From assembly GCF_004118375.1 (NCBI RefSeq), contig NZ_SDHX01000001.1, forward strand, positions 124,001 through 188,000: a stretch of DNA of 64,000 nucleotides, read 5' to 3'. Under the pieces are notes generated by a model. That model made no database searches and was not told where the DNA came from. It saw nothing but the letters and a program-made list of their open reading frames with translations. The stretch is from Oleiharenicola lentus (GTDB taxonomy: Bacteria; Verrucomicrobiota; Verrucomicrobiia; Opitutales; Opitutaceae). Of this stretch, positions 1 through 64,000 are shown in pieces. Both the position numbers and the translations under genes were made by a program. How positions within the stretch are numbered: the first letter of the stretch is position 1; each line of letters starts with the position of its first letter.

Positions 1-655
1 GCTGGCCGTGAAATCCGCGCGCCGTCGCGTGCAGGTCGTCGGCGTCGAGAGCACCGAGACGGGCAACTTCACCGCCGCGCTTCGTGCCGGCAAGCCCGTG
101 CTGCGCCCGCGGCGCGCCACGCTGGCCGACGGTCTCGCCACGCTCACCGTCGGCGCCAACGCGTTCGCACTGGCGCGGCGGCACGTGGACAAGGTCGTGC
201 GTGTGAGCGAGGACGCCATCGCGCTCGCGATCCTGCGCATGATCGAGCTTGAAAAATCCGTCGTCGAAGGCGCCGCGGCCGCGCCCCTCGCCGCGCTGAT
301 GTCCGGTCAGCTCCCGGAACTCCGGGGCAAGAATGTCGTGCTGGTCGTTTGCGGTGGCAACATCGACCCGGCCATCCTCAGCCGCGTGATCGAGCAGGGC
401 CTCGTGCACGACGGTCGCCTCACACGTTTCACCGTGCGCATCAGCGATCGCCCCGGCGGCCTCGCCGCGCTGGCGCAGGTCATCGCCGGTTGCGGCGCGA
501 GCATCAAGGACATCGCCCACGACCGCGCCTTCAGCGGGCCCGACATGCACGCCGTCAACGCCGTCTGCACCGTCGAAACCCGCGACCGCGCCCACATCCG
601 CGAATTGCACCGCGCCTTGCGGAAACACGGATTTACACCCGCGGTCGCGAAATAA
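1..655 (+). CDS. ilvA: Threonine ammonia-lyase, C-terminal part (5' truncated by window edge)
   Basis: Only the last 218 or so residues lie in the window; the frame is open to base 2. Threonine ammonia-lyase is a PLP enzyme that deaminates threonine to 2-oxobutyrate, the first step toward isoleucine. The segment GKNVVLVVCGGNIDP is typical of the end of the fold-type-II PLP domain in this family. It is followed by a single C-terminal ACT-like domain (about the last 85 residues, beginning RLTRFTVRISDRPGGLA). The single short ACT domain resembles the shorter TdcB-like/clostridial forms more than the long two-ACT enteric IlvA, so a catabolic or unregulated form is possible. The stop lies one base from the stop of the convergent permease gene. 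The family call is firm; the ilvA versus tdcB assignment is not. Confidence 0.85.
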   Translation, partial: LAVKSARRRVQVVGVESTETGNFTAALRAGKPVLRPRRATLADGLATLTVGANAFALARRHVDKVVRVSEDAIALAILRMIELEKSVVEGAAAAPLAALMSGQLPELRGKNVVLVVCGGNIDPAILSRVIEQGLVHDGRLTRFTVRISDRPGGLAALAQVIAGCGASIKDIAHDRAFSGPDMHAVNAVCTVETRDRAHIRELHRALRKHGFTPAVAK

Positions 656-656
656 C

Positions 657-1934
657 TCACGCTTTCTTCCCGAACGCCGGGTCCACCTTGAGCAGGGGGA
701 TGACGAGGACCGAGGGGAGACACGCGAGGCAGACCCAGACGAAGAACCACGGATAACCCATCTGTTCCTGGAGCCAGCCGCTGGGCAGGCTGGGTAACAT
801 CATGCCGGCGGCCATGAACCCCGTGCAGAGCGCGTAGTGCGCCGTCTTGTGCGGGCCATCGGCGACGAGCATCATGTAAACCATGTAGGCGGTGAACCCG
901 AAGCCGTAGCCGGCCTGCTCGACCACGACGGCCGCACCAATGAGTCCGTTGGACGCCGGTTGCGCGGCGGCCAGCCACACGTAGGCGAGGTTGGGCACGT
1001 GCATGCACGCCAGCATCGGCCAGAGCACCCGGCGCAATCCCCACCGCGCGATCGCGAGTCCGCCCAAGATGCCGCCAATGGTCAGCGCGGCGACGCCGTA
1101 GGTGCCGTAAAGGAGGCCGACGTCCTTCGTGGTCAGGCCGAGGCCGCCGTCGCCGCGTTCATCGAGCAGGAACAGACGCGCGAGCGCCACGAGTTGCGAT
1201 TCCCCCAGCCGGTAGAGCAGCAGGAACGCGAGGATGATGCCGATGCCGGGCCGCGCGAAAAAAGTCCGGAACGTCGCGAGCCAGTCCCCGCTCGCGGACG
1301 CCACGACCCGGGTCGGCTGGTCTCCCGGGGGCTTGGGCAGCGTCAGCGCGTGATAAAGCCCCGCGACGGCGACCAGGACCGCCGGCGGCACAAAGACCCA
1401 CGCCCACGCCGTGCGCACGCTGCCGGTGGATTCCTCCAGCGCGCCGGCGAGATAGACGAGGCCGCCCTGACCCGCGAGGTTGGCCAGGCGGTAGAACGTG
1501 CTGCGCACGCCAACGAACGCCGCCTGCTGGTGCGGCGGCAGCGCGAGCAGGTAGAAACCGTCGGCCGCGATGTCGTGCGTGGCCGAGGCGAAGGCCAGCA
1601 GCCAGAACAGCGCGAGCGTCCAGCGGAAGAAATCCGGTCCCGGCACGCTCAGCGCCACCGCGGCCAGTCCGGCGCCGAGGAAAAATTGCAGCGACCACAC
1701 CCAAAGCCGCTTGGTGCGGTAACGGTCCACCAGCGGCGACCACAGGCCCTTGAACACCCACGGCAGGTAGAGCCAGCCCGTGTAGAACGTGATCTCGGCA
1801 TTGGAGACGCCGAGCTGCTTATACATCGGCACCGACAGCGCCACGACGGCGACGTAGGGGATTGCCTGGCAGAAATACAGCGACGGCACCCACGTCCACG
1901 CGCGCCACGAACTCGGTTGGGGGGAAGGCTCCAT
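657..1934 (-). CDS. AmpG-like MFS transporter
   Basis: Integral membrane permease of 425 residues with about 12 hydrophobic segments, of the AmpG-like branch of the major facilitator superfamily, whose known members carry muropeptides or related sugars across the inner membrane. Visible marks are the loop DRYRTKRLW after the second membrane segment and the ATHDIAADG segment near residue 135, both shared with the second permease in this window at 13.2-14.6 kb. The ATG at 1934 is chosen because it immediately precedes MEPSPQPSSWRAWTWVPSLY, the usual short AmpG N-terminus; the upstream extension is Arg-rich and runs through a repeat element. The substrate cannot be read from the sequence. The gene ends back to back with the threonine ammonia-lyase. 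Confidence 0.85.
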   Translation of the reverse strand: MEPSPQPSSWRAWTWVPSLYFCQAIPYVAVVALSVPMYKQLGVSNAEITFYTGWLYLPWVFKGLWSPLVDRYRTKRLWVWSLQFFLGAGLAAVALSVPGPDFFRWTLALFWLLAFASATHDIAADGFYLLALPPHQQAAFVGVRSTFYRLANLAGQGGLVYLAGALEESTGSVRTAWAWVFVPPAVLVAVAGLYHALTLPKPPGDQPTRVVASASGDWLATFRTFFARPGIGIILAFLLLYRLGESQLVALARLFLLDERGDGGLGLTTKDVGLLYGTYGVAALTIGGILGGLAIARWGLRRVLWPMLACMHVPNLAYVWLAAAQPASNGLIGAAVVVEQAGYGFGFTAYMVYMMLVADGPHKTAHYALCTGFMAAGMMLPSLPSGWLQEQMGYPWFFVWVCLACLPSVLVIPLLKVDPAFGKKA

Positions 1935-1997
1935 CGGTGCGACGCAGCGTGCGGGTTTGCGGCGTGCGCGCAATGTTGGAGCACGCGGGCGATCGGT

Positions 1998-2125
1998 TGT
2001 AGGGCGGGGTCTCTGAACCCCGCCAATTCCCATGTAGGGTCGGCGCTTGCGCCGACCTTGCGCACGAGGTCGCCGCAAGCAGCTTCCCTACACAAACAGG
2101 CGGGGTTCGGAGACCCCGCCCTACA
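1998..2125. repeat. REPIN-like nested inverted repeat (copy A)
   Basis: The left module TGTAGGGCGGGG (from 1998) and the right module CCCCGCCCTACA (ending 2125) are inverted copies, each itself a hairpin (GGCGGGGT/ACCCCGCC arms). Nested inside are TGTAGGGTCGGCGC at 2033, with a GTCGGCGC/GCGCCGAC hairpin, and TTCCCTACA ending at 2092. The same modules recur at 46178-46204 (single) and 50216-50284 (doublet). It lies between two minus-strand genes. Two inverted REP-like units in one element is the architecture of REPINs. Confidence 0.75.
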
Positions 2126-2136
2126 GCAAGCCAGCC

Positions 2137-2817
2137 TTACGGCTTCGTCACCGTGACCGTCTCCGTGCGCGTGGAAACGGCGCCGTCGGGGGCGGTGACT
2201 TGGATCGTGCGCGTAACGGTGCCGTCCTCGTTTTTCTTGGAAGCAACCTCCCGCTCGGTCGTCTTGCCCTGCGGACCGGTGACGGTTTGCGTCTTGGTCG
2301 TGGTCCCGTTTTCGTGAGTAACCGAACCGGTCGTTGTGGCGGTCTTGCCGGCGGCGTTGGTGACGGTGCCCGTGCTGGTGCGACCGTTTTCGGTTTTCGT
2401 CGTCGTGTTCTCGAAGGTCTGGCTCTTGCCGTTGAAACCCGTGCGGCTGCCCGAGGTGCTGACGGAGCCGTCCTCGCTCCTCTGCGAAGTGCTGTTCACC
2501 GTGGCGGTCTTGCCCTCGGGGCCGGTGGTGGTGCGGGTGGAGGCGCCGGTGCCGGTGGCCTTGTCCCAGGTGCGCTCGGATTTGCGCGTGGCGGTTTCGC
2601 CGTCCTGGTTGGTGACCGAACCCTCGCGCGTCTTCTTGCCCTTCTCGCGGGTGGTCGTGCCCTCGAAGGTGCCGGACTTGCCGTTGCTGTTGGACCAGGT
2701 GCCCTCGCGCTCCTTCACCTTGGTTTTCTTCTCGGCGGCGTAAGACGGGACGGCGGTCAGGAGAAAAGCGGCGCCGAGCGCCGCGAGGATCAGGGACAGA
2801 CGGGAGGAGGTCTTCAT
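2137..2817 (-). CDS. Secreted Thr/Gly-rich repeat protein
   Basis: A 226-residue protein with a clear Sec signal peptide (MKTSSRLSLILAALGAAFLL, cleavage after SYA around residue 27). The rest is low-complexity, Thr/Ser/Gly/Lys-rich and built of degenerate units of about 20 residues, such as GTVTNAAGKTATTTGSVTHE and TVTGPQGKTTEREV. The regular alternation of G-K/E-T turns with alternating Thr residues suggests stacked beta-hairpins or a solenoid. I know no enzymatic domain here. The ATG at 2817 is chosen for the signal peptide; upstream sequence in frame runs into a repeat element. It is probably a periplasmic or surface structural protein, but the function is unknown. Confidence 0.75.
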   Translation of the reverse strand: MKTSSRLSLILAALGAAFLLTAVPSYAAEKKTKVKEREGTWSNSNGKSGTFEGTTTREKGKKTREGSVTNQDGETATRKSERTWDKATGTGASTRTTTGPEGKTATVNSTSQRSEDGSVSTSGSRTGFNGKSQTFENTTTKTENGRTSTGTVTNAAGKTATTTGSVTHENGTTTKTQTVTGPQGKTTEREVASKKNEDGTVTRTIQVTAPDGAVSTRTETVTVTKP

Positions 2818-2952
2818 GAGGTGGGTGGTTTCCACGGGAGACGGCGGCAACGGGGAGGCGGGTTTCGCAGGGCGCGGTAAAATTCCCGGGAAAACCTGAT
2901 GCGGGCCATGTAACCAAGCGCGGGCAGACACGTCAACGCGCGGACTTGGGCA

Positions 2953-3113
2953 GTAGTCGCGCTTGAATCCTGCCGATGCGGGATGAAAGCGTGGGTGCAT
3001 GGGACCACGCTTTCGCCGTTTCGACAAGCTCAAGCCGTTCGACAAGCTCAGGCCCTGAGCAGCAGCCGAAGGGGTCCCGAGCCTGTCGAGGGACTGCGCT
3101 CCAGCGCGGCTAC
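2953..3113. repeat. Interspersed repeat family 2, long copy
   Basis: This roughly 160-bp element fills much of the 309-bp gap between the repeat protein and the DUF2959 gene. It starts near GTAGTCGCGCTTGAAT, holds GAAAGCGTGG/CCACGCTTTC arms, then two direct copies of a TTCGACAAGCTCA motif, and ends GACTGCGCTCCAGCGCGGCTAC. The same blocks in the same order occur at 25037-25160, and a shorter inverted copy at 12307-12347. No reading frame in it looks coding. Confidence 0.75.
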
Positions 3114-3126
3114 TAAAGCGGCCAAC

Positions 3127-3789
3127 CTACTGCCCGGCGGTCTTCATCGCCGAGATGAAGGCGTCGGCTTCCTTGATCGCCTTTTCCATGTCGGCCACGA
3201 GGCGGCCGATGTCGCCTTGGAGGGCGCGCGTGGTGCTGTCGAGCGAGGCCACGGCCTGGGCGTTGAGGTTGTGTTTAAGGAAGAGGACGTTGTCGCGGAA
3301 GGTGACGAGCACCGGCTCCATGCGCGCGGCCGCCTGGTCCATCACGCGGCGCAGCTCGGCGTAGCGGCGCTTGGTGGTCTCAAGCTGCCGGGCGCTCTGC
3401 GCGCGCAGGTTGGGGTTGTTGTATTGGGCGAGCTCCTCGCCCCACTCGACAAAGAGGGCCTGCGCCACGCTCTCAATGGCCTCGATGCGGTCGCGCACGG
3501 CGGTGGCGCGCGACTCGCAGTCGTCGAGCTGGTCCTTCAGGCCGTCGTAGGCTTTCTGGATATCCGTGGCCGGCACCTTGGTGACGGCGAGGAACTCGTG
3601 CAGCGCGCTGGCGAATTGCTCCTTCGCCGCCTGCTGCGCCCCGCGCGCCTCCTCCACGCGGTCCACGAGGATCTCGCGCTTCGGCACGCCGAGCTTCTCC
3701 ATGGTCTTGTAGTAGGTACCGGCGCAGCCGCCGAGCACCAGGCTCAGGCCCAGCAGCAGGAAGGAAGGAAAGGATGGCATCTTGCCCAT
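3127..3789 (-). CDS. DUF2959 family lipoprotein
   Basis: A 220-residue protein beginning with a lipoprotein signal (PSFLLLGLSLVLGGCAG; the lipobox Cys follows LGG). The mature part begins TYYKTMEKLGVPKREILVDR, a segment characteristic of DUF2959, followed by long amphipathic helices rich in Glu, Arg and Ala that probably form a coiled-coil bundle. The family has no assigned biochemical role. Starts at 3789 (MGKMPSF) or 3780 (MPSF) both leave a normal signal; I take the first. It is probably anchored in the periplasmic face of the outer membrane. It stands alone, with repeats downstream. Confidence 0.8.
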   Translation of the reverse strand: MGKMPSFPSFLLLGLSLVLGGCAGTYYKTMEKLGVPKREILVDRVEEARGAQQAAKEQFASALHEFLAVTKVPATDIQKAYDGLKDQLDDCESRATAVRDRIEAIESVAQALFVEWGEELAQYNNPNLRAQSARQLETTKRRYAELRRVMDQAAARMEPVLVTFRDNVLFLKHNLNAQAVASLDSTTRALQGDIGRLVADMEKAIKEADAFISAMKTAGQ

Positions 3790-3959
3790 GACACCAAAGT
3801 CCGGCCAACGTTGCCCACGGCGCAACAGCAAATCCGGGATAGCGGAGTTGGCCGGTCTCACTGCCTCCGCTGCTTCATTAAACGAGCTGGTCGCTCACCA
3901 GCCGGGCAACCTCCGTGCGACCGTGTCGGCGGATGGTGTGGAGCCGGATTTCCAAGCCT

Positions 3960-4514
3960 TCAAAGAAGCATTCGGCCTTCAGCCAGGAGCTTGAGGGTGA
4001 TCCCGTCGTCCTGGCCCTGATAGAAATCCTTCAGGGTTTCGGCAAAGAGCGACTCCGGTCCGGCTACCGACTTGAACAGGGTGAGGCAGGACTGGAACTT
4101 GATCGCGTCGATGGGGCCAAGGATCCGTTCGGGGGCTGCATCCTTGTGCAGCCGGATCGCATTCACGCATTCATGGAGTCGCTTACCCAACAGCGGGTGT
4201 GCCAAATAGGCCTTCGCCTCCTCGCGCGATTCCAGGCCAAACAGGAAGGACATCTCGCTTGTTCCCATGCCACGCAACTGGGGTAAGACATACCAAATCC
4301 AGTGCGTTCGCTTCTGGCCCGCCAGGAGCTCCTGTAGCGCCTGGGCATAGTCGCCAAACCGGGGGCCGAGGGATCCAGACTGGGCATCCACGAAACGCTC
4401 AAGTCCGCACTCGGCGACCATGCCGGAAAGAGCGTCCAGGGTTGCGGAGTTCTGAATCGGCTGAAGGGTGCGGAGCCGTGCGAGCTTGGCGTTAAGATCG
4501 AGGGACGGGGACAT
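3960..4514 (-). CDS. DUF1810 family protein
   Basis: A 184-residue cytoplasmic protein. The segments RFVDAQ, YAQALQELLAGQKRTHWIWY, LPQLRGMG and EAKAYLAHPLLGKRLHECV are the conserved core of DUF1810, a small alpha-helical family without a proven function. Before this core there are about 38 extra N-terminal residues. The ATG at 4514 gives the full frame; a start nearer the conserved core cannot be excluded. It has no signal peptide and no obvious operon partner. The 171 bases upstream to the next gene contain nothing I can name. Confidence 0.8.
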   Translation of the reverse strand: MSPSLDLNAKLARLRTLQPIQNSATLDALSGMVAECGLERFVDAQSGSLGPRFGDYAQALQELLAGQKRTHWIWYVLPQLRGMGTSEMSFLFGLESREEAKAYLAHPLLGKRLHECVNAIRLHKDAAPERILGPIDAIKFQSCLTLFKSVAGPESLFAETLKDFYQGQDDGITLKLLAEGRMLL

Positions 4515-4685
4515 GATTGATTAAGGGTTGGTCTTTCCCGGAGCCACTTGGCAGCAGGACCTGAATCTGACTGAACTTGACCGAGATGGATGATGGAGAG
4601 CCAACGAGAGAATGGCCCGCTATCTCCTGCTGGTTAAACCAACATGGCGTTTAGCGTGGCGGTGCTGACCAAAACTGCGGAGGCC

Positions 4686-5825
4686 TCAGTCAAACGCCAC
4701 CGCACCGGGCGCGATCGCGAGCACGCGCGAGCCGGCGGGGGCGACGAGGCGGAATTCGCGGTTGCGGGGCACGAGCACGAACTCGCCGGGCGCGAGCACG
4801 ACGGCACCTTCACGGAACTCGACCTGCACGGCGGCGCCGAGGGCCTGCAACAGCACCTCGCCTTCGCCGTGTTGGTGCCACGCAGACGCATCATCCGTCG
4901 CGACCGAGCGCACGACCGCGCCGCCAAGGCGGGCGAGGATGCCGGCGTTGCCGGCCGGATCGAGCTTGGCGGGCAGCGGCTTCGGCGCCGCCGGCGGCGC
5001 GGGCTCGTCGGGCAGCTTCTGGATGCGCACGGCCAGCGGCGGGTGCGTGGAGAACATCGTCTTCCGGTTCTCGCCCGTCTGCTTGAGGTTCGCGAGCACC
5101 GCGCGCAGGCCGCCGGGGGCGAAACCGTTGGTCACGGCGAGTTGGCGGCCGTCCTTGTCGGCCTCGTATTCCGTCGGCGCGTCAAAGCCGGTTTCGACGA
5201 TGGCTTTCACCAGTCCGCCGATGTCCACGCCAAGCTGGGCGTTTATCTGCTGCACCTGGGCGTTGAGCTCGCGGGCCTCGCTGCTGCGCTTGAGCAGGAG
5301 GCTCTTGCCGCCGGCCGCGGCCTCGTTGCGCTCGACGATCTTCAGGGCGTGGCGGTTGGTGATGTGCGCGATCTCGTGGCCGAGGATGCCGGCGAGGGTG
5401 TCGTCGCTGTCGGCGCGCTCGTAGAGCCCGCGGGTGATGAAGACCCAGCCGCCGGGCGCGGAAAAGGCGTTGACCGTGTCCGAAGCAAGCACGGCGAAAC
5501 GCCACTCGAGGTCGGGCCGGTCGGAGTAGCGGGCCAGCGCCTGGCCCACGAGGTTCACGCGGTGCATCACGTCGGATTCGCGGACCACGCCGCCGTATTT
5601 CGCGATGATTTCGAGTGCGACGGCGTCGCCGATCTGGCGCTCCTCCTCGGGACCGATGCCGGTCACGCCCTTGGCGACCTTCGAGGCATCCTTGGCCGTG
5701 TCCACGCCCTGCTTGAGCTTGTCGAGGCCCTTGGAGAGCTTGCCGAAGTCGAGCTGCGCGGAAAGCGGCGCGGCAGCGAGCACGAGACTCGCGGCGAGGG
5801 AAAGGATGATACGGCGCGGGCTCAT
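4686..5825 (-). CDS. M48 family metalloprotease with C-terminal cupin-like domain
   Basis: A 379-residue exported protein: signal peptide in residues 1-23, then an M48 zinc peptidase domain with HEIAH at 150-154 and the third zinc ligand in EYEAD around 219-223. M48 enzymes of this periplasmic type resemble BepA/YfgC or Oma1-like quality-control proteases. After a Pro-rich linker (about 272-290), residues 295-379 read as a small cupin: HQH at 317-319, a VEFREGAVVLAPGEFVLVPR strand pair and a final hydrophobic strand. The fusion is one open frame. The start ATG overlaps the stop of the SH3 gene by four bases (ATGA), so translation is probably coupled. It is the last gene of a four-gene operon. 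Confidence 0.85.
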   Translation of the reverse strand: MSPRRIILSLAASLVLAAAPLSAQLDFGKLSKGLDKLKQGVDTAKDASKVAKGVTGIGPEEERQIGDAVALEIIAKYGGVVRESDVMHRVNLVGQALARYSDRPDLEWRFAVLASDTVNAFSAPGGWVFITRGLYERADSDDTLAGILGHEIAHITNRHALKIVERNEAAAGGKSLLLKRSSEARELNAQVQQINAQLGVDIGGLVKAIVETGFDAPTEYEADKDGRQLAVTNGFAPGGLRAVLANLKQTGENRKTMFSTHPPLAVRIQKLPDEPAPPAAPKPLPAKLDPAGNAGILARLGGAVVRSVATDDASAWHQHGEGEVLLQALGAAVQVEFREGAVVLAPGEFVLVPRNREFRLVAPAGSRVLAIAPGAVAFD

Positions 5826-6313
5826 TGGTATTCCCCCTTCTTCTGCGCCTGCAGGTAGGCGTCCACTTCCTCGGTGGTGAGTGCGGCGCACTCGTGGATG
5901 ACCCACTCAAGATCGCCTTGCGCGGAAGCGAGGCTGCGGGCGGAAGCGTATTGGTTGACGACGTTCGAGAGCGGGCGGGCCGCAGCGGTGGCCGTGGTCT
6001 GGGCGGCGGCTTGCGGCACACCATCGAGCAGGCCTTTGACCTCTTCGGGTTTGGTGAGGGCCAGGTTGCCCTTGAAGACCCAGCCGGCGGTGTCGCCTTC
6101 GCTGACGCGCAGCCACGCGCCCTGCATTTCCTCGATCTTCACCTGCCGGCCGAAGGGCAGGGTGCCCGCGGCTTCGGCTAGGGGCTTGGGCTCGGCAAGC
6201 AGTTTGGTTTCGGCGCGCTTGGTAAAGGCGAAGCCGCCGGCCTCAAAGGCGAAGAGCGCCGAGGCGGTGGCGAGGGCGGCCAGCAGGGCCGCGGCGGGGA
6301 GGGTTCTTTTCAT
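5822..6313 (-). CDS. Secreted SH3-like domain protein
   Basis: A 163-residue protein with a signal peptide (MKRTLPAAALLAALATASAL) followed by one bacterial SH3-like region (about residues 30-88), in which GRQVKIEEMQGAWLRVSEGD and GWVFKGNLA are the recognisable strands. The C-terminal 70 residues are Ala-rich, then helical and acidic, without a known domain. Bacterial SH3 domains commonly bind peptidoglycan or protein partners in the periplasm. It overlaps both neighbours by ATGA tetranucleotides (6310-6313 with the cyclase, 5822-5825 with the M48 protease), so all three are made together; a role as partner or regulator of the protease is an inference from this. Confidence 0.8.
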   Translation of the reverse strand: MKRTLPAAALLAALATASALFAFEAGGFAFTKRAETKLLAEPKPLAEAAGTLPFGRQVKIEEMQGAWLRVSEGDTAGWVFKGNLALTKPEEVKGLLDGVPQAAAQTTATAAARPLSNVVNQYASARSLASAQGDLEWVIHECAALTTEEVDAYLQAQKKGEYQ

Positions 6314-8469
6314 TTGGAATCCAGGGAAATGACAGGTTCCCAGTCGGGCGGGGGCGGGGATTGGGTGAGGGACGTGGCTTCGAACTGCCAGCGGCGGGTG
6401 GTCAGGTCGCCGGGCCGCAGCGCCAGCGCCCGGGTGAACGCGGCGGCGGCCTCGGCGAAACGCCGTTGGCAGAGGGCGGTGTAGCCTGCGCGGTAGATTT
6501 CGACAAACTCCTTTTCTTCGGCCGGCAGGGTGCCGGCGACGCCGTGCAGGGTGTGGACCTCGATGGCCTGCAGCTTGCCCTTCACGCGCAGGCGGGCGAG
6601 CGGACGCGTTACCATCGCGCTCTGCACGCGCCGGGCCGTTTCCTCACCGAGCAGGATGCCGGTGCCGAAGGCCTTGTTGGCGCCCTCCAGCCGCGAGGCG
6701 AGGTTCACGGTGTCGCCCATCACGGTGTATTGTTTTTTCCGCGAGGAACCGAGGTTGCCGACGACCATGTCGCCCGTGTTGAGGCCGATGCGGACTTCCA
6801 GCGTCACGCCGACCTTGGCGGCGTAGCGGGCGTTGATACCGGCCAAAGCGGCGCGCGCCTCAAGCGCGGCGTGGCAGGCGGCGACGGCGTGGTCGGGCAG
6901 CTGCTGCGGCGCGCCGAGCACGGCCATGACGGCGTCGCCGATGTACTTGTCCACGTACGCGCCGTGGCGGTGCAGGCATTCGCTGGTTTCCTCAAGGTAG
7001 GCGTTGACGACCTCGACCATCTGCTCGGCGGGGAGTTTTTCGGAAAGGTCGGTGAAACCGGCGAGATCGGAGAAGAACACGGTGGCCTCGCGCCGCTCGC
7101 CCCCGAGACGGATGGCCGCCGGGTTGCGCACGAGCTCTTCCACGACGCCCGGGTCCACGTAGGCGCCGAACATCGCCTGGATCTCGCGTTTGCGCCGCTG
7201 TTCGCGCCAGAAGTTTTCCACCACCACGCCGAGCAGCACCAGCGCCACGCCCGCTGCGGGTGTGGCGGGTGGCAGCCACCAACCCGCCGACAGGCCGGCA
7301 TAGGCTCCGCCGAAGAGCACCGCGGTCAGCACCACTGCGATGCCGACCGGCGCAATGATGGAAGTGCGGTTCAACCCTGCAAGCAAGACGGCGGCGCCGG
7401 CGAGCAGCGTGGCCCCGAGCCCAAAGGGCCAGGCCAGCGCCGTGATGAAGCCACCGGTCACGAGATTGGTCCACGCGGTCCAATGAATCAGGACGCCCGG
7501 CTCGACCTTGCCCACGGGCAAAGGCTTCACGTCGAAAGTGCCGCTGGCGTTGGCGCCGACGAAGACGACCTTGCCCCGCACGGCGTCGGCCAGCGGCCCC
7601 TGCAAGGCAGGTTCTGCCGCCAGTGCTGCCGCCAGGCCGGGCGCGTCCAAATCGGGCGCGGCGTTGGCCAGACGTTCGATGATCGGGCGGCCAACCGCGA
7701 TGAAGTCCGCCGCCGAGTAAACCTTCACGCCCTTGGTCTCGATGGACCGCAATCCCCCGTGCCAGCGGAGGAGACCGCCCTGGGCGTTTTTCGGGCGTTT
7801 TGGTTCACCATCTGCACTGCCCGCAAGGGAAAGAGGCAGGTCGTAGCGCCTGGCCACACCGTCAGCGTCAGCCGGAAACTCCACCAATCCCGTGCGCATC
7901 TTGTTCCCAAAAAACTGCGGGTGCGCCGCCACAAACTCCTCACTCCAGAAGACCGGCGGCCGTTCCGCCGTGCGCGCGAGCACGACCGAAGGGGCGGCCG
8001 CGGCGAGGCCGGCGAGCAGCTGGTCCTGCATGGCATCGGATTCCTCGAAGAAGGTGAAGTCCACCACGACCTTCTCCGCGCCGGCGAGGTGCAGCGAGGC
8101 GATGAGCTGGGCGAAGATGAGCCGCGGGAACGGCCAGCGCACCCCCTGCGCGCTCATGGCCGCCATGGTTTTCTCGTCCACCAGCACCAGCGCCGAATTG
8201 TCCGGCAGCGGTGGGGCCTTCAGCGGATGCCGGCTCGCGGCGTCGAAGAACCCGCGGTTCAGGGCGTCGGAGAGCGGCGAGAGGTGGAACAGCCCGACGA
8301 GCGCGACCACCGGCAGCAGCCAGCGCCAGCGGAGGGAGAAATCGGAGTGTGCGGGGTCGGCCACCGCGGGGGATTCGACCCGCTCCGCCGCCGCGAGGCA
8401 AGCTGTAGCGGAGGTCCGTGCCCGCCGGCGCCCGGGGTCGGCGCTCATAGAGCGCCGCCACAGCTTCAC
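6310..8469 (-). CDS. CHASE2-domain membrane adenylate cyclase (class III)
   Basis: A 719-residue sensor enzyme. A membrane segment near residue 50 leads to a large extracytoplasmic CHASE2 domain (about 60-330, with SALVLVDEKTMA and GKVVFVGANASGTFDVKPLP). Three membrane helices follow, then a class III cyclase domain (about 450-640). Catalytic features are visible: FFSDLAGFTDLS with the first metal Asp, DKYIGDAVMAVLGAP with the second metal Asp and a Lys typical of ATP specificity, and MGDTVNLASRLE with the Asn/Arg pair. It should therefore make cAMP. The C-terminus has a TPR-like stretch. The start is GTG at 8469, overlapping the DUF4202 stop (GTGA); a later ATG at 8448 is possible. Confidence 0.9.
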   Translation of the reverse strand: MKLWRRSMSADPGRRRARTSATACLAAAERVESPAVADPAHSDFSLRWRWLLPVVALVGLFHLSPLSDALNRGFFDAASRHPLKAPPLPDNSALVLVDEKTMAAMSAQGVRWPFPRLIFAQLIASLHLAGAEKVVVDFTFFEESDAMQDQLLAGLAAAAPSVVLARTAERPPVFWSEEFVAAHPQFFGNKMRTGLVEFPADADGVARRYDLPLSLAGSADGEPKRPKNAQGGLLRWHGGLRSIETKGVKVYSAADFIAVGRPIIERLANAAPDLDAPGLAAALAAEPALQGPLADAVRGKVVFVGANASGTFDVKPLPVGKVEPGVLIHWTAWTNLVTGGFITALAWPFGLGATLLAGAAVLLAGLNRTSIIAPVGIAVVLTAVLFGGAYAGLSAGWWLPPATPAAGVALVLLGVVVENFWREQRRKREIQAMFGAYVDPGVVEELVRNPAAIRLGGERREATVFFSDLAGFTDLSEKLPAEQMVEVVNAYLEETSECLHRHGAYVDKYIGDAVMAVLGAPQQLPDHAVAACHAALEARAALAGINARYAAKVGVTLEVRIGLNTGDMVVGNLGSSRKKQYTVMGDTVNLASRLEGANKAFGTGILLGEETARRVQSAMVTRPLARLRVKGKLQAIEVHTLHGVAGTLPAEEKEFVEIYRAGYTALCQRRFAEAAAAFTRALALRPGDLTTRRWQFEATSLTQSPPPPDWEPVISLDSK

Positions 8470-9047
8470 GCCCCTGTGATCGCCTCGGTCACCAGCGCGC
8501 CGATGGCGGGCGGAAGCGGGATGGTCTTCGCCAAGTCCTGGCCGCGCGGGCTCATCTTTTTCCAGGTCTTGCGGATGATCTCCACGAACTTCTCGCGCGG
8601 ATACTCCGTGTGCTGCGCGGCGAAGTCCCCGATTTCGTTCTCAAGGAAGACGAGGCAGGCGGCGTCCTCGAGCGCCTGGGTGCCGGGATTGGTCTTCATC
8701 GCCGTCTTCGAAACCCAGGTTGCCGCCGCGTCGGCGTCGGCGGCGGATACGCCGGCCTGCAGCAGGAGTTCACGGGCGCGGTCGGCCTGTTTCTTGTAGA
8801 GCGACTGGCGCCACTTCAGGTAGCCGGCCTTGCCCTCGGGAAAAGTGGCGCGCGGCACGAGCCAACGTTCGAGGTGCTGGCAGCGGGCGGCGAGGCGCAG
8901 GAGGTCGGTGGGCTCGGCGGCGGCGCGGACGACCCACGCTTCCATGCGGTCGGCATAGACGAGTTCGGCGGGACGGCCGTCGGCCGTCTTCTTGGGATCG
9001 CCGGCGTGGGCGGCGTCGATCAGTTTGCGGGCGCGGGCAAAGCTCAT
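8466..9047 (-). CDS. DUF4202 family protein
   Basis: A 193-residue cytoplasmic protein. The segments LIDAAHAGDPKK, ELVYADRMEAWV, AARCQHLERWLVPR, FPEGKAGYLKWR, QALEDAACLVFLENE and RKTWKKMSPRG match the DUF4202 family along its full length. The His/Asp/Glu-rich helices are HD-like, but the chemistry is not established. The ATG at 9047 fits the family start; upstream in-frame sequence is Cys/Pro-rich and unconserved. It is the first gene of an operon with the cyclase, SH3 protein and M48 protease, each junction overlapping by four bases. Confidence 0.85.
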   Translation of the reverse strand: MSFARARKLIDAAHAGDPKKTADGRPAELVYADRMEAWVVRAAAEPTDLLRLAARCQHLERWLVPRATFPEGKAGYLKWRQSLYKKQADRARELLLQAGVSAADADAAATWVSKTAMKTNPGTQALEDAACLVFLENEIGDFAAQHTEYPREKFVEIIRKTWKKMSPRGQDLAKTIPLPPAIGALVTEAITGA

Positions 9048-9189
9048 GGGCGGCAGGATGCAGGCGGCGGGACAGCCACAAAAAGCACAAAAAACACCAA
9101 AGTTCGGATGGGGTGGGAAGATGGAGCCGGCGCTTCGCGCGGGCTTGCTCAAACGAGCCTGCGCGGAGCGCGGGTTCCGCCCCCCTCGC

Positions 9190-9738
9190 TCACTTCACCC
9201 CGTCGCCGTGGGTGACCCTGCCGTTGCGGAAGACGATCTGTTCTTCGAGGTCGGGTTCGGAACTGCCGCCCCCGCCCAGCACGACCGGCGGGATATAGAC
9301 ACCCGTGCCGCCGCTTGGGTAGGTGCCGGGATACGTGCCCGGGTAGGTTCCCGGATAGCTTCCGGGATAGCCGGCTCCACCACCGGTGCCCACGCTCACG
9401 GTGGTGCCTCGGGGCAGGATACCACCCCCGCCAAGCACGCCGCCCCCGCCGTCGTTGCCGGAGCGGATGCGATACACCCAGATCTCGTCCCCGTTGCCGC
9501 GCTCGATGCGTTCGGTGGGTTTGCCGCGCGCCACATAGACCATGTCGGTCGTCATGCCACGTTGCACCTGGCCCGAGAGGACGGCGTCCTTGATCTCGAT
9601 GGGCCACGACTCATAGACGTCGCGGTTGGCATCCACCCGGTCCATGATGGCGTTGGGTGAGGACGCCGATTCGCAGCCGGTCAGCCAGGCCAGCCCTCCG
9701 GCCAAAATGAGGGACGGAAGCAAACGGGAGAGGTGCAT
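9190..9738 (-). CDS. BamE/SmpA-like lipoprotein with Gly-rich and Tyr-Pro-Gly tail
   Basis: A 182-residue lipoprotein with signal MHLSRLLPSLILAGGLAWLT and lipobox Cys in TGC. Around residues 60-92 the segment GMTTDMVYVARGKPTERIER followed by EIWVYR resembles the conserved turn of BamE/SmpA-OmlA domains (GMT.D.V....G.P). After that comes a Gly-rich linker (GGGGVLGGGG) and four tandem YPG[ST] units, an unusual low-complexity tail, and then a short acidic end. BamE proper is part of the outer-membrane assembly complex; this protein is longer and the match is only partial, so the call is a resemblance. It stands alone on the minus strand. Confidence 0.6.
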   Translation of the reverse strand: MHLSRLLPSLILAGGLAWLTGCESASSPNAIMDRVDANRDVYESWPIEIKDAVLSGQVQRGMTTDMVYVARGKPTERIERGNGDEIWVYRIRSGNDGGGGVLGGGGILPRGTTVSVGTGGGAGYPGSYPGTYPGTYPGTYPSGGTGVYIPPVVLGGGGSSEPDLEEQIVFRNGRVTHGDGVK

Positions 9739-9882
9739 GGCGGGTAACATGACACAAAATCGGCGGGTTTCCAGCCGGGGGTTATGACTCGATGACAGGC
9801 GCGGCCCGCCCGGGTTGCGTGGAAAACACCAACAAATGAGCTGTGCCCGCCGCCGGGGCTTGGTAACCTAGCGGCCTTTACC

Positions 9883-11562
9883 ATGGACTGGCTTACGCAC
9901 CTGCTCACCGAAGAATCCGTCGCCCGCACCGTCATCCTGCTGGGCGTGGCCGGCGCCGCCGGGTCGGCGCTCGGCAAGATCCGCGTCGGGGGTGTCAGCC
10001 TCGGCGTGGCCGGCGTGCTGTTCGCCGGCCTGCTCCTCGGGCACTTCAAGCTGACGGTGGACCACCACGTGCTGGAATTCGTGCGCGAGTTCGGCTTGAT
10101 CATCTTCGTTTACACGCTCGGCCTGCAGATCGGTCCGGGCTTCTTCGGCTCGCTGCGGTCGCGCGGGCTCATGCTCAACGGCTTTGCCGCCGCCATCGTG
10201 CTGCTCGGTGCCGTGGTTGCGGTGGTCCTGATCAAGACCGGCCGCGTCGAACTGCCCGCGGGCGTGGGCCTGCTCTCCGGCGCCACCACCAACACCCCCA
10301 GTCTGGCCGCGGCCCAGCAGGCGCTGAAACAGGTCGGCACGGCGGACACCGCCGCCGCCGTGCAAGGCCTCGCCTATGCGGTCGCCTATCCCTTCGGCAT
10401 TGTCGGCATCATCCTGACGATGATTTTGGTGCGGACCATTTTCCGTGTGGATGTGAAGGCCGAGGTCGCCGCCGCCGAGGCCGCGCACGCCCCGGCCCGC
10501 CCCAAGCCCGCGACCCGCAACTTCGAGGTGCGCAATCCCAACCTCGTCGGCCGCCCGCTCGGCAAGGTGCCCGGTCTCGCCGGCTCTGGCGTGGTCGTGT
10601 CGCGCTTCTCCCGCTCCGGCAAGGTCGAGGTCGCGAAACCCGAAACCCTCCTGCGGATCGGCGACATCCTGCACGCCGTCGGTCCCGAGGAAGGACTCGA
10701 CGAGCTGCGCGTGGTCGTCGGCGCCGATGCGGGCATTGATCTCAAGACGATGCCGGGTGCGGTCACCAACCGCCGGCTGATCGTCACGCGCAGCGACGTC
10801 TATGGCTGCGAGTTGGGCGAGTTGGAAGTGCTCGCCGAGCAGGACGTCGTGGTCACGCGCGTCACGCGCGGCGGCATCGAGTTCACGGCCACGCCGGGTT
10901 TCCGCCTGCAGTTTGGCGACGTGCTCATGGTGGTCGGTGAGGAGCCGCGGATCGACGCCGTGGCCGCCGCGGTCGGCAATTCCAACAAGGCGCTCAACTC
11001 GCCGCAGCCGATCCCGTTCTTCCTCGGCATCGCGCTCGGCGTGATTGTCGGCGCCATTCCGCTCGCGATCCCCGGTCTGCCCGCGGCCGTGAAGCTCGGC
11101 CTCGCCGGCGGCCCGCTGGTCGTGGCCATTCTCCTCTCGCGCATCGCCAACACCGGCCCGCTGGTCTGGTATCTGCCGACCAACGCCAACCACATGCTGC
11201 GCGAGGTCGGCATCACGCTCTTCCTCGCGGCCGTCGGCCTGAAGTCGGGCGACAAGTTCGTCGAGGTGCTCCTGGGCGGCAACGGTCTCTCCTGGCTGCT
11301 CTACGGTGCGCTCATCACCGCCGTGCCCTTGCTGTTGATCGGCCTGCTGGCCCGGGCCTGGAAGAAACTCAACTACGCCGAGCTCTGCGGCCTGCTGGCC
11401 GGCAGCATGACCGACCCGCCCGCGCTCGCCTTCGCCCAGCAGAGCACCGGCAGCGACGCCCCGGCCGTTTCCTACGCGACCGTCTATCCGCTCGTGATGC
11501 TCCTGCGCGTGTTTTCCGCGCAGCTCATCGTGTTCCTGCTCTACCAGGCGGCGGGCGGGTGA
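9883..11562 (+). CDS. AspT/YidE-family transporter with two RCK-C domains
   Basis: A 559-residue membrane protein with the arrangement of the aspartate:alanine exchanger family: an N-terminal bundle of five or six helices, two central TrkA-C-like cytoplasmic domains (about 205-285 and 290-370), and a second helical bundle. The two halves carry related signatures, GLLSGATTNTPSLAAAQQAL around residue 130 and GLLAGSMTDPPALAFAQQ around 505, as expected from internal duplication. The characterised member AspT exchanges aspartate for alanine; most homologues such as YidE and YbjL have no known substrate. The start ATG at 9883 has no obvious ribosome binding site. It is a single gene. Confidence 0.85.
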   Translation: MDWLTHLLTEESVARTVILLGVAGAAGSALGKIRVGGVSLGVAGVLFAGLLLGHFKLTVDHHVLEFVREFGLIIFVYTLGLQIGPGFFGSLRSRGLMLNGFAAAIVLLGAVVAVVLIKTGRVELPAGVGLLSGATTNTPSLAAAQQALKQVGTADTAAAVQGLAYAVAYPFGIVGIILTMILVRTIFRVDVKAEVAAAEAAHAPARPKPATRNFEVRNPNLVGRPLGKVPGLAGSGVVVSRFSRSGKVEVAKPETLLRIGDILHAVGPEEGLDELRVVVGADAGIDLKTMPGAVTNRRLIVTRSDVYGCELGELEVLAEQDVVVTRVTRGGIEFTATPGFRLQFGDVLMVVGEEPRIDAVAAAVGNSNKALNSPQPIPFFLGIALGVIVGAIPLAIPGLPAAVKLGLAGGPLVVAILLSRIANTGPLVWYLPTNANHMLREVGITLFLAAVGLKSGDKFVEVLLGGNGLSWLLYGALITAVPLLLIGLLARAWKKLNYAELCGLLAGSMTDPPALAFAQQSTGSDAPAVSYATVYPLVMLLRVFSAQLIVFLLYQAAGG

Positions 11563-11588
11563 GAACGAAGGTTTGTAACCACTAATGA

Positions 11589-11609
11589 GGTTCCGCCAAC
11601 GGCGGAACC
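11589..11609. repeat. Perfect 9-bp inverted repeat downstream of the transporter
   Basis: GGTTCCGCC and GGCGGAACC are separated by three bases, 27 bases after the transporter stop. There is no T-run, so it is at best a Rho-independent-like hairpin without tail. Just before it, GGTTTGTAAC (11570-11579) matches the arm of the hairpin that follows the methylglyoxal synthase gene at 63312. Confidence 0.5.
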
Positions 11610-11660
11610 CACTCTGTCCCCTCCGGCTGATCGCCTCCGGATTTGTATTTGGGGTCTGCT

Positions 11661-11718
11661 TCCTGTTGCTGCCTGCTGGCAGCCCAGGATCAGTCACCCA
11701 ACCTTCGTTGTGGCTGAA
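11661..11718. repeat. Covarying hairpin element, copy 1
   Basis: TCCTG-TT-GCTGCC-TGCT-GGCAGC-C-CAGGA (11661-11689) folds into a two-part stem with a 4-base loop. It is followed by a conserved block TCAGTCACCCAACC...CGTT.TGGCTGAA to 11718. Copy 2 at 51562-51619 has the same outer stem, spacing and 3' block but a completely different inner stem that still pairs. The rest of the 318-bp gap (11563-11880) also holds short inverted repeats at 11736-11752 and 11769-11785. Confidence 0.65.
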
Positions 11719-11880
11719 ATTGCCGACCATGCAAAGCCGGCGCTAAGCCGGCCCGGGAAACAATCCATGGTGACGATCAGTCACCACACACCGCCAAGGA
11801 TTACTCCTTTGCGGAATCCATTTAGGGGTTAAAAAATCTCCCGGCTTGAAGGCCTCTTTTCAAGTCGAATACTCCCGCGC

Positions 11881-12270
11881 ATGAACCGGCGCGGCTTCCT
11901 CTGGGCCGCAGTCGTCGCCGGACTGGCACTCGGCGTGCGCGGTCCGGCGGAGGAGCCGGCGCGTGATCCTGAAACCGTGATCCGCACCGCGCTTCGTGCG
12001 CGCCGCCATTTGGAGTTCATTTACCACGACCATGTGCGCCTCGTGGAACCGCACGCCCTCGGGCGCCTGCGCGATGGCACGGTGGTGTTGCTGGCCTGGC
12101 AGGTGGCGGGTGGCAGCCGCAGCGAGCCGCCGCCGGGCTGGTGCAGCTTCCTCGTCGCCGGCATCAGCGGTCTCGCGCTCACCCGGGAGAATTTCACGCC
12201 GCGCGCCGACTACCGCCCCGAGAAAACCAAGCTGCGGGAGATACTGGCCGAGGTGGCGCATCGCGAGTAG
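11881..12270 (+). CDS. Small secreted protein with WYL-like core
   Basis: A 129-residue protein that starts MNRRGFLWAAVVAGLALGVR, a short signal peptide with a twin-arginine-like RRGF. The mature part has strands LEFIYHDHVRLVEPHALG, VVLLAWQVAGGS, GWCSFLVAGISGLAL and FTPRADYRP. That order (F.Y...R.VEPH..G, then L...Q..G.S, then GW..F.V..I) resembles the ligand-binding WYL fold seen in bacterial regulators, but here as an exported stand-alone domain without a DNA-binding part. I cannot name a ligand or partner. The first ATG of the frame is used. Confidence 0.6.
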   Translation: MNRRGFLWAAVVAGLALGVRGPAEEPARDPETVIRTALRARRHLEFIYHDHVRLVEPHALGRLRDGTVVLLAWQVAGGSRSEPPPGWCSFLVAGISGLALTRENFTPRADYRPEKTKLREILAEVAHRE

Positions 12271-12306
12271 CCGCCTTGAAGCCGGGCGACAAGGCGGTCC
12301 GGGCGT

Positions 12307-12347
12307 CCACGCTTTCGCCCCGCGTTGCGGGACTCAGGCGCGGCTAC
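12307..12347. repeat. Interspersed repeat family 2, short inverted copy
   Basis: CCACGCTTTCGCCCCGC...GGGACTCAGGCGCGGCTAC is close to the reverse complement of the left third of the elements at 2953 and 25037. It fills the 90-base gap between two convergent genes. Confidence 0.65.
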
Positions 12348-12360
12348 GAGAGGTGGGGCA

Positions 12361-13239
12361 CTAGGGCATTCGTCCGCTCAAGCGCACCTCGAAACGAGCC
12401 GGTTTGCCGGCCGCGAAGAGCGGCGAGAGCTGCTCCAGTTCGCCGAAGGCCTCGTGGGCGCCGCTGAGATACACCTGCGTGTGAAACCCTTCGTCGGGCT
12501 CGCCCACGATCTCGCCGGTCTGCGCGCCGCGGCTCACCGTGAGCGCATAACCGTCGAGCCGGCCGATTAGTACCTGCGGACGAAACCCGTATTTGCCGAC
12601 AACACCGGTGTGCTTGAGCGTCAGCATGTCGCCTGCAAGCGAAGCGTGGGCTGGCGGTGCAAAGCGCGCGGCAAACGGACCGGCCGTCGAGGGCAGCCGC
12701 ACGAAGCCGGCGGGGAATGCCGCCTCGGGGCGCACCGCGGCCTCCGCGGTCATACCGGGTGGCACCTGGAAAATCTGCACGATCTGCGCCGGGCGGGTGC
12801 CGCCCGTGAACTCCGCCCCGCACACGAGCACCGCGCCGTCCCAGTGGTAGGTGCGCGTGAGCTGCGGCCAGGCGTCGTTGGTGGCGGGCATCACGAAACG
12901 AAGCGTCTCGTCTTCGACCCCGATGCTGGCGGGTTCGCGGTATTCCCACGCCGCGGGCGGCGGCCAGCCGCCGGGCCATTCGGCCTGCGGCCCGAGCCAC
13001 ACGCGGTGCCCGCCGAGGCGGTTGGGATTGGCGCGCGTGGCGGGCGCGAGCAGGAGGTTCATGTCGCTGCCGTCGGGGCCAAAGTGCATCAGCCGCGCGC
13101 GGACCACGGACACCACCGCCCGCCAGCCGGCAGAAGAGGATTCCCAAGCGGCTTCGCCCTGCCATTTGGTTTTTCGCCAATCGGCGGCGGAGGTCGAGGC
13201 GGCGAACGTCAGCAGAGTCGCGAGCAAAAAGGCGCGCAT
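12361..13239 (-). CDS. Secreted DUF4380-like (aldose-epimerase-fold) protein
   Basis: A 292-residue exported protein (signal MRAFLLATLLTFAASTSA). The body resembles DUF4380/galactose-mutarotase-like beta-sandwich proteins: ARLMHFGPDGSDMNLLLAP near residue 50, then GGHRVWLGPQAEWPG, LTRTYHWDGAVLVCGAEFTG and repeated all-beta segments. Such proteins bind carbohydrate, but no catalytic residue can be assigned by eye. It begins 9 bases after the stop of the AmpG-like permease on the same strand, so the two probably form an operon acting on an imported sugar or muropeptide; that functional link is inference. Confidence 0.6.
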   Translation of the reverse strand: MRAFLLATLLTFAASTSAADWRKTKWQGEAAWESSSAGWRAVVSVVRARLMHFGPDGSDMNLLLAPATRANPNRLGGHRVWLGPQAEWPGGWPPPAAWEYREPASIGVEDETLRFVMPATNDAWPQLTRTYHWDGAVLVCGAEFTGGTRPAQIVQIFQVPPGMTAEAAVRPEAAFPAGFVRLPSTAGPFAARFAPPAHASLAGDMLTLKHTGVVGKYGFRPQVLIGRLDGYALTVSRGAQTGEIVGEPDEGFHTQVYLSGAHEAFGELEQLSPLFAAGKPARFEVRLSGRMP

Positions 13240-13248
13240 GGATTTTGC

Positions 13249-14562
13249 TCAGACCGGATGACCGTTGTCGGGCTTGCGCGGGAAAGGTGCGAAGCACGCC
13301 GCCGCCACCGAGGGGATCGCCGCGAACATCACGATGATGAAATAGGTCTTGTAGCCGAAGTGATCGGCCAGCGGGCCGCTGATCGCCTGCGTGGGCACAA
13401 GCATGAGGTTCATCAGCGCCGTGCAGAACGCATAGTGCGTCATGTGGTAGCGGCCCGGCGAGATCTGCTGCATCATGTAGAGCATGTTGGCCACGAAGCC
13501 GAAGCTATAGCCGAACTTCTCGATGGTCACGAGCGTGCCGATGGTCCAGAGCGACAGCGTGTGACCGGGCCCGGCGAGCTGCGACATGATCACGAAGGTG
13601 ATGTGCGGCAGGTTCAGGCAGAGCGCCATGAAGATGAGCGTCTTCCGGTTGAGGCCGAACTTCGCCATGAACGCGCCGCCCAGCAGGCCCGCGCCAAGGC
13701 TGACGAAGGTGCTGATGGTGCCGTCGATGACACCCAGCTCCTTCAGCGAAAGGCCAATGCCGCCGTGCTCGGGCGTGGCTTGGAGGAACAGGCGGCCCTC
13801 AAGCAGCAGCAAGCCCTCGGAGCTGCGGTAGAGAAACACGAACGCCAGCATGCCCCAGATGCTGGGCTTTTTGAAGAAATCCACGATGGTGTCCAGAAAC
13901 GTGGTGGCGATATCGCCCACGCCCTTGGGACGCTCGGTGATCGAACCCGTGGGCAGCATGAACCAGTGGTAGACGGCGAGGAGAGCCAGGGTCACCCCCG
14001 AGAGGCCGATGGCCCAGCTCCAGGCGGCGGTGACGGACAAGCCATGGTCTTCCTTGAGTGAGCCGGCGGCCCACACGATGAGCGCGGTGCCGAAGAGCTT
14101 GCCGACGTTCCAGAACACGCCCTGTACGCCGATGAACGCCGCCTGCTTCTTCTCGTCGAGCGAGGTGAGGTAGATGCCGTCCACGCAGATGTCCTGCGTG
14201 GCCGACATGAACGCCAGCACCCACAGAATTGCGATGGTGATCTGGAAGTAGTTGGGCAGCGGCAGGCACACCGCGATGCCGGCGAGCAAGCCGGACATCA
14301 GCACCTCCATGAGGAGAACGAAGAACTTCTTCGTCCGATACATGTCGAGGAAGGCCGCCCAAAACGGCTTCAACGACCAGGCGATGCCGATGCTCGCGGT
14401 GGCGACCGTGATCTGTCCGTCGGTGTGACCGAGGTCCTTGAACATCGTGCCGGCGACCCAGATGACCATCGCGAAGGGAATGCCCTCCGCGAGGTAGGAC
14501 GACGGGACCCAAAGCCAGGGATTGCGAACAGGGGTGGAGGCGGGCGCGGCAGGATTGCTCAT
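13249..14562 (-). CDS. AmpG-like MFS transporter (second copy)
   Basis: A 437-residue, roughly 12-helix permease of the AmpG-like MFS branch. N-terminus NPWLWVPSSYLAEGIPFAMV, loop FLDMYRTKKFF and SATQDICVDGIYL correspond position by position to the permease at 657-1934, so the two are paralogues. The ATG at 14562 (MSNPAAPAST) is chosen because the family signature begins 12 residues later; the frame stays open about 1.4 kb further upstream, but that stretch is antisense to the deacetylase gene and reads as low-complexity shadow. It is followed after 9 bases by the DUF4380-like gene. Substrate unknown. Confidence 0.87.
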   Translation of the reverse strand: MSNPAAPASTPVRNPWLWVPSSYLAEGIPFAMVIWVAGTMFKDLGHTDGQITVATASIGIAWSLKPFWAAFLDMYRTKKFFVLLMEVLMSGLLAGIAVCLPLPNYFQITIAILWVLAFMSATQDICVDGIYLTSLDEKKQAAFIGVQGVFWNVGKLFGTALIVWAAGSLKEDHGLSVTAAWSWAIGLSGVTLALLAVYHWFMLPTGSITERPKGVGDIATTFLDTIVDFFKKPSIWGMLAFVFLYRSSEGLLLLEGRLFLQATPEHGGIGLSLKELGVIDGTISTFVSLGAGLLGGAFMAKFGLNRKTLIFMALCLNLPHITFVIMSQLAGPGHTLSLWTIGTLVTIEKFGYSFGFVANMLYMMQQISPGRYHMTHYAFCTALMNLMLVPTQAISGPLADHFGYKTYFIIVMFAAIPSVAAACFAPFPRKPDNGHPV

Positions 14563-14724
14563 GGAGCGAAACGGAGTGGGGAAGGGTAACGGGGCGCGGG
14601 CATCCAGACCGGCGGGGGCGGCGAACGCAAGCCGACCGTCGGCACGCCCCTGCGCAAACGGTAGAGCGGCGCGAATCACGAAACACGTTTGCTCCGGCGC
14701 GGGGTCGTGGATTCCCTGTCGGGT

Positions 14725-15783
14725 GTGAACCTCCGTCTCCTGCCCCTTCTGCTCATGACCGCCCTTTCCGCCTACGCCGCCGCCGACTCGCTCGCCCCCG
14801 CGCCCCAGCCGCCCGGCGGCCTCGCCGTCGCACAGGCGCCGCAGTTCATTCTCCTCGGCTTCGACGACAACCCGCAGACGGAGCCGATGACGTGGTTCGT
14901 GGACACCCTGAAGGACAAGCGCGATGCCGGCGGCAATCCCGTGCGCGCGATCTTCTTCAGCAACGGCAAGTATTGGAACGATCGCACGCTCATCTCCATC
15001 CACCACCGCGCCCTCAACGAGGGCCACGAAATCGCCAACCACACCCAGAACCACGACAACGGCAGCGCCTTCACGACCGCGAAGTGGCGCGCCGAGATGG
15101 CCGCCTGCGAAGCGACCTTCAACGAGACCGGCATCCCTGCCGCCGGCATCGTGGGTTTTCGCACACCCTACCTCGCCTACAATGCGGCCACCTTCGAGGC
15201 GCTCGCCGCCGAGGGACAGCTCTACGACAGCTCCATTGAGGAGGGCGACCAGCCCGGCCAGGACGGCACCAACTTTCTCTGGCCCTACACGCTCGACCAC
15301 GGCAGCCCCGGCAACGCCGCCGACCACCCCGTGGGCTCGCCCAAGCGGGTGGGCAACCACCCCGGCCTCTGGGAAATACCGATCCACGTCTTCATGATCC
15401 CGTCGGACACGGACTGCGCGCGCTACGGCGCCAAGCCCGGTCTGCGCGCCCGCATCGGCGCGGCGCTGAAGGTCGGCTACGGCGGTGGCTCCGGGGAGCC
15501 GACCGACAAGATCACCGGCCTCGACTGGAACGTGCTCGAGGCCGCGAAGTGCGACGGCCCGGAGTTCCTCGCCATCCTCAAATACACTCTCGACCTCCGC
15601 CTCGCCGGCAACCGCGCGCCCTTCATGGTCGGCGGCCACACCGCGCTCTACCCGGCCAACAAGCCCGACCGCCGCAAGGCCATGGAGGACTTTGTCACCT
15701 ACGCGCTGACGAAACCCGAGGTGCGTTTCGTCACCGGCAAGCAGCTGATCGAGTGGCTCCGCGCCCCGCAGCCTTTGCGGTAA
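14725..15783 (+). CDS. Secreted polysaccharide deacetylase family protein
   Basis: A 352-residue protein of the NodB-homology (carbohydrate esterase 4) type. Motifs from the proposed start: FDD at 46-48 (catalytic/metal Asp pair), NHTQNH at 105-110 (the H...H metal site) and FRTPYLAYN around 145. These enzymes remove N- or O-acetyl groups from chitin, peptidoglycan or xylan. The GTG at 14725 is preferred because it gives a clean signal peptide (VNLRLLPLLLMTALSAYAAA); a TTG at 14689 and other GTGs upstream are alternatives. The gene is divergent from the AmpG-like permease and is followed after 19 bases by the next gene. The large insert after the second motif is typical of fungal-like and verrucomicrobial members. 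Confidence 0.8.
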   Translation: MNLRLLPLLLMTALSAYAAADSLAPAPQPPGGLAVAQAPQFILLGFDDNPQTEPMTWFVDTLKDKRDAGGNPVRAIFFSNGKYWNDRTLISIHHRALNEGHEIANHTQNHDNGSAFTTAKWRAEMAACEATFNETGIPAAGIVGFRTPYLAYNAATFEALAAEGQLYDSSIEEGDQPGQDGTNFLWPYTLDHGSPGNAADHPVGSPKRVGNHPGLWEIPIHVFMIPSDTDCARYGAKPGLRARIGAALKVGYGGGSGEPTDKITGLDWNVLEAAKCDGPEFLAILKYTLDLRLAGNRAPFMVGGHTALYPANKPDRRKAMEDFVTYALTKPEVRFVTGKQLIEWLRAPQPLR

Positions 15784-15802
15784 ACCAGCGGGCCGACCCA
15801 TC

Positions 15803-17026
15803 ATGGCCTGGCGGATTGACGAAGCGGTGGTGCGCGGCGAGATCGACAATCGCACGCGCGGCCGCGTGACGGGACGCCTTTGGTTCGTCGGTCGCGACGA
15901 GCCGGTCGTGCTCGAGCTGGAAGGCAACTGCTGGCGCGATCTGGCGGGGCGGCGGCTGGAGTTCACGAATCCGCAGCCCAAGCCCGGCGCTTTGGATAAA
16001 CTCGCACCGCTTCAACGCGGCACCGTCGGCGACATCAGCGCCTCGCGCAAAGTCAAGGTGCCCGACGTCCCGCTCAGCGATCTGCACCTCTACTACAAGA
16101 CCGGCCGGGAAATGCCCTGGCACTGGGGCAACGCGCTTTACTTGGAATGGATCAGCGAGCGCAACGGCCGCGTCGTCATCGAGACGGCAACCTTCGACCT
16201 GAAAATCGTCGGCGAACCCGCCTGGGAGATGTCCGAGGCCGAGGAAGAGGTGCAGCGTAAGGCCAACGGCGCGGCGCTGACCGGCTTTATGGACCGCCTG
16301 GCCGCAGCGGCGGGCGCGGCGGAGCGCGAGATCGTGGACGACACCCCGGCCGAGTGGGATGAACGGCCCCAGACCGAGGAGGAAGCTGAGGCCGAACAGG
16401 CCCGGAGCGACAAGCTCGCCGACCGCATCGAGGCGCGTTTGCGCAAGGAGGGCGAAGAAGCCTATGACCGGATACTCGAGGAGGAAATCGACCGCCTGCA
16501 CCGCGAGGAAGGCCGGCCCGAACCCACACCCGAGCAGCTCGCCCGCAACGCGGAGTGGATCGAGGAGATGAACCGCGCCGGCGAGGAGGCGTTGACCAAC
16601 CCCGATCCCGAGTTGGAGCAAGAATTGGAATTTGAACATCCGCTGGTGGAGCGCGTCACGGAATTTGCCCTGCAACTGCGCGAAGCCGCCCAGGCCGAAG
16701 GGTGGCGCCCGGAGGACGCGGGCCAGGAACACCCCGTGACCGAGCTGCTCGACGCCACGTTGATCGCCGGGCCCAAGCTGGCCGGCGCGCTCAACGGAAA
16801 ATATTGGCCGCCGGAGATCGAGTTCTGCGCGCACACCATCGTCCGTCTGAAACGCGCCCGCGGTTACCTGGAAGATGCGTTGCGCGCCGTGGAATCATGC
16901 CACGAAGAGAAGCTCATCAAGCCCGAGCACCTCGGCCCGATCCTGGTGAAGCTGGGTGAGTTCATCCAGGACACCGACGCCCTCATTGCCGAACTCCGCG
17001 CGAAACTGGAGCGGGGCACCGATTAA
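15803..17026 (+). CDS. Acidic hypothetical protein
   Basis: A 407-residue cytoplasmic protein I do not recognise. Residues 1-125 look like a compact beta-rich domain (MAWRIDEAVVRGEIDNRTRG, RLWFVGRDEPVVLELEGNCW, WHWGNALYLEW). The middle (about 140-290) is extremely Glu/Arg-rich and should form long charged helices, for example TEEEAEAEQARSDKLADRIE. The C-terminal 110 residues form a helical region with HPVTELLDATLIAGPKLAGA and a Cys/His pair around ESCHEEKL. It lies 19 bases behind the deacetylase gene on the same strand and may be cotranscribed. Function unknown. Confidence 0.7.
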   Translation: MAWRIDEAVVRGEIDNRTRGRVTGRLWFVGRDEPVVLELEGNCWRDLAGRRLEFTNPQPKPGALDKLAPLQRGTVGDISASRKVKVPDVPLSDLHLYYKTGREMPWHWGNALYLEWISERNGRVVIETATFDLKIVGEPAWEMSEAEEEVQRKANGAALTGFMDRLAAAAGAAEREIVDDTPAEWDERPQTEEEAEAEQARSDKLADRIEARLRKEGEEAYDRILEEEIDRLHREEGRPEPTPEQLARNAEWIEEMNRAGEEALTNPDPELEQELEFEHPLVERVTEFALQLREAAQAEGWRPEDAGQEHPVTELLDATLIAGPKLAGALNGKYWPPEIEFCAHTIVRLKRARGYLEDALRAVESCHEEKLIKPEHLGPILVKLGEFIQDTDALIAELRAKLERGTD

Positions 17027-17217
17027 GCCATCCCCGCAGCCGGTCTGGCGGAATCGTCCTGATGAACGAGGTGTGGCCGGAGGAGGGCAGGGACTGCGTT
17101 TCGGGGTTAAATGGCCTCCCCAAGCCATTTTGCCACGCATTGAGGGTGCGCGGGTTAGCCCATTCGGGCCAGTAACTGCAACTTGTATTCATTCCGATAT
17201 TTCCCTACTACAAAGTC

Positions 17218-20200
17218 ATGCACAGCAAACCACTGCACACGCTGCTGCGCGCAATTCTATGGCTGGTCGCTGCGGCCACGGCGGGCGCTCAAGTAGTCAC
17301 CTATACTTGGATCACCACTGGCGGGGCCACCGACGACAACTACAACAACACCGCCAACTGGGTTGGCGGCACCGTTCCGCTCAACGACGGCAACGCCCGG
17401 CTTTACCTTCCGGTCTCCAACGGCACCGAGCTGATCACACTTCCCGGCGGGAGCCTGACACTCAACTCGCTCAATTTAGACGCGTCGTATCCAGGCACAA
17501 CTTACCGGTTTGGCAGCGCCGGGGCGACGACGCTGACTTTCTCGCCGACCAGCGGGTCCTACGGCCAGACCAGCAACAACAGCGGCTACGCCCGCACGCT
17601 CATTTTTGATGCGGGCATCATGCTGAATTTCGCCACCGACCAGTATTGGACAGCCCAGTATGTCACCTTCAATGGTGCAGCCGGTGGTGCAGGGCGATTC
17701 CGCTTCCTGCCTCTTTCCTACTATGCAACGCCATCATGGAATACCGGCACCCTCACGCTGAACGGCCCCGGCAATTTCACCGGCGGTTTCGAGACGTACA
17801 ACGTCAACCTGGTGCTCAATCACGTCAGCGCCTTGGCGGGCGGTCCGCTTTATCTGACCGACACCTCGATCCAGGCGGCGGAAGGCTACGTCCTCAACAA
17901 CCCCATGCAGGTTTCGGGCTCCTTTGGGTCCAACACCAACCAGCTCACCCTGACCGGTCCAATCACGCTGGGGGGTCTCACCGGCATGGGCGGCGGCTTC
18001 ATCGTCACCGGCAACATCGGCGAACTCACGCCGGGCACCCAACTCAACATCACCCACGGCACCGTGCGACTGTCGGGCACCAACACCTACACGGGTGAAA
18101 CGGTCGTGGAGGGAGCCAACCGCGCCACGCTGCTGTTCGAGACCGCCGCGTCCGTGCCGACGGCCGGTGAGATCCGCGCCGAGACCAACGCCTACGCCGG
18201 CGTGGCCTTCACCACCGGCGTGCAGACCGCGTTTCTCAACCGCCTCAACAACGAGCTATACACCGGCACCATCGGCTTCGATTCGCTGGGCGCCACGCAG
18301 ACTTTTGCGGAAGACATCGATCTGACCAGCCTCGTCGGACCGCTCGGCCTTGGCACCACCACCTCGGCCATCCTCACCGGCAACATCTTCACTGCCGCCG
18401 ACGGCACCGCCAACTACGGCTTCGGCAACGGCGGCGGCAAGCTCACCGTGGCCTCGAACCTCACCGACAACGTCGGCGTGGACATCACCACGACCAGCTA
18501 CTGGACGCCCACGACCGTTGTCCTGCAGGGCAACAACACCTTCAACGGTGACGTCAACGTGGACAGCGGCGTGGTGATATTCGACAGCGCGAACGCCCTG
18601 CCCGTTGGGGTGACCGTCCATCTCGACCAGCGCTCCGGCAGTCACGTCTTCGCCTATGCCGGCGTCACCGAAAATTCCGCGCTTTCTCCGCAGGCGCTCC
18701 TCGGCCGGCTCGATCTCCAGACCACCGAGCACGTGCTCGGGGTAGATTCCACCAATCCGGGTGCCCCGCGCACCCTCGCCGATGCCATCGACCTCACGGG
18801 TGCGCTGGCCGGGCTGAACAGCGACGAACATCTATTTATCGGCACCGCAACCGGGGCCACGCTCACGGGCACGCTTACCTCCGGAACCACCGCATTGGGA
18901 CTCACGGGCCTGAAGGGCGCCCAGCTCACGGTGGATTCGGTGCTCACCGACGCCACGATCGGCGGGCTGCTGATTGGTCTGTCGGATGCTCCCATCGGCA
19001 TCCGCGGTTCCGTTCGGCTTAACGGAGCCAACACCTTCACCCAAGGGACGCGGTGGCAAACCGGCGACCTCATCCTGGGCCATGCCAGTGCCCTCGGCAC
19101 CGGCCGTTTGTTGGTCGGGGAATACGCCACCAGCCTGACCTACACCGGTGACTTCACCCTGAACAACGATTTCCGGTTCGAGAATTACGACCCGGTGAAA
19201 CTGAGCACCGCCGGTTCCACCGCGAATCTGACGCTCACTGGCACGCTCCTCAGCGGTTACAGTTACGGCGGCGGTTTTCTCTATCTTGGCGCCGGCACCC
19301 TGACCTTCGCCGGCACCGCCCGCGCGTTGGGCTGGCTCGACATCGAGGCCGCCCCCGGGGGCGCGGTGGTTTACAACCGCCCGAACGCACTGGCCCAGGG
19401 CGTCACCCTCACGAGCGGCAATATTACGATCGCCGCCAACACGGACATCAAATGGCTGGAAACGGATCCCGGCACCGGCGTGCAGATTGCCACCGGGGCG
19501 ACGCTCGGCCTGCTCTCCAACAATTATGGCGAAGGCCCGCTCGCGCATAAGATCGAGGGCACCCTCAGCGGCGGTGGCTCGGTCAGGATCGAAGATATCG
19601 ACGCCGCCCTGCTCGGCACCAACACCTACACGGGCGGCACAACGCTCTCCGGAGGTGCCGTCGGGTTCATCCACGGTGCGGCCATCGGCTCCGGGGCGGT
19701 GACGGTCACAGCCAAGGGCGGCGTACTGACGGCCCTGGCGCCTGACATCACCTTGAACAACCCCCTCGTGTTGGACGGGCCGCTGGAGCTGCGCGGCGAC
19801 ATTTGGTTTGGCTACGACGACTACAACTCGCCCGGCAACCGCAACTTCACGCTGGGCGGGACGATCAGCGGCTCTGGCTCGCTGTTCAAGGATTCCGACA
19901 ACACCGTCACCCTCACCGGCGCCAACACGTTTTCCGGCGGCGTGGAGATCAACCAAGGCACGATGATCTTTGCGCACAACCAGGCCGCCGGCACCGGCCT
20001 GCTTGATTTTGGCGAGGCGGGCGGCGGCACGGCGATTTTCACCACCGCCGCCCCGACCATCGGCGGACTCAGGGCCGCCAACTACTACGGCGCGGGTAAC
20101 GTGCAGCTCGCGGCCAACTCCACCCTCACGGTCAACCAGCCGATCGACGCCGTGTTCATGGGCGGCATCTCCGGTCCCGGCGCGCGGGTGATCAAGGGCG

Positions 20201-23200
20201 GCCCCGGTTATCTCACGCTGGCCGGCGGAACCTACTCCTACACCGGCGGCACGACGATCACGGCCGGCGGTATCGTTTTCGACGAAGAAACGGCCCTCAC
20301 CACGAACCCAAGCGGAAGCATCCATGTCGCTTCCGGCGCCTACGCCGGTGTGAGCTCCGGCGCCGATAGCCCTTGGTCCAGCTTTGCCACCCGGGTCGAC
20401 CCGGCCTCCACCGGCACGCTGGGTGTGGACGGGTTCGACAGCGTGACCGACGAGGTGAACCTCACCGGCTTCGCTCCCGGCCTGCGTTTGGGTTCGGCCA
20501 CGTTCGGCACCTTCGAATCCAGCGCCACGATCACGCCCAACGGTGACTATCTGTTCGGCGGCGGCGGCGGCACGCTGGTGGTCAAATCCACCCTCACCGA
20601 CGCGCTGAAATCCGTGGACGTCAACTCGCCCGCCGGGCAACCGCTCACGCTTTGGTTGCAGAACAGCAATTATTTTGGCGGCCCGCTCACGGCGACGAAC
20701 TCCGCCGTGATCTTCGATGTACATGCCGCCGACTACATCAGTGGCTTGCAACTCGGCACGGGCGGCTACGTGGGCAGCGCCGAACAGCAGTTCACCCCGG
20801 CGGCATTTCTGGCCAAGCTCGCCCCCGGCACCAACACCGGCATGGTGGGTTTCGATGACCTCGTGGGTTACGGGCGGGTGGTGGGTGGAGCCATCGACCT
20901 CAGCGCCTTCGGAGCCGGACTCTATCTGGGCACCGCCACCACCGCCACCCTCCGAGGCCCGATCACCCTGCCCGTCGGGGCGTCCGCCTACCGCTTCGCG
21001 GCCTACAAAGGGGCCGGCCTCACCGTGGATTCCAATCTCACCGGCTCCCTGCAGGTCGTGATCGGCGACCCGGCGTCCTTCGGCACCATGCGGACACCGC
21101 ACGACGAAGACCAGTTCTCGAAGGTTACGCTCACCGGTCTCAACACCTACACCGGCGGCACCGTGTTGAACGCGGGCACCCTCTCCGCCCGGCCGCGTTC
21201 TCTCGGCTCCGGGCCGCTGACCGTCCAGCCCAATTCGTTTCCCACGCCGCAGGACCCAATCCACGGTGCACCGCGGTTCGAGCCGTTCGAGCAGGGCGCG
21301 AAATTCACCCAAAACATCGTCTTGAACGGTTCTCTGGCCCTGGTTGGTGACAACTACACAACCCTCGCCGGCACGATTTCCGGCGCAGGCACACTTTTCA
21401 TCGACCGCAACGCGGGCGATCTCCTGACCCTGACCGCGGCCAACACTTACACTGGCGGCACGGTTTTCCGGAGCGGCACCCTGGGCCTCGGGCACGACAA
21501 CGCCCTCGGCTCTGGCTCATTCAGTATTCATCCGGACGCCCAGCTCTACACCTCCGGGGGGCCGCGCACGCTGGCGAACTCCATAACCCTGCTGGATGAC
21601 GCGGAATCCTACGACGCCCCCCGGTTGCGCGTGGCCGGGAACCACAGCCTCACCCTCAACGGCCCCGTCTCGATCAACACCACCTTCGGTTACGCCTACG
21701 TTTCCGACACCTCCGACGACCGGCCGACGCTGCCGCTCCTGCGTTTCAACGGCGGGATCAGCGGCGACGCCGAGCTGATCTTCGAGATGGGCAACGACAA
21801 CAACACGAGGATCTGGCTGGCCGGCGCCAACACCTACACGGGTGGCACCACGGTAAGCAACGGGCAGGTGATCTTTGACTCTCTCGCCTCGCTGCCGACC
21901 ATCGGTGAGTTAAGCAACTATTCCGAAGGCTACATCGGCTTGGCCACGCCGGCCGCCAACCTCCAGACGGCCTACATCGACCGGTTCAGCCAAGGTTACG
22001 GCCAGGTCATCGGTTTCGACAGTCCGGACGTAAACGCACCGCAGGTTTTCTCGGCCAACATTGATCTGCGTGGGCTGAGTTATCCCTACCTGAGCTCGTC
22101 CACCGCGGCCATCCTCACGGGCACCATCACCCCGTTTGACGACGTGTATCGCTTTGCCGGCAACGGCAGCGGGGTGCTCACCGTGGCTTCCGCCCTCACT
22201 GGCGACCGCCAGCTGCGGATGGACAACACCTCGGCGCCCCTGCTGCTGCGGCTTACGGGCACGAACACCTACACCGGCCAGACCTCGGTCAACGGGACCG
22301 GCGTGATCTTCGCCACCGCGGCCTCCCTGCCGGCGGGCCAGCACTTTGCCCCGCACCCCTCGATCGGCGCCTACTTCGGCTACGAGGATCCCGCAATCAC
22401 GGTGGGCAGCTTCCTGTCGCACTTCTCCCCCAGCACCACCCACGCGGTCGTGGGGTTTGACTCCGTGGACGTCCAGGCTCCCCGCACCATCACCTCGCCG
22501 GACCTTTCCTATTTCAACACCAGCACCGACATCTATCTCGGCACGGCTACCAGTGCGATCATAGACGGCACCATCACGTGGCCGACCCTGAACAGCGGCT
22601 ACAACTTCGCCGCCTACCGCACCGGCCGGCTCACGGTCAACTCGACCCTTGGCGGCAGCGGGATCGTCCGCATCGGCAATGAAAAGCAGCAATGGACCCT
22701 CACCGAGGTCCATGGCGCGCTTCCCACGGTCGAGCTGGCGGGGAACAACACCTACACCGGCGGCACCTACTTTTCCGGCGGCCAGCTGGTTCTCAGCCAC
22801 GCCAATGCGCTCGGCACCGGCACGCTGACGGTGAGGATTCCCTACTACAACGATTTCAAGGTCCACCAGCTTCTGCTCAACACGCCGTCCGTGGCGAACA
22901 ACCTGTTCCTCGAAAACTACAGCATCGACCTCCGCCTCGCCACCACCCAGTCCGTGGGCACCCTGTCCGGCCAGATCGGGGGTTCTGGCAACCTGCTGAA
23001 AGTGGGCGCCAACACCATTCGCCTGACCGGCACCAACAGTTTCGTGGGCGACATGCTCGTCGAGCAGGGTGTGCTCGAGTTTGCCAACGCCGCCGCCGTC
23101 GGCGGCAGCACCGACAACCGGCTCTTCCTTCAGGGGAGCGGCGCCACCGCGCACTTCAGTGCCGGCAGTCCTGTGCTCGGTGCGCTGCTGAGTGATCCCG

Positions 23201-24066
23201 ATGCCGGTGGCACCGTGCAGATCGACAACGGCGTGAATCTCCGCCTCGGGGCGCACGACTCCGGTTTTGTTTACGAAACCAATGATTACCACGGCACCAT
23301 CACGGGCGCGGGCAGCCTGACCAAGGACGGGTTATCCACGGTCACGCTCCACGGCGCCAACACCTTCACCGGCGGCACCACCATCACCCAGGGCGTGCTC
23401 CTGGCCGAAAACGCCACCGCCCTGGGCACCGGAGCGATCACGCTCAACGGCGGCGAACTCGCCTTTGGTCGCGGCGTCACGATCCCCAACCCCATCAGCT
23501 TCGGCGCCTCGGGCGGCCTGCTCTCCGGTGCCTCGACCTTCAGCGGCCCCGTCGTCCTCGGCGCCCAGGCCGGCCTGTCGCCCGGCAACTCGCCCGGCAC
23601 GATGACCTTCGCCTCCGACCTCACGCTGGCCGGCGCCAGCTTCCTCGACTTCGAGATCCAGGACCCCACCGGTCTGGCCGGTGCGGGCTACGACACCCTC
23701 TCGGTCGGCGGCACGCTCTTTGTCACCTCCACCCCGGGCACGCCGTTTGTGATCAACATCCTCTCCCTCGATGGCGCGGGCAACGCGGGTCAGCTCCAGC
23801 TCTCGGATCCCAACGCGAGCTACTCGCTGCTCGTGGTGTCAGCCGGCCTCGTCAGCGGCTTCGCGCCGGAGAACTTCACGCTCAACACCGCCGGCTTCTC
23901 CACCAACTGGGGCAGCAATTACAGCTTCTCGCTCGTCCAGTCCGGCAACCAGCTGCTGCTGAACTTCAGCCCCGTGCCCGAGCCCTCAACCTACGCCCTC
24001 CTCGGCCTCGGCGGCCTGCTGGCGGGCCTGGCCCGCTGGCGCCGGCGCTTCAACGGACGGGACTGA
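17218..24066 (+). CDS. Giant autotransporter-associated beta-strand-repeat protein with PEP-CTERM signal
   Basis: A 2282-residue exported protein. An N-terminal signal peptide (residues 1-24, ending TAGAQ) is followed by about 2200 residues rich in Thr, Gly, Asn and Ala, organised as a right-handed beta-helix-like stack. I count about 13 copies of the autotransporter-associated beta-strand motif (N-T-[YF]-T-G-G-T and variants), for example TNTYTGGTTLSGGAVGF and ANTFTGGTTITQGVLLA. There is no autotransporter barrel. The protein ends VPEPSTYALLGLGGLLAGLA followed by RWRRRF, a textbook PEP-CTERM tripartite signal recognised by exosortase. It is therefore probably released or anchored at the surface, perhaps in exopolysaccharide. 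Its 3' end overlaps the convergent nucleoside hydrolase gene by 17 bases. Confidence 0.92.
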   Translation: MHSKPLHTLLRAILWLVAAATAGAQVVTYTWITTGGATDDNYNNTANWVGGTVPLNDGNARLYLPVSNGTELITLPGGSLTLNSLNLDASYPGTTYRFGSAGATTLTFSPTSGSYGQTSNNSGYARTLIFDAGIMLNFATDQYWTAQYVTFNGAAGGAGRFRFLPLSYYATPSWNTGTLTLNGPGNFTGGFETYNVNLVLNHVSALAGGPLYLTDTSIQAAEGYVLNNPMQVSGSFGSNTNQLTLTGPITLGGLTGMGGGFIVTGNIGELTPGTQLNITHGTVRLSGTNTYTGETVVEGANRATLLFETAASVPTAGEIRAETNAYAGVAFTTGVQTAFLNRLNNELYTGTIGFDSLGATQTFAEDIDLTSLVGPLGLGTTTSAILTGNIFTAADGTANYGFGNGGGKLTVASNLTDNVGVDITTTSYWTPTTVVLQGNNTFNGDVNVDSGVVIFDSANALPVGVTVHLDQRSGSHVFAYAGVTENSALSPQALLGRLDLQTTEHVLGVDSTNPGAPRTLADAIDLTGALAGLNSDEHLFIGTATGATLTGTLTSGTTALGLTGLKGAQLTVDSVLTDATIGGLLIGLSDAPIGIRGSVRLNGANTFTQGTRWQTGDLILGHASALGTGRLLVGEYATSLTYTGDFTLNNDFRFENYDPVKLSTAGSTANLTLTGTLLSGYSYGGGFLYLGAGTLTFAGTARALGWLDIEAAPGGAVVYNRPNALAQGVTLTSGNITIAANTDIKWLETDPGTGVQIATGATLGLLSNNYGEGPLAHKIEGTLSGGGSVRIEDIDAALLGTNTYTGGTTLSGGAVGFIHGAAIGSGAVTVTAKGGVLTALAPDITLNNPLVLDGPLELRGDIWFGYDDYNSPGNRNFTLGGTISGSGSLFKDSDNTVTLTGANTFSGGVEINQGTMIFAHNQAAGTGLLDFGEAGGGTAIFTTAAPTIGGLRAANYYGAGNVQLAANSTLTVNQPIDAVFMGGISGPGARVIKGGPGYLTLAGGTYSYTGGTTITAGGIVFDEETALTTNPSGSIHVASGAYAGVSSGADSPWSSFATRVDPASTGTLGVDGFDSVTDEVNLTGFAPGLRLGSATFGTFESSATITPNGDYLFGGGGGTLVVKSTLTDALKSVDVNSPAGQPLTLWLQNSNYFGGPLTATNSAVIFDVHAADYISGLQLGTGGYVGSAEQQFTPAAFLAKLAPGTNTGMVGFDDLVGYGRVVGGAIDLSAFGAGLYLGTATTATLRGPITLPVGASAYRFAAYKGAGLTVDSNLTGSLQVVIGDPASFGTMRTPHDEDQFSKVTLTGLNTYTGGTVLNAGTLSARPRSLGSGPLTVQPNSFPTPQDPIHGAPRFEPFEQGAKFTQNIVLNGSLALVGDNYTTLAGTISGAGTLFIDRNAGDLLTLTAANTYTGGTVFRSGTLGLGHDNALGSGSFSIHPDAQLYTSGGPRTLANSITLLDDAESYDAPRLRVAGNHSLTLNGPVSINTTFGYAYVSDTSDDRPTLPLLRFNGGISGDAELIFEMGNDNNTRIWLAGANTYTGGTTVSNGQVIFDSLASLPTIGELSNYSEGYIGLATPAANLQTAYIDRFSQGYGQVIGFDSPDVNAPQVFSANIDLRGLSYPYLSSSTAAILTGTITPFDDVYRFAGNGSGVLTVASALTGDRQLRMDNTSAPLLLRLTGTNTYTGQTSVNGTGVIFATAASLPAGQHFAPHPSIGAYFGYEDPAITVGSFLSHFSPSTTHAVVGFDSVDVQAPRTITSPDLSYFNTSTDIYLGTATSAIIDGTITWPTLNSGYNFAAYRTGRLTVNSTLGGSGIVRIGNEKQQWTLTEVHGALPTVELAGNNTYTGGTYFSGGQLVLSHANALGTGTLTVRIPYYNDFKVHQLLLNTPSVANNLFLENYSIDLRLATTQSVGTLSGQIGGSGNLLKVGANTIRLTGTNSFVGDMLVEQGVLEFANAAAVGGSTDNRLFLQGSGATAHFSAGSPVLGALLSDPDAGGTVQIDNGVNLRLGAHDSGFVYETNDYHGTITGAGSLTKDGLSTVTLHGANTFTGGTTITQGVLLAENATALGTGAITLNGGELAFGRGVTIPNPISFGASGGLLSGASTFSGPVVLGAQAGLSPGNSPGTMTFASDLTLAGASFLDFEIQDPTGLAGAGYDTLSVGGTLFVTSTPGTPFVINILSLDGAGNAGQLQLSDPNASYSLLVVSAGLVSGFAPENFTLNTAGFSTNWGSNYSFSLVQSGNQLLLNFSPVPEPSTYALLGLGGLLAGLARWRRRFNGRD

Positions 24067-24976
24067 CAAGCCGCGCCACGAAGTGGTCGAGAAACGCCGC
24101 GGGATCTGAAGTCAGCGCCACGCGGGCGTTGGGCGGCCGATCCGCGACCTCACGCGTGGTGCCATCGGCCTCGACGACGAGGTGCAGTGCGGTGAGCAGC
24201 ACGTGGTCAGGCGTTGCGACGAGAGTGACGGCGAGGTTGTCGAACAAGGTGGGCAGCTTGGCGCTCCAGGTGTTCGTGTGCGTCCAGACGAAGTCGAGCG
24301 CCGCGAGCGCATCCGTCAACGGGGTGCCGTGCGCAAAGAGCCGGGTTTTCCGCTCGGTAGTCAGCTTGAGGTCGGAGGTGGAATCCAGCGGCGCGATGAG
24401 CAGCGGCACCCCGGAGGAAAAAACGACCTGCGCGGCCTTGGCGGCGGACTTGATGTTCCACTCGGGTTCGGGCTTGGACCCCGGCGCGTAGCCACGCCGG
24501 ATGGAGCCGCCCATCAGGGCGATGGCCTTGAGCTTTTTCCCGATGCCGGGCTCGGACTCAAGCAGCGCGGCGACGTTGGTCAGCTCGCCGACGGCGATCA
24601 GCACGATCTCACCCGGGCGCGCGTTGATCTGCTGACGCAGAAACTCAATGCCGCCGGATGAGTGCAAAGCCGGCGAAGTGAAGCCGGCCGCCCATTCGAC
24701 CTGCTTCATGTATTGGGTCGCGGTGGAGAGGCCGGCGTAAACCGGCACGTCGCTGCGTCCGGCGACAGTCAACAGTTTCGCCGCCAGTCGCGCCCGGGCC
24801 ACGGCGTCGCCCGACACCGTCGTCACGCCGAGCAGTTCCAGCTCCGGGCTGCGCAACACCTGTGCCAGCGCATACGCGTCGTCGATGTCGGTGCCGATGT
24901 CCGTGTCGAGGAGGACGGGGATGGGTGCGGCGACCAAGGAACCGAACAGCAGGCATTCCAGCAGGAGCAGTTTCAT
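24050..24976 (-). CDS. Exported nucleoside hydrolase (IunH/RihA family)
   Basis: A 308-residue protein with a short signal-like N-terminus (MKLLLLECLLFGSLVAAP) followed directly by the family hallmark DTDIGTDIDDAYAL (residues 24-37), whose Asp cluster binds calcium and the ribose. GGSIRRGYAPG with PEPEWNIKSAAKAA downstream matches the substrate-binding region. The enzymes hydrolyse ribonucleosides to base and ribose; specificity is not readable. The ATG at 24976 is taken for the signal peptide. The tail overlaps the convergent PEP-CTERM gene by 17 bases. A periplasmic location would suit nucleoside salvage. Confidence 0.87.
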   Translation of the reverse strand: MKLLLLECLLFGSLVAAPIPVLLDTDIGTDIDDAYALAQVLRSPELELLGVTTVSGDAVARARLAAKLLTVAGRSDVPVYAGLSTATQYMKQVEWAAGFTSPALHSSGGIEFLRQQINARPGEIVLIAVGELTNVAALLESEPGIGKKLKAIALMGGSIRRGYAPGSKPEPEWNIKSAAKAAQVVFSSGVPLLIAPLDSTSDLKLTTERKTRLFAHGTPLTDALAALDFVWTHTNTWSAKLPTLFDNLAVTLVATPDHVLLTALHLVVEADGTTREVADRPPNARVALTSDPAAFLDHFVARLVSPVR

Positions 24977-25036
24977 GCGGGAAGCATGGACGGAATCACG
25001 GACGCGACAAGCACCCGCGCCGGATGTGTTCAGCCT

Positions 25037-25160
25037 GTAGCTGCGCTTGAGTCCCGCCATCGCGGGGCGAAAGCGTGGCGCGGATAGAAACCACGCTGTC
25101 GCCGTTTCGACACGCTCAAGGTCCAGAGCCTGTCGAGGGACTGCGCTCCAGCGCGGCTAC
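25037..25160. repeat. Interspersed repeat family 2, full copy
   Basis: It begins GTAGCTGCGCTTGAGTCCCG, has GAAAGCGTGG...CCACGCTGTC arms, a single TTCGACACGCTCA, and ends GACTGCGCTCCAGCGCGGCTAC. Block order is as in the copy at 2953-3113. Its last bases (CTA, 25157-25159) supply the TAG stop codon of the DUF1643 gene on the minus strand. Confidence 0.75.
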
Positions 25161-25654
25161 GGCTGAACCTGTAGCGGAGAAAGCCACCGCACCAGCGGCG
25201 CCTTGGCGGCCACGTAGAGCGGATGGCGGGGCTGGCCGTCCTGCGTGGTGCCGAGGCACCAGAGTTCGCGGCCGGCGAAGAGTTTCGCCACGGCGGTCGC
25301 GCGCCCTTGGAAATCCCCGCCGGCGCCCCAGGCGGCGACGATGCGTTCGCAGCGGTCCGCGGCCTCGAGGAGGGACGCATCGTTGCCCGGGCCGACCGGG
25401 TCGGGGTCAGCCATCATTTCCTTCGGGTAGGGCGTGCGCAGGGCAAAGAGGTTGGCCATCCAGAACCCGTCGAAGCCCTCGCGCTGCGAGAACGAGCGGA
25501 TGCGCGTGAGCGTCGGATCGAGCTGCTGCTCGTCGGCGGTCGAGGGATTGAGCCCGATCCACAGGATGAGCCGGTCGCCGAAGAGCGGATTCCACCGGTG
25601 CACAAGCGAATAGCGGTGCCGCCGGTCGGGAGAGAAGGTGCAGGGGTTTTCCAT
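25157..25654 (-). CDS. DUF1643 family protein
   Basis: A 165-residue cytoplasmic protein. RYSLVHRWNPLFGDRLILWI, GLNPSTADEQQLDPTLTRI, GFDGFWMANLFALRTPYP and a C-terminal CLGTTQDGQPRHPLYV cover the DUF1643 family from end to end. The function is not established. The TAG stop lies inside an interspersed repeat, so the original C-terminus may have been altered by insertion; the last few residues (QVQP) are unconserved. It starts 9 bases after the SNF2 helicase stop on the same strand. Confidence 0.85.
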   Translation of the reverse strand: MENPCTFSPDRRHRYSLVHRWNPLFGDRLILWIGLNPSTADEQQLDPTLTRIRSFSQREGFDGFWMANLFALRTPYPKEMMADPDPVGPGNDASLLEAADRCERIVAAWGAGGDFQGRATAVAKLFAGRELWCLGTTQDGQPRHPLYVAAKAPLVRWLSPLQVQP

Positions 25655-25663
25655 GGAACGGCC

Positions 25664-28600
25664 TCAGCTCAAAATCTCCCGCAGGCTTTCTAGGTCCATC
25701 ACGGTGGCGACGGATTCTTCCTGGATGACGGCGGAGGCGAGGGCGGACTTCTCGCGCTGCAGGGCGCGGATCTTCTGTTCGACGGAATTGTCGGCGATCA
25801 GGCGGTAGGCCATCACGGGGCGCGTCTGGCCGATGCGGTGGATGCGGTCGATGGCCTGGGCCTCGGCCGCGGGGTTCCACCACGGGTCGTAGAGGAACGC
25901 GTAGCTTGCGGCCGTGAGGTTGAGGCCGAAGCCGGCGGCCTTGAGCGAGAGCAGGAAGACGGTCTTGGATTTGTCGGTCTGGAATTGATCCACCAGCTCG
26001 GCGCGGTTCTCCGTCGCACCGGTGAGAATGAGATGACCGATGTTCGCCTCCACGAGACGGGCGCGGATGAGTTCCAACATCCCGGTGAACTGGCTGAACA
26101 CGAGCACCTGGTGGCCTTCGTCGGCGAGTTCCTCGATGCGCTCAAGCAGGGCGTCGAGCTTCGCGCTGGGCAGCGCGGCGTGCGCCGGATCGACGAGCGC
26201 GGGATGGCAGCAGATCTGGCGCAGGCGGAGCAGGCTTGCGAGCACGTGGAAGCGGACCGCGCCGAGCTCGCCGGGCGTCTTCACGCCCATCAGATGCGCG
26301 CGGGCGCGCTTCAGCTCGGCGTCGTAGAGCGCGCGCTGTTCGCCCTCGAGGTCCACGATGATGTCGTCCTCGGTGCGCGTGGGCAGGTCGGGCGCGGCCT
26401 GGGCCTTGGTGCGGCGCAGCAGGAAGTGTTGCACGCGCCGGTGCAGTCGCGCGAGGGCGGCCGGTTCGACCTCCGGGTATTGGCGGCGGAAACCGGGCTG
26501 GTCGCCGAGCAGGCCGGGCTGCGCGAAAGCGAACAAGCTCCACAAGTCCGTGAGCCGGTTCTCGATTGGCGTGCCGGTGAGCACAAGGCGGTGCTGCGCC
26601 TGCAGCGAACGCGCGACGATGGCCACCTGGCTGCCGGGGTTCTTGATGAACTGCCCTTCGTCGAGCACGACCGCGTCCCATTCCGCCCCGCGGAAGGCCG
26701 TGGCGTGCAGCCGCAGCTGCGCGTAATTGGCCACGAGCACGCGCGGCGCCGTCCGCCCGGGCGCATCAATCGCCTCGGCGACCGCCCGCGGGTTCACCGG
26801 GTCAAACGCCACCGTCTCCAACTCCGGCGCAAAACGCGCCGCCTCCGTCAGCCACCCGTGCGTCACGCTCTTCGGGCAGACCACGAGGCAACGGAACGGC
26901 CGCATGCCCTCCAGCCCAATGTTCGTATTACGAACATTGGGTTGGGTTTCCTCGGGCGGACGCGAGCTGACAATGTTCGTAATACGAACATTCGCGGTTT
27001 CCACGAGGTGGAGGAGCCAGGCGAGGGTTTGCACGGTTTTGCCGAGGCCCATGTCGTCGGCGAGGATGCCGCCGAGGCCGTGGCGGGAGAGGTGGGCAAG
27101 AAACTGGAAGCCTTCGCGCTGGTAGGGACGCAGCTCGGCGCGCAGTCCGGCCGGAAGCGCCGGCGGTGGCAACGCGGCCAGACGGGTCAGGCGCTCTTTC
27201 AGCTGATGAATGACCAGCGCGTCCTCACCCACGAATGGCTCAGACGCGGCGGCGAGCTGCAGGGCGTGCAGGCGGTGGTTGGTCGCGCGCCCCGTGGCGA
27301 TGACTTCGTCGAGGCTCAAGCCCAGGCGTTCGAGCGCGACGGCGGCAAGAGGATCGATGGCGAGAGACGGGTCGAGGCGGCGCCAGCCGTGTTTCGGCAG
27401 GCTGACCCATTTGCCGCGGGCCTTCACCAGCAGGGCGATTTCCTCGGGCGTGAGCGTGGTGTCCTCGATCTTCACGCCGACGGACAGGTCGAACCAGTCC
27501 TCCTTGTTTCCTCCGGCGGGGGCGACGCCGAGTTTCAGGTGCGCGCGCAACGGCGCGCCGAGCAACGCAGCGAGTTCCGGCGACACATCGAGCTCGACGT
27601 CATCGGGCAGTGCCTCGTGCCAGTCGATGAACTCGTCGGGAAAGCTGTCCGACACGGGCCGCGTCCACGCCTCGGCCCAGCCGTCCCACACCAGGCGAAA
27701 CGACGCGAAGCTCCCGCTCACGACCTGGGCCTTGGAGAGATCGAACTCGAGCAGTGGCTCCCCCGGGCCGCGTGGTGGCGGCAGGCCTTGCGGGCTCCAT
27801 TGCCAGCCGGCGTTCTCAGTCCAACGCTGTTCGCAGGGCGGGTTCTCGGCGCGGGCGACGAGTTGCGCGTGAAAGTCGCGCTCGTTCTCCTCGTAGGCGG
27901 GTGTGAGCCAGCAGCGCAGGCGCGGACGCAGCACGACGGTGCGGATCTCGGCCGACAGGCCGGCGGGCAGACGAATGCCCGCCGCGCGCAGGCGGGGCAA
28001 AATGCGGGCGTCGTTGAGAGCGGCGGTCGGCAGCTGGGAGGAGGGGGCCGGCGGCGGACCGCGCCAGACGAAGCCGTCGAACAGGTAAAGCGGTTCCGGG
28101 CGCGGCGCGATGAGTCGTGCGCCCGCGGCGACGCGTCCGTCGGGCGTGACGAGATGCAGGTCGAGCCGGTCGGCCTTGCCCGGCGCAGCGCTGGCCTGGA
28201 ACGCGAGCGGTTCCGGCTGCACGGCGAAGGGGCTGCCGTCGGGCAGCACGAGGGCGGCGCGCGCGGCCGTGGTGCGCAGGAGACCGACGACAGTTTCCTC
28301 GGAGAGCGACAGGCGCGGCGTGAGGGTGCGGGCGTCGAGGCGGCATTCCGCGGCGAAGGCGGCGCCAAGCGCGGCCTCGGCCGGCGGCAGGTGCTCGAAA
28401 TCTGCCGGGCGCGACGCGGCGATATCGGCCAGCAGACGCTTGGCCGGCGGTTTCCAGCGCGGCTCGTCGGCCACGCGGACTTCCAGCTGCCACTTGCCGG
28501 TGGGTTCGAGCCGCACGCGCAGGCCGGCGATCTGTTGCAGCGGCCCGCCCGCGGGTTTTTCACCCGGTGCGGGCAGGGCGCGCAACCAGGCGGCGAGACC

Positions 28601-29032
28601 GGCCGGTAGCACGGGTTCGCTGCTGGGCGTGATCGGAGCGGCAGGTTTCGCCTCGGCGGCACGGTCCGCCGGCAGCAGGGGAATGGTCGGGCGGCGGCCG
28701 TCAAGCTGGCCGGCTTCGACCGCGGCCAGCCAGGCGAGGCCGGCGGCATAGACGTGTTCGCAGCGGTCCAGCACCGGACACGAACAGCGCGAGGTCCACG
28801 CGCCGCGGGTGAGAAACAACGTGATCCCGAGCAACTCGCTGCCGATGTCCACCTCGGCTTTCACCAAGTGGTCGGCCTCGGACCAGACCTCCTTCACGGC
28901 CTTGCGGCGGTAAAGGTCGCCGCCGACCTCGCGCGTCTCCGCGGGAAACGTGCCCAGCCAGCCGCGCAGCGCGGTGAGCGCCTGCGGCGTGCGGACCGAG
29001 CGCACGGCGGGTTGACGGGGATTGGGCGGCAT
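25664..29032 (-). CDS. SWIM/SNF2-family helicase with in-frame palindromic insertion
   Basis: A 1122-residue DNA translocase. A SWIM zinc finger is at residues 83-93 (CSC...CEH), then a long family-specific middle, then the SNF2 ATPase: motif I DDMGLGKTVQT near 660, CLVVCPKSVTHGW (Ia), VVLDEGQFIKN (II, DEGQ type), LTGTPIENR (III), and the C-terminal helicase lobe with VLVFSQFTGMLELI, SLKAAGFGLNLTAA and RIHRIGQTRPV (VI). Between motifs I and Ia, residues 681-706 (NVRITNI...NVRNTNIG) are encoded by two inverted 21-bp palindromes and look inserted. Bacterial SNF2 proteins of this type remodel protein-DNA complexes; the exact role is unknown. The ATG at 29032 avoids a repeat upstream. Confidence 0.9.
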   Translation of the reverse strand: MPPNPRQPAVRSVRTPQALTALRGWLGTFPAETREVGGDLYRRKAVKEVWSEADHLVKAEVDIGSELLGITLFLTRGAWTSRCSCPVLDRCEHVYAAGLAWLAAVEAGQLDGRRPTIPLLPADRAAEAKPAAPITPSSEPVLPAGLAAWLRALPAPGEKPAGGPLQQIAGLRVRLEPTGKWQLEVRVADEPRWKPPAKRLLADIAASRPADFEHLPPAEAALGAAFAAECRLDARTLTPRLSLSEETVVGLLRTTAARAALVLPDGSPFAVQPEPLAFQASAAPGKADRLDLHLVTPDGRVAAGARLIAPRPEPLYLFDGFVWRGPPPAPSSQLPTAALNDARILPRLRAAGIRLPAGLSAEIRTVVLRPRLRCWLTPAYEENERDFHAQLVARAENPPCEQRWTENAGWQWSPQGLPPPRGPGEPLLEFDLSKAQVVSGSFASFRLVWDGWAEAWTRPVSDSFPDEFIDWHEALPDDVELDVSPELAALLGAPLRAHLKLGVAPAGGNKEDWFDLSVGVKIEDTTLTPEEIALLVKARGKWVSLPKHGWRRLDPSLAIDPLAAVALERLGLSLDEVIATGRATNHRLHALQLAAASEPFVGEDALVIHQLKERLTRLAALPPPALPAGLRAELRPYQREGFQFLAHLSRHGLGGILADDMGLGKTVQTLAWLLHLVETANVRITNIVSSRPPEETQPNVRNTNIGLEGMRPFRCLVVCPKSVTHGWLTEAARFAPELETVAFDPVNPRAVAEAIDAPGRTAPRVLVANYAQLRLHATAFRGAEWDAVVLDEGQFIKNPGSQVAIVARSLQAQHRLVLTGTPIENRLTDLWSLFAFAQPGLLGDQPGFRRQYPEVEPAALARLHRRVQHFLLRRTKAQAAPDLPTRTEDDIIVDLEGEQRALYDAELKRARAHLMGVKTPGELGAVRFHVLASLLRLRQICCHPALVDPAHAALPSAKLDALLERIEELADEGHQVLVFSQFTGMLELIRARLVEANIGHLILTGATENRAELVDQFQTDKSKTVFLLSLKAAGFGLNLTAASYAFLYDPWWNPAAEAQAIDRIHRIGQTRPVMAYRLIADNSVEQKIRALQREKSALASAVIQEESVATVMDLESLREILS
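26915..26992. repeat. In-frame pair of inverted palindromes inside the helicase gene
   Basis: Arms AATGTTCGTA/TACGAACATT around one central base occur at 26918-26938 and again, as the exact reverse complement, at 26972-26992, 33 bases apart. Flanking bases extend the first palindrome to 27 bp (26915-26941). The block adds 25 codons without a stop, and is AT-rich against a GC-rich gene. I saw no other copy in the window. Confidence 0.85.
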
Positions 29033-29056
29033 GGGCGAGGGCGAAAGCGCGTTGGG

Positions 29057-29098
29057 GAGCCGTTTCGGCAGGCTCAAGGCCCTGAGCTCGTCGAACGG
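29057..29098. repeat. Fragment of interspersed repeat family 2
   Basis: CGTTTCGGCAGGCTCAAGG followed by CCCTGAGCTCGTCGAAC is related to the TTCGACAAGCTCA...GGCCCTGAGC block of the element at 2953-3113. It occupies most of the 83-base gap between glyQS and the helicase. Confidence 0.5.
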
Positions 29099-29115
29099 GC
29101 AACGCGCTCCACCTC

Positions 29116-30645
29116 TCAGTAAACCTGCTCGGCGAGAAGGGCGAACAGCTCAGCCTCGGTGATGCGCTTCTGGCTCATGCTGTCGCGCTCGCGGAGGGTG
29201 AAGGTGTCGCCGGGCTTCTCGATGGTGTCGAAGTCGATGGTCACGCACCAGGGCGTGCCGGCCTCGTCCTGGCGGCGGTAGCGTTTGCCGATGGCGCCGC
29301 CGTCGTCGTATTGCACGGCGTAGTTGCGCTTGAGTTTCGCGTAGAGGGCCTTGGCGCGGTCGGTGAGCTGCTCCTTGTTCTTGAGGAGCGGGAGCACGGC
29401 GACCTTGACCGGGGCGATGCGCGGGGAGAACCGCAGCACGGTGCGCTTCTCGACGTTGCCCTTCTCGTCCTTCACGTCCTCTTCCGCGTAGGCGGCGGTG
29501 AGCACGGCGAGGAAGATGCGGTCGGTGCCGACGGCGGGCTCGATGACGTGCGGGACGAACTTCTTCTTCGTGGCCTCGTCGAACATCTCCTGCGGCTTGC
29601 CGCTGGCGTTGGCGTGCTGCGTGAGGTCGTAGTTGCCGCGGGCGGCGATGCCCCAGAGCTCCTGCACGCCGAAGGGATACTTGAACATGATGTCCACCGT
29701 GCCGCGTGAGTAGAACGCGAGCTTCTCCTTCGGGTGGGCGTAGCGCGAGAGGTGCGACTCGGGCAGGCCGATGCTCTTGAGCCATTTCTCGCACCAGGTG
29801 ATCCACTCCTCGTGGGCCTTGGCCCAGTCGGCGTGCTCGTGGATGAAATACTCCATCTCCATCTGCTCGAACTCGCGGGAGCGGAAGATGAAGTTGCGCG
29901 GCGTGATCTCGTTGCGGAACGACTTGCCGACCTGGGCGATGCCGAAGGGCAGCTTCACGCGCGTGGTGTCGATGACGTTCTTGAAGTCCACGAACATGCC
30001 CTGCGCCGTCTCGGGGCGGAGGTAGGCGACCGATGAGGCGTCCTTGAGCGCGCCGACATTGGTCTCGAACATCATGTTGAACGCGCGCGGCGGCGTCAGG
30101 CTGCCGGGCTCGCCGGTGGCGGGGGAGGGGATCAGCGGGATCTCGGTTTCGGCGGCCTCGGTGAAGTCCTTGGCGACGACCGGCGCGAGCGCGCCCTGGA
30201 GGGCCTTCTTGCGCTTGAACGACTCGGCGGCGGCCTGGAGGTCTTCGGCGGTCTTCTCGCTTTCGAGCGCGGAGACGTAGCCCGCGACCTTGCCGTCCAC
30301 GACGACCGGCGACCAGAACAGCTGGTCCGCCCGGTAGCGCTGCTTGCTCACCTTGCAGTCCACGAGCGGGTCGGTGAAGCCGGCGACGTGGCCGGAAGCT
30401 TCCCAGACCTTGGGGTGCATGATGATCGAGGTCTCGATGCCGACGATGTCGTCGCGGCGGTGGACCATGTCGCGCCACCAGCAGTCGCGGATGTTGCGCT
30501 TGAGCTCCACGCCGAGCGGGCCGTAGTCGAAGAAACCGTTGAGGCCGCCGTAGATTTCGGACGACTGGTAGATGAAGCCGCGGCGCTTCGCGAGCGACAC
30601 GAGGGCTTCCATGAGATTCGGGTTTTCGGCGGAGGGAGTGGACAT
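29116..30645 (-). CDS. glyQS: Glycine--tRNA ligase, alpha2 (eukaryote/archaeal-like) type
   Basis: A 509-residue class II aminoacyl-tRNA synthetase that charges tRNA-Gly. [40 protein letters not shown] and [19 protein letters not shown] are the typical start of the single-chain dimeric form (not the alpha2beta2 GlyQ+GlyS form). Class II motif 2 is in [20 protein letters not shown], motif 3 near [16 protein letters not shown], and the anticodon-binding domain follows (about 400-500, from [12 protein letters not shown]). The ATG at 30645 ([10 protein letters not shown]) is chosen over one seven residues upstream on family length. Essential housekeeping gene, monocistronic in appearance. Confidence 0.93.
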
Positions 30646-30792
30646 GGTGGTAAGGAGCGCCCCCAACTGGATGTGGGGAGCAGTTGGTCAGCAAAGAGAG
30701 CGGCCCGGGGCCGGTCAATGCCGGGGTTTGGGCGCGCGGTTGGCCAGGAAAACCTGAGCCGCGACGGCTCCGCCACCGACCATGGGTTTCGA

Positions 30793-31647
30793 TCAGGGCT
30801 TCTTTTCCACCTTCGTCTCGGAGGCGTCGGTCACGGGCAACGGGTCGCTCTTCAGGTATTCGACCAGCTGCAGTTCGCCGAGCTTCACGTTGGGGGTGAA
30901 CTTGTCGTCGGCGTTGATCCAGACCGGGCGCGGGGTCTCGCGGCCGAACTGCTGTCCGCCGATGGCGAGCATGGCCGGCATGACGTCAGCCAGGCTGAAA
31001 CCCAAGGAGGGGGCGGCGATGCGGGTGGTCCACAGGGGCGGTTTGCGGCGCATTTCCAGCGCGGCATCCAGATCGTAGGCCGACACGACAATCACGTAGA
31101 AATCCTCCTCCGCCACCTCCAGCAGGTTCCGGGCGTCATAGCTGTTGGCCGTGAGGCCGACCATCGGGGCGGTCAGGGGGTTGAAGAAGGCCTGGTCGAG
31201 ACCGATTTTGTGGCCGCCGAGAAACCGGACAATCTGGCCGCGGTTGACCTGGAGCGGCGGGCGAGAGGGGTCGGGGCCGTAGAATCGTTCGGCGTTGAGG
31301 GTGCCCCAGGTGTAGCACAGCAACAGGGTGGGCGGGCCCGAGCGGGAGGTGCTGGGCAGGTAGCCCTGTTTGGCCAGTTCCGCCGAGATCAGGCGCAACA
31401 CAAGTTCGGTCGGCGGCTGCTTGAACCCGGCAATCTGCCCGCCCAGATCGCGGTAACCGAGACTGGCGGCGACGTAGTAATGCGGCTGGTCACGGCTGGC
31501 GGCGGGCCGGAAGCCGCTCTCGGTCGAGACTTCGGTCACCGTGATGACCTCGAGCTCACGGTGGCTGCGGATCAGGTCCCAGAGGCCCGCGCCGCAGATC
31601 GCAGGAGACAGGAACAGGAGAACAAACGCGGGGGTGACGCGGCGCAT
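30793..31647 (-). CDS. Exported protein of unknown function
   Basis: A 284-residue protein with a signal peptide (MRRVTPAFVLLFLSPAICGA). I recognise no domain. Visible are VITVTEVSTESGFRPAASRD, PTELVLRLISAELAKQGYLP, LLLCYTWGTLNAERFYG, EEDFYVIVVSAYDLDAALEM and a Lys/Glu-rich end. The alternation of helices and strands, with LLLCYTWG and FYVIVVSAYD as central hydrophobic strands, recalls small lipoprotein-like DUFs that handle envelope stress, but this is only an impression. The ATG at 31647 is chosen for the signal. It is divergent from the first TonB-C gene. Confidence 0.7.
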   Translation of the reverse strand: MRRVTPAFVLLFLSPAICGAGLWDLIRSHRELEVITVTEVSTESGFRPAASRDQPHYYVAASLGYRDLGGQIAGFKQPPTELVLRLISAELAKQGYLPSTSRSGPPTLLLCYTWGTLNAERFYGPDPSRPPLQVNRGQIVRFLGGHKIGLDQAFFNPLTAPMVGLTANSYDARNLLEVAEEDFYVIVVSAYDLDAALEMRRKPPLWTTRIAAPSLGFSLADVMPAMLAIGGQQFGRETPRPVWINADDKFTPNVKLGELQLVEYLKSDPLPVTDASETKVEKKP

Positions 31648-31785
31648 GGGGCAGGGTGGGCAGCAGATGCAGACCATCCGCATGGTCCGTGGTTCCCGCG
31701 GGCGTGGCAAGGCGGGACCCGTCCGGCGAAGTATCCCATTGCCAGCTGCGGTTGCTCCGTTCAGCTGTCAGTCAACGTCACCCCC

Positions 31786-32490
31786 ATGAAACCTCTCCTG
31801 CGTTTCCTCCTCCTGATTGCCATTGCGTCGAGCCTGCTCACGGCCCGCGCCCAAACCGCGGTCGCCCCCGGTTACAAGGTGGTGGTCGAGATCACTTTTG
31901 ACGAGCAGGGCGTCGCCGAGGAGGGCAAGGTGGTGTCGAGCGACGACCCGAGCGGCGCGCGCGTGCTCGACCAGATCGCGCTGCGGCTCGCCGAGGAGGT
32001 CAAACAGGCCCCGCGCACGGGCAAGGACGGCAAGCCGGTCAAGTTCAAGGCCCGCGCCCCCTTCAATTTCCCGGTCGAGGGCGACGAAGGTGCCGCGGCC
32101 AACGAGGCCCCCAAGCCCGCGCTCAAGGCGGCCCCGCTGCCGGCCTATCCGGAAAACCTCGCCGCCAGCGGCACGGTCGGCGGTGCCATTGTGGAACTGG
32201 TCATCGGCGCCGACGGCGCGGTGAAGCAGGCGTCCGTGCTGCGGTCCTCGCACCCGGAGTTTGCCAACGCGGCCTTCGCCGCCGTGCAGCAGTGGCAGTT
32301 TGCCCCCGCACAGAAAGACGGCGCTGCCGTCGAGTCGCGCTGGCGCGTGGCCATCAATTTTTCGGTGGATGAAAAGGAAGCCGACTGGATGTGGCGCGTG
32401 GCGCCCCGCCCGAGCCTCGGCGCCTTCACCGCCGTGCGCGCCAAGCTCCCGCCCGCGGCCCCGGCTGTTGCGCCGGCGGAGAAGAAGTAG
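31786..32490 (+). CDS. TonB-C-domain secreted protein (one clear, one degenerate module)
   Basis: A 234-residue protein with a cleavable signal (MKPLLRFLLLIAIASSLLTA) instead of the uncleaved TonB anchor. A canonical TonB C-terminal module spans about residues 120-195 (YPENLAASGTVGGAIVELVI, WQFAPAQKDGAAVESRWRVA). A degenerate one precedes it (VVVEITFDEQGVAEEGKVV, ending FNFPV). There is no proline-rich spacer and no ExbB/ExbD gene nearby, so this is unlikely to be a standard energy transducer. Two larger TonB-C genes follow on the same strand. The ATG at 31786 is chosen because upstream in-frame sequence lies antisense to other genes. Confidence 0.8.
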   Translation: MKPLLRFLLLIAIASSLLTARAQTAVAPGYKVVVEITFDEQGVAEEGKVVSSDDPSGARVLDQIALRLAEEVKQAPRTGKDGKPVKFKARAPFNFPVEGDEGAAANEAPKPALKAAPLPAYPENLAASGTVGGAIVELVIGADGAVKQASVLRSSHPEFANAAFAAVQQWQFAPAQKDGAAVESRWRVAINFSVDEKEADWMWRVAPRPSLGAFTAVRAKLPPAAPAVAPAEKK

Positions 32491-32570
32491 GCGGTTTTGC
32501 CGCGGTCTGCTCTTGCCTCGTGTGGGCGAGGCAGGTTTAGCCATTCCCACGTAAACGGGCCAGGTTTACC

Positions 32571-33707
32571 ATGACCGTATCACGCCCGTTTAAAACTACC
32601 CTCCTGCTGGTGAGCCTTGCGCTCGCGGCGTTTGCCGATGACCGCATCGTGCCCGTCAAGGAGCTGATCGAGAAAGGCACGCTGCCACGCCCGATCAAGC
32701 GCGAGGCACCGCCTTATCCGACAAACATGGAGCGGTCACGTCTGGAGGGACTGGTCGAGGTTTCCTTCGTCATCAACACCGAGGGGCACGTCGTTAACCC
32801 GGTGGTGATGCGTTCCAACAACCCTTGGTTTGAGCGACCGGCCATCGAAGCGATCCTGAAGTGGCGGTTCCACCCCGGAGAGATGGACGGCAAGAAGGTT
32901 AACGCGCTGGCCCGTCAGCGCCTGGAATTCACCTTGGATGACGGCGACACGCCGGCCGGGCTGTGGTATGTGCCTAGGTTGAAAAATCCCGAGGAACTCC
33001 CGCCGGAGCTGCGCTGGACGACGGCACCCCAGCCGGTCACCACCGCTTTTCCCGTTTATCCTTTCGAGGTCCTGCAGGCCGGCAAATCCGGCGTTAGCGA
33101 GATCAAGTTCATCATTGGTCCCGACGGTCGGGTCAGCGCCAGCCAAGTGCTGCAGGCCGGACTGCCGGAGTTGGGGCTGGCGGCGCAGGCGATGATCGAT
33201 ACGTGGCGGTTCACCCCGCCGAAAAACCAGGAGGGACAGCCCTGTTACGCCGCGCTCACCATGCGGCATGATTTCAGGCCCAACAATTATGGCAACGTGC
33301 CTCTGACCGAGGAGGCGCTCACGATCCTGAAAAAGCTCGAGAAAAAGCCCGGGGACATCGTCCCATCCAACCAATTGGACGCAATGCCCAAGCCACTTTC
33401 CCGACGGCCGCCGGTTTACCCGTCCGCGTTGCGGCGCAAGGGCCAGCCCGGGGAGGCGGTGATCGAGTTCTTCATTGCGCCCAACGGCGACGCCGAGCTG
33501 CCGCGCATCGTCTCCAGCACGCTGCCGGAGTTCGGCTATGCAGCGGCGCAGGCGGTCGCTACCTGGCGCTTTGAACCGCCGCGCAGAGCCGGCAAACCCG
33601 TCATCACCCGGGTGCGTATCCCGATTGAATTTACCCACGAAACTGCCCCGGCCTCAACGAATGAAGCGCCGCCGGAAAACCTACCGACTCCGGACCAAAC
33701 CCCATGA
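32571..33707 (+). CDS. TonB-C-domain secreted protein with three modules
   Basis: A 378-residue exported protein (signal MTVSRPFKTTLLLVSLALAA). Three TonB-C modules are visible: about 45-120 (LEGLVEVSFVINTEGHVV, AILKWRFHPGEMDGKKV), 160-235 (GVSEIKFIIGPDGRVSASQV, DTWRFTPPKNQEGQP) and 285-360 (GEAVIEFFIAPNGDAELPRI, VATWRFEPPRRAGKPV). Each keeps the pattern hydrophobic strand, D/N-G turn, helix, W.F.P. It ends in an ATGA overlap with the next gene, so the two are translationally coupled. Known TonB domains contact TonB boxes of outer-membrane receptors; what multi-module periplasmic forms bind is not known. Confidence 0.82.
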   Translation: MTVSRPFKTTLLLVSLALAAFADDRIVPVKELIEKGTLPRPIKREAPPYPTNMERSRLEGLVEVSFVINTEGHVVNPVVMRSNNPWFERPAIEAILKWRFHPGEMDGKKVNALARQRLEFTLDDGDTPAGLWYVPRLKNPEELPPELRWTTAPQPVTTAFPVYPFEVLQAGKSGVSEIKFIIGPDGRVSASQVLQAGLPELGLAAQAMIDTWRFTPPKNQEGQPCYAALTMRHDFRPNNYGNVPLTEEALTILKKLEKKPGDIVPSNQLDAMPKPLSRRPPVYPSALRRKGQPGEAVIEFFIAPNGDAELPRIVSSTLPEFGYAAAQAVATWRFEPPRRAGKPVITRVRIPIEFTHETAPASTNEAPPENLPTPDQTP

Positions 33708-35122
33708 ACCCGCCCGCCCGGCCAGGATGCAACCGGCCCGTGCTTTTGCGCCTGCACTCCGTTTTCGCTCCGCTCGGTCTTTGGGCCGGCCTGATCGGGC
33801 TGGCCTGCCTGGTGGGACTCCCACTCCGGGCGCAGACGGCACCCGCGGCCGCGGACTTCGGCCCCGCCCTAATGACCGAGTGGGTGCGGCCGGAATATCC
33901 GGCCGAGGCGCGCAAGGCCAAGGCCGAGGGCACCGTGGTGGTTGAGTTTGTCGTCGAGGTGGACGGCAGTGTTTCGCGGGAAACGGTTCATGAGAGTGCG
34001 GACCCGCGGTTCAACGCCTCCGCGCTGGCGGCGGTGCAAAAATGGAAGTTCAAGCCCGCGTTGGAGCACGGCACGCCGGTCGCCTCGGCCATGCGGGTGC
34101 CGGTGGTGTTCGAACTCGCGCAGCTGAAACAGAAAAACGCCCCGCTTTTCCCGCCGCAGGTGTTGTGGCCGGTCCCGGTCAAGGAGACCCCGGCCGCAGC
34201 GGACCGCAGCATCGAGCCCGAATATCCCGCCGAGCTCGAGGAGCGGCGATTGCCCGGCGAGGTGCACATCGAGTTCACGGTGGATGCCGCGGGCGCGGTG
34301 AGTCAGCCGCGCGTCCTGTGGGCGACCCATCCGGCCTTCGTGGAGACCTCGCTTCGCGCCATCGCCCGGGCGGGCTTCACGCCGGCCCGGCAGGGACCCT
34401 TGGTGAAGTCGTCCCGCGTGCAGTATCCGGTGGTCTTCGGCAGCATGGGGGCAAAACCCTCGGATGTCCTGGCTGCCAACGGGCTGACGGTGATGGGCGG
34501 TGAATCTCTGGTGCGACAGCCCCAGTTGAAAATGCTCATTCCGCCGGTGTTTCCACAGGGGCGCTGGCTGGCGGGCGAAAGCGGAAGCTGCACAGCGGAG
34601 TTCACCGTCGATGCCCAGGGCACTCCGCGCGAGATCGCAATCCTGAACGCCACCCATCCGGACTTCGGCGGCGCCTTCACCGCCGCCATCGAAGCCTGGG
34701 CCTTCCAGCCGGCACAAAACGACCAGGGCCCGGTGGCCGTCCGGATCCGCGCGGTTCATGAGTTTGCCCAGCGTTCCGACCTGGCGGAGTTCCGCTTGGG
34801 CGCCCGGTTGAAGCCGGGCGCCGAGGGCATTGCCGGCCCAGCCGGGCTGGAGCGAAAACTGCAGCCGCTCTGGCGCGGCTTTCCGGTTTATCCGCAGGCC
34901 CTGCTGGAGCGGAAACCGTCGGGCGAGGCCCTGATAGAGTTCATCATAGATCGCGACGGACGGGCGCGCCTGCCCCTGGTGGTGTCCGCCACCGACGAGG
35001 CCTTCGGCTGGGCGGCGGCCACCGCCGTGAGCCAGTGGGTGTTCGAGCCGCCGGTGAGAAACGGCCAACCGACGGATGTCCGGGTGCGTATTCCCGTGGG
35101 CTTCAAGCCGCCGGAAAAATAA
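33704..35122 (+). CDS. TonB-C-domain exported protein with four modules
   Basis: A 472-residue protein. The N-terminal 45 residues carry one hydrophobic segment (LGLWAGLIGLACLVGLPLRA) that may be a signal peptide or an anchor. Four TonB-C-like modules follow at about 65-140, 170-245, 280-350 and 390-465, recognisable by AEGTVVVEFVVEVDGSVS, PGEVHIEFTVDAAGAVSQ, GSCTAEFTVDAQGTPREI and GEALIEFIIDRDGRARLP, each closing with a W/F-F-P-A/P motif. It overlaps the preceding three-module gene by four bases. No ExbB/D is encoded nearby. With its neighbours it forms a graded series of one or two, three and four modules. Confidence 0.82.
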   Translation: MNPPARPGCNRPVLLRLHSVFAPLGLWAGLIGLACLVGLPLRAQTAPAAADFGPALMTEWVRPEYPAEARKAKAEGTVVVEFVVEVDGSVSRETVHESADPRFNASALAAVQKWKFKPALEHGTPVASAMRVPVVFELAQLKQKNAPLFPPQVLWPVPVKETPAAADRSIEPEYPAELEERRLPGEVHIEFTVDAAGAVSQPRVLWATHPAFVETSLRAIARAGFTPARQGPLVKSSRVQYPVVFGSMGAKPSDVLAANGLTVMGGESLVRQPQLKMLIPPVFPQGRWLAGESGSCTAEFTVDAQGTPREIAILNATHPDFGGAFTAAIEAWAFQPAQNDQGPVAVRIRAVHEFAQRSDLAEFRLGARLKPGAEGIAGPAGLERKLQPLWRGFPVYPQALLERKPSGEALIEFIIDRDGRARLPLVVSATDEAFGWAAATAVSQWVFEPPVRNGQPTDVRVRIPVGFKPPEK

Positions 35123-35175
35123 CCCGCCCACTTCGCGCTTGCGGGTGCGCCGGGCGGGGCAAGCGTGGCAAGACC

Positions 35176-35640
35176 ATGAAAGCCTCGTTCACCGCGAAGG
35201 AATACCGCCAGCTCCTCGAGCTGGTGCATCTCGGCATGTGGACCGTCACCGCCTACCAGGGCGAGGATACCGCCGCCGCGAAGCGCTACTTCGCCCTCGA
35301 CCAGCGCCTGATGGAGATGGCGACCGCGATGGGTTGCGCCGATCTCGTGGAAGAGCGGGCCGACGGCACGCTCCAGCCCGCGCCCAAGCTCGCCGAGGAC
35401 GACCGCGTGCGCGAGATCCAGAGCGAGTTTCAGAACGATGTCTTCTGGCACGAGCTGGTGCAGCGCCTTGCCGACCGCGATCTCGCGGGCGAGCAGACCA
35501 AGCGCACGATGGAGACCCCCGGCGTCGAGCCCCCGCCATCGCGCGACGAACAGCTCAAGAAGATCGAGGACCGTTACTGGGCCGAGTTCGAGAAAAACGA
35601 CCTCGCCCATGTCTTCCTGCTGCGCGGCGGCCGGGGCTGA
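35176..35640 (+). CDS. Small cytoplasmic hypothetical protein
   Basis: A 154-residue protein starting MKASFTAKEYRQLLELVHLG, with no signal peptide and no domain I can name. It is mostly helical, with LDQRLMEMATAMGCADLVEE, FQNDVFWHELVQRLADRDLA and a C-terminal DRYWAEFEKNDLAHVFLLRG. The ATG at 35176 lies 53 bases after the TonB-C gene, preceded by AAGACC with no strong ribosome binding site. Similar proteins without annotation are familiar from other verrucomicrobia, but I cannot offer a function. Confidence 0.65.
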   Translation: MKASFTAKEYRQLLELVHLGMWTVTAYQGEDTAAAKRYFALDQRLMEMATAMGCADLVEERADGTLQPAPKLAEDDRVREIQSEFQNDVFWHELVQRLADRDLAGEQTKRTMETPGVEPPPSRDEQLKKIEDRYWAEFEKNDLAHVFLLRGGRG

Positions 35641-35688
35641 AAAAGACCGCGAGGCGGGATGGCCACCGCGCCGGTGGCCAGAATGAAC

Positions 35689-36162
35689 TCAATATTTCAG
35701 TCCGAGCCGTTTGTAGACGAAGTGGAGCAGCCACGCCGGCCCGATGAGCAGAAAGACCAGGTCCTTGAAGAACGACGGCTTCTTTCCCTCGATTTTGTGG
35801 CCGATAAACTGGCCGATCCACGCGACCACGAAAAGAAAGAGGCAGGTTTTCCACAGCGGCACCGGGCAAACCGCCGCCTGCCATTGGAGCAGGCCATGGC
35901 ACAGCCCCATGAACAGCAGCAGGCCCACGGCCAGCGGCGGGGACAGACGCAGATAGAAAACCAGGACGCCCAAAGCCGCCGGCAAGTCCCACGTGAACCA
36001 GGCCGGCCAAGCCCCCGGCACGGGCAGCGAACGGATGAAGCCCACCACGCAGAAGAAGATCACCGGCACGCAGATCCAGTGGATGAGCTCGTTGGTGTCG
36101 TGCTGATGGCTGTCGCCATAATCGGCGAACCACTGGTCGGCGGTCTTGCGGGGACGGCTCAT
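35689..36162 (-). CDS. Mpo1/DUF962-like membrane protein
   Basis: A 157-residue membrane protein. The N-terminal segment WFADYGDSHQHDTNELIHWI is the conserved His-rich part of the DUF962/Mpo1 family, followed by four hydrophobic helices, with WIGQFIGHKIEGKKPSFFKD before the last, again family-typical. In yeast Mpo1 is an iron-dependent dioxygenase acting on 2-hydroxy fatty acids. Bacterial members are uncharacterised, though the conserved histidines (SHQHDTNELIHW and GHKIEGKKP) are present here, so activity is possible. The ATG at 36162 (MSRPRKTADQ) fits the family start. The gene is divergent from the YceI-like gene, with 66 bases between them. Confidence 0.8.
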   Translation of the reverse strand: MSRPRKTADQWFADYGDSHQHDTNELIHWICVPVIFFCVVGFIRSLPVPGAWPAWFTWDLPAALGVLVFYLRLSPPLAVGLLLFMGLCHGLLQWQAAVCPVPLWKTCLFLFVVAWIGQFIGHKIEGKKPSFFKDLVFLLIGPAWLLHFVYKRLGLKY

Positions 36163-36228
36163 GGCGGGCGGGGGGCGCACCAAACTGCGCGTTTGCGGTC
36201 GGAGGGGCGAGCGCCATATTGCCCGCCC

Positions 36229-36786
36229 ATGAGAAGCATCCGCACGCTCGCCCTGTTGCTGCTCCTGCCCCTCGCCCTCGTGGCGGCGGAGCGCCCGTTG
36301 AAGGTGGACCGCACCCGCTCCTACGTGGACGTGGACGTGAAGGCCACCGTGGACTCCTTCACCGCCCGGCTCGACGCCTATGATCTGCGCGCCACCGTGG
36401 ACAACAAGGATCGCATCAAGACCGCGGTCCTGACGTTTCGTTTTGCCGACCTCAAGACCGGCAAGGCCGAACGCGACACCGGCATGATCGCCTGGCTCGG
36501 CGGCGGCGACCCCACCGGCCGCTTCGAACTGGGCATCCTCGCGCTCACGCCGTCCGGCCAGGGCCAGGCTTCGGGCAACCTCACCTTTCATGGCCAGACG
36601 CACCTGGTGGAATTTCCCGTCAACGTGGTCCAGGCCGAGGGCGCCCATGTGATCACGGGCGAGGCGACGATCGATCACCGCAACTGGGGCTTGAAGAAAT
36701 ACCGCAAGCTCGGCGTGCTGACCGTGGACCCCGAGGTGAAGATCCGTTTCAAGTTCACCGGCACGCCGGGCGAAGCGGCCAAGTAA
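36229..36786 (+). CDS. YceI family periplasmic protein
   Basis: A 185-residue protein with a signal peptide (MRSIRTLALLLLLPLALVAA) and a YceI-like lipocalin-fold body: SYVDVDVKATVDSFTARLDA, VLTFRFADLKTGKAERDTGM, GNLTFHGQTHLVEFPVNVV and a closing DPEVKIRFKFTG strand. YceI proteins bind isoprenoid lipids in the periplasm and are often tied to acid or polyamine response. The start ATG at 36229 is the first that gives the signal. It ends 34 bases before the convergent M16 peptidase stop. Confidence 0.83.
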   Translation: MRSIRTLALLLLLPLALVAAERPLKVDRTRSYVDVDVKATVDSFTARLDAYDLRATVDNKDRIKTAVLTFRFADLKTGKAERDTGMIAWLGGGDPTGRFELGILALTPSGQGQASGNLTFHGQTHLVEFPVNVVQAEGAHVITGEATIDHRNWGLKKYRKLGVLTVDPEVKIRFKFTGTPGEAAK

Positions 36787-36820
36787 GCGACCGGGCCGGT
36801 CAGCCGGCAGATCCTGCCCT

Positions 36821-39664
36821 TCACATCTTCGTTCCTTCGAACACGCCCACAAAGGGCTTGGGCACGACGATCGCGGTGCGGGCGTTGGCGGCCGGCAGCA
36901 CCCGGGCGGCCCAGGCGTTGACTTCCTCGAGCGTCAGCTGCTCCACGAGACCGTTGTGCAGCGCGAGGATCTCGTCCACGCGGCCCGGCTTCTCCTGCGC
37001 GCGCTTGAACAGGCTGAGAAGAAATCCGTTGTCCTTGAAGCCGCGGCGGAGCTGGCTGCGCACGATGCCCACGCCGCCGGCAAACTCCTCGGCGGTCGCG
37101 CCGGCCGCGAGCCGGGCGGCGGTGGCCTCCACCACCTGCGCGACCTGCTGCACGTCAGCGGGCGTGCAGTCCACGGTCGCTTCCATGAGGCCGAAGTTCT
37201 CGAAGCCGCCGAAGGGGTTGAAACTGGCGCTCGGGCCGTAGGAGAAACCGTAGCCGTCGCGCACCTGCTCGCGGATGCGGAACTCCAGGAGCTTGCTGAG
37301 CACCTGGAGCGCGGCATTGTCGCGCGAAGTGATGCGGCCGGTGACCGGCCAGTTGCCCTGCACGAGGCCGAGGTTGAGCTCGCCGATGAACTCGAAGCGC
37401 TTCACGCCGGCGGGGGCGGACACCTTCACGGGCTGCGGGGCGAGGGACCGGTCCTTGGCCGCGGCCCGCGGACCGAGGGTGCCGAGGGTGCGTCCGAGGG
37501 ACTGCAGCAGCGCGTCGCGCGAGACGTCGCCCACGACGGTCACCTCGACATAGCCGGTGGTCAGCGGCGGCTCCATCCAGCGCTGCACGTCGGCGGCGCC
37601 GAGCGAGGCGAAATCCTTGAACGTGCCCGACATGAAGCGGGCGTCGCCCTGGAACAGGTGGTCGTTCATCTGCCGCAGGCCTTCCTGGAAACCCATGATC
37701 GAGCTGATGCGGCCGATGGCGGCGAGGGCGCGCTGCTCCTGGTGGGCGTAGGGGTTGAACTTCGGGCTGCGGATGATCTCGGTGACGATGCCGAGGAAGG
37801 TCTCGACCTGGGCGGTGGCCATGAGGCCGCGGAAGGCGAAGGCGTCGTTGTCGGCGAGGTCGAAGCTGAAGTTCAGCAGCTTGCGGTCGATGATCTGCGC
37901 CAGCTGGTCGGTCTGGTAGTAGATCGTGCCGCTGCCCATGAGCGTGTTGAGGCCGAATTCCTTCAGCGCCGGCTGCTTGCCGGGCATCGTGAGCAGGCCG
38001 TCGCCCACGCGCACGATGGCCTGCACGAGGCCGGGTTCGTGTTTGGTGGGAATGAAGTTCAGGCGAACGTTGTTCGAAAGCCGCAGCAGCTCGACGCCGA
38101 GTTCCGGGACGCTGCGGGTCTCGGCGATGGTGGACGCCGGACCCGGTTTCTTCAGCACAAAGGGTTCGTCCTTCGGGGCGGGCGGCAGGAGGTAGGACAA
38201 CTCGCCGCGCCGGTGTTTCTGCACGGTTTTAAGCACCTCGGCGGGTTTCAGCTCGATGTCCACGTCGCCACCGACGTGAAAGGCCATGGCGTCGAGGTTC
38301 CAGAGCGAGCGGAAGGCGCGGTTCAGCTCGTCGGGCTTGAGACCGGCCAGCCACTCGCTGGTCCAGGCAAGTTCAGTGGCGGGCCCGAAGAACACCGCGC
38401 CCTCCGCGATCGAGTCGGCGAGGTCGGAGCAAAGCTCCGCCGGCTCCATCACCGGCAGCAGGGAGATTTGGTGCTGGGTGTATTCCAGGTAGCGCGTGCG
38501 CAGCTCGTTGACCTCGGCGGCGGTGAAGCCGCGTTTCACGACATCGCGCACCGCCTGGTCCACGCCGAGCAGGCCCTGCGACCAGGCGTCGCCGGGCACC
38601 TGCACCGAGGCGACGACCGATTCGAAGCCCATGATGGTTTCGTAGGACGCCTGCGGATTGCCCGCGCCGGGAACCTGGTGGCCCAGGCGCCGGGCGAACA
38701 GCTCGAGCGCGACCGAGTTGCGCCATTGGTGGAGCACGGCCTCGCGTGGATCCATTTTCGCCGGAAGCGGGCCGGCGCTCGCGGCCAGGGTTTCCGCCGA
38801 GCCGATGCCCGAGACCCGGAACACCCCGGCGCGCAACGCCCGAAGCTCGGGCTTGCCCGGCGGACGCGCCGGAATCGGCGTCGCGGGTTTAACCAACGAG
38901 GCGAATTTTTCCCGGATGACGCCCTCGAGCGCCACCGGGTCAAAGTCGCCCGCGACCACCACGGTCATCAGGTCGGGCCGGTAGCAGCGCTGATAAAAAT
39001 CGAGGAACTGCTCGCGGCGGAGGCTCCGCAGGGTCTCGTCGGTGCCGATGGGGGAGTGTTCCGCGAAGTTCACCCCGCGGAAGATCACCGGCATGGTGGC
39101 GTCCACCTGCTGTTCCGAGAGACCGCCGCGGTTGCGCTTCTCGGCGAAGATCACCCGGCGCTCCCGGTCGATGACGGCGGACTCGAAGGTGATGCTGCCG
39201 GCCACGCCGCGGAAGAACCGCAGCCCGTCGGCGAGGAAGCGCGGTTCGTTTTCCCGAAAATCGAGGCTGTAGATCGTGTTGTCGAAGGTCGTGAAGGCGT
39301 TGATGTCGGAGCCATATTCCGCGCCCAGCCGCCGGAAGAACGCCAGCATCTGCAGCTCGTTCATCTCGGCGCTGCCGTGAAAGGCCATGTGCTCGGTGAA
39401 GTGGGCGATGCCGAGCTCATCCTCCCGCTCGTCCACCGACCCGGCCAGCACCACCAGTTTCATCGACACCTGGCCGGGCACGCCGCGGTGCGGGAGGAGG
39501 GCGTAGCGCAGGCCGTTGTCGAGCCGGCCCCAGACGACGCGCTCATCGGGCTTGTGCGCCGTGCCCTCGTGGGCCCAGCGTCCGGCGCGCGGGTCAACCG
39601 CGGCAAGGATCGAACCGGTCAGCAGGCAGAGCAGGAGCAGCGTTCGCAACAACGGTGACTTCAT
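36821..39664 (-). CDS. M16 family zinc peptidase (pitrilysin-like), exported
   Basis: A 947-residue protein with a signal peptide (residues 1-22). The inverted zinc motif is HFTEH at 88-92, with the distal Glu in DRERRVIFAEKRNR around residue 165. It has the full double arrangement of M16 domains: the catalytic N-terminal half (about 40-480) and the non-catalytic C-terminal half (about 500-930, with VEVTVVGDVSRDALLQSLG and GYGFSYGPSASFNPFGGFEN). Such periplasmic enzymes degrade short peptides. The ATG at 39664 is well placed for the signal. The nearest neighbour on the same strand is the his operon, 130 bases upstream, but there is no sign of functional linkage. Confidence 0.9.
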   Translation of the reverse strand: MKSPLLRTLLLLCLLTGSILAAVDPRAGRWAHEGTAHKPDERVVWGRLDNGLRYALLPHRGVPGQVSMKLVVLAGSVDEREDELGIAHFTEHMAFHGSAEMNELQMLAFFRRLGAEYGSDINAFTTFDNTIYSLDFRENEPRFLADGLRFFRGVAGSITFESAVIDRERRVIFAEKRNRGGLSEQQVDATMPVIFRGVNFAEHSPIGTDETLRSLRREQFLDFYQRCYRPDLMTVVVAGDFDPVALEGVIREKFASLVKPATPIPARPPGKPELRALRAGVFRVSGIGSAETLAASAGPLPAKMDPREAVLHQWRNSVALELFARRLGHQVPGAGNPQASYETIMGFESVVASVQVPGDAWSQGLLGVDQAVRDVVKRGFTAAEVNELRTRYLEYTQHQISLLPVMEPAELCSDLADSIAEGAVFFGPATELAWTSEWLAGLKPDELNRAFRSLWNLDAMAFHVGGDVDIELKPAEVLKTVQKHRRGELSYLLPPAPKDEPFVLKKPGPASTIAETRSVPELGVELLRLSNNVRLNFIPTKHEPGLVQAIVRVGDGLLTMPGKQPALKEFGLNTLMGSGTIYYQTDQLAQIIDRKLLNFSFDLADNDAFAFRGLMATAQVETFLGIVTEIIRSPKFNPYAHQEQRALAAIGRISSIMGFQEGLRQMNDHLFQGDARFMSGTFKDFASLGAADVQRWMEPPLTTGYVEVTVVGDVSRDALLQSLGRTLGTLGPRAAAKDRSLAPQPVKVSAPAGVKRFEFIGELNLGLVQGNWPVTGRITSRDNAALQVLSKLLEFRIREQVRDGYGFSYGPSASFNPFGGFENFGLMEATVDCTPADVQQVAQVVEATAARLAAGATAEEFAGGVGIVRSQLRRGFKDNGFLLSLFKRAQEKPGRVDEILALHNGLVEQLTLEEVNAWAARVLPAANARTAIVVPKPFVGVFEGTKM

Positions 39665-39794
39665 GGGGCGGAACGCCCTGAAGGTGCGCGACTCGCGTCC
39701 CGGCGCAACTCCGGGTTTTGGGGACCACGGCGCAGGGGCCGGGGCTGCATTGACCCAAACCCCGGGGCGCGGGCGACCCGGCCCGCGGCTTTCC

Positions 39795-40409
39795 TCACTT
39801 CTTCGGGGCGTGACGCTTCTCGAGGACGGCGATGGCGTCGGCCAGGCGCAGCTTCTTCACGCGCAGGAGCACGATGAGGTGGTAGAGCAGGTCGGCGGCT
39901 TCGCCGGCGAAGTCCTTTTGCTTGCCCGCCACGGCGGCCAGCGCGGTCTCGAGGCCCTCCTCGCCGACCTTCTGGGCGACGCGGCCCACGCCCTCCTTGG
40001 CGAGGCGCACGGTGTAGCTGCTCGTGTCGCCGCCCTTGATGCGCTCGTCGAGGAACTGTTCGAGGTGGCCGAGGAAGCCCACGCCGCCCACGAGCGCGCC
40101 GTCGCCGAAGCAGCTCACGGTGCCGCGGTGGCAGGTCGGGCCCACGGGGTTGGCCTGCACGAGGAGCGTGTCGTTGTCGCAGTCCACCTCGACGCTCACG
40201 ACCTTGAGGAAGTGGCCGGACGACTCGCCCTTCGTCCAGAGGCGGTCCTTGGTGCGGCTGAAGAACGTGACCTTCTTCGTGCGCAGGGTCTTCTTCAGCG
40301 CCTCGGCGTTCATGTAGCCGAGCATGAGCACCTGCAGGGTGGCGGCGTCCTGCACGATGGCGGGCACGAGGCCGTTGGTCTTCTTCCAGTCGATTTTCGG
40401 GAGTTTCAT
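39795..40409 (-). CDS. hisIE: Bifunctional phosphoribosyl-AMP cyclohydrolase / phosphoribosyl-ATP pyrophosphatase
   Basis: A 204-residue fusion performing steps 2 and 3 of histidine biosynthesis. The HisI part (about 1-115) has LMLGYMNAEAL, TKGESSGHFLKV and the zinc-site segment DCDNDTLLVQANPVGPTCHR. The HisE part (about 120-200) has TSSYTVRLAKEGVGRVAQKV and GEEGLETALAAV, the MazG-like acidic helices, and ends LADAIAVLEKRH. It is the last gene of the his operon and is separated from hisF by a 123-base gap holding an inverted repeat. HisI-HisE fusion is the enteric arrangement. Confidence 0.93.
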   Translation of the reverse strand: MKLPKIDWKKTNGLVPAIVQDAATLQVLMLGYMNAEALKKTLRTKKVTFFSRTKDRLWTKGESSGHFLKVVSVEVDCDNDTLLVQANPVGPTCHRGTVSCFGDGALVGGVGFLGHLEQFLDERIKGGDTSSYTVRLAKEGVGRVAQKVGEEGLETALAAVAGKQKDFAGEAADLLYHLIVLLRVKKLRLADAIAVLEKRHAPKK

Positions 40410-40439
40410 GGGAACGGAAAAATTAAAAACACGATGCGT

Positions 40440-40520
40440 GTCATCCTGAGCGGAGCGAAGGATCCAGGAAATGACCGCGGGCGGATGATCCGCTGGATTC
40501 TTCGCCGCGCTCAGGATGAC
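40440..40520. repeat. Long imperfect inverted repeat between hisF and hisIE
   Basis: Two 28-base arms (40440-40467 and 40493-40520) pair with three mismatches around a 25-base loop. The left arm reads TCATCCTGAGCGGAGCGAAG. This TCATCCTGAGCG...AAGGATC motif is familiar as a dispersed repeat in many unrelated genomes. In the mRNA it would form a stable hairpin between two his cistrons. Confidence 0.8.
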
Positions 40521-40532
40521 GGGAGGCTTGGG

Positions 40533-41300
40533 TCATGGTCGGATCGGGATGCCGTCGGCGATGAGCTGTTCCTTGAGCTTGGGAATGGCGATGACGCCCT
40601 TGTGGAAGACGGAGGCGGCCAGCGCACCGTCCACGCCGGCAATCCGGAACACATCATTGAAGTGGCTGATCTCGCCGGCACCCCCGGAGGCCACGAGCGG
40701 AATGTGCAGCAGGGCACGCAGGGCCTTCAGCTGCACAAGGTCGTAGCCGCGGCGCACGCCGTCCTGGTTCATGCAGTTGAGCACGACCTCGCCGGCGCCG
40801 AGCTTCTGCGCCTCGACGGCCCAGTCGAGCGTGCGCCAGCGGGTGGCGCGCGTCTTGGTCGGGTCGCCGGTGTATTGTTTCACGAAGTAGTCACCGTCTT
40901 CCGTGCGGCTGTCGATGCCGACGACCACACATTGCGAGCCGAACTCGCGGGCCAGCTCGCCGATGAGGGCGGGGTTTTCGAGGGCGGGGGAGTTGATGGA
41001 GATCTTGTCCGCGCCGCCATGGAGGATCTCCCGGGCACCGTCGAGCGACCGGATGCCACCGGCCACGCAGAAGGGGATGTCGAGGACCTTGGCCACGCGC
41101 GTGACCCACTCGGTCGAGACCGTGCGGCCGTCGCTGCTGGCGGTGATGTCGTAGAACACCAGCTCGTCGGCGCCCTCGTCGCGGTAGCGCGAGGCCAGCT
41201 CGATGATGTCGCCCACGTCCTCGTGGTCGCGGAACTGCGTGCCCTTGACGACGCGACCGTCGCGGACGTCGAGGCAGGGAATGATGCGGCGGGCTAACAT
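40533..41300 (-). CDS. hisF: Imidazole glycerol phosphate synthase, cyclase subunit
   Basis: A 255-residue (beta/alpha)8 barrel. [20 protein letters not shown] holds the catalytic Asp near residue 11. [20 protein letters not shown] follows (a second acid is expected near 130), then [20 protein letters not shown] and a final phosphate-binding [11 protein letters not shown]. With HisH it converts PRFAR and ammonia to imidazole glycerol phosphate and AICAR. The ATG at 41300 matches the family start. A 127-base gap with an inverted repeat separates it from hisA. Confidence 0.95.
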
Positions 41301-41327
41301 GGGGGAAAATTCCAAACGCCAGACGCC

Positions 41328-41418
41328 AAACGCCAAAGAAATCCGAAACGAGAGATTTCGAGAATGGGCGTGGTTCCGCTGCTTTGAGGATACATTGGCA
41401 TCTGGACCTTTGGCGTTT
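41328..41418. repeat. Inverted repeat in the hisA-hisF gap
   Basis: Arms AAACGCCAAAG (41328-41338) and CTTTGGCGTTT (41408-41418) match exactly. Just upstream, CCAAACGCCAGACGCC partly repeats the left arm. The hairpin would sit in the his mRNA between hisA and hisF, where compact operons normally have an overlap. Confidence 0.7.
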
Positions 41419-41427
41419 GGGATTTCT

Positions 41428-42156
41428 TCAGCAGGCCAAAGCCTGTTGCAGGTTGAATTTTTTCTCGTAGAGCGCGCGTCCGACGATGACGCCGGAGCTG
41501 CCGGTCGGCTTGAGGCCGCGGAGGTCGTCGAGCGACGACACGCCGCCCGAGGCCTGGATCTGAAGCGAGGGAAATTTCTGCACGAGCGAGGCGTAGAGCG
41601 CGGTGTTCGGTCCCGTCAGCTTGCCGTCGCGGCTGATGTCGGTGCACAGGATGTGCTTCAGGCCGGAGGCGAGGAAGCCGTTCAGGAAATCGTCGAGCGC
41701 GACGCCCGTGCTCTCCTGCCAGCCGGCGGCGGCCACGCGCGGCACGCCGGCCGCGTCGAGACGGACGTCGGGCGACAGGATGATTTTCTCGGGGTCGAAC
41801 GTTCGCAGCCAGTCGTGAACGAGCGCCGGTTGCTTCACGGCGACGCTGCCGACGATCACGCGCTGGGCGCCGGCGGCTAGCAGCGCGGCGATCTGGGCTT
41901 CCTCGCGGATACCGCCGCCGGTTTGCATGCGCAGGCCACTGCCGCGGGCGATCTTTTCGACAAGCGGGGTCTGGCGTTTGGTCGGATCCTTGGCGCCGTC
42001 GAGATCCACGACGTGCAACCAGGTGGCGCCGGCCGCGGCGAACTCCTTTGCGACCGCGAGCGGGTCGTCGCCGTAGGATTTCTCCTGGTCGAATTTCCCC
42101 TCGGTCAGGCGCACCACGCGCCCACCGCGAAGGTCGATGGCGGGGTAGATGATCAT
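41428..42156 (-). CDS. hisA: ProFAR isomerase (1-(5-phosphoribosyl)-5-[(phosphoribosylamino)methylideneamino]imidazole-4-carboxamide isomerase)
   Basis: A 242-residue (beta/alpha)8 barrel starting [20 protein letters not shown], with the catalytic Asp at residue 8. [12 protein letters not shown] and [20 protein letters not shown] form the first phosphate site, a second acid lies near [11 protein letters not shown], and [15 protein letters not shown] with [13 protein letters not shown] closes the second site. It catalyses the Amadori rearrangement before HisFH. Its ATG overlaps the hisH stop in an ATGA. Only the part from 42156 is hisA; the frame upstream is shadow. Confidence 0.95.
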
Positions 42157-42749
42157 ACGCGGCCCTCCACGAAATTCTGGAGCAGGCGCGCGCCGGCGGG
42201 GCCGGAGCGCTCCGGGTGGAACTGGGCGCCGGAGAAGTTGCCGCGCTGGACGATGGCGGTGAACGGCGTGCCATGGGTGCAGCTGGCGACGGTGAAGGCG
42301 TTCACCGGGGCGGCGTAGCTGTGCACGAAATAAAATCGCGCCTCGGGCTCGACGCCGTCGAGCAGGGCGGGCTTGCGGCCGGTGAGGAGCGTGTTCCAGC
42401 CCATGTGCGGCACGGTGATGCCGGGCGAATTCGGGAGCAGCGCGACTTTGCCCGGGATGAGGCCGAGCGTCTCCACGCCACCGTCTTCTTCGGACTCCTC
42501 GAACAGGAGCTGCATGCCCAGGCAGACGCCGAGCACCGGCTGGGTGAGTCCACGGACGCAATCGACCAGCCCCTTGGCGCGCAGGCGTTTCATGCCCTCG
42601 GAGGCCGAGCCGACACCGGGCAAGATGACGCGCTCCGCCGCGCGGATGACCGCGGGGTCGGCCGTGAGTTCGCTTTGGACGCCAAGCCGCTCGAGCGCGA
42701 AGCGCACCGAGGCGATGTTGGCGCCGCCGCTGTCGACGATGGCGAGCAT
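42153..42749 (-). CDS. hisH: Imidazole glycerol phosphate synthase, glutaminase subunit
   Basis: A 198-residue class I glutamine amidotransferase. The nucleophile Cys lies in GVCLGMQLLFEES, the oxyanion strand in LPGVGSASEGMKRL, and the His/Glu pair in GAQFHPERSGPAG near the C-terminus. It supplies ammonia to HisF through the barrel. The start ATG shares a base with the hisB stop (TGATG), and the stop overlaps hisA by four bases. Length is normal for the family. Confidence 0.95.
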   Translation of the reverse strand: MLAIVDSGGANIASVRFALERLGVQSELTADPAVIRAAERVILPGVGSASEGMKRLRAKGLVDCVRGLTQPVLGVCLGMQLLFEESEEDGGVETLGLIPGKVALLPNSPGITVPHMGWNTLLTGRKPALLDGVEPEARFYFVHSYAAPVNAFTVASCTHGTPFTAIVQRGNFSGAQFHPERSGPAGARLLQNFVEGRV

Positions 42750-43816
42750 CAGAGCACTCCTTTCGTGCTGGGGATTTCGCTGCCGGCACCACGGGCGACG
42801 GCGGGTCGCAGCGCGCGGCCGAAGCCCTTGAAGAGGGCCTCGATCATGTGGTGGGTGTTGTCGCCTTTCACGGACATGTGGAGCGTCGCCCCGAGCGTGG
42901 TCGCGAGCGACTGGAAGAAGTGCGGCACGAGCTCGGTCGGCAACTGCCCGACGTTCTCGCGCGGGAAGTTCGCCTCGAACACGAAGTAGGGCCGGCCGCT
43001 GAGGTCGATCGCCACCTCGGCCTTGGCCTCGTCCATCGGCATCGTGAAGCCGTAGCGGCCGATGCCGCGCTTGTCACCGAGCGCCTGCTTGAGCGCCGCG
43101 CCGAGCGCGAGGCCGACGTCCTCGACCGTGTGGTGCTCGTCGATGTGCAGGTCGCCCGCGCAGGTGATGACCAGGCTGATGCCCGCATTGCGGGCGATCT
43201 GGTCGAGCATGTGGTCGAAGAACCCGAGTCCGGTGGCGAATTTCGCCGGTGCGACGGCGTCGAGGTCCACGCTCACGGAAATTTTCGTCTCCTTCGTCTG
43301 GCGGGCGATCACGGCGCGGCGCGGGGCGTCGGCGATCTGGCGGGCGATTTCGGTCCAGCCGAGGGTCTTCGGATTGTAGCGCAGGCCGCGCACACCGAGA
43401 TTTTGCGCCAACTGCACGTCAGTATCGCGGTCGCCGATGACGTAGGACTCTTCGCGCGACCAGGACGTGTCCTTCAGGTAGTCGAGCACGAGCCCGACCT
43501 TGGGCTTCCGACAGTCGCAGCGGTCGGCGACGGTGTGTGGGCACACGCGCACGGCCTCGAAGGCGATGCCCTGGGACTGCAGAATTTGGAGCAGGAGGTT
43601 TTGCAGCGGGCGAAATTCCTCCTCGCGGAAGCTCGGGGTGCCGAGGCCGTCCTGGTTGGTGACCATGACAAAGGTCCAGCCGGCGTCGCGCAGGCGCTGG
43701 AGCGCGGCGATGCAGTCGGGTTCGAGCGCGAACTTGTCGAGGCAGTCGATCTGGAAGTCGGCGGGCTCGGTGATGAGCGTGCCATCACGGTCGATGAAGA
43801 GGATTTTCTTAGACAC
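42749..43816 (-). CDS. hisB: Bifunctional histidinol-phosphatase / imidazoleglycerol-phosphate dehydratase
   Basis: A 355-residue fusion. The HAD-type phosphatase half (about 1-165) has FIDRDGTLITEP with the DxDxT nucleophile and a zinc loop CPHTVADRCDCRKPKVG. The dehydratase half (about 170-355) has GFFDHMLDQIARNAG, HIDEHHTVEDVGLALG and a final KGDNTHHMIEALFKGFGRAL. The start is GTG at 43816 (VSKKILFIDRDG), eight bases inside the hisC end; no ATG near the conserved start exists in this frame. The HisN-HisB fusion is typical of enteric and some other bacteria and supports the idea that the operon has gammaproteobacterial-like ancestry. Confidence 0.93.
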   Translation of the reverse strand: MSKKILFIDRDGTLITEPADFQIDCLDKFALEPDCIAALQRLRDAGWTFVMVTNQDGLGTPSFREEEFRPLQNLLLQILQSQGIAFEAVRVCPHTVADRCDCRKPKVGLVLDYLKDTSWSREESYVIGDRDTDVQLAQNLGVRGLRYNPKTLGWTEIARQIADAPRRAVIARQTKETKISVSVDLDAVAPAKFATGLGFFDHMLDQIARNAGISLVITCAGDLHIDEHHTVEDVGLALGAALKQALGDKRGIGRYGFTMPMDEAKAEVAIDLSGRPYFVFEANFPRENVGQLPTELVPHFFQSLATTLGATLHMSVKGDNTHHMIEALFKGFGRALRPAVARGAGSEIPSTKGVL

Positions 43817-44873
43817 GGGACATGACCTCCAGGGTGGCTTGGTTTTCCGCGGCGGTGCCGACGGTGATGCGGACGGTGTTCGGGACATCCTTGCTGCGGT
43901 CGCGCCAGATGACGCCGGCGGCGCGGCCGGCGGCCATGGTCTTCGCGGAGTCGGCGACCTCAACGAGCAGGTAGTTGGCGTCGCTCGGCCAGACGCGCTT
44001 CACGGCGGGCAGTTTCGCCAGCGCAGCGGCGAGCCTGGCGCGCTCGGCCACGATGGCGGCGACGGACTCGCGCGAAGCGGCCAGGCCGTTCGGCGAAAGC
44101 GCCGCCAGCGCCGCCTGCAGCACGGGCGTGGGGACCGGGTAGGGGGCGAGGACCTTCTGCAGCACGGCGATGACCGCCGGGTCGGCGATGGTCGTGCCGA
44201 CGCGGGCGCCGGCGAGGCCAAACGCCTTGGAGAGCGTGCGCAGGATGACGAGGTTGGGATTCGCCCCGATCTCGGCCGCGAGACTCGGCTGACCGGAAAA
44301 GTCCACGTAGGCCTCATCGACCACGACCACGGCGCGGGTGGCGAGCGTCTTGACGACCGACAGCACCTCAGCGCGGTCGAGCAGGCCGCCGGTCGGGTTG
44401 TTGGGCGAGCAGAGGAAGACGAGCTTCACCTCCGGCGTGACGGCCTTGAGCACGGCGGCGGTATCGAGCGCGAAATTTTGTTCGCGGATCAGCGGCACCG
44501 TAAGGCAGCGCGCGCCCTGGATGCCGGCGGCGACGACATACATGCCGTAGGTCGGGGGCGTGAAGAGAATGGCGTCCTGCCCGGCGCGGCAGAAGGTGCG
44601 CAGAAGAAGATCGATGCCTTCATCGGAACCGCGGGTGACCAGACACTGCGCCGGCGACACGCCGTAGAGCGCGGCGAGCGTGGCGACGAGGTCGGCCGGC
44701 TGCGGCTCCGGGTAGCGGTTGAGGAGCGGCTTGTGCGCGGAAGGCGTCTCGGGGTTCTCGTTGGCGTCGAGCCAGACACGACCGCCCTTGGCCTCCTTGC
44801 GCGCGGAGCTGTAGGGCGCGAGCGCGAGAATGTCGGGACGGACGAGTTGGAGAACGGAGTCGACGGGGCTCAT
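43809..44873 (-). CDS. hisC: Histidinol-phosphate aminotransferase
   Basis: A 354-residue fold-type I PLP enzyme, with WLDANENPETPS near the N-terminus, FLCSPNNPTGGLLDR, VVVDEAYVDFSG, the PLP lysine in RTLSKAFGLAGARVG, and a final DRSKDVPNTVRITVGTAAEN. It transfers an amino group to imidazole acetol phosphate. It starts inside the hisD stop (ATGA) and ends eight bases into hisB, consistent with coupled translation. Confidence 0.95.
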   Translation of the reverse strand: MSPVDSVLQLVRPDILALAPYSSARKEAKGGRVWLDANENPETPSAHKPLLNRYPEPQPADLVATLAALYGVSPAQCLVTRGSDEGIDLLLRTFCRAGQDAILFTPPTYGMYVVAAGIQGARCLTVPLIREQNFALDTAAVLKAVTPEVKLVFLCSPNNPTGGLLDRAEVLSVVKTLATRAVVVVDEAYVDFSGQPSLAAEIGANPNLVILRTLSKAFGLAGARVGTTIADPAVIAVLQKVLAPYPVPTPVLQAALAALSPNGLAASRESVAAIVAERARLAAALAKLPAVKRVWPSDANYLLVEVADSAKTMAAGRAAGVIWRDRSKDVPNTVRITVGTAAENQATLEVMSRV

Positions 44874-46165
44874 CGGGCGAGTTTTTGAAGGCGGACGGTC
44901 ACGGCCCGGCGGTGGGCGATCAGGTTTTCGGCGGTGGCGAGGCGTTCGACCACGGGGCCGAGCTGCTTAAGACCGCGGGGGCTGGCTTCCTGCACGGTCA
45001 TGGTGCGCTGGAAATCCGCGAGCCCGAGGCCGGAGCAGGCGCGCGCCCAGCCGTAGGTGGGCAACACGTGATTGGTCCCGCTGGCGTAGTCGCCGAGCGA
45101 CTCGGGCGTCCATGCGCCGAGAAAGACGGAACCGGAAGTGGAGATCTGCGGGAGCAGGGCGCGCGGGTTCTTCACCTGAAGGATGAGGTGTTCGGGCGCG
45201 TAGCGGTTGGCGATTTCGACCGCCTCGGCCGGCGAAGCGGCGAGAAGGACGCGGCTTTTCTTCAGGGCCTCGGTGGCAATGGCGCCGCGCGGCAGCACGG
45301 CGAGTTGCGCGGCGAGTTCGGCCTGCACGCGGGCGGCGATTTTTGCGGAGAATGAAACCAGCACGACTTGGGAGTCGGGGCCGTGCTCCGCCTGCGAGAG
45401 CAGGTCGGCGGCGATGAAGGCCGGGTCGGCCGAGGCGTCGGCGATGACCATGACCTCGGACGGACCGGCCGGCAGGTCGATGGCGGCGTCGTCGCGCGAG
45501 ACCTGGAGCTTGGCCTCGGTAACGAAGCTGTTGCCCGGGCCGAAGAGCTTGTCGCATTTCGGGACGGACTCGGTGCCGTAGGCCATGGCCGCGATGGCCT
45601 GGGCGCCACCGAGCTTGAAGACCTCGGTGATGCCACAGAGACGCGCGGCGACGAGGATCCACGGGCTGATCTTGCCGTCGCGGCCCGGCGGGGTGCAGAG
45701 CACGCGCACCGGCGAACCCGCGATCTGCGACGGCACACCGAGCATCAGCGCGGTCGAGAACAGCGGGGCGCTGCCACCGGGGACGTAGAGGCCGACGCGC
45801 TCGATGGGTCGCGAGACTTTCTCGCAGACGATACCGCGCATGGTCTCGACGCGGACGGACTTCGGGCGCTGGGCGAGGTGGAACTTGCGGATGTTGGCGT
45901 AGGCGCGGCGCAGGGCGGCGCGGTCGGCGGGACTGAGCGCCATTTCCGCTGCGGCAAATTCGGCCTCGCTCACGCGCAGCGAAGTAAGTTTCGCGCCGTC
46001 AAACTTCGCTGTGATATTCCGCAGGGCCCGGTCCCCGCCGCGGCGGACGAGGGCGAGGAGGCCCGCGACGATGACGGCGGTCCGCTTCTGCGCCTTCTGC
46101 GCCGGGCGTTGGAGCGCGGCGGTGCGGGCGGAGGCGGTTAGGGATTTCCAGACGACGGGTTTCAT
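44870..46165 (-). CDS. hisD: Histidinol dehydrogenase
   Basis: A 431-residue zinc- and NAD-dependent enzyme that oxidises histidinol to histidine in two steps. Recognisable are ERVGLYVPGGSAPLFSTALM, KLGGAQAIAAMAYGTESVPK, LFGPGNSFVTEAKLQVS, DLPAGPSEVMVIADASADP and the zinc/catalytic region DLLSQAEHGPDSQVVLVS, with YAPEHLIL later. The ATG at 46165 is the only family-consistent start. It is separated from hisG by 48 bases that hold one REP-like unit, and overlaps hisC by four bases. Confidence 0.95.
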   Translation of the reverse strand: MKPVVWKSLTASARTAALQRPAQKAQKRTAVIVAGLLALVRRGGDRALRNITAKFDGAKLTSLRVSEAEFAAAEMALSPADRAALRRAYANIRKFHLAQRPKSVRVETMRGIVCEKVSRPIERVGLYVPGGSAPLFSTALMLGVPSQIAGSPVRVLCTPPGRDGKISPWILVAARLCGITEVFKLGGAQAIAAMAYGTESVPKCDKLFGPGNSFVTEAKLQVSRDDAAIDLPAGPSEVMVIADASADPAFIAADLLSQAEHGPDSQVVLVSFSAKIAARVQAELAAQLAVLPRGAIATEALKKSRVLLAASPAEAVEIANRYAPEHLILQVKNPRALLPQISTSGSVFLGAWTPESLGDYASGTNHVLPTYGWARACSGLGLADFQRTMTVQEASPRGLKQLGPVVERLATAENLIAHRRAVTVRLQKLAR

Positions 46166-46177
46166 GGCGGCGGCAGA

Positions 46178-46204
46178 GGCGGGGTTCGGAGACCCCGCCC
46201 TACA
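46178..46204. repeat. REP-like palindrome, single unit, between hisG and hisD
   Basis: GGCGGGGTTCGGAGACCCCG followed by CCCTACA is identical to the right module of the doublets at 1998-2125 and 50216-50284. It lies within the his transcript in the only gap between hisG and hisD. Confidence 0.8.
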
Positions 46205-46213
46205 GTTTTGGGC

Positions 46214-47116
46214 TCAGAGCATCATCTTCTCGATCGGGAGGACGAGGATGCTGCTCGCGCCGGCTTTCTTGAGGGCGTCCATGGTTTCCCAGAAGACGTC
46301 CTCAGAGCAGACAGCGTGGAGCGCGACCTTGGAATCGTCGCCGGCGAGCGGCAGGACGGTGGGGTTCTCCGAGCCGGGGAGGAGGGCCTTGATGGCGGCG
46401 AGGTTGGCCTTCGGGGCGTGGAGCATGATGTATTTCGTGCCGGCGGCCTTCTGCACGCCGTCGAGGCGGCGGAGGATGATCTCGAGCGCGTGGGCCTTCT
46501 CGGCGTTGAGGGGACGGGCGTTGCGGATGAGGGCGGCGGTGCTCTTGAAGATCGTCTCGACCGCGCGGAGCTTGTTGGCCTCGAGGGTGGAGCCGCTGGA
46601 GACGAGGTCGCAGATGACATCGGCGAGGCCGAGGCGCGGGGCGATCTCGACGGAGCCGCTGAGGGTGACGACGTCGGCTGACACGCCCTGTTGCGCGAGG
46701 TAGCGCTTGGTCAGCTGCGGGTAGGAAGTTGCGATGCGGAGGCCGGCGAGGTCCTTGACGCTCGCGTAGGGGCGCTCCTCAGGGAGGGCGATGGCGAGGC
46801 GGCAGCCGCCGAAGTCGAGCACGCGCTCGGACACGTAGGCGTTGGCCGTGCCGCGCTCGAGGGCGGACTCCTCGAGGACGTTCTGGCCAACGATGCCGAG
46901 GTCGCAGACGCCGTCCATGACGAGCTGCGGGATGTCATCATCGCGGACGAAGAGCAGATCGAGCGGGAAGTTGTCGGCGTGGAGGAGGAGCTTCTCCTTG
47001 GGCGACTTGATCTTGATGCCGCAGGCCTTGAGCAGGTCCATGGAATCGGTGTGGAGGCGGCCGCTCTTTTGCACGGCGAGGCGGAGGCGGTCTTTGGGCA
47101 GATTGGCGGGAGGCAT
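46214..47116 (-). CDS. hisG: ATP phosphoribosyltransferase, long form
   Basis: A 300-residue enzyme for the committed step of histidine synthesis. It is the long hexameric form: catalytic periplasmic-binding-protein-like lobes (LRLAVQKSGRLHTDSMDLLK, FVRDDDIPQLVMDGVCDLGI, DVICDLVSSGSTLEANKLR) plus a C-terminal ACT-like regulatory domain (about 225-300, starting NAEKAHALEIILRR) that binds histidine for feedback inhibition. The ATG at 47116 (MPPANLPKDRLRLAVQ) is the first with a family-like start. It is the first structural gene of the operon and lies 87 bases after the leader terminator. Confidence 0.94.
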   Translation of the reverse strand: MPPANLPKDRLRLAVQKSGRLHTDSMDLLKACGIKIKSPKEKLLLHADNFPLDLLFVRDDDIPQLVMDGVCDLGIVGQNVLEESALERGTANAYVSERVLDFGGCRLAIALPEERPYASVKDLAGLRIATSYPQLTKRYLAQQGVSADVVTLSGSVEIAPRLGLADVICDLVSSGSTLEANKLRAVETIFKSTAALIRNARPLNAEKAHALEIILRRLDGVQKAAGTKYIMLHAPKANLAAIKALLPGSENPTVLPLAGDDSKVALHAVCSEDVFWETMDALKKAGASSILVLPIEKMML

Positions 47117-47203
47117 GGGCGGAAAAGTAAAAAGTGAAAGGGAGAGTGAAAAGGGAGGGCTTCGGGGAGCCAAGCGCGGGTCGGCCTTATGCCGGGAAAT
47201 TAA

Positions 47204-47234
47204 AAACCCCGGCGGGACATGCCAGCCGGGGTTT
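47204..47234 (-). terminator. Leader terminator of the his operon
   Basis: On the minus strand AAACCCCGGC and GCCGGGGTTT form a perfect 10-bp stem with an 11-base loop, followed by TTTTTAATTT. It lies between the histidine leader peptide and hisG, where an attenuator terminator is expected. Confidence 0.85.
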
Positions 47235-47255
47235 CAAAAGTCTTTTCATCACCCA

Positions 47256-47291
47256 GGAAGGCACATCGTGGCCTTCCCGCGCCGGGAAGGC
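47256..47291 (-). promoter_or_regulatory. Mutually exclusive leader hairpins of the his attenuator
   Basis: In the minus-strand transcript segment 1 (GCCTTCCC, 47291-47284) can pair with segment 2 (GGGAAGGC, 47278-47271). Segment 2 can alternatively pair with segment 3 (GCCTTCC, 47262-47256). Segment 1 starts two bases after the leader stop codon. This is the 1:2 versus 2:3 choice of classical attenuators; how 2:3 would block the terminator further downstream is not obvious by eye. Confidence 0.65.
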
Positions 47292-47292
47292 G

Positions 47293-47325
47293 TCAAACGT
47301 GGTGGTGATGGTGGTGGAGATTCAT
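47293..47325 (-). CDS. hisL: Histidine operon leader peptide (MNLHHHHHHV)
   Basis: A ten-codon frame on the minus strand reads Met-Asn-Leu, six consecutive His codons (CAC CAC CAT CAC CAC CAC), Val and TGA. It lies 176 bases before hisG. Immediately after it come alternative hairpins and a Rho-independent terminator. In enteric bacteria a run of His codons in hisL makes ribosomes stall when charged tRNA-His is scarce, favouring read-through into hisG; the same logic is inferred here. The Shine-Dalgarno match is weak (GGA ten bases upstream). The His run, position and terminator together make chance unlikely. Confidence 0.85.
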   Translation of the reverse strand: MNLHHHHHHV

Positions 47326-47476
47326 TCGAGAATCCGAAAAAGGCCGGGAAAGGGGTGCGGGGCAAGTCATTTCCTGCCGACAGGGTGCAGTTTCCCGGGG
47401 TAACCGGCTCCGGGCAGATGAAATGAAATTCATCATCCGTTAATGGGGTATTCATATCCCGCTGGCAGAATGCGGC

Positions 47477-49525
47477 ATGCTCATGCTCCATCCCGATGCC
47501 CCGCTCCATCGTCCGCCCGGCCTGCGCGAAAGGCTTTTCGCCCGTCGCCACGGCGGGCTCGTGCTGTTTGCGGGCATCTTCGTCGGCATCTCGTTCCTCA
47601 CCCGGGCGGCCTTGCTGCTCAAGGCTGCGCACGAGGTCACCTGGTCGGCGAGTCTGGTGGCGGCGTTTGGCTGGGGTCTGGTCTATGATCTCGGAACCGC
47701 CGGGTTGGCGGCGCTCCCGCTCATCGTCCTGCTGACGGTGTTGCCCGCGGGCGCCTTGCAACGTCCGTCGATGCGGTGGCTGGTGGCCGGCAGTGCGGTG
47801 GCGATCCTGTTCGCGCTGTTGTTCGGCGCGGTGGCGGAGTGGTTTTTTTGGGACGAGTTTGGCGTGCGCTTCAACTTCATCGCCGTGGACTACCTCGTCT
47901 ACACGACCGAGGTGCTGGGAAATATCCGCGAGTCCTACCCGCTGCCGCTGATCATCGGCGGGCTGGCGGCGGTGGCGGCGGCAATCAGCTGGAGCCTGTG
48001 GTGGAGCGGGCTGCCCCGGGTCTGGCTTGAGGCGGCCGGGACGCCCTGGCGTCTGCGTTACGGGCAGGGCGCGCTTTGGCTGGCCGGCGCCCTGATGCTG
48101 GGCGGGGCGCTCAACGCCGAGCGGCTCCCGGCCTTTGCCAACAACTTCAACCGCGAGCTGGCCAAGAACGGCCTGTGGTCGCTCTTCGCGGCTTTCCGCA
48201 GCAACATGCTCGATTACGACGAGTTTTATCCGACCAGGCCGGTTGACCAGATATTCGCCCGCCTGGAGGAGGAGTTGACCGAGGACGGGTCCGTCATGCT
48301 CAACCCCGGGGCGCGCGACACGCTCCGCTACGTCAGTAATCCCGGCCCGGAACTGCGGCCCAACGTCATCCAGATCACGGTCGAGAGCCTGAGCGCGGAC
48401 TTCCTCGGCATCTTCAACCGCGCCTCGAATCTCACGCCCAACCTCGTTGACGTCGCGGGCCGGAGTCTCGTGTTCGAGAACTTCTATGCGACCGGCACGC
48501 GCACGGATCGCGGCATGGAGGCCCTCACGCTCTCGCTGCCGCCGACTCCCGGTCGCTCGATGATCAAGCGCCCGCGCAACGAGAACCTGTTCACGCTCGG
48601 CTCCGTCTTCCGCGCCAAGGGCTACGACACGGCGTTCCTCTACGGGGGCTACGGCTACTTCGACAACATGAACCATTTCTTCGGCGAGAACGGCTACCGG
48701 GTGGTTGACCGGGCGGCCGTCGCGGAGAACGACATCACCTTCGCCAACGCCTGGGGCGCCTGCGACGAGGACCTCTTCCGCTGGACCATGCGCGAGGCCG
48801 ACGCCAGCGCCGCGGCCGGGAAGCCCTTTCACTACTTCGTGATGACGACCTCGAACCACCGGCCCTACACCTTCCCCGAGGGGCGCATCGACCTGCCGTC
48901 GAAGGTCTCCGGCCGCGCCGGCGCCGTGAAATACACGGATTTCGCCATCGGCGAATTCCTGCGCCAGGCGGCGCAGAAGCCCTGGTTCAAGGATACGGTC
49001 TTCGTGATCGTGGCCGACCACTGCGCCGCCAGCGCCGGCAAGACGGAGCTGCCGGTGCAGAACTACCACATTCCGCTCATCATCTACTCGCCCGGCGGCC
49101 ACGTCGCGCCCGGGCGCATCAGGACCCTCACCAGCCAGATGGACTACGCCCCGACCCTGCTCGGCCTGCTCAACTGGAGCTATCCCTCCCGCTTCTTCGG
49201 CCACGACGTGCGGAAGGTGCCGCCGGGCGACGCCCACGCGCTCGTCGGCAGCTATCAGAAACTCGGCCATCTCGAGAAGGGCGAGTTCGTCGTCCTTCGC
49301 CCGCGCGGCAAATCCACGTATCGGTATGAGCTGGGCAGCGCGTTGCTCACTCCGGCGCCGGACAGCGAATACGGCACGCTCGAGACGATCAGTTTTTATC
49401 AGGCGGCGAACTACCTCTACAAAAACAACCTCTACCGCGCGCTCTCGCCTGCCGAGTTCGCGCGCTACGCCCGGCAAGGCGAACAGCTGCACAGCAGCGG
49501 CCACGCAGTCGCAGGATGGCGATGA
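47477..49525 (+). CDS. LTA-synthase-like membrane phosphotransferase (sulfatase fold)
   Basis: A 682-residue protein: about five membrane helices in residues 25-215, then an extracytoplasmic alkaline-phosphatase/sulfatase-fold domain (about 290-600). Family marks are PNVIQITVESLSADFLGIF, the Thr nucleophile region ENFYATGTRTDRGMEALTLS, FLYGGYGYFDNMNHFFGENG, FHYFVMTTSNHRPYTFPEG and a metal-binding VADHCA. Relatives transfer phosphoglycerol or phosphoethanolamine headgroups to envelope glycans or lipids; in a Gram-negative this is more likely glucan or lipid modification than teichoic acid. An ATG six bases downstream of the chosen start is equally possible. It overlaps the PAP2 gene by 10 bases. 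Confidence 0.85.
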   Translation: MLMLHPDAPLHRPPGLRERLFARRHGGLVLFAGIFVGISFLTRAALLLKAAHEVTWSASLVAAFGWGLVYDLGTAGLAALPLIVLLTVLPAGALQRPSMRWLVAGSAVAILFALLFGAVAEWFFWDEFGVRFNFIAVDYLVYTTEVLGNIRESYPLPLIIGGLAAVAAAISWSLWWSGLPRVWLEAAGTPWRLRYGQGALWLAGALMLGGALNAERLPAFANNFNRELAKNGLWSLFAAFRSNMLDYDEFYPTRPVDQIFARLEEELTEDGSVMLNPGARDTLRYVSNPGPELRPNVIQITVESLSADFLGIFNRASNLTPNLVDVAGRSLVFENFYATGTRTDRGMEALTLSLPPTPGRSMIKRPRNENLFTLGSVFRAKGYDTAFLYGGYGYFDNMNHFFGENGYRVVDRAAVAENDITFANAWGACDEDLFRWTMREADASAAAGKPFHYFVMTTSNHRPYTFPEGRIDLPSKVSGRAGAVKYTDFAIGEFLRQAAQKPWFKDTVFVIVADHCAASAGKTELPVQNYHIPLIIYSPGGHVAPGRIRTLTSQMDYAPTLLGLLNWSYPSRFFGHDVRKVPPGDAHALVGSYQKLGHLEKGEFVVLRPRGKSTYRYELGSALLTPAPDSEYGTLETISFYQAANYLYKNNLYRALSPAEFARYARQGEQLHSSGHAVAGWR

Positions 49526-50220
49526 CGCGTCCGCTCACGGGCTTTGACCGCACGCTCGGGCCAGCAGTGCTGGTGCTGGCAGTGGCGCTTGCCTGCTTCG
49601 AGCTCACGGGCACGGATCTCTGGTTGCAGGACAGATTCTACGACCCCGGCACCGGCCGCTGGCTGGTCGATGCCGCCGACCCGCTCGGCCGGCTGGTCTT
49701 CTACGATGGCCCGAAAGGTCTCATTATTCTGACTGCGGTCGCGCTGCTGGTGCTCGCCCTTGGTCCGGCGCGCTGGCGCGAGCGGTGGCGTTTCGGCCGG
49801 CGCGACCTGTGGGTCGCGGTGCTCACGCTCGTGTCCGTGCCCGTGCTGGCCGGCTGGGGGAAGGACACGACCAACACGTTTTGTCCCTCGGAAATCCGCC
49901 GCTACGGTGGCGACGTGCCCTACGTGAAGGTGTTCGAACGCTATCCGGAGAATGACCGGCCCGCGCGGCGCGGACGCGGATTTCCCGCCGGGCACGCCAG
50001 CGGGGGCTTCGCCCTGCTCGGGCTGATGTGGTTGCGGCGCTCGTCTGCGTGGCGTCTCGGCGGACTCGCACTCGGCCTCGGCGCCGGGTGGTGGATGGGC
50101 GGCTACCAGATGCTCAAGGGCGCGCATTTCCTGAGCCACACCATCGTGACCATGCTGCTCGCGTGGATCGTGATGCTGCTCTGGCGGCGGGTGGTGCGGC
50201 CGGCGGGGTCGGGGCTGTAG
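49516..50220 (+). CDS. PAP2-family membrane phosphatase
   Basis: A 234-residue membrane protein with about five helices and the PAP2 signature in order: GKDTTNTFCPSE (first motif, Lys-116 region), GFPAGHASGGFALL (second motif, His-160) and GGYQMLKGAHFLSHTIVTML (third motif with a second His). The overall pattern resembles LpxE/LpxT-type and undecaprenyl-pyrophosphate phosphatases. It overlaps the LTA-synthase-like gene by 10 bases, so the two probably act on the same lipid, for example by recycling the lipid left after headgroup transfer; that pairing is inference. The stop codon TAG lies at the edge of a repeat. Confidence 0.82.
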   Translation: MAMTRPLTGFDRTLGPAVLVLAVALACFELTGTDLWLQDRFYDPGTGRWLVDAADPLGRLVFYDGPKGLIILTAVALLVLALGPARWRERWRFGRRDLWVAVLTLVSVPVLAGWGKDTTNTFCPSEIRRYGGDVPYVKVFERYPENDRPARRGRGFPAGHASGGFALLGLMWLRRSSAWRLGGLALGLGAGWWMGGYQMLKGAHFLSHTIVTMLLAWIVMLLWRRVVRPAGSGL

Positions 50221-50284
50221 GGCGGGAACGCTGAATCCCGCCTCGCGACAAAAATTAGGCGGGGTTCGGAGACCCCGCCCTACA
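50216..50284. repeat. REPIN-like doublet (copy B) abutting two convergent stop codons
   Basis: TGTAGGGCGGG...CCCGCC (50216-50242) and GGCGGGGT...ACCCCGCCCTACA (50258-50284) are inverted modules separated by 15 bases. The left TGTAG supplies the TAG stop of the PAP2 gene; the right CCCTACA supplies the TAG stop of the radical SAM gene on the other strand. Confidence 0.82.
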
Positions 50285-51377
50285 ACAGGGCCATGTCCAG
50301 CTGCGTGCCGCCGGGGTGGCGGAAGTGGGCGGTGGAGAGTTTTATATCTTCGCGATTCAGGCCGGCGCGGCGGGCCGAGACGGCGAAGAGCTGCTTGATC
50401 TGCTCGGCGAAAATACCCTCGCCGCGCAGGCGGGCGCCGAAGGTGGCGTCGTAGAGCTTGCCGCCGCGCAGCTCGCGGAGGCGGGCGACCACGCGGTCCT
50501 TCTTCGATGGAGCGTGGGCGTCGAGCCAGGCGAGGAACACGTCCTTCACGGCGTAGGGCAGGCGCAGCACGACGTAGTTGGCGCGGCGCGCCCCGGCCGC
50601 GGCCACGGCATCGAGGATCGCGGGCACCTCGTGATCGGTGAGACCCGGGATGATGGGCGCGACCATGACGCCGACCGGCACGCCGGCGTCGACGAGCATC
50701 TGGATCGCACGCAGACGGTGCTCGGGGCGGGCGGCGCGGGGTTCGAGTTTGCCGGCGAGCGCGGTGTCGAGGGTGGTCACGCTCACGTAAACCATCGCAC
50801 AGTCGTGGCGTGCGAGTTCGGTCAGCAGGTCGAGGTCGCGCGTGACGAGGAAGTTCTTGGTGATGATGCCAACGGGTTGGCGGAACTCGGCCATCACCTC
50901 GAGACAGGCGCGGGTGAGCCGGAAGCGCCGCTCCGCCGGTTGGTAACAGTCGGTCACGCCGCTCAGCGCGACGGGTTCGCCTCGCCACCTGTGCGACGCC
51001 AGCTCGGCCCGGAGCAGAGCGGGGGCGCGGGTCTTGACCAGGATCTTCGTCTCGAAGTCCAAGCCACTGCTCCAACCGAGGTATTCGTGGAAGGGCCGGG
51101 CGAAACAGTAGGCGCAGCCGTGTTCGCAGCCGCGGTAGGGATTCAGGCCCCAGCCGGCACCGAGGTCGGGACTGTCATAGCGGTTGAGGATCGTCTCGGT
51201 TCCATCCTCATAGAACTGCGTGCGCGGGTGCGGGCGCTCGACGGGCACGCCGTGTTCGTCGAACTCGGCGTAGTCGGGATCGGCCTCGACGGTGAGCGGC
51301 TCGAAGCGGTTGGCCGGATTCAGCACCGTGCCGCGGCCCGGGGCGGGCAGGCGGGTGGGGTCGGGCGACGGCGTCAT
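50280..51377 (-). CDS. PA0069/SplB-like radical SAM protein
   Basis: A 365-residue iron-sulfur protein with the radical SAM motif CEHGCAYC at 84-91. It is preceded by RYDSPDLGAGWGLNPYRG and followed by CFARPFHEYLGWSSGLDFET, KILVKTRAPALL, the SAM-binding PVALSGVTDCYQPAERRFRL, and PVGIITKNFLVTRDLDLL, all characteristic of the PA0069 family related to spore photoproduct lyase. Its reaction is unknown. The ATG at 51377 (MTPSPDPTRL) is preferred to one nine residues upstream. The stop lies in a repeat element, and the 327-base region upstream holds the second covarying hairpin and a terminator. Confidence 0.87.
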   Translation of the reverse strand: MTPSPDPTRLPAPGRGTVLNPANRFEPLTVEADPDYAEFDEHGVPVERPHPRTQFYEDGTETILNRYDSPDLGAGWGLNPYRGCEHGCAYCFARPFHEYLGWSSGLDFETKILVKTRAPALLRAELASHRWRGEPVALSGVTDCYQPAERRFRLTRACLEVMAEFRQPVGIITKNFLVTRDLDLLTELARHDCAMVYVSVTTLDTALAGKLEPRAARPEHRLRAIQMLVDAGVPVGVMVAPIIPGLTDHEVPAILDAVAAAGARRANYVVLRLPYAVKDVFLAWLDAHAPSKKDRVVARLRELRGGKLYDATFGARLRGEGIFAEQIKQLFAVSARRAGLNREDIKLSTAHFRHPGGTQLDMALL

Positions 51378-51561
51378 GCGATTCACGTTAATGCGGCGAC
51401 GCACAACGCCAGAAACAAAACGGGCAGAGGCAAAGACTCCTGACAGGATTTGAGGAACAGGGTGGAGCCCGCGCGGAGCGCGGGCTGGTTCGAGAACCCG
51501 CGCAGAACGCGAATTTCACCGGATGTGCCATCCCGTTGTCCGCTGCTGCGGGCCCGGGACC

Positions 51562-51619
51562 TCCTGTTGAATTCCACTGAATTCACAGGATCAGTCGCCC
51601 AACCTGCGTTCTGGCTGAA
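51562..51619. repeat. Covarying hairpin element, copy 2
   Basis: TCCTG-TT-GAATTC-CACT-GAATTC-A-CAGGA (51562-51590) is followed by TCAGTCGCCCAACC...CGTTCTGGCTGAA to 51619. Outer stem, bulges, loop size and 3' block equal copy 1 at 11661-11718, but all inner-stem pairs are replaced by others that still pair. Confidence 0.65.
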
Positions 51620-51652
51620 GTCGCGCAGCCTTCGCTGCGGCTGGAAATAGAC

Positions 51653-51686
51653 TGGGCCGCCCCCCGCTTGCGCGGAGGGCGGCCCA
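51653..51686 (-). terminator. Terminator-like hairpin after the TonB-C gene
   Basis: On the minus strand TGGGCCGCCCTCCGC and GCGGGGGGCGGCCCA form a 15-bp stem (one T-G wobble) closed by a GCAA tetraloop, 18 bases beyond the stop of the gene at 51705. No long T-run follows (GTCTATTT). Confidence 0.7.
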
Positions 51687-51704
51687 GGTTGTTTGCTTTA
51701 TGGT

Positions 51705-52103
51705 TTAGTTGAACGCGTAGCGGGTGGCACTGTCGAGATTGGCGACAATGTTAACCGGTAGCGCGACCTTGCGGGCGACAGGTTTGCCGTCGACGAGGGC
51801 GGGGGAAAACTTCCACCGCGCCACGGCTTCGGCGACCGTGTTCACCAGCTCGGTATCGACGCCCGGGGTCACCGCCTTGATTTCGGTCGGCTTGCCCGTC
51901 GCATCGACGACGAACTCGAGGACCACCTGCTTGCCGGCGAAACGATAGCTCACTTCGGGCTTCACGACCGAGGTGGGAATCGGGCCGTCGGCGCGATTGC
52001 GGTAGGACTCGACATAGGCCTTCTCGGTGGAGTCCGCCGCCACGAGGGCGAGGGGTGCAACGAGCAGACCGAGGCTGAGGGTCAGTTTGGATTTGATGTT
52101 CAT
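51705..52103 (-). CDS. Single-module TonB-C-domain secreted protein
   Basis: A 132-residue protein with a signal peptide (MNIKSKLTLSLGLLVAPLAL, cleavage near AAD) and one TonB-C module (FAGKQVVLEFVVDATGKPTE, ARWKFSPALVDGKPVARKVA). It is the smallest of four such proteins in the window. A GGAG lies 11-14 bases before the ATG at 52103. A strong terminator-like hairpin follows the gene, suggesting a short, well-expressed transcript. No receptor or ExbB/D partner is adjacent. Confidence 0.82.
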   Translation of the reverse strand: MNIKSKLTLSLGLLVAPLALVAADSTEKAYVESYRNRADGPIPTSVVKPEVSYRFAGKQVVLEFVVDATGKPTEIKAVTPGVDTELVNTVAEAVARWKFSPALVDGKPVARKVALPVNIVANLDSATRYAFN

Positions 52104-52267
52104 GGCTTGATATCTCCGCACGGGGCGGAGGCTGTTTTTCTGTTCAGGCAGGACACGGCCACCGGCCGGAATGACCGCAGGCTGGGTGTCCCGTTCTGCC
52201 CCCTCCGGCCCGTTAATCGGCCGCAGGCGGCAAAAGTCTGCTTTGGGGCAACGCCAGGGGCTCGGTA
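52104..52267 (-). other. Probable 5' leader of the TonB-C gene, GC-rich inverted repeats
   Basis: About 160 bases without a convincing gene. The minus strand carries several complementary G/C blocks (for example GGGACACC...GGCCGTGTCC around 52150-52190), so the leader is probably structured, but I could not match it to a riboswitch class. The rest of the gap, up to 52717, is less GC-rich and holds the candidate small gene below; from 52493 to 52717 I see no gene. Confidence 0.35.
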
Positions 52268-52492
52268 TCACAGCCAGCCCGGTGGCCCGACAGAAGCAAA
52301 CAGCTCACCATCAACATAAAACCGGTCTTTTACGGCAGCCTCCCGCCACAAACGACCGAAATCAAAGAACGGTATCTGAATCGCCCCCCGACCGCCTCCC
52401 TGACGGAAGGTGGCCCGGTGGCTTACGGCATAATAGCACAGCCGATGCCAACGTGGGTGTGCCGATACGGTGAATTTTACATTCGCAGGCAT
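52268..52492 (-). CDS. Candidate small gene of 74 codons with a perfect ribosome binding site
   Basis: The frame starts MPANVKFTVSAHPRWHRLCY and ends GELFASVGPPGWL. The ATG is preceded on the minus strand by AGGAGG with a six-base spacer, the best Shine-Dalgarno match I noticed at any start in the window. The region is less GC-rich than its neighbours and the third codon positions are mixed, unlike the strongly GC-biased genes around it. I recognise no homologue. It could be a horizontally acquired microprotein or a chance frame in AT-richer DNA. Confidence 0.35.
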   Translation of the reverse strand: MPANVKFTVSAHPRWHRLCYYAVSHRATFRQGGGRGAIQIPFFDFGRLWREAAVKDRFYVDGELFASVGPPGWL

Positions 52493-52717
52493 ATCAATCC
52501 TCCTGCCGCGCAGGATTAGAAACCACCTGCCCCGGATATTTCACCATGCTGAGCAATCCTGTCAGCCAACGGTCGGTCCGCCCGCCGGGCGGAGCGCTCG
52601 TGGTCGCGGTTCGCCCCGACAAAATCGGCCCGACAGGGCGACTATTTTTCACCTCTGGGTGCAATATATTCGGGCTAAAGCCTTGAACGCATTCCCGTCC
52701 CGCATGTCGTTAGGGCG

Positions 52718-53563
52718 ATGAGTTTTTCCCGCCGCCTGTTTGTTGTCTTCAGCCTGTTTCTCGCCGCCTTGGGCGCCACCCGGGCCGAGACCTTTGCCGA
52801 GCGGACCCTCAAGGAGATCGTCGGTCGCCAGAAGAACATCTTCGCCCGGGCCGAGGCGGAGAAGGACAACCTCGACGAGGCCTGGCTGCGGGCCGAACTC
52901 CAGTCGGTCATCAACAGCTACGACGTGCTGATCCAGAAGAACCCCGAGTTTGCCGCCGGCCATGCCGCCTACGGCCAGCTGCTCGGGCAGGTGGGCATGA
53001 ACCGCGAGGCGGTCGGCATTCTGCTCCGGGCCAACCAGCTCGACGGTGAAATCCCGCTCGTGAAAAACGAGATCGGCCGCCTGCTCGCCGAGGACGGCAA
53101 GCCGGGCGAGGCGCTCCCCTGGATCACCGCCGCCATCAAACTCGAGCCCAACGAGCCGGTTTACCACTACCATCTGGGCAAATTGCTCACCGAGGCGCGC
53201 GACGACCTGATCGCCACGGGCAGCTTCACCCGCGCCAAGCTCGACGAGTCCATGCTCGAGGCCTTCCAGCGCGCCGCGCAACTCGCGCCCGACAAGATGG
53301 CCTTCGCCTACCGCGCCGCCGAGGCCTACTACGATCTGGAAACGCCGCGCTGGGAAGATGCGCTCAAGGCGTGGAGCGCCCTGGAGGAGAGAGCCAAGCC
53401 CGGCCTCGAGCAGCAGACCATCCGCCTGCATGCGGCTAACGTGCTCGCCAAGCTCGGCCGCCGCGATCACGCGCGTGCCCTCTTGATCACCGTTACCGAG
53501 GCCCCGCTCCAGAAGCAGAAGCAGACTTTGCTGGACGAGTTGGCGGCATCCGCCGCAAAGTAA
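52718..53563 (+). CDS. Exported TPR-repeat protein
   Basis: A 281-residue protein with a signal peptide (MSFSRRLFVVFSLFLAALGA) and about four or five TPR-like helical pairs between residues 60 and 265, for example PEFAAGHAAYGQLLGQVGMN, LVKNEIGRLLAEDGKPGEAL and NEPVYHYHLGKLLTEARDDL. TPR scaffolds mediate protein contacts; no enzymatic part is seen. It is the first gene of a compact operon, with the pseudo-rhomboid gene 6 bases downstream and prmB 5 bases after that. Confidence 0.82.
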   Translation: MSFSRRLFVVFSLFLAALGATRAETFAERTLKEIVGRQKNIFARAEAEKDNLDEAWLRAELQSVINSYDVLIQKNPEFAAGHAAYGQLLGQVGMNREAVGILLRANQLDGEIPLVKNEIGRLLAEDGKPGEALPWITAAIKLEPNEPVYHYHLGKLLTEARDDLIATGSFTRAKLDESMLEAFQRAAQLAPDKMAFAYRAAEAYYDLETPRWEDALKAWSALEERAKPGLEQQTIRLHAANVLAKLGRRDHARALLITVTEAPLQKQKQTLLDELAASAAK

Positions 53564-53569
53564 CCTGTC

Positions 53570-54340
53570 ATGGGTTTCCTCAACCGTCTGGAACGCGTCT
53601 TCGGCCGCCTCGCCATCCCCAACATCTCGCTCTACCTGGTCATCGGCCAGGTGCTGGTCTGGTCGGTTTCGTTTCTCGGCCAGTTCGACCTGCGGCGAAT
53701 TGTGCTGGTGCCGGACGCGGTTCTGGAAGGCGAGGCCTGGCGGCTGTTCACCTTCCTGTTGCTCCCGCCCAACGCCAGTCCGGTCTTCATCGCGTTTGCC
53801 TGGTATCTTTTCTACATGATGGGTTCCGCGCTGGAGCAGTATTGGGGCGTGTTCCGGTATAATCTTTTCCTGTTCGTCGGCTGGCTGCTGACGGTGGGTG
53901 TGGCGTTTCTGTTCCCCTACAGCATGACGACCAACCTGTTTCTGGCAGGCAGCGTTTTCCTGGCCTTCGCGTTCCTGAATCCGGAATTCGAGATGATGCT
54001 GTTCTTCATCCTGCCGGTGAAAATCAAGTGGCTGGCGCTGATCCAATGGGTGCTCTACGGCGTCGCCTTTGTCCGGGGCGACTGGCCGATCCGCCTGGCG
54101 GTCCTGGCCGCGGTGGGAAATTTCTTCGCGTTCTTCACCGGCGACATCATCCAGCGCATGAAGACCGGCAAGCGTCGCATGGAACACCAGGCCCGGCAGG
54201 CGGCGGCCCGCGACAACGACGAGCCCCGCCACCGCTGCGTGGTCTGCGGCAAGACGGACCGCTCGCATCCGCGGGAGGAGTTCCGTTATGCGGATGACGA
54301 CCGCTGCTACTGCACCGAGCACCGGCCGAAAAAGGCCTGA
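53570..54340 (+). CDS. Rhomboid-like membrane protein lacking the catalytic serine motif, with zinc-ribbon tail
   Basis: A 256-residue protein with about six membrane helices in rhomboid order: GEAWRLFTFLLLPPN, FYMMGSALEQYWGVFRYNLF, then LFLAGSVFLAFAFLNPEFEM where an active protease would have G-x-S-G. The Gly-Ser is not followed by Gly and the partner His is not evident, so it is probably an inactive relative. The cytoplasmic C-terminus (about 205-256) holds CVVCGKTDRSH...CYCTEH, four Cys plus His spaced as a zinc ribbon. It sits between TPR and prmB genes with 5-6 base gaps. Confidence 0.75.
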   Translation: MGFLNRLERVFGRLAIPNISLYLVIGQVLVWSVSFLGQFDLRRIVLVPDAVLEGEAWRLFTFLLLPPNASPVFIAFAWYLFYMMGSALEQYWGVFRYNLFLFVGWLLTVGVAFLFPYSMTTNLFLAGSVFLAFAFLNPEFEMMLFFILPVKIKWLALIQWVLYGVAFVRGDWPIRLAVLAAVGNFFAFFTGDIIQRMKTGKRRMEHQARQAAARDNDEPRHRCVVCGKTDRSHPREEFRYADDDRCYCTEHRPKKA

Positions 54341-54345
54341 GCGCC

Positions 54346-55239
54346 ATGCCCGCCAAACCCCAGACCCTTGGCGATTGGTTGCAATGGGCGGTGCGCGCTT
54401 ACGGGCGGCACAAGGCAGCGCTCGGCCAGGTGGCCGTGAGCGCCCACGACGAGGCGCTCTACCTGCTGCTCCACACGCTCGGTCTGCCGCTCGACAGCAA
54501 GCCGGCCGTGCTGAAGCGCAGGCTGACGCCCGACGAGGCCACGAAGGTCGCCGAGATTTTCCGCCGCCGCCTCGAGGAGCGCGTGCCCGCGGCCTACCTC
54601 ACGCGCGAGGCTTTCCTCGGCGAACACCGCTTCTATGTGGACGAGCGTGTCATCATCCCGCGCTCCTATTTCCTCGAGCTGCTGCCGGAGCAGATCCCGC
54701 AATGGTTGCCAGCCGGCAAGCCCGTGAAGCGCGCGGTGGACGTCTGCACCGGCTCCGGCTGCCTCGCCATTTTGCTGGCGCACCAATTTCCGGAAGCGAA
54801 GGTGGACGCCATCGAATTGTCGCCCGACGCCGCGGCGGTCGCGAAGTTCAACCTCGCCACCCACGGCCTGGCCAAGCGCGTGTTGCTGCACCGCTCCGAC
54901 GTGTTCGACACCGTGCCGGCGGTGAAATACGACCTCATCCTCTCCAACCCGCCCTACGTGCCCACGCGCGAGCTGCGCGGCCTGCCCGAGGAATTCACGA
55001 AGGAGCCGCGCATGGCGCTCGACGGCGGACGCGACGGCCTCGACATCATCCGGAAAATCCTGCGTCAGGCCCGCGAGCGCCTCCAGCCGCACGGCATCGT
55101 GACGCTCGAGGTCGGCGGCCTGCGCGCCGCAATGGACCGCGCCTTCCCCGAACTCGACCTGCATTGGCTGCACACGGAGGACGGCGAGGACTGCGTGTGC
55201 GTGATCCAGGCCGCACGGCTGTTAAGCTGGCGCGGGTGA
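54346..55239 (+). CDS. prmB: PrmB-like N5-glutamine methyltransferase
   Basis: A 297-residue HemK-family enzyme. The N-terminal helical domain and PAAYLTREAFLGEHRFYVDE, RVIIPRSYFLELL are PrmB-like. The Rossmann core has AVDVCTGSGCLAILLAHQFP (SAM loop) and the catalytic NPPYV at 201-205, followed by EPRMALDGGRDGLDIIRKIL. PrmB methylates a glutamine of ribosomal protein L3; PrmC, its paralogue, acts on release factors. The YLTREAF and RVIIPRS details favour PrmB. Third gene of the TPR/pseudo-rhomboid operon. Confidence 0.82.
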   Translation: MPAKPQTLGDWLQWAVRAYGRHKAALGQVAVSAHDEALYLLLHTLGLPLDSKPAVLKRRLTPDEATKVAEIFRRRLEERVPAAYLTREAFLGEHRFYVDERVIIPRSYFLELLPEQIPQWLPAGKPVKRAVDVCTGSGCLAILLAHQFPEAKVDAIELSPDAAAVAKFNLATHGLAKRVLLHRSDVFDTVPAVKYDLILSNPPYVPTRELRGLPEEFTKEPRMALDGGRDGLDIIRKILRQARERLQPHGIVTLEVGGLRAAMDRAFPELDLHWLHTEDGEDCVCVIQAARLLSWRG

Positions 55240-55268
55240 AAGTTGCACCGGTCGGGAATCGGGCGCGG

Positions 55269-55490
55269 CTAGAGTGATCTCCCAAGGCGGGCTTGATGCT
55301 CGCGGCAGTCGCGGCCGATGCGCACGGGAAAACCGCGCAGCGGCGAGCGGGGATGCAGGCAGCGGCCGAAATCCGGCCAGCGGTAGGGATCGAGCGACCG
55401 GAAATTGGCGCAAAAGTCCGAGCAGGGCTGGAAGGCGACGGGGTTTCGCCCCGGGTTGGCGGAGTCGGGTTTGGCGGCGGATTCGTTCAC
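55269..55490 (-). CDS. Small Cys-rich protein coupled to the DUF3365 gene
   Basis: A 73-residue frame starting with GTG at 55490, which overlaps the stop of the DUF3365 gene in a GTGA tetranucleotide. The sequence has four cysteines (23, 27, 44, 62) in PCSDFCANFRSLDPYRWPDF, GRCLHPRSPLRGFPVRIGRD and CREHQARL. The C-x3-C spacing, Trp and conserved-looking Pro/Gly turns read like a real metal- or disulfide-binding microprotein, not like noise. It has no signal peptide. I do not know the family. The coupling suggests joint function with the haem protein. Confidence 0.6.
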   Translation of the reverse strand: MNESAAKPDSANPGRNPVAFQPCSDFCANFRSLDPYRWPDFGRCLHPRSPLRGFPVRIGRDCREHQARLGRSL

Positions 55491-56134
55491 GGTTTGCGGG
55501 GCGTGTCCGCAATCGAGGCGCGGATGAGGCCGCGCCAGGAACCGGTGCGGAAATTCAGCGCCTGGTCGGCGGGATAAAACACCTTGAGGGTGTCCGCCAC
55601 GCCGGGGGCGAGCGTCGCGGGCGGACCGTGACAGTCGAGGCACTGCTTGAGCGTGACCATGGGACGATAGACGCGCCATTCGGGTTGCTGGCCGGGCAGG
55701 GTCACGCGCTGCACGAGCACCTTGGAGACTTCGTCGCCGCGTTCGAGCTGGCCTTGGATCATTTCCAAGGCGGCCAGGTCGGGGGCATCGGGGGCGTTGG
55801 CCGGATTGCGCACCTGGAGGCTGGTGCGGCGGATGGCCGTGACCGCGGGCTTGCCGGGTTGGGCGGGCGGGAGCTTGTAGTCCTTGAGGTGCAGTTTGCC
55901 GATGGCGAGGGCCGCGGTGTGGTCGGCCATCACGCGACGCACCTCCACGACGAGCGCGGAGCCGGAGTGGTCGAGGGCGCGTTCGCCGATCATCCGGATT
56001 TCCGCCACGGCCGGGTCGGCGGGATCGACGAACGCATGGGGGGTGGGGGCGGTCGCCTCGGCGGCCAGCACAGCGGACCCGGCGGCGAGACCGCAGGCCA
56101 GCGAAAGAACGACGGGGTAGAATCGCGCTTTCAT
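55487..56134 (-). CDS. Periplasmic DUF3365 haem-binding protein
   Basis: A 215-residue protein with a signal peptide (MKARFYPVVLSLACGLAAGS) and a Tll0287/DUF3365-like sensor body. One c-type haem site, CLDCH, is at residues 165-169, in VTLKQCLDCHGPPATLAPGV, and RPMVTLKQCLDCHG with TLKVFYPADQALNF is typical of the family. Such domains sense redox state or gases or shuttle electrons. Start at 56134. The stop overlaps a small Cys-rich gene. It lies 172 bases downstream of the secreted rhodanese, on the same strand as the sulfur-related cluster. Confidence 0.85.
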   Translation of the reverse strand: MKARFYPVVLSLACGLAAGSAVLAAEATAPTPHAFVDPADPAVAEIRMIGERALDHSGSALVVEVRRVMADHTAALAIGKLHLKDYKLPPAQPGKPAVTAIRRTSLQVRNPANAPDAPDLAALEMIQGQLERGDEVSKVLVQRVTLPGQQPEWRVYRPMVTLKQCLDCHGPPATLAPGVADTLKVFYPADQALNFRTGSWRGLIRASIADTPRKP

Positions 56135-56306
56135 AACCGTATTCTACGCCTCCCGCGAGGGACAGCCTCCGCAAATCTTGCGAAACCGTCGGCGTGGGCC
56201 GCAGGTGGGGGCCGACCGCCGGGCCACCCGTGAGGGTTTGCGAATCACTCCGGCCCGCCCGGCGGCCGGACCCTGCCCATTTATCGCGGGTGCGCTCGAT
56301 AGGTTG

Positions 56307-56714
56307 TTACTTCGCCGGCTCGGTGGCCTTGCGGGTCGGCAGGCCGGCGGCTTTCCAGGCCTCAAACGGGCCCGCGTTGGCGACCTTGTGGCCTTGGGCG
56401 GCGAGGGCCTCGGCCACGGCGCCGGAGCGGCGGCCGGAACGGCAGTAAGTGAGGATCTGTTTGTCGCCGACCTTCGCCAGGAAGTCCTTCCAGTCGCCGA
56501 TCTGTCCGGCATCGAATTCGCTCTTGGGGAGCAACACGGCCGGTGCGGCGACCCCGGTGTCGGCCCACTCGGAAGGCTCGCGCACGTCAATCAGCACGGC
56601 CTGGCCGGCCGCGACCAGTTTCGCGGCCTCGGCCGGGGAAATGGCGGGAACCTCGGCGGCGCGGGCGAAGGAGAAAAGGGAAAGGGTCGCAAGCAGCAGG
56701 GGCAGCAGTTTCAT
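56307..56714 (-). CDS. Secreted rhodanese-like protein
   Basis: A 135-residue protein with signal peptide (MKLLPLLLATLSLFSFARAA) and one rhodanese domain: [16 protein letters not shown], then the active-site loop CRSGRRSG with the catalytic Cys, and a C-terminal GPFEAWKAAGLPTRK. Rhodaneses transfer sulfane sulfur through a Cys persulfide. An ATG 12 bases upstream (MVSRMK) is an alternative start. It follows the methyltransferase gene by 61 bases on the same strand. Confidence 0.88.
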   Translation of the reverse strand: MKLLPLLLATLSLFSFARAAEVPAISPAEAAKLVAAGQAVLIDVREPSEWADTGVAAPAVLLPKSEFDAGQIGDWKDFLAKVGDKQILTYCRSGRRSGAVAEALAAQGHKVANAGPFEAWKAAGLPTRKATEPAK

Positions 56715-56775
56715 GCGGGAAACCATGTCCGGCGAGCCGTTGGTTGCAAGCCGGGTGGCGGTTTGGTGGCGCGGG

Positions 56776-57396
56776 TCACCGCGGACGGCGGGCAAGGATC
56801 TGCACGACCGCGCTGCGGCCGGTGTGGCCGCCGCCCTCGTGAACGTCGCGTTCGAGTTCCTGCGCGTGCTCGAGCGTAAGACCGGGCAGCTGCGGGCGCA
56901 GACTGGCGAGGGTGGGCAGCAGCGCCACGTCGCGCGGGCCGCCGGTGCCGAAGGCGAGTTGGCCAGGCGTGTAGCTTTCGAAGATGAACACGCCGCCCGG
57001 CTGGAGTCCGGCCGCGACCTGGCCGAGCACGCGCCGCCGCAGCTCCGGGGGCAGATGCATGAAGATCGCGACAATGCCGGCCCAAGCGCCGGCCGGGATC
57101 GAGTATTCGGCGAGATCGGCGACGACAGTCGCGAGCGAGACGCCGTTGCGCCCGGCAAGCGCCGTGGCCTTGGCGAGACCGGTGGCGGACTGGTCGAGCG
57201 CGGTCACGGCGTGGCCGCGTTTGGCCAGAAAGACGGCGTTGCGGCCTTCGCCCTCGGCGAGGCAGAGCACCGGGCCCGCAGGGAGGCGGTCGGCGACGCG
57301 GGCGAGAAAGTCGTTGGGCGCGGTGCCGAAGACGTAATCCTCGCCGGCGGTGCCGTAGCGTTGGTCCCAGAAGCTGGCGTCGTAAGGGGAGCTCAT
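56776..57396 (-). CDS. Class I SAM-dependent methyltransferase (TehB/thiopurine-like)
   Basis: A 206-residue protein. SSPYDASFWDQRYGTAGEDY and VFGTAPNDFLARVADRLPAG are typical of a family often annotated as TehB-like or thiol/thiopurine methyltransferase. The SAM loop is VLCLAEGEGRNAVFLAKRG, with LDQSATGLAKA and FESYTPGQLAFGTGGPRDV later. Members are frequently found beside rhodaneses and redox proteins, which fits this locus. The substrate is unknown; a thiol or metalloid would be plausible. It begins 11 bases after the membrane rhodanese. Confidence 0.82.
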   Translation of the reverse strand: MSSPYDASFWDQRYGTAGEDYVFGTAPNDFLARVADRLPAGPVLCLAEGEGRNAVFLAKRGHAVTALDQSATGLAKATALAGRNGVSLATVVADLAEYSIPAGAWAGIVAIFMHLPPELRRRVLGQVAAGLQPGGVFIFESYTPGQLAFGTGGPRDVALLPTLASLRPQLPGLTLEHAQELERDVHEGGGHTGRSAVVQILARRPR

Positions 57397-57407
57397 CGCC
57401 GACCAGC

Positions 57408-57806
57408 CTAGCCGCGTTTGCGGGTCAAAGGCCAGCCGCCTCGGTCGAGGGCGGCGAGGGAGCCGGCGTTGCGGGCGTCGAGGCCCTCGCGGCGGAGCTG
57501 CGCGGCGGCCAGGGAAGAACGGGCGCCGGACTGGCAGTAGAGGAACAGCCGTTTGCCGCGGTGTTGCCCGAGGAAGGCGTTCCATTGGCGGCGGTCGCCG
57601 CGCAGATCGCTGAGAGGCAGCAGCGCGGCGTCCTGGGCGGTGCCGGTCGCGAGCCACTCCGACGGCTCGCGCACATCCACCAGGACGGCGGTGCCGGCCT
57701 GTAGCGCGGATTTCAATTCCTCGGGCCGGACCTGGGGCCGGGCGCGCCACAGCGTCCACGCGACGAAGGCGACCACGCCAATGACGATCAGCAGCGTGGG
57801 AGTCAT
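57408..57806 (-). CDS. Membrane-anchored rhodanese
   Basis: A 132-residue protein with one N-terminal membrane anchor ([20 protein letters not shown]) and a cytoplasmic or periplasmic rhodanese domain: [24 protein letters not shown] active-site loop with Cys, and [18 protein letters not shown]. It overlaps the RND pump gene by ATGA. Together with the separate DUF2892 gene it recalls E. coli YgaP, in which a rhodanese and a DUF2892 membrane hairpin are fused. Confidence 0.87.
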
Positions 57807-60800
57807 GTTGCGGGCGGGACGGGGCAGTCGGCGCGGGTTGCGCCGGCGACCGGATCGTGACGAATATTCATCATGTAATAGAGGATCGGGACGGCGAAGC
57901 GGCTGATGAGCAGCGAGGCGACTTCGCCGGCCATGAGAGAAAGCGCCAGGCCCTGGAAGATGGGATCGGCGAGAATGACCGAGGCGCCGACGATCACCGC
58001 GAGCGCGGTGAGCAGCATCGGGCGGAAGCGCACCGCGCCGGCCTCGACCACGGCCTCGGCGAGCCGCAGGCCCTGCGAGCGGCGCAGCTCGATGAAATCG
58101 ACGAGAATGATCGAATTGCGCACCACGATGCCCGCGCCGGCCATGAAGCCGATCATCGAGGTTGCCGTGAAGAAGGCGCCCATCGCGGCGTGCGCCGGCA
58201 GAATACCGATCAGCGAGAGCGGGATCACGATCATGATGAGGAAGGGCGTGAGGTAGCTTTTGAACCAGCCCACCATGAGCATGTAGATGAGGATGCACAC
58301 GGCGGCGAAGGCCAGGCCGAGGTCGCGGAACACCTCGAGCGTGACGTGCCACTCGCCGTCCCACTTGATCGCGGGCTCGAGGTCGGTGTCGGGCATGTTG
58401 AGATGGTAGAGCGGGATCTCCGGCGAGGTGCCGCCGAAGGCACGGCCGTCGAGCTTCGCCAGTTCGCGGTTCATGGCGAAGAGCGCGTAGGCCGGGCTGG
58501 CGACCGCGCCGGCCACGTCGGCGGTCACGTAGGTCACCGGGCGCAGGTTCTTGCGGTAGAGGTTTCGTTCTCCGTCGGTGCGCTGGAGGGTGACCAGTTC
58601 GCCAAGCGGCACCAAGGGACGCTCGCCGGCGCGGATGATGTCGTCGTGGTCGGAGCGGAGCTGGATCGAGAGCAGATCCTCGGGCCGGCTGCGGAGGGCG
58701 CGCGGGAGTTCGAGCACGAGGTCCACGTCCTCGCGGTCGAGCGGCTGGTGGAGCAGGTCCACCTTGGCGCCGCTGATGGCGGTCTGGATGGTGCGCGAGA
58801 TCGTGGCCACGCTGATGCCGTGGAGCGCGGCCTTGGTGCGGTCCACGCGCAGGTGCACGGTCGGCTGCTGGGCCTCGACATACCAGTCGATGTCCACGAC
58901 GCCCTCGGTCCGGGTGAAGATTTCCTTCACGCGGGTGGCGAGGGCGAGGCGGGACTCCTCCGCCGGGCCGTAGATTTCGGCCACGAGAGTCTGCAACACC
59001 GGCGGGCCGGGCGGCACCTCGGCGACGGCGAGCGTGGCGCCGTGCTTGGCGGCCAGGGCGGATAGTGTCGGGCGGACCCGCTCGGCGATGTCGTGGCTCT
59101 GGGCGGAGCGTTCGTGTTTGGGCCGGAGATTGACCTGGATGTCGGCGACGTTCGGTCCGCGGCGCATGAAGTAGTGGCGCACGAGACCGTTGAAATTGAA
59201 CGGTGACGCCGTGCCCGCGTAGATCTGGTAATCGCGCACCTCGGGTTCGGTGCGGAGGGCGGCGGCGAGTTCGCGGGCGAGGCGGGTGGTCTCCTCCAGC
59301 GTCGTGCCCTCGGGGGTGTCGAGGATGATCTGGAACTCCGACTTGTTGTCGAAGGGCAGCATCTTGACCTTCACGAAGCCCGTCGGAACCAGCGCCATTG
59401 CGCCGAGGAGGAGAACGGCCACGAAGCCGAGGAAACCCCAGCGCCAGCGGGCGCGGGCGATCATCGGGTCCATGATGCGGTGGTAGAGCCGCGTGAAGAA
59501 GGTGTCGGGCGCCTCATCGTGCAGGTCGGCGGCGTGCGCGGCGGAAACCTTCGGCGCATGCCGGCCGAGCACGCGCAGCGCGGCCCAGGGCGTGACCGTG
59601 AACGCGACCACCAGCGAGAACAACATGGCCGCGCTGGCGCCGATCGGGATCGGCCGCATGTAGGGCCCCATCAGGCCGCCGACAAAGGCCATCGGCAGCA
59701 CCGCGGCGATGACCGCCCAGGTGGCGAGCACGGTGGGGTTGCCCACCTCGCTCACGGCTTCGACGGCGATCTGGTGGAGCGACTTGCCGCAGGCCGAGGG
59801 CAGGCGCTGGTGGCGCACGATGTTTTCCACGACCACGATCGCGTCGTCCACCAGGATGCCGATGGAGAAGATCAGTGCGAAAAGCGTGATGCGGTTCAGC
59901 GTGTAACCGTAGAGGTAGAACACCAGCAGCGTCAGCCCGAGCGTAACGGGGATGGCGAGGAGCACGACGAGCGACTCGCGCCAGCCGAGGAAGAACAGGA
60001 TGAGCAGCGCCACGCCGAACACCGCGATCCCCATGTGCAGGAGCAGCTCGTTGGATTTCTCGCTGGCGGTCGCGCCGTAGTCGCGGGTGAAGGTGACGCC
60101 GACGTCGGCCGGCAACAGCACGCCGCGCAGGCGGTTCACGGTGTCCTCAACGGAGTGCACAACGGTCACGGCATTGGCGCCGGGTCGTTTGGCGATGCTG
60201 AGGGTGACGGCGGCCTCCTCGAAATTTACGATTTTCGAATTTTGATTCTCGATCGAAGAAGCGTGGGTGCCGCGGCCGAACAGCACGTAGTCCGTGGGCT
60301 CGGCGGGACCGTCGGTGATTTCGGCGACGTCGCGGAGGAAGATGGGGCGGTCCTGCGAGACGCCGAGCACGAGGTTGGCGACATCCGTGGCGTCGCGGAA
60401 ATAGCCGCCGGTCTCGATCAGCAGGTTGCGGTTGGCGGTCGTGAGGGCGCCGTCCTGGCTGCGGGCGTTGGCGGCGCGGAGGGCGGCGGCGAGGTCATCG
60501 AGCGTGAGCTGGCGCGAGGCGAGCTTGACCGGGTCCACCTGCACCCGGAGCTGGCGGCGCACACCGCCGATGAGCGTGGTCTCGGCCACGTCGGGCAGGG
60601 CCTTGATGGCGTCGTCGAGCTGGGCGGCGAGTCGGCGCAGGGCTAGGTGGTCGTGCGTGGTGCTGTGCAGGGTGACGGCGGCAACGGGCACGTCGTCGAT
60701 CGTGCGCGGCTTGATGAGCGGGGCGCTGACGCCGGGCGGGATACGGTCGTAGTTGGCCGACAGCTTCTGGGTGAGGCGCACGAGACTCTGCTCGAGGTCG

Positions 60801-61132
60801 GAGCCGACCTTGAAGCGCACGATGACCAGCGAACTGCCGGGCCGGGAAGTGGAGTAGAGGTATTCGACGCCGGGAATTTCCCAGAGGAGTTTCTCCATCG
60901 GACGGGTGACGCGGTTTTCAACCTCGCGGGCCGTCGCGCCGGGCATGCCGACGAGCACGTCCACCATCGGCACCTTGATCTGCGGCTCTTCCTCGCGCGG
61001 CAGCATGATCACGGCGAAGAGGCCGAGCAGGAGGGACGCGACGACCGCCAGCGGCGTGAGGCGGGAGTCGGTAAACATCTCGGCCAGCCGACCGGCGAAG
61101 CCGTGCGGCGGGGGCTGGGCGGGGGCGCTCAT
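57803..61132 (-). CDS. RND-family efflux permease
   Basis: A 1109-residue inner-membrane pump. [40 protein letters not shown] and [20 protein letters not shown] mark the N-terminal porter domain; [20 protein letters not shown] carries the proton-relay Asp pair in helix 4; a second half repeats the pattern. It belongs to the HAE1/AcrB-like group often found with ArsR, rhodanese and DUF2892 genes. Around residue 300 an AT-rich insertion ([13 protein letters not shown]) interrupts a conserved loop. Start and stop both overlap neighbours by ATGA, so adaptor, pump and rhodanese are coupled. Confidence 0.9.
60220..60258. repeat. AT-rich in-frame insertion in the RND permease gene
   Basis: A roughly 39-base AT-rich stretch in a very GC-rich gene, with TTTACGATTTTCGAATTTTG and a closing ATTCTCGATCG on the plus strand. 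It encodes [15 protein letters not shown] and lies between VLFGRG and [15 protein letters not shown], segments that are usually only a few residues apart in this family. Confidence 0.55.
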
Positions 61133-62145
61133 GGCTGGGACGTGACGGGCTGGCCGTCGCGCAGGGCGGCGGGCGGGGCGAGCACGACGGTTTCGCCGGG
61201 GTGCAGCCCGGAGAGAATTTCGGTGCGGTCCGCGGTGGTGCGGCCGGTTTTGACGAGCCGAAGGATGGCGCGGCCATCCTCGACCACAAAGACGCGCTCA
61301 ATCTGGCCGAAGCGGCTGATCGCGGAGGCGGGCGCCCAAAGGGCTTCGGAAGCGGTGGTGGCAACCTGCAGCCGGACATACTGGCCCGAGCGCGCCACGC
61401 CGACCGGCAGCGCCACCTTGACCAGCACGGAGCGGCTGACGGTGTCGGCAGCGGTGGAAAGTTCCTCGATGGTGCCGCTGATCGGGGTCGCGCCGTCGTT
61501 TACGACCACAGCCAGCGCATCGCCGATGCGAAGCCGGCTGGCCGCCTGTTCGGGCACGGTGCCCTCGGCGCGCAGCCGGGCGGTGGATTCCAGCACCAAC
61601 AGTGGCAGACCCGGCGTGGCCAGGTCACCAGGCAGCACGTGCTTCCCGGTGATCACTCCGGCAAAGGGCGCGCGGATGCTGGCGTGCGCGAGCATCGCCT
61701 CGGCCTCGGCGAGGCCGGCCTGGGCAAAACGCAGGCGATCCTCGGCGTCGCGCAGCGTGTCGGGCGGGTTGACGCCCTTGGCGACAAGGGTGCGCTCGCG
61801 CTCCACGGCGCGCGCGGCCTCGGCGAGCTGGGCCTGGGCCTGACGCACGCGGGCCTCGGTTTCCGGCACGCTGAGGGTGACGAGAAGTTCGCCGGCTTTC
61901 ACCTCCTGGCCGAGCCCCCACGGGAGCGATGCAACGGTGCCGGTGAGCTTGGCGGAAAGGGCCGCGCGCTCAACCGGCCGCACCGTGGCGGGCATCTCGA
62001 TCAAGGCGGGCAGGAACTCGCCCACCGTCAGACTGGTTCGCACCGGCACGGACGCGGCCGCCGGCGGGGCGACAGCCGCCTCCTTCCGGGTGCAACCGGT
62101 GACCAAAGCGAGGGCGAGCGGGAGAATGAACAGCAGCGGGCGCAT
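61129..62145 (-). CDS. RND efflux periplasmic adaptor (membrane fusion) lipoprotein
   Basis: A 338-residue lipoprotein (lipobox ending at Cys-18, LVTGC) of the HlyD/AcrA type: a biotinyl-lipoyl-like domain split by a coiled-coil hairpin (about 95-165, [20 protein letters not shown]), then [20 protein letters not shown], a beta-barrel domain and a C-terminal [20 protein letters not shown]. It links the RND pump to an outer-membrane channel, which is not encoded here. It overlaps the pump gene by ATGA and follows the DUF2892 gene by 9 bases. Confidence 0.9.
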
Positions 62146-62154
62146 GACGGCGGG

Positions 62155-62379
62155 TCAGGAGCGCTGGCCGCCCCAGTGGATCACGTCGTTGGCGTCCACC
62201 CAACCGAGCTTCCGCAGGATCAGGGTGGGCGGACAAAAACCGGTGAAGACGGACTGGACGAGGTTGAGGCCGACGAAGGCGGGCACCAGCAGCCACCAGG
62301 GGCTGACCCAGTGGGTGAGGGCGACGCCGATCAGGGTGACGGAACCGGCGAGCAGGCGGATGAGATTATGGGTGGTCAT
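62155..62379 (-). CDS. DUF2892 (YgaP-like) small membrane protein
   Basis: A 74-residue protein with two membrane helices (RLLAGSVTLIGVALTHWV and WWLLVPAFVGLNLVQSVFTG) and the CP motif in FCPPTLILRKLG. This matches the DUF2892 domain found C-terminal to rhodanese in E. coli YgaP. It is the first gene of the operon that runs through the adaptor, RND pump and rhodaneses, and its promoter shares the palindrome upstream with the divergent ArsR gene. The ATG at 62379 fits the family. Confidence 0.85.
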   Translation of the reverse strand: MTTHNLIRLLAGSVTLIGVALTHWVSPWWLLVPAFVGLNLVQSVFTGFCPPTLILRKLGWVDANDVIHWGGQRS

Positions 62380-62392
62380 GAGGAGAAGGCGG

Positions 62393-62428
62393 TTGACTTT
62401 ATATGAGCATATACGCATATACTTGCAA
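62393..62428. promoter_or_regulatory. Divergent promoters with a shared operator palindrome
   Basis: TATATG-N10-CATATA (62400-62421) is an imperfect palindrome with an alternating AT core. On the plus strand TTGACT (62393-62398) and TATACT (62418-62423) could serve the ArsR gene (19-base spacing). On the minus strand TTGCAA (62428-62423) and CATATA/TATAAA could serve the DUF2892 operon. The position suits repression of both directions by the ArsR protein. Confidence 0.65.
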
Positions 62429-62457
62429 TCAGGTCAAGAGGTTGTTTTCTCGCCCGG

Positions 62458-62796
62458 ATGCCCAAACACCGCCCGCTCTCCGAGGACGCCCTGCAGCTCG
62501 TGGCCCAGCGCTTCGCCGTGCTGGCCGAGCCGATGCGCCTGCGGCTCATCCAGGCCCTGTTCGCCGGGGAGAAGAACGTGACCGACCTGGTGGGGGTGAC
62601 GGGCGGCACCCAGGCCAACGTCTCGCGCCACCTGCAGACGCTGACGGCGGCGCACATCCTTGCGCGGCGCAAGGAGGGGCTGCAGGTCTTCTACCGCATC
62701 GCCGACCCGACGATCCCGAAGCTGTGCGAGCTCGTGTGCGGCAGCCTGGAGAAGACCCTGAGCCGGCAGGTCGCGCAGTTCGAGACGGTCGGCTGA
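62458..62796 (+). CDS. ArsR-family transcriptional regulator
   Basis: A 112-residue winged-helix repressor: RFAVLAEPMRLRLIQALFAG, the helix-turn-helix at about 42-61 (VTDLVGVTGGTQANVSRHLQ), and the wing ARRKEGLQVFYRIADP. Two cysteines, at 90 and 94 (LCELVC) in the last helix, could bind a metal or react with persulfide. It is the likely regulator of the divergent DUF2892/adaptor/RND/rhodanese operon and of itself. E. coli YgaV, an ArsR regulator of YgaP, is the closest characterised parallel. mgsA follows after 9 bases. Confidence 0.88.
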   Translation: MPKHRPLSEDALQLVAQRFAVLAEPMRLRLIQALFAGEKNVTDLVGVTGGTQANVSRHLQTLTAAHILARRKEGLQVFYRIADPTIPKLCELVCGSLEKTLSRQVAQFETVG

Positions 62797-62805
62797 TTTT
62801 CCCGC

Positions 62806-63306
62806 ATGACCTACAAGAAGATCAGAATGGCGAACCGGAAGCGGATCGCACTCGTGGCGCACGACGGCCAGAAGCAGAGCATCGTGGACTGGGTGCGCTA
62901 CAACAAGGCCGTGCTCGTTGAGCACGACCTCTGGGCGACCGGCACGACCGGCGGCCTCGTCGAAAAGGTGCTCGGCAAGCCGGTGCACAAGCTCCAGAGC
63001 GGCCCGCTCGGCGGCGACCAGCAGATTGGCGCGCTGATCGTCGAGGGGAAGATCGACCTGCTGATGTTCTTCTGGGACCCGTTGGCCGCCCAGCCCCACG
63101 ATCCCGACGTGAAGGCGCTCCTGCGCATGGCCGTCGTCTGGAACGTGCCCGTGGCCTGCGACCGCGCCACGGCGGATTTTCTGATCTCGTCGCCCCTCAT
63201 GCACGGCGAATACGAGCGCCTCGTGCCTGACTACGAGGCCTACGCGAAGCGCAGTCTGCCCGTGGACATGAAGCCGGCGGGGAAGACGGGCAAGGGAAAG
63301 GACTGA
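62806..63306 (+). CDS. mgsA: Methylglyoxal synthase
   Basis: A 166-residue enzyme converting dihydroxyacetone phosphate to methylglyoxal and phosphate. [32 protein letters not shown] (phosphate loop), [14 protein letters not shown] with the catalytic Asp at 71, and [20 protein letters not shown] cover the active site; the tail is Lys-rich. It starts 9 bases after the ArsR gene on the same strand, so the two may share a transcript. Methylglyoxal is toxic and is detoxified through thiols, which may be the reason for this company; that is speculation. Confidence 0.93.
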
Positions 63307-63311
63307 CCACG

Positions 63312-63338
63312 GGTTTGTAACTTATCAGGTTACAAACC
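63312..63338 (+). terminator. Hairpin after mgsA
   Basis: GGTTTGTAAC and GTTACAAACC form a perfect 10-bp stem with a 7-base loop, five bases after the mgsA stop. No T-run follows, so it may be a Rho-independent-like end or a repeat: the left arm recurs just after the transporter stop at 11570. Confidence 0.55.
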
Positions 63339-63516
63339 ACCGGCAAGGTGCCACCGGCCGGGCCCGCGCGCTGGGCCGTGGTGTGCGCGTTAGCATCCGC
63401 GCAAAGGCGGGTGGGATTCCGGAGGCGATTTCTCCGGACCGGTGGTAGCCTGCAGTCCCGTCGCGCGTCTCACCCGCTACCGGTTGGATCCACCGCCGGA
63501 CCTTGCCCATCCCCCC

Positions 63517-64000
63517 ATGAAGCTGCCCTGCCGTTTGCTCGCCTTGTCCCTGTTCGCCGTCGCCGCCCTGCCCGCGGTCGAGGAGGTTTCCAGTCAGATT
63601 CCGCCGCACCCGCCACGGTTGCCCGAGGGCATCCCCGCGTTTCCGGGTGCCTGGGGCGGCGGCATGTTCACGACCGGCGGTCGGGGCGGCCGCGTGATCG
63701 CGGTGACCAACCTCCATGACCGCGGCCCCGGCAGCCTGCGGGCCGCAGTTGAGGCCGAGGGTCCGCGCATGGTGGTGTTTCGCGTGGCCGGCACGATCTG
63801 GCTCGAGTCGAACCTCAACATCAACCACCCGCACCTCACCGTGGCGGGGCAGAGTGCGCCGGGCGACGGCATCTGCATCGCGCACCACTCGCTGAACATC
63901 AACACGCACAACGTCATCATCCGCCACCTGCGCGCCCGTCGCGGCCGGCCCGAGGGCGGACAAGGCTCCGACAACATCGGCGGCAATCCCGTCGGTCAGA
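63517..64000 (+). CDS. Secreted pectate-lyase-like protein, N-terminal part (3' truncated by window edge)
   Basis: An open frame of 161 codons runs off the end of the window. It starts MKLPCRLLALSLFAVAALPA (signal peptide), followed by PEGIPAFPGAWGGGMFTTGG, RGGRVIAVTNLHDRGPGSLR, VVFRVAGTIWLESNLNINHP and VAGQSAPGDGICIAHHSLNI. This is the N-terminal half of a right-handed beta-helix of the polysaccharide lyase 1 / pectate lyase type. Catalytic residues lie beyond the window. Such secreted lyases fit a polysaccharide-degrading lifestyle. The 178 bases between the hairpin after mgsA and this start hold nothing I recognise. Confidence 0.85.
   Translation, partial: MKLPCRLLALSLFAVAALPAVEEVSSQIPPHPPRLPEGIPAFPGAWGGGMFTTGGRGGRVIAVTNLHDRGPGSLRAAVEAEGPRMVVFRVAGTIWLESNLNINHPHLTVAGQSAPGDGICIAHHSLNINTHNVIIRHLRARRGRPEGGQGSDNIGGNPVGQ

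What the first reader, a model, noticed from the sequence alone, without database searches (positions are those of the whole stretch)
26915..26992. Protein-coding pair of inverted palindromes inside an SNF2 helicase
Seen: two 21-bp palindromes (arms AATGTTCGTA/TACGAACATT) that are exact reverse complements of each other lie 33 bases apart, in frame, in the middle of a conserved helicase. They encode NVRITNI and NVRNTNI and add 25 residues between motif I (DMGLGKT) and motif Ia (LVVCPKS), where relatives have a short loop. The block is AT-rich in a GC-rich gene. Known: Rickettsia palindromic elements are mobile hairpins that insert in frame in proteins. Inference: this is an unrelated element of the same kind, or a transposable hairpin (REPIN-like) tolerated in a surface loop. 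The palindrome could also be a protein-binding site.
Basis: partly seen in the sequence, partly recalled or inferred. Interest (0 to 1): 0.85.

Follow-up and report, generated by a model that had tools for sequence, protein, structure and literature searches.

The report
Scattered palindromes with matching DNA-binding protein
The twin palindromes inside this helicase gene look like two of about fifty scattered docking sites for a small DNA-binding protein encoded elsewhere in the same genome, and protein and docking sites seem to change their "password" together from species to species.

Summary
In detail: the two 21-bp palindromes lie in frame in the helicase, orthologues in G003 and G017 lack the block, and the genome holds 52 copies. 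A mobile hairpin is not the best explanation. Copies share only about 21 bp, mostly as spaced pairs. A recurring ~120-residue, predicted lambda-repressor-like (HTH) gene is bracketed by the same palindrome. Homologues in other Opitutaceae are bracketed by other palindromes (32 of 49 distinct loci, over a dozen half-sites), and recognition helix and half-site vary together. Against the closest relative, G020, at ten orthologous loci, cores are 97% identical, spacers 51%; 20 of 32 G020 sites have fully switched outer bases from AAT/ATT to AAA/TTT, as beside its HTH gene. So I read them as binding sites kept by selection for an unnamed protein family found, as far as searched, strongly only in one bacterial family. 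What the network does (chromosome organisation, regulation, selfish spread) is open. Two sites replaced 21 bp of native coding sequence without changing length, which I cannot explain. Binding is untested.

The parts
26918..26938 (.). 21-bp palindrome, T-centred (AATGTTCGTATTACGAACATT); read on the minus strand it encodes NVRNTNI
26939..26971 (.). 33-bp spacer (centre-to-centre 54 bp); encodes VSSRPPEETQP; not shared with other copies
26972..26992 (.). 21-bp palindrome, A-centred (AATGTTCGTAATACGAACATT), reverse complement of the first; encodes NVRITNI on the minus strand
25664..29077 (-). host gene: SNF2-type helicase, 1137 aa; the palindrome pair lies between motif I and motif Ia

Best explanation
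The two palindromes are a pair of operator-like sites for a cognate ~120-residue, predicted lambda-repressor-like HTH protein, whose gene lies about 0.7 Mb away in the same genome (G000:C1:847757-848113) between copies of the same palindrome. Inferred mechanism: one dimer binds each palindrome, and two dimers on the same face of the DNA act together across a phased spacer. About 50 such sites, mostly in pairs, are scattered over the chromosome and kept in step with the protein by selection; they decay where that protein subtype is missing. Sites lie between genes or in tolerant protein loops; the helicase loop peptide is a by-product. Because sites sit between convergent, tandem and divergent genes and inside genes alike, the likeliest job is chromosome-level (bridging, marking or silencing DNA) rather than promoter control. 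Shown: the bracketing, the co-variation, the conservation against spacer decay, the partial switch in G020, the spacing classes. Inferred: binding, dimer cooperation, and above all the job.
For: A recurring ~120-aa ORF lies between these palindromes in 7 loci of 7 genomes. Homologues found by protein alone have palindromes within 350 nt in 18 of 30 loci (16 on both sides; 45 palindromes in 20.3 kb against 18 in 189.9 kb of 49 other loci), and in 14 of 20 further loci (12 on both sides; one of the 20, L350, repeats L179). Co-variation over 33 proteins: all 10 with GTTCGTA half-sites have H[RK][AG]R in the predicted recognition helix and none of the 23 others does; Mantel 0 of 2000 permutations as high; partial r 0.42 given the rest of the protein. 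G000 against G020, 10 orthologous loci: core 248 of 255 identical, spacer 174 of 340, near flank 724 of 1000, far flank 3819 of 5000. Of 32 G020 sites, 20 are fully AAA/TTT, 3 half switched, 9 not; core mutations in 5 of the 9 unswitched and 0 of the other 23. G003 has one HTH gene, of GTCAC type, and its two copies examined (rsmB, OGT-like gene) are decayed. G000 centre distances fall at 52-54, 62-63, 72-76 bp; phasing exceeds jitter in G000 and G026. HTH-like model, lambda-repressor-type hits. HTH present: 24 of 25 genomes have palindromes of the two patterns; absent: 4 of 32; within the family 24 of 25 against 3 of 12.
Against: No binding, expression or phenotype was tested. The AlphaFold model is weak (mean pLDDT 64) and Foldseek E-values are 0.28 or worse. 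17 of 49 distinct HTH loci show no palindrome by my rule. G024 has 8 GTNAC-type palindromes, G021 two, G036 and G044 one each, with no HTH found. Nine of 32 G020 sites did not switch, three of them intact AAT/ATT. G003 also keeps one intact-core site, CATGTTCGTATTACGAACATG. Co-variation and co-occurrence are partly shared descent, and GTCAC- and GTAAC-type half-sites are not told apart by the helix ([RK]QR or PQR in both). Phasing in the other genomes is weak (10.5 bp: R 0.47, 195 of 5000 jitters as high, n = 15; with long spacers R 0.26, 1317 of 5000, n = 21). G000 has blocks of about 200 bp with two or three palindromes that G020 and G003 lack (L048, L062), which looks like element gain.
Confidence: 0.72

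Rival explanations
1. A mobile miniature element (REPIN- or RPE-like): the palindrome pair, or the single palindrome, is copied to new places by some enzyme in trans, and the HTH protein is only its regulator or a passenger.
For: Copy number 0-52 within one genus; in-frame gains in loops; gains of ~200-bp blocks in G000; inverted pairs, 16 of 21 counted by eye; sites clustered round the HTH gene (5 of 27 other clusters within 60 kb, 0.69 expected, one of the five only 0.6 kb off); some flanks form long matching arms (13 of 165 score 6 or more, mean 1.3 and at most 5 in shuffles).
Confidence: 0.25
2. An ordinary transcription regulon: the HTH protein represses or activates the genes beside each site.
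For: HTH of repressor type; palindromes abut the HTH start codon, as in autorepression; phased pairs suit cooperative repressors.
Against: Sites lie between convergent genes (L047, L048, L052) and in mid-gene (12 sites in 8 genes including the window's, read from my own ORF calls) as well as upstream; no common function noticed among host genes; a palindrome also follows the HTH stop codon in most bracketed loci.
Confidence: 0.2
3. RNA hairpins or terminators conserved as structure.
For: Self-complementary, sometimes with longer arms.
Against: Same sequence in coding DNA; spacing classes about one helical turn apart; no T tract noticed by eye in the printed flanks; the sequence itself, not just pairing, is conserved across species.
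Confidence: 0.03

Closest known systems
SlmA, MatP/matS and Noc site networks (nucleoid occlusion, macrodomains)
   Same: Small sequence-specific proteins with tens of dispersed, little-varying palindromic sites; SlmA: 12-bp palindrome, 50 copies in E. coli, mainly in coding regions (PMC3116907, passages).
   Different: Here sites come largely in spaced pairs, bracket the protein's own gene, cluster near it, and the specificity differs between close species, with up to 8 homologues per genome. Ter exclusion was not tested.
REPIN-RAYT
   Same: Inverted palindrome pairs, each flavour beside its own gene, protein-repeat co-evolution proposed (PMC3116915, passages).
   Different: No Y1 transposase partner found; spacers not conserved; perfect palindromes; often inside genes; conserved at orthologous places.
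Rickettsia palindromic elements (RPE)
   Same: Palindromic DNA in frame in unrelated genes (PMC10969869, passages).
   Different: RPEs are ~150-bp elements in families that encode a conserved peptide (same passages); only about 21 bp is shared here, and an HTH partner exists.
HipB, P22 c2 and restriction-modification C proteins
   Same: Fold class suggested by weak Foldseek hits; small repressors on palindromes (the latter recalled).
   Different: No HipA or restriction partner noticed beside the gene in the ORFs read; no Pfam, PHROG or NCBIfam family above cut-off for the proteins scanned.

Membership tests
REPIN-RAYT | Partner Y1 (RAYT) transposase gene beside the repeats | tested here: not met
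One G010 contig has a Y1 match about 2.2 kb from a palindrome.
REPIN-RAYT | Inverted repeat pair moving as one unit with shared body | tested here: not met
   Pairs inverted in 16 of 21 (by eye), but interiors unrelated
REPIN-RAYT | Extragenic location | tested here: not met
   12 of 50 fetched G000 sites lie in 8 genes, leaving out two in a doubtful ORF of L050
RPE | In-frame insertion in unrelated protein genes | tested here: met
   G000: 13 of 14 sites in coding-like ORFs are in the NVR frame; without the two in the doubtful L050 ORF, 12 of 12. Other loci: 22 of 30 sites, three of these 30 being G020
RPE | ~150-bp element with shared interior | tested here: not met
   Only 21 bp (about GSCC[21]GGSC) shared
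MITE | Target-site duplication at gained copies | tested here: inconclusive
   9 G000 clusters aligned with G020/G003; L048 and L062 look like block gains without a visible duplication, L056 and L067 have rewritten loops, the other 5 alignments were not usable; 3 more queried loci (L049, L054, L058) were not followed
SlmA/MatP/Noc-type network | Cognate sequence-specific protein with dispersed sites | tested here: inconclusive
   Bracketing and co-variation support it; binding not testable here
SlmA/MatP/Noc-type network | Sites biased by chromosome region (Ter or non-Ter) | not tested
   ori and ter were not located; only clustering near the HTH gene was tested
YdaS (PF15943) | Score above the Pfam cut-off | tested here: not met
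   13.6 and 14.9 bits in two of four proteins against a cut-off of 30

The most novel reading that the evidence does not exclude
A new class of self-bracketed DNA-binding genes: each HTH gene is enclosed by its own palindrome and seeds a genome-wide network of near-identical sites, some written in place over 21 bp of existing coding DNA. When the protein's specificity drifts, the network is rewritten with it, so that close relatives carry different, mutually unreadable networks.
Probability: 0.35. Interest if true: 0.95.

Novelty: new variant of a known kind. Interest (0 to 1): 0.85.

Why it matters
It would add an unnamed protein family and over a dozen binding specificities, readable by sequence alone, and a clean natural experiment on how a DNA-binding protein and ~50 sites co-evolve. 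It raises a testable puzzle: how 21-bp sites arise inside conserved genes with no length change, and why a genome protects them there.

Tried and rejected
RAYT link: searched, no association beyond one G010 contig. Phage origin: 0 viral contigs with the exact palindrome, no HTH relative confirmed there. Terminators: no T tract noticed (by eye). CRISPR-like array: spacers few and unrelated (by eye). Fold-back copying of arms: could explain long matching arms at some sites (13 of 165) but not the birth of sites. A conserved neighbour of the HTH gene: 8 of 30 loci lie beside a recurring membrane-transporter-like ORF, 4 others beside a glycosyltransferase-like ORF (names recalled), but no neighbour is shared by all. 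Family libraries: no family above its cut-off for 4 proteins in Pfam and 2 each in PHROGs and NCBIfam. Literature: seven library searches (top rows of each listing seen) showed nothing that describes such a system; only passages of three papers were read. G000 sites: 50 of 52 were fetched and studied; two were not listed by the tool. Alignments of L070, L059, L047, L063 and L051 with G020/G003 were not usable. One search was a wrongly specified alignment, and searches used a motif that missed the window gene; none is used. In one search my motif search for the HTH failed, so sidedness comes from the match coordinates. In one search the list for other genomes held one value too many (an extra 33); one search repeats the test with the list. 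One notebook entry gives 13 two-sided loci; the right number is 12. From, 13 of 18 G020 loci had a G000 match; one search used 10, leaving out the HTH locus, the tandem helicase paralogue and an 84-bp match.

Full report
What is in the window. Two exact 21-bp palindromes, 26918-26938 and 26972-26992, lie 33 bp apart in the minus-strand helicase ORF 25664-29077 and encode NVRNTNI and NVRITNI. From DDMGLGKT to CPKS the protein has 64 residues here, 38 in G003 and G017, and 36-44 in 13 other relatives with that motif; a G020 tandem paralogue has 89, with its own palindrome pair and a different spacer; 12 more distant DEMGLGKT paralogues have 32-63.

A genome-wide family. The same genome has 52 sites at up to 2 mismatches, none for the reversed control. 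I fetched and studied 50 of the 52; the other two were not listed. Most form pairs with gaps of 31-33, 41-42, 51-55, 98-101 or 119 bp; nothing but the 21 bp and a weak GSCC...GGSC border is shared. Of 57 genomes (own and 56 relatives), 10 have the palindrome, with 1 to 52 copies. A scan of the named genome collection for the exact palindrome found 81 stretches, in records named Opitutaceae, Opitutia, Opitutus, Lacunisphaera, Oleiharenicola or Verrucomicrobia/-microbiota, except one MAG named Actinomycetota.

The partner. An all-against-all comparison of 465 ORFs near palindromes gave one larger group of 8 loci (sulfatase-like by eye, name recalled, 0-2286 nt from a palindrome) and one family of ~120 residues in 7 loci of 7 genomes that lies within 0-6 nt of palindromes; in the clearest cases the start codon follows one palindrome and the stop codon precedes the next by a few bases. 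In G000 it is at C1:847757-848113. It has no Pfam, PHROG or NCBIfam family above cut-off; weak YdaS-like hits only. A model from six sequences (mean pLDDT 64) shows a long N-terminal helix and four further helices; the top Foldseek hits are mostly lambda-repressor-type HTH proteins (CapH, HipB, C proteins, P22 c2), E 0.28 or worse. Weak, but consistent with an HTH.

Different palindromes beside homologues. Loci fetched by protein similarity alone show palindromes of other sequence at the gene's borders, such as TGTCACGTATTACGTGACA, GTCAACTAATAGTTGAC or ATTTTGCGTAATACGCAAAAT. Counts: 18 of 30 loci (16 two-sided), 45 palindromes in 20.3 kb of flanks, against 18 in 189.9 kb of 49 control loci, four of which are G026's own sites beside its helicase orthologue; then 14 of 20 further loci (12 two-sided, two one-sided, six none; one of the 20 repeats an earlier locus). 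Over 33 proteins whose half-sites I chose by hand, GTTCGTA goes with H[RK][AG]R in the predicted recognition helix (10 of 10, and 0 of 23 others) and GTCAAC with RQAV (3 of 3, two of them identical there); GTCAC and GTAAC types share [RK]QR or PQR and are not told apart. Mantel: 0 of 2000 permutations as high; partial r 0.42 given the rest of the protein. Shared descent inflates this. Other palindromes are dispersed too: pattern GTNACNTAWTANGTNAC hits 28 of 57 genomes, with 38 copies in G017 and 35 in G026. HTH present: 24 of 25 genomes have palindromes of one of the two patterns; HTH absent: 4 of 32; within the window's family, 24 of 25 against 3 of 12. G024, with 8 sites and no HTH found, is the main exception.

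Selection, not just spread. G020, the closest relative by helicase identity, has many sites at orthologous places. Over 10 aligned loci (of 13 with a match) the palindrome core is 248 of 255 identical, spacers 174 of 340, near flanks 724 of 1000, far flanks 3819 of 5000. Of 32 G020 sites, 20 have fully changed outer triplets, AAT/ATT to AAA/TTT, as in the palindromes bracketing the G020 HTH gene; 3 are half changed and 9 are not. Five of those 9 carry core mutations against 0 of the other 23 (Fisher 0.0006), but three of the 9 are intact. G000 itself has one AAA/TTT site and one half-changed one (L062, L058). G003, whose single HTH gene is of GTCAC type, keeps decayed copies in rsmB and the OGT-like gene and one intact-core site.

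How sites arise. In rsmB and a beta-galactosidase-like gene (names recalled) the palindrome replaces 21 bp of native coding sequence with no change of length. G018 has a pair where G000 and G020 have one palindrome in rsmB, a difference of 54 bp, one site plus spacer. Loops of nadB, a cupin, the OGT-like gene and the window helicase grew. L048 and L062 look like gains of about 200-bp blocks in G000. So both in-place creation and insertion seem to occur; I have no mechanism for the first that I would defend beyond selection on partial sites.

Frames. In G000, 13 of 14 sites in coding-like ORFs read in the NVR frame; two of the 14 lie in a doubtful L050 ORF, and without them it is 12 of 12, in 8 genes. 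In the other loci it is 22 of 30. My ORF calls miss at least one likely coding site (L066; read by eye).

Geometry. In G000, 16 of 21 adjacent pairs are inverted by their central base, 12 T..A and 4 A..T (counted by eye). Centre distances up to 81 bp are phased (10.5 bp: R 0.80, n = 17, 0 of 5000 jitters as high; all 21: R 0.59, 8 of 5000). G026, with distances of 45-47 and 55-56 plus longer ones, is phased too (R 0.63, n = 17, 13 of 5000). The named-collection loci are weak: R 0.47, n = 15, 195 of 5000; with long ones R 0.26, n = 21, 1317 of 5000. The jitter test treats pairs as independent. Sites cluster near the HTH gene: 5 of 27 other clusters within 60 kb in G000 (0.69 expected; one is only 0.6 kb away) and 3 of 17 in G026.

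Distribution. A class-wide search of 286 genomes found the HTH family in 19; all 15 strong ones are in the window's family, four elsewhere are weak (E about 1e-9 to 1e-10).

Verdict. A co-evolving HTH-palindrome network with binding sites kept by selection is the best reading (0.72). Its job is undecided; sites of every orientation and inside genes lean away from plain promoter control and towards a chromosome-level or selfish role.

Noticed in passing
L275, L277, L279, L281 (ispG of G017, G004, G010, G015): The same ispG loop that carries NVRNTNI in G011 and G018 holds a different, longer repeat-like in-frame insert (such as SNVQHSTPNAERSS...LNVERS) in four other genomes.
   Followed up: no
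L331 (G020, second SNF2-type gene): The loop where G000 has a palindrome pair holds another repeat-like stretch, GCCCTATGGGGCTTATGGGGCGTATAGGGTCTATATTC.
   Followed up: no
L028 and G026:C24:667607-667725, 671688-671750: In another genus the orthologue of the window helicase has GTCACGTAWTACGTGAC palindromes on both sides, about 40 kb from that genome's HTH gene.
   Followed up: partly
L126 6673-6693 (WLRQ01000072.1): The palindrome, in the NVRNTNI frame of an ORF, in a MAG labelled Actinomycetota; possibly a mis-binned contig.
   Followed up: no
L131 2746-2784 and 4299-4337: Two copies 1553 bp apart share 39 nt, well beyond the palindrome itself.
   Followed up: no
L108 3683 and others: Some palindromes continue into perfectly matching arms of up to 15 bp of otherwise unrelated sequence, more often than in shuffles.
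   Followed up: partly
window 17218-24066 (+): 2282-aa repetitive ORF with a C-terminal tail that looks like PEP-CTERM (recalled), next to a hydrolase-like ORF at 24050-25060 (-).
   Followed up: no
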